In this document: one piece after another, positions 1 to 20,024 of the stretch
Layout: each line of letters opens with the position of its first letter
Numbering within the stretch: position 1 is the stretch's first letter
Virus record (IMG/VR): IMGVR_UViG_3300017963_000860
Coordinates: 1-20,024 of that record
Strand: one strand, 5' to 3'
DNA: 20,024 nt
Source of the DNA: a virus
Position numbers and translations under genes: made by a program
Notes under the pieces: model-generated
What the model saw: only the letters and a program-made list of their open reading frames with translations
Database searches by the model: none
Told to the model about the DNA's origin: nothing

Positions 1-100
1 CCCGCGCACGAAAAAAAGCGGAACTTTTCGTGGGGGTCGGAGCTAGCAGTTTAGCTGGATTTCAATTGCAGGCGTTGGGGTAATCTGCTATTACACAATC

Positions 101-155
101 AGAGCCACGTGATCGTGAGGGGCGAGATGCCCTGAATCGATGCGTGGCTTTTCTT
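101..155 (+). terminator. Branched hairpin followed by a T-rich tract
   Basis: The arms AGCCACG (103-109) and CGTGGCT (143-149) pair. ATCG (112-115) and CGAT (138-141) extend the stem beyond a small bulge, and a second hairpin sits inside (GGGC 120-123 with GCCC 129-132). TTTTCTTTTT follows directly at 149-158. This fits an intrinsic terminator for a gene left of the window. The rest of 1-252 holds no gene that I can support. It has one more short palindrome, CACGAAAA (7-14) with TTTTCGTG (25-32). Confidence 0.5.
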
Positions 156-176
156 TTTGCGTGGCTCTCTCGGGGG

Positions 177-199
177 CGGTTGACTGAGGACGGTTGACT
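177..199 (+). repeat. Tandem direct repeat CGGTTGACT upstream of the first gene
   Basis: CGGTTGACT occurs at 177-185 and again at 191-199, a 14-bp period, about 55 bp upstream of the ATG at 253. Each copy contains TTGACT, which resembles a -35 box, but no good -10 element lies at the right distance. The pair could be an operator or an activator site for the operon. This is only a pattern-based suggestion. Confidence 0.3.
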
Positions 200-252
200 T
201 TGGGCAGGACGCCCGCCGCCCCTTGAGATCACCTCAACAAAAGGAGGCAGGG

Positions 253-603
253 ATGCCTACTCGCGCGACTGCGAAGAAGCAGCAGAAGGACCTGTTCGAG
301 AAGAAGCAGACGCCGCGGGAAAAGCGAATCGCGCTTGTCAAGGCGTACCGGCAGAAGCTTGCCATCGGCGCGAAGTTCTACGCGCAGGCCGATGAGTTAC
401 TGGAGCAGATCCTGGCAAAAATGAAGCCCGGGACCCGGGTCAAGATCGGTGACGGTCTTTGGGCTGTGGTCGTCGATCGATTCGAGGATGGGAACAAGGT
501 CTGGCAGCCGGTGGCGACGAAACGCTTTGAGCTGCAGATTCAGGATGCCTCGGGCAAGGCTGTGCGGATGCGGGATTCGCGCCGCAAGAAGAAGGCTGCT
601 TGA
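253..603 (+). CDS. Small basic protein, function unknown
   Basis: A 116-residue protein is predicted from the ATG at 253, which is preceded by a strong ribosome binding site (AAGGAGG at 241-247, 5-nt spacing). An in-frame upstream start at 223 would add ten residues but lacks such a site. The protein is lysine/arginine rich at both ends, starting MPTRATAKK and ending in an RRKKK cluster, with a more ordinary middle of about 70 residues. The middle has a predicted amphipathic helix (YAQADELLEQILAKM) followed by a likely beta-rich part (VKIGDGLWAVVVDRF). I do not recognise a family. Basic tails on both ends suggest nucleic-acid contact, which is inference. It opens the run of plus-strand genes of the element. 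Confidence 0.7.
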   Translation: MPTRATAKKQQKDLFEKKQTPREKRIALVKAYRQKLAIGAKFYAQADELLEQILAKMKPGTRVKIGDGLWAVVVDRFEDGNKVWQPVATKRFELQIQDASGKAVRMRDSRRKKKAA

Positions 604-642
604 CCTGACGAACGTGGCGGGGGCGGGTTTGTCTGGTCTGTT

Positions 643-918
643 ATGTGTGAGCCAGATCGGAAAGCCAGGTTGGATCGGTTGAACGCGTCGGCGGTGTTTC
701 AGCACCTGGCCGGGTGCACGGTGACTGAGTCATTGCGGTTGGCAGGCGTATTGACCGCGAGCGAGTACGCGGAGCTGAGCGACGCGGGCCGGAAGGTACT
801 GGTAACGGCGGCGACGCGGGCCCGGGTGCAGCGGATTCGGCTAGCGGCGATGGCGAGGACGGAAGCCGAGCGAGTGGAAGAATTTACACCGGAGTTGCAA
901 ATCTTTCCGCGGGTGTAA
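643..918 (+). CDS. Small hypothetical protein, mostly helical
   Basis: A 91-residue protein begins at ATG 643, 39 nt after the previous stop. The region before the start is G-rich but has no clear ribosome binding site, so the start is uncertain. The sequence reads as a sensible soluble protein: alanine, leucine, arginine and glutamate rich, with several amphipathic helices (for example YAELSDAGRKVLVTAATRAR) and no membrane segment. The stretch TVTESLRLAGVLTASEYAELS looks like a helix-turn-helix-like helical pair, but I cannot confirm one. No family was recognised. Placement in the same direction and close spacing suggest that it belongs to the operon that starts at 253. Confidence 0.55.
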   Translation: MCEPDRKARLDRLNASAVFQHLAGCTVTESLRLAGVLTASEYAELSDAGRKVLVTAATRARVQRIRLAAMARTEAERVEEFTPELQIFPRV

Positions 919-928
919 GCGGTTTTCG

Positions 929-958
929 GTGGGTTGGTCGAGGCGAAGTCCCAACCTG
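929..958. repeat. Palindromic intergenic repeat (GGTTGG...CCAACC)
   Basis: GGTTGG at 932-937 pairs with CCAACC at 951-956 around a 13-nt loop. The element fills much of the gap between the genes ending at 918 and starting near 1056. It resembles hairpin repeats that I associate with planctomycete chromosomes, but that match is from memory. No T-tract follows, so it is not an obvious terminator. Confidence 0.45.
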
Positions 959-1055
959 CGGGCTCAAATCTGTAAACACGGCGTTGTGGCACGGCAGTAG
1001 TCACGGTACCACACGGGGGCGATGTTTGCGGCGGGGGCATGGAGGCCAGACGCAG

Positions 1056-1247
1056 GTGACCGCAGACCCGCATGGACGCGTGGTTTACCTGCGCCGCCGC
1101 AAACGCGACGCGCCGCGGTGTCGACACTGCGGGGTTCGATATCTGGCCGGCAGCACGCGGGGCGCTGTTGTCTACTATTATCCTGCATGCCGCTGTCTAG
1201 TCTGGCCGGTTAAGGTTATTCGCGAGGTGCGCCGCCATGCCGCGTGA
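1056..1247 (+). CDS. Small putative zinc-ribbon protein
   Basis: A 63-residue reading frame starts at GTG 1056, with GGAGG at 1041-1045 about ten nt upstream. A longer in-frame version from TTG 984 is possible but has no ribosome binding site. The protein contains CRHCG followed about 20 residues later by ACRC, i.e. a C-x2-C pair and a C-x-C pair, a layout compatible with a single zinc site as in small phage zinc-ribbon proteins. The region around it is strongly basic (RRRKR). Its end overlaps the next gene (ATG at 1237) by 11 nt, which argues that both are translated and coupled. Function is unknown; nucleic-acid binding is a guess from the Cys pairs and charge. Confidence 0.5.
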   Translation: MTADPHGRVVYLRRRKRDAPRCRHCGVRYLAGSTRGAVVYYYPACRCLVWPVKVIREVRRHAA

Positions 1248-2226
1248 GTCACGCGACCCGTTACGTAAGTACGATCGAGAATTCTGGGGCGACGTCGCCG
1301 TTACGGCCGCGTTTCTGATTGTCGGGTTGGGCGTGGTCGCGCTGGCAAACATCTGTCGTGGGCAAGAGTTGCGGCGGCCGGACCGACAACCGCAGACCTG
1401 TAACCGCTTCCAGCTATTCGAGCGGCTGGCCTGGCAATGGGTGCCGCCGGAATCGCGGATTGTCAATGGGCACCGCCTGAGCGTGGCCGGCCATTGGCAC
1501 CGCCGGGGACAGCCGTGCTGTATTTGCGGCGATCGTACCCGACGAGGGGCGGCGGCGAACGTACCGCCGGCGATCGTGTTACCCGTACCGGGACCGGCGA
1601 GCCAGCCAACGCAACTAACGCCGTCACCGGTCCGGCCGACACCTATCGTACTGCCCGACCGAGAGACTACGCCAGTCGCACCGGAAATATGCCCGGTTTC
1701 CAACGCGGGGCAATGCCAGGCGATCGGCGACCTACAGTCGCAGCTTGCCGCCGCGAGCAAGAATCTGACCGAACGGATAAGCGACCTAGAAACGCAGCTC
1801 ACCGCACGGCACAACGAAACCGGCGAGGATGTAGCCGAGTCGATCAGTGCAAACACGCGGGCTATGGCTGCGCTGGCGGAAGTGGTGGAACAAAATCAGC
1901 GCAAGGTAGACGCCCTGGAATCGCTCCCCGCGACGACCGCCAACGCAGAACGAATCTCTGCGCCGTCTTATTGGGACACAGCGACGGGCGGCGCCAACCT
2001 ATTAACACTGGCCGCCGCCGCGGGGTTAGGCGCGACTGGCATTGGCCTACCGGCGTGGCTATTGCCGCTCGTATTTCGCGTTGCCCGACGCGCACGCGAC
2101 CGGCGACGCCGACGGCGGACCGTTGCACCGAATATAGACGAACCAGCCGGCGATGGGGTGGCGCCGGATCAACCCTTTCGTGACGACGGAGACCCGCACG
2201 CGACTGGTGAAGGTGCCGGCAACTGA
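1237..2226 (+). CDS. Membrane protein with two hydrophobic segments and a coiled coil
   Basis: This 329-residue protein starts at ATG 1237 inside the end of the previous frame. Visible parts, in order: a charged N-terminus; a hydrophobic segment at about residues 20-38; a region with a CCICG cysteine cluster near 94-98; a proline-rich linker at about 108-150; a predicted coiled coil at about 160-232 (heptad-like QLAAASKNLTERISDLETQL); a second hydrophobic segment at about 253-280; then a run of arginines (RRRRRR, about 289-294) and an acidic C-terminal tail. Two membrane anchors flanking a long periplasm-facing or cytoplasmic coiled coil could fit a lysis or envelope-spanning role, but I recognise no family and this is inference. 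The C-terminus overlaps the next gene by 74 nt. Confidence 0.65.
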   Translation: MPRESRDPLRKYDREFWGDVAVTAAFLIVGLGVVALANICRGQELRRPDRQPQTCNRFQLFERLAWQWVPPESRIVNGHRLSVAGHWHRRGQPCCICGDRTRRGAAANVPPAIVLPVPGPASQPTQLTPSPVRPTPIVLPDRETTPVAPEICPVSNAGQCQAIGDLQSQLAAASKNLTERISDLETQLTARHNETGEDVAESISANTRAMAALAEVVEQNQRKVDALESLPATTANAERISAPSYWDTATGGANLLTLAAAAGLGATGIGLPAWLLPLVFRVARRARDRRRRRRTVAPNIDEPAGDGVAPDQPFRDDGDPHATGEGAGN

Positions 2227-2425
2227 CCATTGGGGAGAGTGCTTCAAGGAAGCGTGTGCCCGAGTGGTCGAGACGGACCGCGATAACGCCCGTACGGTCA
2301 ACGTTATTTCCCGCGTCCAGTCTGTGGCCGAGCAATTACACCATGGCCGCAAGGTAGACAGTAAGCAACCCGCCCCCGGCGACGAAACGCCCGGCCTGGC
2401 CATTGGATGGCAGGACCGGCATTGA
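2153..2425 (+). CDS. Small hypothetical protein overlapping the upstream gene
   Basis: A 90-residue frame starts at ATG 2153. About a quarter of it overlaps the end of the preceding gene; the rest (from about 2227) fills a gap with no other candidate and has codon use like its neighbours, with G or C in most third positions. The composition is that of a soluble protein (KVPATDHWGECFKEACARVV). The start is uncertain because no ribosome binding site is evident before ATG 2153, so a shorter product starting at a GTG near 2204 is possible. No family recognised. It ends 16 nt before the next start, consistent with one transcript. Confidence 0.45.
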   Translation: MGWRRINPFVTTETRTRLVKVPATDHWGECFKEACARVVETDRDNARTVNVISRVQSVAEQLHHGRKVDSKQPAPGDETPGLAIGWQDRH

Positions 2426-2441
2426 CAGGGAGATCAGTACA

Positions 2442-3302
2442 ATGCAACACCATATCTTCGGCACCGATCGACCGTTACTGTATGACGTCGAGCCATGGAA
2501 TCGGCTCGGCTTTGCGGTGCCAAACTTCGGCGACAACCTTGGTACGCTCAGCCAGCCGCTATGGGGCCTGGCCGACGAAGTGTCCCGCGCCCAGTTGTTC
2601 ATTATGTGTCATATCGACGCACAGCGGACACAGCCGCCGTCGGTCAATACGATCGAACGGGTTGGCAAGGTGTGCAATCGCGTTCGCGACGTACTGGCCG
2701 CACGCAAGAAGGGTGACGCCGATTTACGCGTCGAGGAAGGGCACGCGTCCGCGGACCTGATCCCCTGGCATATTCACCCGGTTCCGTTTTTCAATTCGTC
2801 GATTGTGCGAAATCGCTGGCTGAAAGAGTACAACCGGTTGTGCATGATTGCGCTCACGAACTTCTACCAACACAGCGACAACAACCTGGCGTTGACGGTT
2901 ACCGCAAAATTTGCGGCAGACGTTTATGTCTATTTCCGAGAAATCAAATACCTGGTCGGCGTCGAATTACTGGGGCTCGACCCGGACCAGGTTGGCGAGG
3001 AATCGTTCAAGTTCAGCGCGGAACACTATTCGCAATACAACCCCTCGCTGTTCACCCTGAACTACGAGGCGCTGGATACGCCGGGGTCAATCCAGTCTCG
3101 CGCGACAGAGGACGACATCCGGCCACTCTTCGAGGGTATCCCCGCGCCGCTGATCGTGCCGAACCTGAAGCAGTATCCCGTCGGTGAGGACCTACTAGGC
3201 TGGAGCGGTGCACCGCTACCCGAAAACGCGAGCGCACCAGGCACCGCCGACGGCTCGGCCATTGCGCCGGCAGGGCGGACGATCGGCGAACCGCAAGTCT
3301 AG
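2442..3302 (+). CDS. Hypothetical phage-associated protein, 286 residues
   Basis: The start at ATG 2442 is chosen because GGGAGAT lies about eight nt upstream; a TTG at 2403 would add 13 residues without a comparable site. The protein is rich in aromatic residues and looks like a single compact domain over about 1-240 (segments such as FFNSSIVRNRWLKEYNRL and AADVYVYFREIKYLVG are helix-like). The last 50 or so residues are low-complexity Ala/Pro/Gly (LPENASAPGTADGSAIAPAG) and probably disordered. I know no family match. Its good codon use and intact length suggest a real, maintained gene. Lying just upstream of the DUF1353 and terminase genes, it belongs to the phage transcript, but its role cannot be read from sequence. 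Confidence 0.7.
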   Translation: MQHHIFGTDRPLLYDVEPWNRLGFAVPNFGDNLGTLSQPLWGLADEVSRAQLFIMCHIDAQRTQPPSVNTIERVGKVCNRVRDVLAARKKGDADLRVEEGHASADLIPWHIHPVPFFNSSIVRNRWLKEYNRLCMIALTNFYQHSDNNLALTVTAKFAADVYVYFREIKYLVGVELLGLDPDQVGEESFKFSAEHYSQYNPSLFTLNYEALDTPGSIQSRATEDDIRPLFEGIPAPLIVPNLKQYPVGEDLLGWSGAPLPENASAPGTADGSAIAPAGRTIGEPQV

Positions 3303-3313
3303 AGCGGTGGGCC

Positions 3314-3724
3314 ATGGCAAGGGCTTTGACAATTCGCCGGGCCGGTCGAGCGGGCGGCCGGCAGCGGTATCAGCTTACGCAGAACTTCGCGTTCGTAGTG
3401 CGCGATTCGGGGGTCATGGTACGCGTGGTGGTGCCGGCGGGGACCGTTACTGATTTCGCCTCCATACCGCGGCCGCTGTGGTGGTTGTATCCGCCCGACG
3501 GCCCGTGGGCCGAAGCCGCGGTGATTCACGATTGGTTGTATTCGCGAGGGCTGCTAAGTCGATTCTTGAGTGACGCCATTTTTCGCGAGGCTATGGCCAG
3601 GTACGGGGTGCCCTGGTGGCGGCGGGCGATCTTGTATTACGCAGTACGACTGTTCGGCGGGAGACACTACGGGGGAGAAGGCTGGAGACTGGAGGCCGGA
3701 GACCGGAGGGAGAGGGAATCGTGA
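3314..3724 (+). CDS. DUF1353 family phage protein
   Basis: The 136-residue protein shows the hallmarks of DUF1353: a beta-rich N-terminal part, then VTDFASIPRPLWWLYPPDG (residues 45-63), then AAVIHDWLY (68-76) and a helical end with DAIFREAM (87-94). The conserved Asp and His residues (D47, H72, D73) look like a possible metal or catalytic site. The biochemical role of the family is not established; members are common in tailed phages near lysis or packaging genes. The last 14 residues (GWRLEAGDRRERES) are encoded by a low-complexity repeat at 3680-3711 and lie outside the normal domain, so the original C-terminus was probably near residue 121. The TGA stop overlaps the GTG start of the next gene (GTGA at 3721). 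Confidence 0.85.
   Translation: MARALTIRRAGRAGGRQRYQLTQNFAFVVRDSGVMVRVVVPAGTVTDFASIPRPLWWLYPPDGPWAEAAVIHDWLYSRGLLSRFLSDAIFREAMARYGVPWWRRAILYYAVRLFGGRHYGGEGWRLEAGDRRERES
3680..3711. repeat. Low-complexity GGAGAC/TGGAGG repeat inside the end of the DUF1353 gene
   Basis: The run is built of degenerate units such as CTGGAGACTGGAGG and CCGGAGACCGGAGG. The same pattern occurs at 16508-16540, and in reverse complement at 18557-18588 in the tape measure gene. A related unit (GCTGTAG/GCTGAAG) is at 4233-4266. Here it supplies the C-terminal codons of the upstream gene. Confidence 0.7.
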
Positions 3725-3969
3725 GCCTGAATACTAACACCCGCGTTTCGATCGGGCTAATTGTCGCGGTGCTGGGCCTGGCCGCGGGGTATCACGCTTG
3801 GCTCACCAACGGCATCAATGCGCGGCTCGATCGCGTCGAGTCTAAGGTAGATCAACTGCTGTTGGCGCATCACGGGCACTGGGCGGAAATTGCGCCGCAA
3901 GACGGGACACCCTCGCTTGCGCGTCGGGCTAGTGTCGGGGCGCAAGATGCCACAGCGAGCGCACATTGA
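3721..3969 (+). CDS. Small single-span membrane protein (holin-like size)
   Basis: An 82-residue protein from GTG 3721, whose start overlaps the previous stop (GTGA). It has a short polar N-terminus, one hydrophobic segment at about residues 9-28 (VSIGLIVAVLGLAAGYHAWL), then an amphipathic or coiled-coil stretch (INARLDRVESKVDQLL). One-span proteins followed by a short coiled coil are frequent in phage lysis or packaging regions, but size and topology alone do not make it a holin. The C-terminal 20 residues (from about GTPSLARRASV) are encoded by a host-type repeat at 3907-3936, so the native end may have been near residue 60. The HNH gene begins inside its 3' end. Confidence 0.6.
   Translation: MSLNTNTRVSIGLIVAVLGLAAGYHAWLTNGINARLDRVESKVDQLLLAHHGHWAEIAPQDGTPSLARRASVGAQDATASAH
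3907..3936. repeat. Planctomycete-type CTCGCTTGCGCGTCGGGCT repeat
   Basis: The core CTCGCTTGCGCGTCGGGCT is bracketed by ACAC (3907-3910) and GTGT (3932-3935). Read on the minus strand it encodes SPTRKRG, a peptide that I recall recurring in spurious planctomycete gene models. It lies in the overlap of the small membrane protein gene and the HNH gene leader. A genome-wide search would confirm the family. Confidence 0.55.
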
Positions 3970-4243
3970 CCGGCGGCCGAAGCCGGCCCGGGCTAGTGCC
4001 GCTGCGCGAGGTTATGACCGGCGCTGGCGCAAGGCGCGCCTGCAGCATTTGGCCCGAGAGCCGCTATGCCGGCAGTGTCTGGCCGGCGACACACTGACGC
4101 CGGCCACGGTGGTCGATCATATCGAACCGCCTGAATCGCCGGCGGATCCGCTGTTCTGGAGGAAATCGAATTGGCAAAGTCTGTGCAAAAGGCATCACGA
4201 CCGAAAAACGCTACAGCAAAGCGTGCGGGGAAGAAGGCTGTAG
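3947..4243 (+). CDS. HNH endonuclease, terminase-associated
   Basis: The 98-residue protein from ATG 3947 has the full HNH zinc-finger nuclease signature: C41-x2-C44, then VVDHIEPP with D57-H58 (general-base histidine), N75 in the SNWQSL segment, and C80-x2-H83-H84. The N-terminus is basic (RRWRKARLQHLAREPLC), as is usual for DNA binding. Small HNH proteins encoded next to terminase genes, such as HK97 gp74, act with the terminase in genome cleavage and packaging. Position immediately before the small terminase gene supports that role here. An in-frame upstream ATG at 3890 would place repeat-encoded residues at the N-terminus, so the shorter start is preferred. The 3' end overlaps the terminase gene by 73 nt. 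Confidence 0.85.
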   Translation: MPQRAHIDRRPKPARASAAARGYDRRWRKARLQHLAREPLCRQCLAGDTLTPATVVDHIEPPESPADPLFWRKSNWQSLCKRHHDRKTLQQSVRGRRL

Positions 4244-4752
4244 GCTGTAGGCTGAAGGCTGCAAGGAAGAAGACACCGGCCGCGAAGAAGAAGCCGGCGG
4301 CCAGGAAGCGGGCGACACCCAAGAAAAGGACGGTACGGAAGAAGTCGCCGGCAAAGAAGAAGTCGGCAACCTCAAAGAAGAAGCTGGACGGTTTACCGGT
4401 GGAATTATCCGGCGAGGCGGCGCGGCGGGTGTGGCGTGAAACCGAACCGCTGCTGCGCGATCGGTTGAACCTGCTCGATATTGACCATCGGATTCTTGTG
4501 CTGTACTGCAACTGCTGGCAACTCTTGACCGAGTGCCAGGAAGTACTCCGTACCGAAGGCCGATACGTGACCATGGAGGATACGGGGTATGTATCGCGGC
4601 ACCCGGCAGCGGTGGACGAGAAAAACACGATCGCCCAAATAAGACAGCTTGCCGGTGAGTTGGGCATGACACCAAAAGCCGGCCGACGGGTGAAAGTGCG
4701 AACCGGCGACGGGGACCAATTGAAAGCGTTCCTGGAAGGGAAGCCGGAGTGA
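4171..4752 (+). CDS. terS: Terminase small subunit, P27 family, with histone-like N-terminal tail
   Basis: The start is TTG 4171, supported by GGAGGA at 4158-4163. Residues about 78-193 match the P27/Terminase_4 type of small terminase: LDIDHRILVLYCNCWQLL, a following EVLRTEGRYV helix, HPAAVDEKNTIAQIRQLAGELGMTP and a basic VKV ending. This subunit recognises viral DNA and regulates the large-subunit motor. Unusual here is the first 73 residues: an almost pure Lys/Ala/Arg/Pro tail with units such as TPAAKKKPAARK and SPAKKKSATSKKK, closely resembling histone H1 or bacterial H1-like proteins. Part of that tail (AVGCRLKAARK) is encoded by a low-complexity DNA repeat at 4233-4266. The tail would bind DNA nonspecifically; that is inference. 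A host-type repeat separates this gene from terL. Confidence 0.8.
   Translation: MAKSVQKASRPKNATAKRAGKKAVGCRLKAARKKTPAAKKKPAARKRATPKKRTVRKKSPAKKKSATSKKKLDGLPVELSGEAARRVWRETEPLLRDRLNLLDIDHRILVLYCNCWQLLTECQEVLRTEGRYVTMEDTGYVSRHPAAVDEKNTIAQIRQLAGELGMTPKAGRRVKVRTGDGDQLKAFLEGKPE
4233..4266. repeat. GCTGTAG/GCTGAAG low-complexity repeat in the terS coding region
   Basis: Four imperfect copies of a seven-base unit (AGGCTGT, AGGCTGA, AGGCTGC) lie in frame in the lysine-rich tail of the terminase small subunit. The repeat is of the same general type as those at 3680, 16508 and 18557. It contributes the non-lysine island AVGCRLKA within the tail. Confidence 0.6.
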
Positions 4753-4760
4753 GATTTCAG

Positions 4761-4790
4761 GACACGGCTAACAAGTAAGCCGTGCCACAC
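4761..4790 (-). repeat. Half-unit of the GTGTGGCACGGC palindromic repeat
   Basis: In minus orientation this matches the left half of the elements at 8964, 13993 and 15420: GTGTGGCAC, then ACGGCT and AGCCGT arms around TACTTGTT. It lies between the terS stop (4752) and the terL start (4816) and lacks the second hairpin of the full unit. Confidence 0.75.
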
Positions 4791-4815
4791 CGGCCGGATG
4801 ATGAAATACGTATGA

Positions 4816-5847
4816 ATGGCTCGAATTGCGAAACTGCCGGCGGTGAAGGCGAAAGCCAAACGCGAGGGTTGGCTCAAGTGGATCCGCAGCGAGGCGGACG
4901 AACGGGCGGCGTTGCGTGGGTGTTACTTTTCGCCCTGGCATGCGGAGCGGGTGGAGACGTGCTGCAGTACGTTCTGTTGCCACAGCAAGGGCCAGTGGGC
5001 CGGCTCGCCGTTCGAGCTGCTGCGGTGGCAACGCGACGACCTGGTATGGCCGCTGTTCGGCTGGATGCGCGCCGATGGCAGCCGCCGGTACCGGCGAGCC
5101 TACATCGAGGTCGCGAAGAAGAACGGCAAGAGCGCCTTAGTAAGTGCACTCGGTCTCTATTTATTGATCGCCGACAACGAGCCGGGGGCGGAAGTCTATT
5201 CTTGTGCGGCCGATCGGGCGCAGGCGTCGATTGTGCACGGCGAGGCGGTCAACATGGTGGATGCGTCGCCGGCGCTGGAGAACTTCTTGCGCGTGAATCG
5301 ATCGACGTACGCGATCAGCTACCCGGAAACAAAGAGCGTATACAAGGCGTGGAGCGGAGCGGCCAAAGGCAAATCCGGATTCAGCGCCCACGCGTGCTTG
5401 TGCGACGAGTTGCAGGAATGGCAAGGCCGCAAGCTATGGGAGAATCTTATCCACGCCGGCCGGGCCCGACGGCAGCCGCTGCTGATCGTGATTACCAACG
5501 CCGGCGACGACATGCTAAGCGTGTGCCGCGAACAGCACGAATATGCCGAACGCGTGATAGATGGCACGTTCGAAGACGACCGCTTTTTCGGGCTGATCTA
5601 TTCGGTCACGAAAGAGGAATTGGACGAGCACGGCTCGCGCGATCGGCGGCTATGGCGGAAAGCCAACCCGTCGATGGGTGTAACGATCAACGAAGAGGAC
5701 TTCTTGGCGGACTTGATCGAGGCGGAACGCACGCCGACGGCGTGGGCCGAGTTCTGTCGCAAGTCGTTTTCTATTTGGAATACCGGGATAAAGCGATGGC
5801 TGCAACTGCCACAGTGGCGCGCGTGCATCGACGCGATAGCGGCCTAG
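4816..5847 (+). CDS. terL: Terminase large subunit, ATPase part (frame broken before nuclease)
   Basis: The 343-residue product carries the motor ATPase domain of a Terminase_1-type large subunit. Visible are the Walker A-like VAKKNGKS (residues 99-106), Walker B LCDE (195-198) with the catalytic Glu, and a coupling motif TNAG (227-230). The end, GIKRWLQLPQWRAC, is the usual linker leading to the nuclease. It then meets TAG at 5845-5847, while the nuclease continues in the -1 frame. Normal members are one chain of about 550 residues, the length obtained if both frames are joined. I see no slippery heptamer in the overlap, so a frameshift mutation or sequence error is more likely than programmed shifting. 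A CC-x3-CC cluster at about 49-55 is unusual. Confidence 0.85.
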   Translation: MARIAKLPAVKAKAKREGWLKWIRSEADERAALRGCYFSPWHAERVETCCSTFCCHSKGQWAGSPFELLRWQRDDLVWPLFGWMRADGSRRYRRAYIEVAKKNGKSALVSALGLYLLIADNEPGAEVYSCAADRAQASIVHGEAVNMVDASPALENFLRVNRSTYAISYPETKSVYKAWSGAAKGKSGFSAHACLCDELQEWQGRKLWENLIHAGRARRQPLLIVITNAGDDMLSVCREQHEYAERVIDGTFEDDRFFGLIYSVTKEELDEHGSRDRRLWRKANPSMGVTINEEDFLADLIEAERTPTAWAEFCRKSFSIWNTGIKRWLQLPQWRACIDAIAA

Positions 5848-6476
5848 CCAAGCGGCTGAAGGGCCGGCGGTGTTTCGGCGGGCTGGACTTGGCGAGCCGG
5901 TTGGATACGGCCGCGTTCGCGCTGGCGTTTCCGCCGGCCGGCGATGATATCAAATTTGCGATATTGTGCTGGCATTGGTTGCCGGAAGCGACGGCGGAAG
6001 AGCGGCGGGACAAGGTGCCGTATTTTGTGTGGCGCGATGCCGGATGGATCACACTGACCGAAGGCAACGTCTGTGATTATCTGACGATCGAGACGGACAT
6101 CCTGAAGCTCAAGAAGATCTATAAAATCCGTGAAGTCGGCTTTGATCCGTGGAATGCTGAGGGGCCAACCCAGCGACTCGAAAGGAAAGGCCTGCGCCGC
6201 GTCGAGATCAATCAGACGGTTGCCAAGCTGACCTATGCGACAAAAGAGCTTGAAAAGCTGATTGTCGCCGGCGACCTGGTGCACGACGGTAATCCGGTGC
6301 TTGATTGGCAGATCGGCAACTGTGACGTGTATACGGACACGTCGGGCAATATCAAGCCGAAGCGTCCGGAACACGGCGACTTCCGCACGATCGACGGCGT
6401 GGCCGCGGCGATCATGGCACTGGATCGGGCGTTACGGGCGCCGCAAGCCGAATCCGGCAGCTTGGTCATTTACTGA
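5823..6476 (+). CDS. terL: Terminase large subunit, nuclease part
   Basis: In the frame one base back from the ATPase part, residues from about 5845 onward are a clear RNase H-fold terminase nuclease: KGRRCFGGLDLASRLDT (first acidic metal ligand in GLDLA), then VGFDPWNAE (second acidic motif), then HGDFRTIDGVAAAIMALDRAL (third Asp). A GTG at 5823 could start a separate 217-residue polypeptide overlapping the ATPase gene by 25 nt, but its ribosome binding site is poor. All conserved residues are intact and the rest of the frame is open, so decay, if any, is recent. The nuclease cuts concatemeric DNA at the start and end of packaging. The same frame is open back to 4782, but that upstream part is only the shadow of the ATPase gene. 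Confidence 0.8.
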   Translation: MHRRDSGLAKRLKGRRCFGGLDLASRLDTAAFALAFPPAGDDIKFAILCWHWLPEATAEERRDKVPYFVWRDAGWITLTEGNVCDYLTIETDILKLKKIYKIREVGFDPWNAEGPTQRLERKGLRRVEINQTVAKLTYATKELEKLIVAGDLVHDGNPVLDWQIGNCDVYTDTSGNIKPKRPEHGDFRTIDGVAAAIMALDRALRAPQAESGSLVIY

Positions 6477-6497
6477 TACCAGCAAGGAAAACAACAT

Positions 6498-8129
6498 ATG
6501 TTCCATTGGTTCCGCAACACTGTACGCCGGATTCTCGCGGCCACTACGTCCAGCCCGGCTTCTTGGTTCGTCGAGTGGATCCGCGGTAACGATGTGCTGA
6601 GCGAATCGGATAGTGGAATCCCGGTAGACGGGCAAACGTGCCTCAAGTACGCCCCGGTGTGGAATGCCGTTAATCGTGTCTGCGGGCGCGTGGCGCAATT
6701 GCCGCTGATCTTGTACGAGTGGACCGACGCGGACCAGAAGAAGAAACGCCGCGCGACCGAGCACCCAGCCTATCGGCTGCTGAAACGCGAGCCCAACAAG
6801 CAGATGATTCCGGCCGTGTTTAAGGAGCTGGTGCAATACCATGCGCTGGTCTTTGGCAACGGCCGCGCTGAGATCGTACGCAACGGCCGCGCGGATCCAA
6901 CCGCACTGATTCCGTTGTTGCCGGATCGCACCAAAACCGTACTGATCAACGGCGACAAATGGCACATCACAGAGGTAATCGTCGACGCGGAGACCCAGCG
7001 CACCGAGAAGCGCAAGATACGAGACGAAAACTGTCTCCATATACCGGGCTTGGGATACGACGGGATCGCAGGCTATGCCCTCTGGGATCTCGCTAAGAAT
7101 TCTTGGGGCTTGGGCTTGGGGCAAGAGAAACGGGCCAACAAGTTCTACCGCAACAACGCCGTCCCCGGCCTAATCCTGGAAGCCCCAGCCGGCACGTTTG
7201 AAGATGATGAAGAGGCAAAGAAGTTTCTCACCGCGTTCCGCGAAATGCAAGAGGGTCTCGACAACACCGCGAGGACGGGCCTCTTACGTAACGGCATCAA
7301 AGCCACAAAGCTCAGTATGTCCGACCAGGAATCCCAGACCGTCGAGCAGCGCAAGTTTCAACGCCAAGACGTGGCGTTGTGGTTTATGCTGGAAACGATT
7401 CTAGGCGACGATGAAACGGTCTCATACAACTCGCTAGAACAAAAACACTTGGCCGAGTTGATCAACTGTCTCAATATCTGGCTGGTCAAATGGCAGGAGG
7501 AATGCGAGCGCAAGTTACTGCGCGAACGCGAGAAGCTGGCCGACAGGCACTTTATCCGATTCAGCACCGGCGCGCTTTTGCGTACGGACATGAAGACCAC
7601 TTATACCATGCTGTCGGCCGCGGTCCGCGGAACGATTATGACCCAGAACGAAGCCCGCGAGGTGATCGACTTGCCACCGGTCGACGGCGGCGACGAACTG
7701 AAAAACCCGGCCATTACACCCGGTAATCCGCCGCCGCCGGAAGAATCGGCCGGCAAAGATGGCGCCGGCGACGAAAAGGACGGCAAGGAAGAAAAGGGCC
7801 AGGCCAAAGAGATGCAAGACCGGTTGCGCGGCGTGATCGCCGGCCGGCTGGCCGAACTGGCGGCCGTCGAGGTCAAACGGATCGAGGCCGCCGCGGCCAC
7901 GCCGGAGACGTTTACCAAATGGGTAAACGGTTTCTATGCCAAGTGGCAGAAAACACTTACCGACGCGGTCCAGTCTTTGGCCGGCAGCGATCAATCGGCG
8001 GAAACGATAGCCGTCGCCTGGTGCGAAGAATCGCGCCGGCTACTGGCCGCCGAACCATTCGACGACATAGCGCCCACGCTGTGGACCGAACGCGCCGGCG
8101 AGCTGGCCGATCAATTAACGAGTCTTTGA
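6498..8129 (+). CDS. Phage portal protein, HK97 family
   Basis: The 543-residue protein from ATG 6498 (AAGGA about nine nt upstream) matches HK97-type portals: the early DGQTCLKYAPVWNAVNRVCGRVAQLPL segment (residues 44-70), HPAYRLLKREPN followed by a helix ending LVFGNGRAEIVRNGRADP, GYDGIAGYALWDLAKN, the FYRNNAVPGLILEAP wing segment, and the FQRQDVALWFMLETILGD and YNSLEQKHLAELINCLNIWLVKWQEECERKLL helices. It forms the dodecameric ring for DNA entry and tail attachment. Typical members are about 400-430 residues; this one has about 120 extra at the C-terminus, beginning with a PPPPEESAGKDGAGDEKDG linker and followed by an alpha-helical domain. The extension might interact with scaffold or protease; that is inference. 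Confidence 0.93.
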   Translation: MFHWFRNTVRRILAATTSSPASWFVEWIRGNDVLSESDSGIPVDGQTCLKYAPVWNAVNRVCGRVAQLPLILYEWTDADQKKKRRATEHPAYRLLKREPNKQMIPAVFKELVQYHALVFGNGRAEIVRNGRADPTALIPLLPDRTKTVLINGDKWHITEVIVDAETQRTEKRKIRDENCLHIPGLGYDGIAGYALWDLAKNSWGLGLGQEKRANKFYRNNAVPGLILEAPAGTFEDDEEAKKFLTAFREMQEGLDNTARTGLLRNGIKATKLSMSDQESQTVEQRKFQRQDVALWFMLETILGDDETVSYNSLEQKHLAELINCLNIWLVKWQEECERKLLREREKLADRHFIRFSTGALLRTDMKTTYTMLSAAVRGTIMTQNEAREVIDLPPVDGGDELKNPAITPGNPPPPEESAGKDGAGDEKDGKEEKGQAKEMQDRLRGVIAGRLAELAAVEVKRIEAAAATPETFTKWVNGFYAKWQKTLTDAVQSLAGSDQSAETIAVAWCEESRRLLAAEPFDDIAPTLWTERAGELADQLTSL

Positions 8130-8148
8130 CGGAGAGGAAGCAACCAAC

Positions 8149-8907
8149 ATGCCCAAGAACTTACGCATCGAACGATCCGGCGACGTGCCGGAGTTGTATC
8201 TGTACGATGAGATCGGCCCGGCCTTGCCCGACTGGTGGGGCGATACGGACCTGGTTTCCGCAAAAGCCGTGATGGAAGCGCTCGACGAAATCGGCGACGT
8301 GCCGGAATTCGCCGTTAGGATCAGCTCACCAGGCGGCGACGTGTTCGAAGGCGTGGCCATCTACAATGCTCTCGCCCGGCATTCGGCCACGATCCGCGTT
8401 GAGATCGATTCGCTGGCCGCCTCGATCGCCTCAGTGATCGCCATGGCCGGCGATGAGATCGTGATCGCCGGCAACGCCATGATAATGATCCACCAGGCGT
8501 GGACGTGTGCCATGGGCAACGCGGCCGAACTTGCCACCGTGGTCGAATCGCTGGAAAAGATCGACAAAACCATCGTTGACACCTACGCCGCACGCGCACG
8601 CGACCGTTCGACGCCGGAGCAAATCACCGAATGGCTCGTGGCGGAAACGTGGATGACTGCAGACGAAGCGATAGAGCGCGGCTTTGCCGATCGGGCCGGC
8701 GAGCTGAAAGGCGACGTACAAGCCAGGGTGCCGGCCGGCCGATTCAAGAACACGCCAAAGCAACTGATTGCGAAGCCGAACCCGCCGGCGCCCGAGAGCT
8801 CACAAACGCGAGACCGAAAAACCACCGGCCTGCGCTGCCTGCCGGCGATCGCCGCACGCATCAATGAGGTCAGACGCCGCAACGCGGCCGAACCTTACCC
8901 AGCTTAA
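8149..8907 (+). CDS. ClpP-like prohead maturation protease
   Basis: The 252-residue protein has GGAGAGG about 11 nt before ATG 8149. It carries the ClpP/crotonase-fold serine protease core of phage head proteases: ISSPGGDVFEGVAIYNAL (residues 59-75), the nucleophile region SLAASIASVIAMAGDEI with Ser92 in the AAS position, and MIMIHQAW with His115. By alignment to ClpP in my head, the third residue corresponds to Glu166 (AETWM) rather than Asp. The C-terminal 60 residues are basic and proline-rich (PNPPAPESSQ) and probably disordered. The enzyme would cleave the N-terminal scaffold domain from the capsid protein in assembled proheads. Its place between portal and capsid is standard for the HK97 group. 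Confidence 0.92.
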   Translation: MPKNLRIERSGDVPELYLYDEIGPALPDWWGDTDLVSAKAVMEALDEIGDVPEFAVRISSPGGDVFEGVAIYNALARHSATIRVEIDSLAASIASVIAMAGDEIVIAGNAMIMIHQAWTCAMGNAAELATVVESLEKIDKTIVDTYAARARDRSTPEQITEWLVAETWMTADEAIERGFADRAGELKGDVQARVPAGRFKNTPKQLIAKPNPPAPESSQTRDRKTTGLRCLPAIAARINEVRRRNAAEPYPA

Positions 8908-8963
8908 CACACAAACCGGCTGATTTTGCACGAATACCCTACCCGCCACGAAACGAAAACCGG

Positions 8964-9039
8964 GTGTGGCACGGCTTACTTGTTAGCCGTGTCTTGGAAG
9001 CTGCAAGCAACACCTGCTTGCGAGCAAGCAGTGCCACAC
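8964..9039. repeat. Full-length three-stem palindromic repeat
   Basis: The outer arms GTGTGGCAC (8964-8972) and GTGCCACAC (9031-9039) pair. Inside are ACGGCT/AGCCGT (8971-8976 with 8985-8990) and a perfect CTGCTTGC-GA-GCAAGCAG hairpin (9014-9031). Arms share bases, so the stems compete or form a junction. Close copies are at 13993-14068 and 15420-15492, with a half copy at 4761-4790. It lies between the protease stop and the convergent ParB-like gene end, where it could act as a bidirectional terminator. Confidence 0.85.
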
Positions 9040-9041
9040 AG

Positions 9042-9389
9042 TCAATAGGTGACCGGCCGGTATTGATTGCGCAGTGCCAACACGCGACCGGGGGTTGGAT
9101 CCGCGGTAATGTCGTCCAGGATTTCCCAGCACGGGACTGACGGCCAGCCGAGATCTCGGGCAATTTCGCAGCGACGCTGCCCGATTAAGACGCAGTCGCG
9201 AAACGCGATCAGTGGATTGACCATGCGGCCGGCAGCGGCCAGGGACTCGCGGAGCCGGTCGTAGTCGGCGCGGGCGGCGGCGTCGCGTCTGTCGTACGGC
9301 CGCCAGAAGTAATGCACGTGATCGAATTCGCCGCCAAGCTGTAGCTCGGCCGGGTCGCGTTCGACAAGTCGAGTTTCTAAAGCGCTCAT
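9042..9389 (-). CDS. ParB-like nuclease-domain protein, minus strand
   Basis: The only convincing minus-strand gene encodes 115 residues. The centre resembles the ParB/sulfiredoxin-like N-terminal domain: YDRLRESLAAAGRMVNPLIAF, then CVLIGQRRCEIARDLGWPSVPCWEI, equivalent to the G-x-RR box and following strand of ParB. The family binds nucleotides (CTP or ATP) and is widespread in phages as stand-alone domains. There is no helix-turn-helix domain, so it is not a full partition protein. It has its own promoter-like sequence (9397-9426) and no ribosome binding site, suggesting a leaderless mRNA. It sits opposite to the operon between protease and capsid genes, like a moron: a gene of separate origin and control. 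The phenotype is unknown. Confidence 0.75.
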   Translation of the reverse strand: MSALETRLVERDPAELQLGGEFDHVHYFWRPYDRRDAAARADYDRLRESLAAAGRMVNPLIAFRDCVLIGQRRCEIARDLGWPSVPCWEILDDITADPTPGRVLALRNQYRPVTY

Positions 9390-9396
9390 TTGGCCA

Positions 9397-9426
9397 GCTA
9401 TAGCCAGGGAGGGCCGCCGGTGTCAA
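9397..9426 (-). promoter_or_regulatory. Sigma-70-type promoter for a leaderless ParB-like gene
   Basis: On the minus strand, TTGACA (9426-9421) is a perfect -35 box, followed by an 18-nt spacer and TATAGC (9402-9397), which shares the first four bases with TATAAT. Only seven nt separate this -10 box from the ATG at 9389, so the expected start point is at or next to the A of the start codon. The sequence supports this; activity is untested. Confidence 0.55.
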
Positions 9427-9671
9427 CCTCGATCGTTCTTGCGGTTTTCGCGATCCTATTTTCTGTAAATCTGTAAAGCTGAGATAGACGGTCCGGCGGT
9501 GCGGCCGGTACTGTCGCAGCATACCATCCGGTCGGCCACTCGTCAGCGGCAGATCGCGACTGGCCTCAAAGGCTCGTTAGCCTCTGCGCCAGCGCTTACC
9601 CAGAGATGGGCGGACCAGTCGAAGAAAGCGACACGGGCAACCGTGGCAGAAATCTTAACGGAGTGACGAGC
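9427..9671. other. Non-coding stretch between divergent genes
   Basis: These 245 bases lie upstream of both the minus-strand ParB-like gene and the capsid gene. They contain TCTGTAAA twice within 16 bases near 9461-9476 and a hairpin AGGCT-CGTT-AGCCT at 9570-9583. No convincing protein reads through. An upstream extension of the capsid frame from 9606 exists but lacks a ribosome binding site. A promoter for the capsid gene could lie here, but I do not see a clear one. Confidence 0.5.
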
Positions 9672-11168
9672 ATGCGCCGCAGACACCTGATTCCCACCCT
9701 GCGCCGACCGCCCTTTACGTTGGGCGTGATGGCGTTGCTTTCGGCCAAAGCGATCCGCGAGAAAATCGGCGAATTGACCGATCGGGCCCAAGCCATCGTT
9801 GACTTGGCCGATACGGACAAGCGCGAACTGACCGACGAGGAAAAAACCGAAATTGACGGGATACTCGGTGTCGGCAAGAAAGGCGAGGCCGACTACAAGC
9901 CCGGACAGATCGACGCGCTGCAGCGTGATCTAGAACGGGCCGAAAAGTTGGAAGCCCGCCAAGCTCAGCTCGCGCAAGCCCGCGTAGGTGGCGATGGCGC
10001 CAGTACGCTCACCTACCAGCAAGCCGACGGCCCCGGCCGGCAGCCGCGCCAACAGGACGATTACGAGCCACGCGTCAACCGCGTGCGCATTCCGATCTCG
10101 GCCCAGTTCCGACATGGTCGGCTAAAGGCGTACAGCGGCCCAGCGGCCGAGCGTCAAGCGTATCTGGCCGGGCAGTTCTTCCTCGCCACGCTGTTTCAGA
10201 ACAAGCAGGCGGCGCAGTGGTGCAAAGACTTCGGAATTGACACGAAGTTTCAAGACGTGCTGTCCGAGGGCGCCGACTCCGGCGGAGGTTTCCTGGTGCC
10301 CGTCGAGGTCGAGCAGACGATTATCGACCTGCGAGAGACCTATGGCGTGTTCCGCAAGAAAGCCAAAGTCGTGCCCATGGCGCGCGACACCAAAACGCAG
10401 CCCGTCCGCAGCTCCGGCGTTGCCGCGTATTGGGTCGGAGAGAACGACGAAATCACGACCAGTGACAAGGCGTGGAAGCAACTGAACCTGGTTGCTCGCA
10501 AGCTCGCCGCATTGACGCGGTACAGTTCCGAGTTATCCGAGGACGCCACGATTTCGATCGGCGACGATCTCACGCAAGAATTCGCCTACGCCTTCGCCGT
10601 GTCCGAGGATCAGGCCGGCTTCTTGGGCGATGGGAAGAGCACCTACGGGCACCAGACCGGGCTGAAGAACAAAGTGGGCGCCGGCTCGATCTTCACGGCC
10701 GCGGCCGCCAACCTCGCTTTCGGGTCTTTGGACCTGGAGGACTTCGAAGGTTGTTGCGGCCAGTTGCCGGAGTATCCCGGCATTCAACCATCTTGGTACA
10801 TCTCCAAACCAGGCTACTGGAACAGCATGGTCCGACTGATGGCGGCCGCCGGCGGTACCACATGGGAAAAGCTGGCCAATGGCCAGATGGTCCCGATCTT
10901 CTTGGGCTATCCCGTGGAGTATGTGCACGTCATGCCCACGGCGTTGACGAACCAAGCCAGCACGATCCTGGCCTATTTCGGCGACTTGGCCATGGCCGCA
11001 CTGTTGGGCAACCGTCGCGGGCTGCAGATCGCAATCAGCGATCAGCGCTTTTTCGAATACGACCAATTCGCCATCCGCGGCGTCGAACGGGTAAACATCA
11101 ATATCCACTCCGTTGACGACGCCACCAACGCCGGCCCGGTGATCGCACTCAAGACACCGGCCGCGTAA
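9672..11168 (+). CDS. Major capsid protein, HK97 fold, with N-terminal scaffold domain
   Basis: ATG 9672 is preferred because CGGAG lies eight nt before it, giving 498 residues; ATG 9729 (MALLSAKAIREK) is a plausible shorter start. Residues about 20-130 are a charged helical scaffold or delta domain (IREKIGELTDRAQAIVDL, IDALQRDLERAEKLEARQ), to be removed by the protease. The mature fold begins in the next 70 residues. SEGADSGGGFLVPVEVEQTI (198-217) is the signature turn of HK97-type capsid proteins, followed by the E-loop and spine helix region, DDLTQEFAYAFAVSEDQAGFLGDG, a P-domain, and the late strand GDLAMAALLGNRRGLQIAIS. Ends in APV/ALKTPAA-like strands as in the family. Shell crosslinking residues cannot be assigned by eye. 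Confidence 0.93.
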   Translation: MRRRHLIPTLRRPPFTLGVMALLSAKAIREKIGELTDRAQAIVDLADTDKRELTDEEKTEIDGILGVGKKGEADYKPGQIDALQRDLERAEKLEARQAQLAQARVGGDGASTLTYQQADGPGRQPRQQDDYEPRVNRVRIPISAQFRHGRLKAYSGPAAERQAYLAGQFFLATLFQNKQAAQWCKDFGIDTKFQDVLSEGADSGGGFLVPVEVEQTIIDLRETYGVFRKKAKVVPMARDTKTQPVRSSGVAAYWVGENDEITTSDKAWKQLNLVARKLAALTRYSSELSEDATISIGDDLTQEFAYAFAVSEDQAGFLGDGKSTYGHQTGLKNKVGAGSIFTAAAANLAFGSLDLEDFEGCCGQLPEYPGIQPSWYISKPGYWNSMVRLMAAAGGTTWEKLANGQMVPIFLGYPVEYVHVMPTALTNQASTILAYFGDLAMAALLGNRRGLQIAISDQRFFEYDQFAIRGVERVNINIHSVDDATNAGPVIALKTPAA

Positions 11169-11171
11169 GCC

Positions 11172-11242
11172 GTAGGGTGGGCACCGCCCACCATAAACCG
11201 CTTGCCAACAAAATCGAATTCGGTGGGCCGTGCCCGCCCTAC
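11172..11242. repeat. GTAGGGTGGGC palindromic repeat
   Basis: GTAGGGTGGGC (11172-11182) pairs with GCCCGCCCTAC (11232-11242) with one G-T wobble, and the left arm can instead fold locally with GCCCACC. The repeat occupies the gap between the capsid gene and the next gene. It belongs to a well-known type of interspersed GTAGGGTGGGC element that I recall from planctomycetes and some other phyla. Confidence 0.75.
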
Positions 11243-11257
11243 CAGGAAGCCAAAACG

Positions 11258-11713
11258 ATGAACGAAGCACAGCACGCCAAGTGGGCGAACCTGCTCACGG
11301 ATCACGAAAAGGATAACGACAGCTTCACGGCTGCCGCGCTGGATACCAAGGGGTGGGGCTATTGCGAGATCGCCTGTGTACTCCAAAACCTGCCGGCCAA
11401 CATGGCCGCGCTCAAGGTCCAGGAATCCGACGACGACAGCACCTATGCCGACGTAACCGGCCTGGTTGTCGGGACCAGCACGGATATTGACGGCAACACG
11501 TCCGCGCTGCCGCTGGCCGCGTCCGACGATGACACCATTCGGCTGTTTCAAATCGACCTGCGAGCCCGCAAGCGATACCTGAAGCTGATAGCCACCGCCG
11601 GCGACGGATCCGGCACGGCATCGGAATTGACGGCGGTAGCTCGACTGAGTCGCGGCGAGGTGGTACCGATCACCGGCAGCGGCATGGGGAGTGACGGCTG
11701 CTTGCGCGTCTAA
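11258..11713 (+). CDS. Predicted head accessory or decoration protein
   Basis: The 151-residue product starts at ATG 11258 with AGGAAG eight nt upstream; in-frame codons further up belong to the repeat. It is probably beta-rich: ALDTKGWGYCEIACVLQ, then ALKVQESDDDSTYADVTGL, then IRLFQIDLRARKRYLKLIATAGDG and a terminal TAVARLSRGEVVP. I recall similar patterns in small phage virion proteins encoded just after the capsid, where decoration proteins usually lie, but the family name is not certain. Acidic patches alternate with hydrophobic strands and no membrane segment is present. Its position between capsid and fibre-like genes supports a virion role. Confidence 0.65.
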   Translation: MNEAQHAKWANLLTDHEKDNDSFTAAALDTKGWGYCEIACVLQNLPANMAALKVQESDDDSTYADVTGLVVGTSTDIDGNTSALPLAASDDDTIRLFQIDLRARKRYLKLIATAGDGSGTASELTAVARLSRGEVVPITGSGMGSDGCLRV

Positions 11714-11724
11714 GTATCGGTCTA

Positions 11725-11772
11725 GCTACGCTTGCCAGAGCGTGGATTTCCGCCGTTTGGCGACGGCAGTTA
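11725..11772. repeat. CTACGCTTGCCAGAGCG intergenic repeat with two small hairpins
   Basis: CGCT-TGCCAG-AGCG (about 11729-11742) and GCCGT-TTGGCG-ACGGC (11752-11767) form two adjacent short stem-loops. Together they fill the 85-bp gap between two structural genes. I recall the CGCTTGCCAGAGCG motif from planctomycete intergenic regions; a search is needed to confirm. Confidence 0.45.
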
Positions 11773-11797
11773 CGAGCTTGAAACGGGAAGCTAAAAG

Positions 11798-12895
11798 ATG
11801 AAACGATTGTTATTGACCGCGGGGCTGATTTTGGCGGTGTTGGTTACGTGTGTATGGGCGTATGACGCGCGGCTGGACCGCGTCAAGCTGTGGCAAGATT
11901 TCCAGATGATGAGCGGCTCGACATTCACGAACCGCGATGGCAACGACATTGCCGCACAACTTGACGTCCTGGACACGATCGCCGCGGCCGATCTAACGAA
12001 GATCGACGGCATTACCAACGGCACGGCGGCGGCAAGCAAGGCGCTAGTGCTGGGATCGTCGAAAGAAATCTCGGTGATTACGACGCTGGGCGCCACGAAT
12101 ATTGACGCCGGCGCGTCGGGCACCGTCGGCACGCTCGACGTATTCCCGACGACGGCCAGCAAAGGAAAGCTGGCGTTTACGTGTACGGACCAGACCGGCG
12201 ACACGACGGTTACAGTCGACGCCGACGCAATGGGCCAGGCGTCAACGATCAGTATTCCAGACCCCGGCGGCGCAACTGCCGACTTTGTCTTAACGGCTGG
12301 CAATCAGACCGTGGGCGGCACGAAAACACTGAGTTCTGCCCTGCAGACATCGGCGGGCGTCGGCGCCAAGAACGGGGCGACTGTGGCGGCCGTGGAGTAT
12401 GGCGGCGGTGTGATCTACAAGACAGTCTTAACATGCACCGCTACGCCAATGACGTTCGGCGACGAGGGCGGGCAAGGCCAGTACGGCGGCACGAAAATCT
12501 ATGATTTCCCCGAAGGGCTGGTCTGCACGTTGGGCGCCGTGATTGATGGCTCGATTACCTTGACATCACCGGCAATCGACGCTTGGGACGGGGACATTGC
12601 GCTAGGCACAGCCGCGCCGACCGATCATCAGACGGGCCTAGTGGCAGCCGACACCGGGCGATACCTGCAAAGTACGGCGACAACGCAAGCAGTATCGAAA
12701 GTCGCCAACGTGGACGCGATCACGATCGCCACCGGGTTGACCGAGTCGGGTGCACGGTGGACGGACGGCACGGCGACGGCGGCCGATCTATTCATCAGTT
12801 TACTGGTCGACGACGACGCGGCGCACGACAACACGATCACCGGGACATTTACCGGAACGGTGACGGTTACTTGGATTACGGCCGGGGATAAGTAA
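11798..12895 (+). CDS. Phage head-fibre-like structural protein with N-terminal signal peptide
   Basis: Residues 1-21 form a textbook Sec signal peptide: basic KR, a hydrophobic core LLLTAGLILAVLVTCV and a VWA cleavage site. The mature part is Thr/Ala/Gly/Asp rich and repetitive. It includes NIDAGASGTVGTLDVFP, ASKGKLAFTCTDQTGDTTVTV and STISIPDPGGATADFVLT, segment types common in phage head or tail fibre proteins. A C-terminal domain (KIYDFPEGLVCTLGAVIDGSI...) resembles modules that I recall in other phage structural proteins. A signal peptide is odd on a virion protein, which should stay in the cytoplasm. The start has GGGAAG upstream and no good internal alternative nearby. It overlaps the next gene by one base (TAATG). 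Confidence 0.7.
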   Translation: MKRLLLTAGLILAVLVTCVWAYDARLDRVKLWQDFQMMSGSTFTNRDGNDIAAQLDVLDTIAAADLTKIDGITNGTAAASKALVLGSSKEISVITTLGATNIDAGASGTVGTLDVFPTTASKGKLAFTCTDQTGDTTVTVDADAMGQASTISIPDPGGATADFVLTAGNQTVGGTKTLSSALQTSAGVGAKNGATVAAVEYGGGVIYKTVLTCTATPMTFGDEGGQGQYGGTKIYDFPEGLVCTLGAVIDGSITLTSPAIDAWDGDIALGTAAPTDHQTGLVAADTGRYLQSTATTQAVSKVANVDAITIATGLTESGARWTDGTATAADLFISLLVDDDAAHDNTITGTFTGTVTVTWITAGDK

Positions 12896-13107
12896 TGCGC
12901 GTGCGTATGCTGAAACATTGGAACGGACACAAACCCGGGAGGGTGTTTTGTCAGATGCCCGGCGGCGCGGCCAACGTGCTGATTAACCGCGGCCTGGCGG
13001 AGAACGTGGACGATGCTGAAGTACAGCCTGACGCGGGCGGCAGACCCAAGCGTAGAGCCGGCAACGCTGGCCGAAGCAAAACGTCACGCAAACGTGGTCG
13101 CAAGTGA
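12895..13107 (+). CDS. Small phage protein preceding the connector
   Basis: A 70-residue protein whose ATG (12895) uses the last base of the preceding stop codon. The first 40 residues (MLKHWNGHKPGRVFCQMPGGAANVLINRGLAE) follow a pattern frequent in tiny phage proteins encoded before the head-tail connector: a short SH3-like strand set ending in a helix LINRGLAE. The last 30 residues are basic (RPKRRAGNAGRSKTSRKRGRK) and overlap the connector gene by 95 nt. That stretch may be an extension into overlapping sequence after loss of an earlier stop. Function unknown. Confidence 0.6.
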   Translation: MRVRMLKHWNGHKPGRVFCQMPGGAANVLINRGLAENVDDAEVQPDAGGRPKRRAGNAGRSKTSRKRGRK

Positions 13108-13600
13108 TGACGACGATTTTATCACATCGCTGATCATCGCCGCGCGGGAGCAAGTCGAGTCGGATACGTCGCGGGCGCTGATCACGCAAACCTGGCGGCT
13201 GAAGCTGCACGAATTCTTCGCGGACAAGTTCGAATTACCGCGGCCGCCGCTGCAGTCGGTCAGCTCGATTAAGTATCTGGATCTGGACGAAGCTGAGCAG
13301 ACGCTAGGCGCGACAAATTACGACGTGGATACGGACCGTGAACCGGGCGTTATTTGGCGGGATGAAGACGCGACTTGGCCGACGATCAGCGATGAGGTCA
13401 ACGCGGTAACAATTACTTTCGTGGCCGGCTACGGTGACGCGGCCTCTGACGTACCAGCGCGAGCCAAACACGCGATTCTATTACTGGTCGCACACTGGTA
13501 CCGTAGCCGCGAGGCCGTAACGATCGGGACTATCAGCAAGGAAATTGAGCTGGCGTACCAGCGACTGGTCAACGGTTTGAAAGTGGGGAACTATCCATGA
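13013..13600 (+). CDS. Head-tail connector protein (gp6-like, Phage_connect_1 type)
   Basis: The 195-residue protein matches the HK97 gp6/SPP1 gp15 type adaptor. It starts MLKYSLTRAADPSVEPATLAEAKRHANV, continues DDDFITSLIIAAREQVESDTSRALITQTW (the two packed helices), then a beta section KLHEFFADKFELPRPPLQSVSSIKYLD with a YDVDTDREPGVIW strand, the VTITFVAGYGDAASDVPARAKHAILLLVAHWY helix, and RE with a short ending. This protein forms the ring bound below the portal. Length is normal. It starts inside the upstream small gene, with GGAG about ten nt before, and ends ATGA with a potential start at 13597. Confidence 0.88.
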   Translation: MLKYSLTRAADPSVEPATLAEAKRHANVVASDDDDFITSLIIAAREQVESDTSRALITQTWRLKLHEFFADKFELPRPPLQSVSSIKYLDLDEAEQTLGATNYDVDTDREPGVIWRDEDATWPTISDEVNAVTITFVAGYGDAASDVPARAKHAILLLVAHWYRSREAVTIGTISKEIELAYQRLVNGLKVGNYP

Positions 13601-13645
13601 TACGAGTTCTACTTGTGCTGCTGATTGCAGCGATGGGTGTGGCTT

Positions 13646-13984
13646 ATGCAATCACGACTTGCGGCGGGGGAGTTGAGGCAGCGGATCAAGATCGAGGAAC
13701 CGACGGAATCTCAGGGCAATGCGGGGCAGGTGACTCGGACGTGGGACACGCTGTCCGGTGCGAGCAGCCTACCGGCGCGAGTGGAGGCCGTCAGTGGTGG
13801 CGAGTCGCTGCGAGGCCGGCAAGTTTCCGCGGAAACGCGGCTTGTGCTGACCGTGCGGTATCGCTCGGACATCACCACGACAATGCGAGTAGTGTACGCC
13901 GGTGGCACGTACGGCATTATCAGAGCCAGCGACCCGTACGGCGATCAGATAGAACTGCGAATCGAATGCAAGGACCGGGACTAG
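13646..13984 (+). CDS. Head-tail joining / head closure protein
   Basis: The 112-residue product has the family pattern of Phage_H_T_join (SPP1 gp16-like): RLAAGELRQRIKIEEPTESQGNAGQVTRTWDTL, then ARVEAVSGGESLRGRQVSAETRLVLTVRYRSDITTTMRVVYAGGTYGIIRASDPYGDQIELRIECKD. It would stop DNA leakage and provide the tail docking surface. ATG 13646 is chosen because it gives the usual N-terminus; a TTG at 13625 is possible. The preceding gene instead ends in ATGA, whose ATG (13597) opens another frame, so this gene has no close coupling and no clear ribosome binding site. The discrepancy suggests an indel near 13600-13650. Confidence 0.82.
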   Translation: MQSRLAAGELRQRIKIEEPTESQGNAGQVTRTWDTLSGASSLPARVEAVSGGESLRGRQVSAETRLVLTVRYRSDITTTMRVVYAGGTYGIIRASDPYGDQIELRIECKDRD

Positions 13985-13992
13985 CGGGTGTG

Positions 13993-14068
13993 GTGTGGCA
14001 CGGCTTACTTGTTAGCCGTGTCTCCGGGCATCCCAAGCAACACTGCTTGCGAGCAAGCAGTGCCATAC
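13993..14068. repeat. Second full-length three-stem palindromic repeat
   Basis: Near-identical to 8964-9039: GTGTGGCAC (13993-14001), ACGGCT/AGCCGT arms around TACTTGTT, a central variable stretch, CTGCTTGC-GA-GCAAGCAG (14043-14060) and GTGCCATAC, with one substitution in the outer arm. It occupies the gap between the joining protein gene and the gp10-like gene. Only the central linker differs notably from the first copy. Confidence 0.85.
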
Positions 14069-14079
14069 AGGACAGGCGA

Positions 14080-14511
14080 ATGCTTGAGCTAGACGGTTAT
14101 GACGAACTGATGCGTGAGCTGGATCGGATCGACCGGACGCTTCGACGCCGCACTACGCGCGACGTGGCCAGGGCCATGGCCGAAGTAGTCGCGACGCGAG
14201 CCAAGCAGTTATGTCCGCGCGGCGATCCGGCTCATAATCCCGACGCCAAGCCGCTGGCGGAAACGATCGGAATCGAGGTGCGGGACTACGGCGAGCGACA
14301 ATTGGCCGTCGTCGGTCCGCAAGTTCCGGCCGGGGCCCACGGACACAACGTCGAAAACGGCCACGCGATCGTTCGTAACGGCCAGGTCGTCGGCAGGGCG
14401 GCGCCGCATCCGTTTATACGCCCGGCAGCGGATGAAACACAAAGCGAACAACAGGCGGCCGCAGAAGCCGTGGCGACCCAAGCGGTGCAGGATTTGGGAT
14501 TGACCGGCTGA
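14080..14511 (+). CDS. HK97 gp10-like tail completion protein
   Basis: The 143-residue protein starts at ATG 14080, just after the repeat. It opens LDGYDELMRELDRIDRTLRRRTTRDVARAMAEVVATRAKQLCP, a long helix typical of the HK97-gp10/minor capsid-like family, followed by beta strands (GIEVRDYGERQLAVVGPQ). The conserved family box is GHNVENGHAIVRNG...APHPFIRPAADE, followed by a C-terminal helix rich in Gln and Ala. The protein acts at the head-tail interface in tail completion. The same frame is open back to 13597, but the upstream part is only the shadow of the joining gene. It ends one nt before the next start. Confidence 0.87.
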   Translation: MLELDGYDELMRELDRIDRTLRRRTTRDVARAMAEVVATRAKQLCPRGDPAHNPDAKPLAETIGIEVRDYGERQLAVVGPQVPAGAHGHNVENGHAIVRNGQVVGRAAPHPFIRPAADETQSEQQAAAEAVATQAVQDLGLTG

Positions 14512-14512
14512 A

Positions 14513-14932
14513 ATGTCCGATATCGGCGTAGCGCTGCGAACGAAACTGTTGTCGGTCCAGGCCGTTAGCGACCTGGTGGGCACGCGGGTCTATCCGGATC
14601 AGTTGCCCCAAGGTGCGACGTTGCCGGCCGCGGTGTACCACAAGATCAGCGGCGTCGACGAGGCGGACCTGGCAGGAATCGTCCAACTGCAGCACGGGCG
14701 GCTCCAGATCGACGCCTACGCATCGACGCGGTTGGCGTCCGACGCACTGGCGACGGCGATTCGCAACGCGATTTGCGACGCGTCCGGAAGCCGCGGAACG
14801 TGGGGCTCGGTTTCGGTCAGCGCATGCACGCCGGCCGGCGGGCCACGCGACGATACGCAGCCGCTGGACGACGGCAGCGACGAGCACCAGTACATCTCGA
14901 TTCGCGATTACCTGATCAGTTACCACGGATGA
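14513..14932 (+). CDS. Tail terminator protein, DUF3168 (gp17-like)
   Basis: The 139-residue protein follows the previous stop by one base. It has the DUF3168 pattern: an N-terminal helix VALRTKLLSVQAVSDLVGTRVYP, LPQGATLPAAVYHKISG, a beta segment LAGIVQLQHGRLQIDAYAST, helix LASDALATAIRNAICDA, and a last strand pair with HQYISIRDYLISYH. Such proteins cap the tail tube at the head-proximal end, like lambda gpU or SPP1 gp17. Length is normal for the family. The order connector, closure, gp10-like, DUF3168, tail tube is exactly that expected in HK97-like phages. Confidence 0.88.
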   Translation: MSDIGVALRTKLLSVQAVSDLVGTRVYPDQLPQGATLPAAVYHKISGVDEADLAGIVQLQHGRLQIDAYASTRLASDALATAIRNAICDASGSRGTWGSVSVSACTPAGGPRDDTQPLDDGSDEHQYISIRDYLISYHG

Positions 14933-14935
14933 CAC

Positions 14936-14963
14936 GTAGGACGGACCCGCAATCCGTCCCACA
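14936..14963. repeat. GTAGGACGGA...TCCGTCC palindrome
   Basis: GGACGGA (14939-14945) pairs with TCCGTCC (14953-14959) around a seven-base loop. The repeat lies just upstream of the tail tube ribosome binding site. It is another interspersed family that I recall from planctomycete intergenic DNA. Confidence 0.6.
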
Positions 14964-14981
14964 CAACAAGGAGGTTAGCAC

Positions 14982-15410
14982 ATGGCAGCCGCAACCAAAG
15001 ACACTGGGCACGGTGCGAGCATTACTTTTGGGACATCGGCGCTGGCCTTCCACTGGCGCAAGATCGGCAAGGTCACCAAGACTCGTGGCAAGCTGGATGA
15101 TTCCGATCTGTCCAACGCCAACGGCAACAAGACGTACGTGTTCGAGGACCTGGCGGAACCGGGTGAAGTCGAAGTTGAATTTCTGTTCGACCCAACGGCA
15201 GCCATTCCCGACATTCATGCCGCGGCCGAAACGATCACCATCACGGGTCCGGTCCCGCCAGGCGGTGCCAGCGCCGCGGATCTGGAAGGCACCGGCGCCG
15301 CGCTCGACGTGACGCAGAGTCCCGAATTCGCCAGCAATGGGCTGCAAGTAGGCACGCTCAAGATCGCCTTCGATGGCAAGACCGGCCCCACGCACACGCC
15401 CGCGGCGTAA
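14982..15410 (+). CDS. Major tail (tube) protein
   Basis: The 142-residue product has the best ribosome binding site in the structural region, AAGGAGG at 14968-14974 with seven-nt spacing, fitting a highly expressed structural protein. The sequence is beta-rich with a tube-type pattern: GASITFGTSALAFHWRKIGKVTKTRGKLDDSDLSN, then TYVFEDLAEPGEVEVEFLFDP, then a C-terminal strand pair NGLQVGTLKIAFDGKTGP. Similar short major tail proteins follow DUF3168 genes in many siphophages. The tube monomer would stack in hexameric rings around the tape measure. It is also alanine/glycine rich with few aromatics. Family assignment rests on position and pattern rather than on a specific motif. Confidence 0.75.
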   Translation: MAAATKDTGHGASITFGTSALAFHWRKIGKVTKTRGKLDDSDLSNANGNKTYVFEDLAEPGEVEVEFLFDPTAAIPDIHAAAETITITGPVPPGGASAADLEGTGAALDVTQSPEFASNGLQVGTLKIAFDGKTGPTHTPAA

Positions 15411-15419
15411 GCCAGGCCT

Positions 15420-15537
15420 GTGTGGCACGGCCTACTTGTTGGCCGTGTTTCAGGAAGGGAATCCCACTGCTTGCAAGCAAGCAGTGCCACACGATCAGGA
15501 AAGGAATCCCACTGCTTGCAAGCAAGCAGTGCCACAC
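15420..15537. repeat. Three-stem repeat with a tandem duplicated right half
   Basis: The full unit runs 15420-15492: GTGTGGCAC, ACGGCC/GGCCGT, then CTGCTTGC-AA-GCAAGCAG and GTGCCACAC. A 42-bp segment (15451-15492) is then repeated at 15496-15537 with one substitution (AAGGG versus AAAGG). It shares its arms with the repeats at 8964 and 13993 but has compensatory changes (GGCC for GGCT/AGCC) that preserve the stem. Confidence 0.85.
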
Positions 15538-15563
15538 CAAGTTCGATCGAAAGGAATCGACGA

Positions 15564-15833
15564 ATGAGCGATGTGACTTTGAAAGACATCGGCCCCGCGG
15601 GCCGGCAGACGATTATGTTTCGTGGCCGGCAAGTGGGCTACTACCGCGAGGCCACGGGGCAAGTGCAGTTCGCTCCGCGACACATGGACAAAGACCAGCA
15701 GGCTCTGATCTTGTCCGAGTTGAGCCACTTGATCGGTGCCGAGCCAACCAGCGTCACCAATCCGCCGGAAGAGCCGCCGCCCGAGGAAGCCTACGAGGAA
15801 CTGGATCCCGACGATCTGACTGAGGCGGCGTAG
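15564..15833 (+). CDS. Small acidic tail-region protein, function unknown
   Basis: An 89-residue protein from ATG 15564 (AAGGAA seven nt upstream). The N-terminal part is basic and beta-like (FRGRQVGYYREATGQVQFAP), the middle is helical (DKDQQALILSELSHLIG), and the last 25 residues are acidic and proline-rich (PPEEPPPEEAYEELDPDD). It lies between the tail tube gene and the chaperone pair. It is not a recognised chaperone, and a role in tail assembly is inferred from position only. The in-frame sequence upstream of this ATG is the duplicated repeat. Confidence 0.65.
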   Translation: MSDVTLKDIGPAGRQTIMFRGRQVGYYREATGQVQFAPRHMDKDQQALILSELSHLIGAEPTSVTNPPEEPPPEEAYEELDPDDLTEAA

Positions 15834-15849
15834 GGACCGTCTTTTCCGG

Positions 15850-16011
15850 CCCCTGACACCTGAACACGTTGTGCGCGGGTCTCCCGACCCCGCACAAGCG
15901 ATTGACCGAAGGTCTCAAGAATGCAGGAGGCCTACGGTCGACGGTTTCGGCGAGGTCGGAGACCTGCGCCGAACGGCCGACACCTAACACGTAAACACTG
16001 ACACCTGAATT
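15850..16011. repeat. Composite intergenic repeat block
   Basis: The block contains a CCTGACACCTGAACAC element at 15851-15867, a bulged hairpin TTGTGCG/CGCACAA plus GGGTC/GACCC (15869-15897), a GACCGAAGGTCTC...GGAGGCCTACGGTC inverted pair (15904-15939), and a second CACCTAACAC...CTGACACCTGAA element at 15981-16010. No gene is visible in it. It contains no ribosome binding site for the following chaperone. Such a composite of several known types is unusual. Confidence 0.65.
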
Positions 16012-16398
16012 ATGATCACTCGCGACCAACTGCTAGGCTCCTTCAAGCGGCGCTACACGTTCTCCGAAACGATCCTTGGCCCGCTGCGGATTCGCAACCT
16101 GACGGAAGAGGAAAAGGAAGAGTTCGAAGCCGGCAACCTCGACAAGGAAGGCAAGCTGAATTTGCGGGCCGTGCGCAAGCAACGCCGTAAGCTGTTCGTC
16201 GCCTTGGTCGTCGACGACGAAGGCAACCCGTTACTGCCCGAGCCCGGCGATGTGGAGCGGCTCAAGGGTGTGGATTCGGCGGTGACCGCGGCCGTATTCC
16301 GCGACGGCACCAAGCACTGCGGATTCACTGACGACGAGCTGGACGAGCTGGAAAAAAACTTCGCAGAAGCCACCGCCGACGATTCGCCTATCGATTAG
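16012..16398 (+). CDS. Tail assembly chaperone, unshifted product (gpG-like)
   Basis: The 128-residue protein is a tail assembly chaperone: it starts with an N-terminal beta part YTFSETILGPLRIRNLTEEEKEEFEAG, then a helical core NLRAVRKQRRKLFVALVVDDEGNPL, and ends DELDELEKNFAEATADDS. It is shaped like lambda gpG and HK97 gp13-type chaperones encoded just before the tape measure gene. It has no obvious ribosome binding site. Its end carries a -1 slippery heptamer (16353-16359) in the zero frame, inside the codons for EKN. Most ribosomes should stop at TAG 16396-16398 and a minority make the fusion product. Chaperones of this sort bind the tape measure during tail tube polymerisation and are not part of the virion. 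Confidence 0.85.
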   Translation: MITRDQLLGSFKRRYTFSETILGPLRIRNLTEEEKEEFEAGNLDKEGKLNLRAVRKQRRKLFVALVVDDEGNPLLPEPGDVERLKGVDSAVTAAVFRDGTKHCGFTDDELDELEKNFAEATADDSPID

Positions 16399-16604
16399 CG
16401 CTGCGGTGGGGAATCGCCGACGTAGAAACCTGGTTGTCCTCGATCGAGCCGCGCGTCATCGATGCGTGGCTCGCGTTTTATCGGGTCGAACCGGAAGCGT
16501 TTGAGGAAGGCCGGAGACCAGAGACCGGAGGCGGGAGGCGCAGCGGAACGCACATGGTCGACGCCAGCCAGGCCACCGACGTGTTCGCATCGATTGGGAG
16601 ATAG
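16012..16604 (+). CDS. Tail assembly chaperone fusion made by -1 frameshifting (gpGT-like)
   Basis: Reading shifts back one base at A AAA AAC (16353-16359) and continues at CTT 16359 in the -1 frame to TAG 16602-16604. The fusion has about 116 + 81 = 197 residues. The extra domain reads RLALRWGIADVETWLSSIEPRV followed by IDAWLAFYRVEPEAF, the familiar T-domain pattern (WGxxVxxWLxxMxxxExxxWxAFxxxEP) of phage tail chaperones. No start codon serves this domain before 16554, so separate initiation would leave it out. The tail end (EEGRRPETGGGRRSG) is encoded by a low-complexity repeat. The T domain recruits tube protein to the tape measure scaffold in the lambda model. Confidence 0.82.
16353..16416 (+). 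promoter_or_regulatory. Programmed -1 frameshift site with possible pseudoknot
   Basis: The heptamer A AAA AAC (16353-16359) is in the zero frame as GAA AAA AAC. Ten nt later stem 1 pairs CCACCGC (16370-16376) with GCGGTGG (16403-16409), seven bp. The loop sequence CGATTC (16380-16385) is complementary to GAATCG (16411-16416) right after stem 1, giving an H-type pseudoknot with 3-nt and 17-nt loops. Pairings are exact. The ten-nt spacer is slightly longer than the common 5-9 nt, so the pseudoknot is suggested rather than certain. Confidence 0.72.
16508..16540. repeat. GGAGACC/GGAGG low-complexity repeat in the T-domain tail
   Basis: Units AGGCCGGAGACCAGAGACC and GGAGGCGGGAGG repeat the pattern at 3680-3711. 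They are translated in the -1 frame fusion as part of a glycine/arginine-rich tail after the conserved T domain, and so probably arrived by insertion at a tolerant site. Confidence 0.65.
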
Positions 16605-16605
16605 G

Positions 16606-16623
16606 CCGGGGCACCCGCCCCGG
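16606..16623 (+). promoter_or_regulatory. Hairpin just before the tape measure start
   Basis: CCGGGGC (16606-16612) and GCCCCGG (16617-16623) form a perfect seven-bp stem with an ACCC loop. It begins one nt after the fusion stop codon (16602-16604) and ends next to ATG 16627/16633. It could limit access to the tape measure start and couple its translation to frameshifting ribosomes, or be another interspersed repeat. No T-tract follows. Confidence 0.4.
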
Positions 16624-16632
16624 TGGATGATC

Positions 16633-19600
16633 ATGGCCACCATCGGAACACTTGCCGCCCGCATCCTCGCCGACGCTTCCGGCGTCCGCAGCGGCATGGG
16701 CATGACGCGGAACGAGCTGAAGATTACGCGTGGCGCCTTCCTGGCCACGCGCGACGACAGCCAAAAGCTGCAGATGGCCTTGGACCAACTGGCCAGTGCC
16801 AAAGACAAAGGCGCCTTTCGCGACGCTCAAGACTACGCCAAAGCCGTAGCGGCCGTGAAAGCAGAACTAGACCCGGCCACCGTCGCCCAGCGACAGCTTG
16901 ACGAGGCCATCGCAGCGACCCAAGCCAAGCTGCAGGACCAGATCGCCACGTTCGGCATAAGTGCCGACGAGATCGATCGTTATCGGTTGGAACAGCAAGG
17001 CGCCACGCAAGAGCAACTCGAATCCGTGGCCGCTCTGCAGCAACAGCGCGCCGCACTCGAAGCCGATGCCGCCGCCAAAGCCGCTGCTGCCCAGCAAGCT
17101 CAGCAGCTCGAATCATCCATCACACAGACCCGCAACGCGTTGTACGGCGAAATCGACGCCTTTGGCATGTCGGCCGACGAAATTAAGTTGCGAAACCTGG
17201 CACTCGAAGGCGCGGACGACGCCACGCTGGAAAACGTGCGGGCCCTGCAGCAGCAGCGCAACGCCCTGCAGGCAGACGCCGACGCCACGGCACGGGCCAA
17301 ACAAATCAAGGAGCAAGTGCGGACACCGACTGAGCGATACTCGCAAGAAATCCGCGAGCTGAACCAGCTATTGAAGTCCGGCAAGCTATCCCAGGACGTG
17401 CACGCGCGAGCGGTGCAACAGGCGGGGCAGCGATACGGCGTCGCCGGCAAGCAAGCCGGTGACCTGGCCGGCCGGGCAAAACAGGTCGGCCTATCCCACG
17501 CCGGCGCCATTCCCGGCGTCGGCGGGCTCACAAACGTACTGTCCGCCGGCCACCCGGCGTTGATCGCGGCGGCCGCGGCGATCGCCGGCGTGACGATCGC
17601 AGTCAAAGCCGGCAAGGCGGCGATCGACGCCTATGTGTCGGGCGTTGGTCGAGCGATCGACGAAATCGACAAGCTGGCCAAGACCTCGGCGAAACTGGGC
17701 ATGGCCACTGATAGTTTGCTGTCGCTGAGATACGCCGGCGAACAGACGGGCGTGGCCGCCAATACATTCGACATGGCCATCCAGCGCATGACGCGACGCG
17801 TGGCCGAAGCAGCCAAGGGGACCGGCGAGGCGAAAGACGCAATTAAAGAGCTGGGCCTGGACGCCAAGCGCCTGGCCGCCGGGACGCCCGACCAGGCGTT
17901 TCGGAAAATCGCCGGCGCTATGGGCGAAGTCGAACACCAGGGGCACCGCGTCCGGCTGGCTATGCGGCTGTTCGATTCCGAGGGCGTCGCGCTGGTCAAC
18001 ACGTTGGCACTAGGTGAGCAGGGCCTGGCTGACATGGAGGCCCGGGCGAAAGAGCTGGGGCTGACACTAAACAGTGTCGACGCGGCCGCCGTCGAGCAGA
18101 TGCGCGACACCTGGAACGACGTCGGCCAAGTGTTGCAAGGGATCGCGATGCAAGCCGCCGTCGACCTGGCCCCGACGCTGCAGGTCGCCGCGCAACAGAT
18201 TATCGAAATCCTCAAACCCGGCTCGCAAATCGGCGACACGATCCGATTTAGCCTAGCAGCGGTCCCACCGCTGCTAGGTAAGTGTATCGACCTCGCGCAA
18301 GTACTGATCGGGCTGTTCCAGGGCTGGCAGCACAAGGCGCAGGCAGCCGTCGGCGTATTCATCGAAGCCGCCGCGGCGGCCGACCGCGTTACAGCCGCGC
18401 TGGTACCGGGCCGCGAAGTCGACGACGGGCTGCAGGCTTTCGCCGACGACTTCCGCCGGCGCACCGAACTGCTTGGCAAAGAGGCCGGCGAGCGCATCAG
18501 CAAGGGCATGAACGGCGCCGCTCAAGCTGAAATCGAAAAACTACGCCGATCCGCCGCCTCCGGCCTCCAGGCTCCAGACTCCAGCCTGCCCGACACCGGC
18601 GCCACGGCCGCCGCGTCCGAGCAGTCGAAACTATTCGACGCACTGACCAAGACCACCGACGCCCTGGCCGAACAGATCGTCACAGCCGATATGAGCGCCG
18701 ACGAAATCCAGCGATGGCGACTGGCGATCGCCGGGGCAACGGAACAAACACTGGAATCTGTCGCCGCCATGCAACGCCAAGCGGAAGCGGCCAAGAAAGC
18801 GGCCGAGCTGCAGGCGAATATCAAGAAGACCACAGACGCACTTCGCGAGCAAGCGGCCACGGCCGGGATGTCTGCCGAACAAATCGAGCGGTGGCGACTG
18901 GCGATCGCCGGGGCAACGGAACAAACACTGGAATCTGTCGCCGCCATGCAACGCGAAGCGCAGGCGGCAAAGGATCTTGTCACACTGCGACAAGATTTGA
19001 TTGGCTTGCAGGATCGGAAGCGTTCGGCCGCGATCGACCGGGCTGAGTTGGAGATGGCCGAACGACTTCAACGGGTCGTCATTAACACCGGTCGCCAGTA
19101 TCCCGAGGGCGTCAGTGCGGCGGCCAAGCAGTACGGCGACGAGTTGCGGCGGCAATTGGAATTGCAGCAACTCATTCGCGACTTGCGGCGCGAAGGCCAT
19201 AGTGAGCAGTACATCCGCCACGCCGCCTCCATCATGCAACAGAATCACGCCCTCGACCGCCAGGCCGAATCGTTCGAGCGGCGGCGCAAATTGTTCGCGG
19301 AAGGTGCGAGCCTGGTAGAGAAACATCGACGGCCAGAGGAAGAGTACGCCGACACGCTGCGACGGCTGCGCGAGATGCTGGACGCCGGCGCCATCGACAT
19401 GCGCACCTTTGTGCGCGAGAAGCGAGAGGCGGCGTCCGAGTTGATGAAGCCGCTGGAATTGAAATTCGGAACGTCCGGAATCCAGGCCACAGCCAAGGGA
19501 TCGGCCGAAGCGCTCGCCAGGATTGATGAGCTACGGGCGCGTGGGAAAGCGTTGCAGGAAATCAAACTGATTGACAAAGCAGCAGCAGAGGAAAAACCGC

Positions 19601-20024
19601 TTCCCCCGCCACCAACGCCCACAATGCCCCAACCGCCGACACTTTCGACCCCACTCCCCGTCAGCGCGATCGGCGCCACGTACGCGCCGCTGCCCGAATC
19701 GCCCGCGGTGCCGGACATGGCGGCCACGATCGCCCCGAACTGGTCCGCACTGCCGGACACGCCGGAAATCGGCGATCTTGGCGCAGGGATCGAGGCCCTG
19801 TGGGGACCGCTGCCCGAATCGCCCGCGGTGCCGGACATGGCCGCGTCGATCGGCGCCGAGTACTCGCCACTGCCGGCCGCTCCGGAGCTGCCAAAGCTGG
19901 CCACCACGATCGCCCCGAACTGGTCCGCACTGCCGGACACGCCGGAAATCGGCGATCTTGGCGCAGGGATCGAGGCCCTGTGGGGACCGCTGCCCGAATC
20001 GCCCGCGGTGCCGGACATGGCCGC
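16633..20024 (+). CDS. Tail tape measure protein, incomplete at right edge
   Basis: The frame is open from ATG 16633 (or ATG 16627, six nt earlier in frame) to the window edge, at least 1130 residues. Parts, in order: a helical region with two copies of a GMSADEI...LESVAALQQQ repeat near residues 104 and 174; a hydrophobic stretch ALIAAAAAIAGVTIAV at about 309-324; the conserved tape measure core (about 335-516: GRAIDEIDKLAKTSAKLGMATDSLLSL...); two more copies of the helical repeat near 682 and 741; a charged coiled coil to about 985; then a Pro-rich 20-residue tandem repeat from about residue 1018. It sets tail length and sits in the tube lumen. GGTGG at 16622-16626 supports 16633. The 3' end is not in the window. 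Confidence 0.9.
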   Translation, partial: MATIGTLAARILADASGVRSGMGMTRNELKITRGAFLATRDDSQKLQMALDQLASAKDKGAFRDAQDYAKAVAAVKAELDPATVAQRQLDEAIAATQAKLQDQIATFGISADEIDRYRLEQQGATQEQLESVAALQQQRAALEADAAAKAAAAQQAQQLESSITQTRNALYGEIDAFGMSADEIKLRNLALEGADDATLENVRALQQQRNALQADADATARAKQIKEQVRTPTERYSQEIRELNQLLKSGKLSQDVHARAVQQAGQRYGVAGKQAGDLAGRAKQVGLSHAGAIPGVGGLTNVLSAGHPALIAAAAAIAGVTIAVKAGKAAIDAYVSGVGRAIDEIDKLAKTSAKLGMATDSLLSLRYAGEQTGVAANTFDMAIQRMTRRVAEAAKGTGEAKDAIKELGLDAKRLAAGTPDQAFRKIAGAMGEVEHQGHRVRLAMRLFDSEGVALVNTLALGEQGLADMEARAKELGLTLNSVDAAAVEQMRDTWNDVGQVLQGIAMQAAVDLAPTLQVAAQQIIEILKPGSQIGDTIRFSLAAVPPLLGKCIDLAQVLIGLFQGWQHKAQAAVGVFIEAAAAADRVTAALVPGREVDDGLQAFADDFRRRTELLGKEAGERISKGMNGAAQAEIEKLRRSAASGLQAPDSSLPDTGATAAASEQSKLFDALTKTTDALAEQIVTADMSADEIQRWRLAIAGATEQTLESVAAMQRQAEAAKKAAELQANIKKTTDALREQAATAGMSAEQIERWRLAIAGATEQTLESVAAMQREAQAAKDLVTLRQDLIGLQDRKRSAAIDRAELEMAERLQRVVINTGRQYPEGVSAAAKQYGDELRRQLELQQLIRDLRREGHSEQYIRHAASIMQQNHALDRQAESFERRRKLFAEGASLVEKHRRPEEEYADTLRRLREMLDAGAIDMRTFVREKREAASELMKPLELKFGTSGIQATAKGSAEALARIDELRARGKALQEIKLIDKAAAEEKPLPPPPTPTMPQPPTLSTPLPVSAIGATYAPLPESPAVPDMAATIAPNWSALPDTPEIGDLGAGIEALWGPLPESPAVPDMAASIGAEYSPLPAAPELPKLATTIAPNWSALPDTPEIGDLGAGIEALWGPLPESPAVPDMA
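18557..18588. repeat. Inverted copy of the GGAGAC/TGGAGG repeat inside the tape measure gene
   Basis: The sequence CTCCGGCCTCCAGGCTCCAG and its continuation are the reverse complement of the pattern at 3680-3711. It is translated in frame as SGLQAPDSSLPD, a loop-like interruption in helical sequence just after residue 640. This argues that the family can insert into coding DNA where the protein tolerates it. Confidence 0.65.
18715..18954 (+). repeat. 63-bp identical direct repeat in the tape measure gene
   Basis: The stretch 18715-18777 is identical to 18892-18954, a period of 177 bp (59 codons). It encodes WRLAIAGATEQTLESVAAMQ in both copies. The flanks differ (QAEAAKKAAELQ versus EAQAAKDLVTLR), so the copies have diverged outside the core or have been homogenised by gene conversion. 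Confidence 0.85.
19690..20024 (+). repeat. 60-bp/180-bp tandem repeat encoding Pro-rich 20-residue units
   Basis: Five full and one partial 20-residue units follow, of the general form LP-x2-P-x3-D-hydrophobic-x4-I-x3-aromatic-S/G. Examples are LPESPAVPDMAATIAPNWSA and LPDTPEIGDLGAGIEALWGP. A 180-bp higher-order unit repeats exactly: 19724-19844 equals 19904-20024 over 121 bases, and the window ends inside it. The array continues beyond the right edge. Confidence 0.88.

Follow-up and report, generated by a model that had tools for sequence, protein, structure and literature searches.

A very probable lambda-type G/GT tail assembly chaperone pair with a programmed -1 frameshift in an uncultivated tailed phage

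The viral DNA analysed in this work, a stretch of 20,024 nt hereafter called the window, very probably encodes a tail assembly chaperone pair of the lambda G/GT type, in which a programmed -1 frameshift joins a T domain to G. The assignment draws on what can be read by comparing sequences, namely the slippery site, the -1 arrangement conserved among relatives, the selection acting on T and the homology of G. Most ribosomes would translate the 128 codons of G up to the stop at 16396-16398, and a minority would move back by one nucleotide on A AAA AAC to yield a G-T fusion of 197 residues (we infer both the slipping and its rate). By analogy with lambda, G would bind the tape measure protein, recruitment of the major tail protein would fall to the T domain, and neither G nor GT would be expected in the finished virion. 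No specific downstream structure would be needed to explain the data in the lineage of the window.

The zero frame opens with the ATG at 16012, and its codons GAA AAA AAC, ending at 16359, place A AAA AAC in phase for a -1 slip, overlapping a run of seven consecutive A at 16352-16358. In the 11 window genes that were checked, other in-frame sites of the X XXY YYZ form are limited to AAACCCG and AAAGGGC, both in the portal gene. Starting at 16332 the -1 frame has no stop, and the reading after the slip, LRRSHRRRFAYRLALRWGIADVETWLSSIEPRVIDAWLAFYRVEPEAF..., proceeds for 81 residues up to the TAG at 16602-16604. Both the heptamer close to the end of G and the run of 81 codons to the stop had been pointed out in the first-pass annotation, and are confirmed. 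The same frame had been described as free of start codons, which holds in part: TTG 16434, ATG 16554 and GTG 16581 are in frame with T, but all reside inside or after the T core, and hence none could start the whole domain. The claim that simple start-to-stop gene calling misses the extension is accordingly upheld.

Table 1. Location of the features discussed in the text (nucleotide positions in the window)
Feature	Position	Strand	Basis or remark
Record	1-20,024		IMG/VR virus record IMGVR_UViG_3300017963_000860, 20,024 nt
Head genes			Terminase, portal, Clp-type protease, capsid
Head-tail adaptor and tail terminator			Also in the head and tail module
Probable major tail protein	14982..15410	+	phrog_158, E 0.0045 (weak), and position upstream of G
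Small gene, no family assigned	15564..15833	+	Between major tail protein and G
G-type tail assembly chaperone ORF	16012..16398	+	128 aa, zero frame; phrog_344, E 1.7e-11; fold match 2OB9
Slippery heptamer A AAA AAC	16353..16359	+	Sequence; same site in L023/L011, L002, L025, L035; GGGAAAA in L013-L022 group
-1 frame extension, T-like domain	16359..16604	+	81 codons plus stop TAG 16602-16604
Proposed pseudoknot stems	S1 16370-16376/16403-16409; S2 16380-16385/16411-16416	+	Exact here, not conserved
Tail tape measure protein	16633..20024	+	phrog_9483, E 6.2e-46; runs off the window end

The window holds the head and tail module of a tailed phage. The genes follow each other in the order major tail protein, small gene, G, T and tape measure, the last starting 28 bases past the T stop. 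The G-type chaperone gene is thus placed between the tape measure gene and the gene of the major tail protein, the latter being a weak call (Table 1). The small gene has no PHROG match; a gene is found between major tail protein and G also in L002, one of the relatives described below, and may possibly be a lineage-specific tail gene. Long internal repeats are a feature of the tape measure gene, where a 147-nt unit occurs twice with a spacing of 177, and a unit of about 178 nt as three partly overlapping copies, at 18649-18972 and 19667-20024.

Searching viral contigs with the G protein alone yielded no relative. Relatives, which belong to several lineages, were recovered from IMG/VR viral contigs by capsid and GT alignments. 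G matches the tail assembly chaperone family phrog_344 (E 1.7e-11). An AlphaFold model of G built from six relatives is of moderate confidence (pLDDT 71), and the best solved match of the predicted fold is HK97 gp13 (PDB 2OB9), with a TM score of about 0.5-0.65 and a probability of 1.00, at an E value of only 0.02; G and gp13 share 11-13% sequence identity. The conceptual G-T fusion matches phrog_25875, a tail assembly chaperone profile, and the match is co-linear across the G/T junction, fusion residues 27-168 aligning to profile positions 27-166 of 195.

The T domain of the window, taken alone, has no match in either Pfam or PHROG, and its assignment rests on the relatives and on position. 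In the relatives the T part matches the Pfam family PF06223, Phage_tail_T, with E values of 0.0004-0.0009; matches to this family and to Phage_TAC_1 are both below the curated cut-offs. In the T-only region, downstream of the stop of the zero frame, the window and its close relative L023 differ at 5, 1 and 16 sites at T-frame codon positions 1, 2 and 3, respectively. The concentration of differences at third positions argues that this frame is translated and kept by selection.

All relatives whose sequence could be read have T in the -1 frame relative to G, and a canonical heptamer marks the junction. AAAAAAC is found in four lineages, that of the window, including the closely related L023 and L011, and those of L002, L025 and L035, and GGGAAAA, read as G GGA AAA, in one lineage, the L013-L022 group. 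Homologues in which T is missing or in frame with G, or in which the heptamer is absent, were looked for, and none occurs among the relatives read. The residue preceding the Lys-Asn pair encoded by AAA AAC varies (E, R, E, A, V), and the third base of its codon is A every time; in the genes of the window A occupies 14% of third codon positions. The constancy of this base despite the changing residue indicates that the heptamer itself is conserved; an A-ending codon before AAA AAC would be the expected trace of selection acting on the heptamer and not on the protein. Homology, gene order and the heptamer and -1 arrangement conserved in relatives all support the earlier proposal of a hidden T domain reached by frameshifting.

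It had also been proposed that the slip is stimulated by a specific H-type pseudoknot, which now appears improbable. As complementarities the two stems are real: S1 and S2 are exact Watson-Crick pairings ordered as in an H-type knot, and S1 begins 10 nt after the heptamer. Exact knots of 7 plus 6 bp with the same topology were found in only 0.37% of sequences obtained by dinucleotide shuffling of the stretch, and in 0.32% of segments of 71 nt taken from the window, figures to be read bearing in mind that stem lengths were picked after seeing the sequence. Moreover, S1 keeps six of its seven pairs, one as G-U, when aligned to the nearest relative, L011. Yet, when window, L011 and L002 are compared in an ungapped alignment, both stems break in these two nearest relatives, five of the 13 pairs being broken in at least one of them, with no compensatory change, and shuffled partners pair at least as well as the observed ones. 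Comparison across homologous elements, as recommended in the first-pass annotation, thus finds the heptamer kept, but neither conservation nor covariation of the stems. A consensus folding of three relatives includes mostly invariant pairs, with a positive covariation term, and gives no ground for proposing a conserved structure.

The geometry is also against the knot. In H-type pseudoknots the junction is usually short and the third loop long, and the layout is reversed here. The loops measure 3, 17 and 1 nt, and are poorly suited to a stacked H-type knot; 17 bases separate the inner arms of the stems, and the single base linking S1 to the 3' arm of S2 must span the 7 bp of S1. A nested hairpin predicted at 16374-16422 (-19.0 kcal/mol) competes with the knot. 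Local nested folding downstream of the site is unremarkable (z -0.50 against dinucleotide shuffles). The 71 bases following the site are not more stably folded than synonymous recodings of T (P 0.78), in an approximate test which scores nested folding only, leaves pseudoknots aside and lets the zero-frame tail vary. The pseudoknot is therefore not supported: its stems are not conserved, its loops fit the type poorly, and downstream nested folding does not exceed what the T peptide predicts.

Strong hairpins starting about 6-8 bases after the heptamer have been predicted in two other lineages. One is found in L035 (8001-8080), and exceeds the prediction based on the T peptide (P 0.001), the other in L016, a member of the GGGAAAA group (2921-3000; P 0.004). 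Both are likely frameshift stimulators in their own lineages, and a stimulator may be present in each without being shared. One may tentatively suppose, with rather low confidence, that within one G/GT family the site has been fixed while the stimulator has been replaced, with hairpins in the GGGAAAA group and in L035, and none evident in the lineage of the window, where another element, or the host tRNAs, would set the ratio.

A GT message might alternatively be made by transcriptional slippage on the A run, and not by slipping ribosomes, since one A added to the seven would bring T into frame. This seems very unlikely, because the run shrinks from seven residues in the window and L002 to six in L023, L025 and L035, and to four in the relatives with GGGAAAA, yet all of them retain the X XXY YYZ form; transcriptional slippage usually requires longer runs. 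That T is a relic, or is separately translated from one of the three in-frame start codons mentioned above, is hardly credible, as internal starts would leave out the conserved N-terminal portion of the domain, selection acts on the T frame, and the heptamer is kept at the junction in all relatives read.

Programmed frameshifting at A AAA AAC, the reading preferred here, makes the window a further member of the G/GT class. The mechanism is standard and common in tailed phages, being conserved in lambda and other dsDNA tailed phages (reviewed in PMC5009743, where Xu et al. 2004 is cited). As in lambda gpG/gpGT, the window genes lie between those of the major tail protein and the tape measure protein, G ends at a normal stop and bears a -1 heptamer close to its end, and the T domain is read in the -1 frame. 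Window and lambda differ in the heptamer, A AAA AAC versus G GGA AAG, in the small extra gene preceding G, and in sequences, which are far diverged. According to the same review, ribosomes of E. coli shift less on A AAA AAC than on A AAA AAG, which counts against the frameshift reading. A_AAA_AAC has been reported, as cited in PMC5009743, as the g-t shift site of the haloarchaeal virus HCTV-2; the likeness concerns the shift site, and the HCTV-2 host is an archaeon. The initial presentation of the case as a less familiar one was therefore overstated. GeneTack work lists A_AAA_AAC among the consensus heptamers, and 6-7% shifting was measured in two tail chaperone genes (PMC3711429). In the set used to train PRFect, 2,476 phage genomes had a joined frameshift gene, which in 2,397 was a tail assembly chaperone (PMC10885494). 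Among 50,697 annotated phages, the only match to the window GT is to genes 18/19 of Rhodococcus phage Jflix2, which precede the tape measure gene and are annotated as a tail assembly chaperone that also has a longer, joined version; the similarity is weak (28.6% identity, E 0.03) and covers the G part, the T part being unmatched.

The description of the window as a probable planctomycete element did not find confirmation, as two scans, with capsid and GT alignments, found no relative in cellular genomes. Plasmid matches to the capsid were considered as a host clue and rejected, being remote and uninformative on the host. The window additionally contains palindromic elements of about 77 bases dispersed between genes, at 8963-9039, 13992-14068 and 15419-15537, and a partial copy near 4748-4790. 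The elements are bounded by GTGTGGCAC and GTGCCACAC, and contain two hairpins each; in the copy at 15419 the second half is repeated. Similar but diverged GGCACGGC...GCCGTGCC palindromes lie between genes in L002, and no exact match to the pattern was found in other viral contigs. These palindromes may represent mobile repeats that also occur in the host.

The 81-codon T extension escapes gene callers which depend on start codons, and the annotation of the window has been corrected to include it. A small family of uncultivated phages is thereby added to the known G/GT frameshift class. As the slippery site is kept in these phages while downstream folding differs, the relatives make up a compact set in which one may ask whether a downstream structure is needed.
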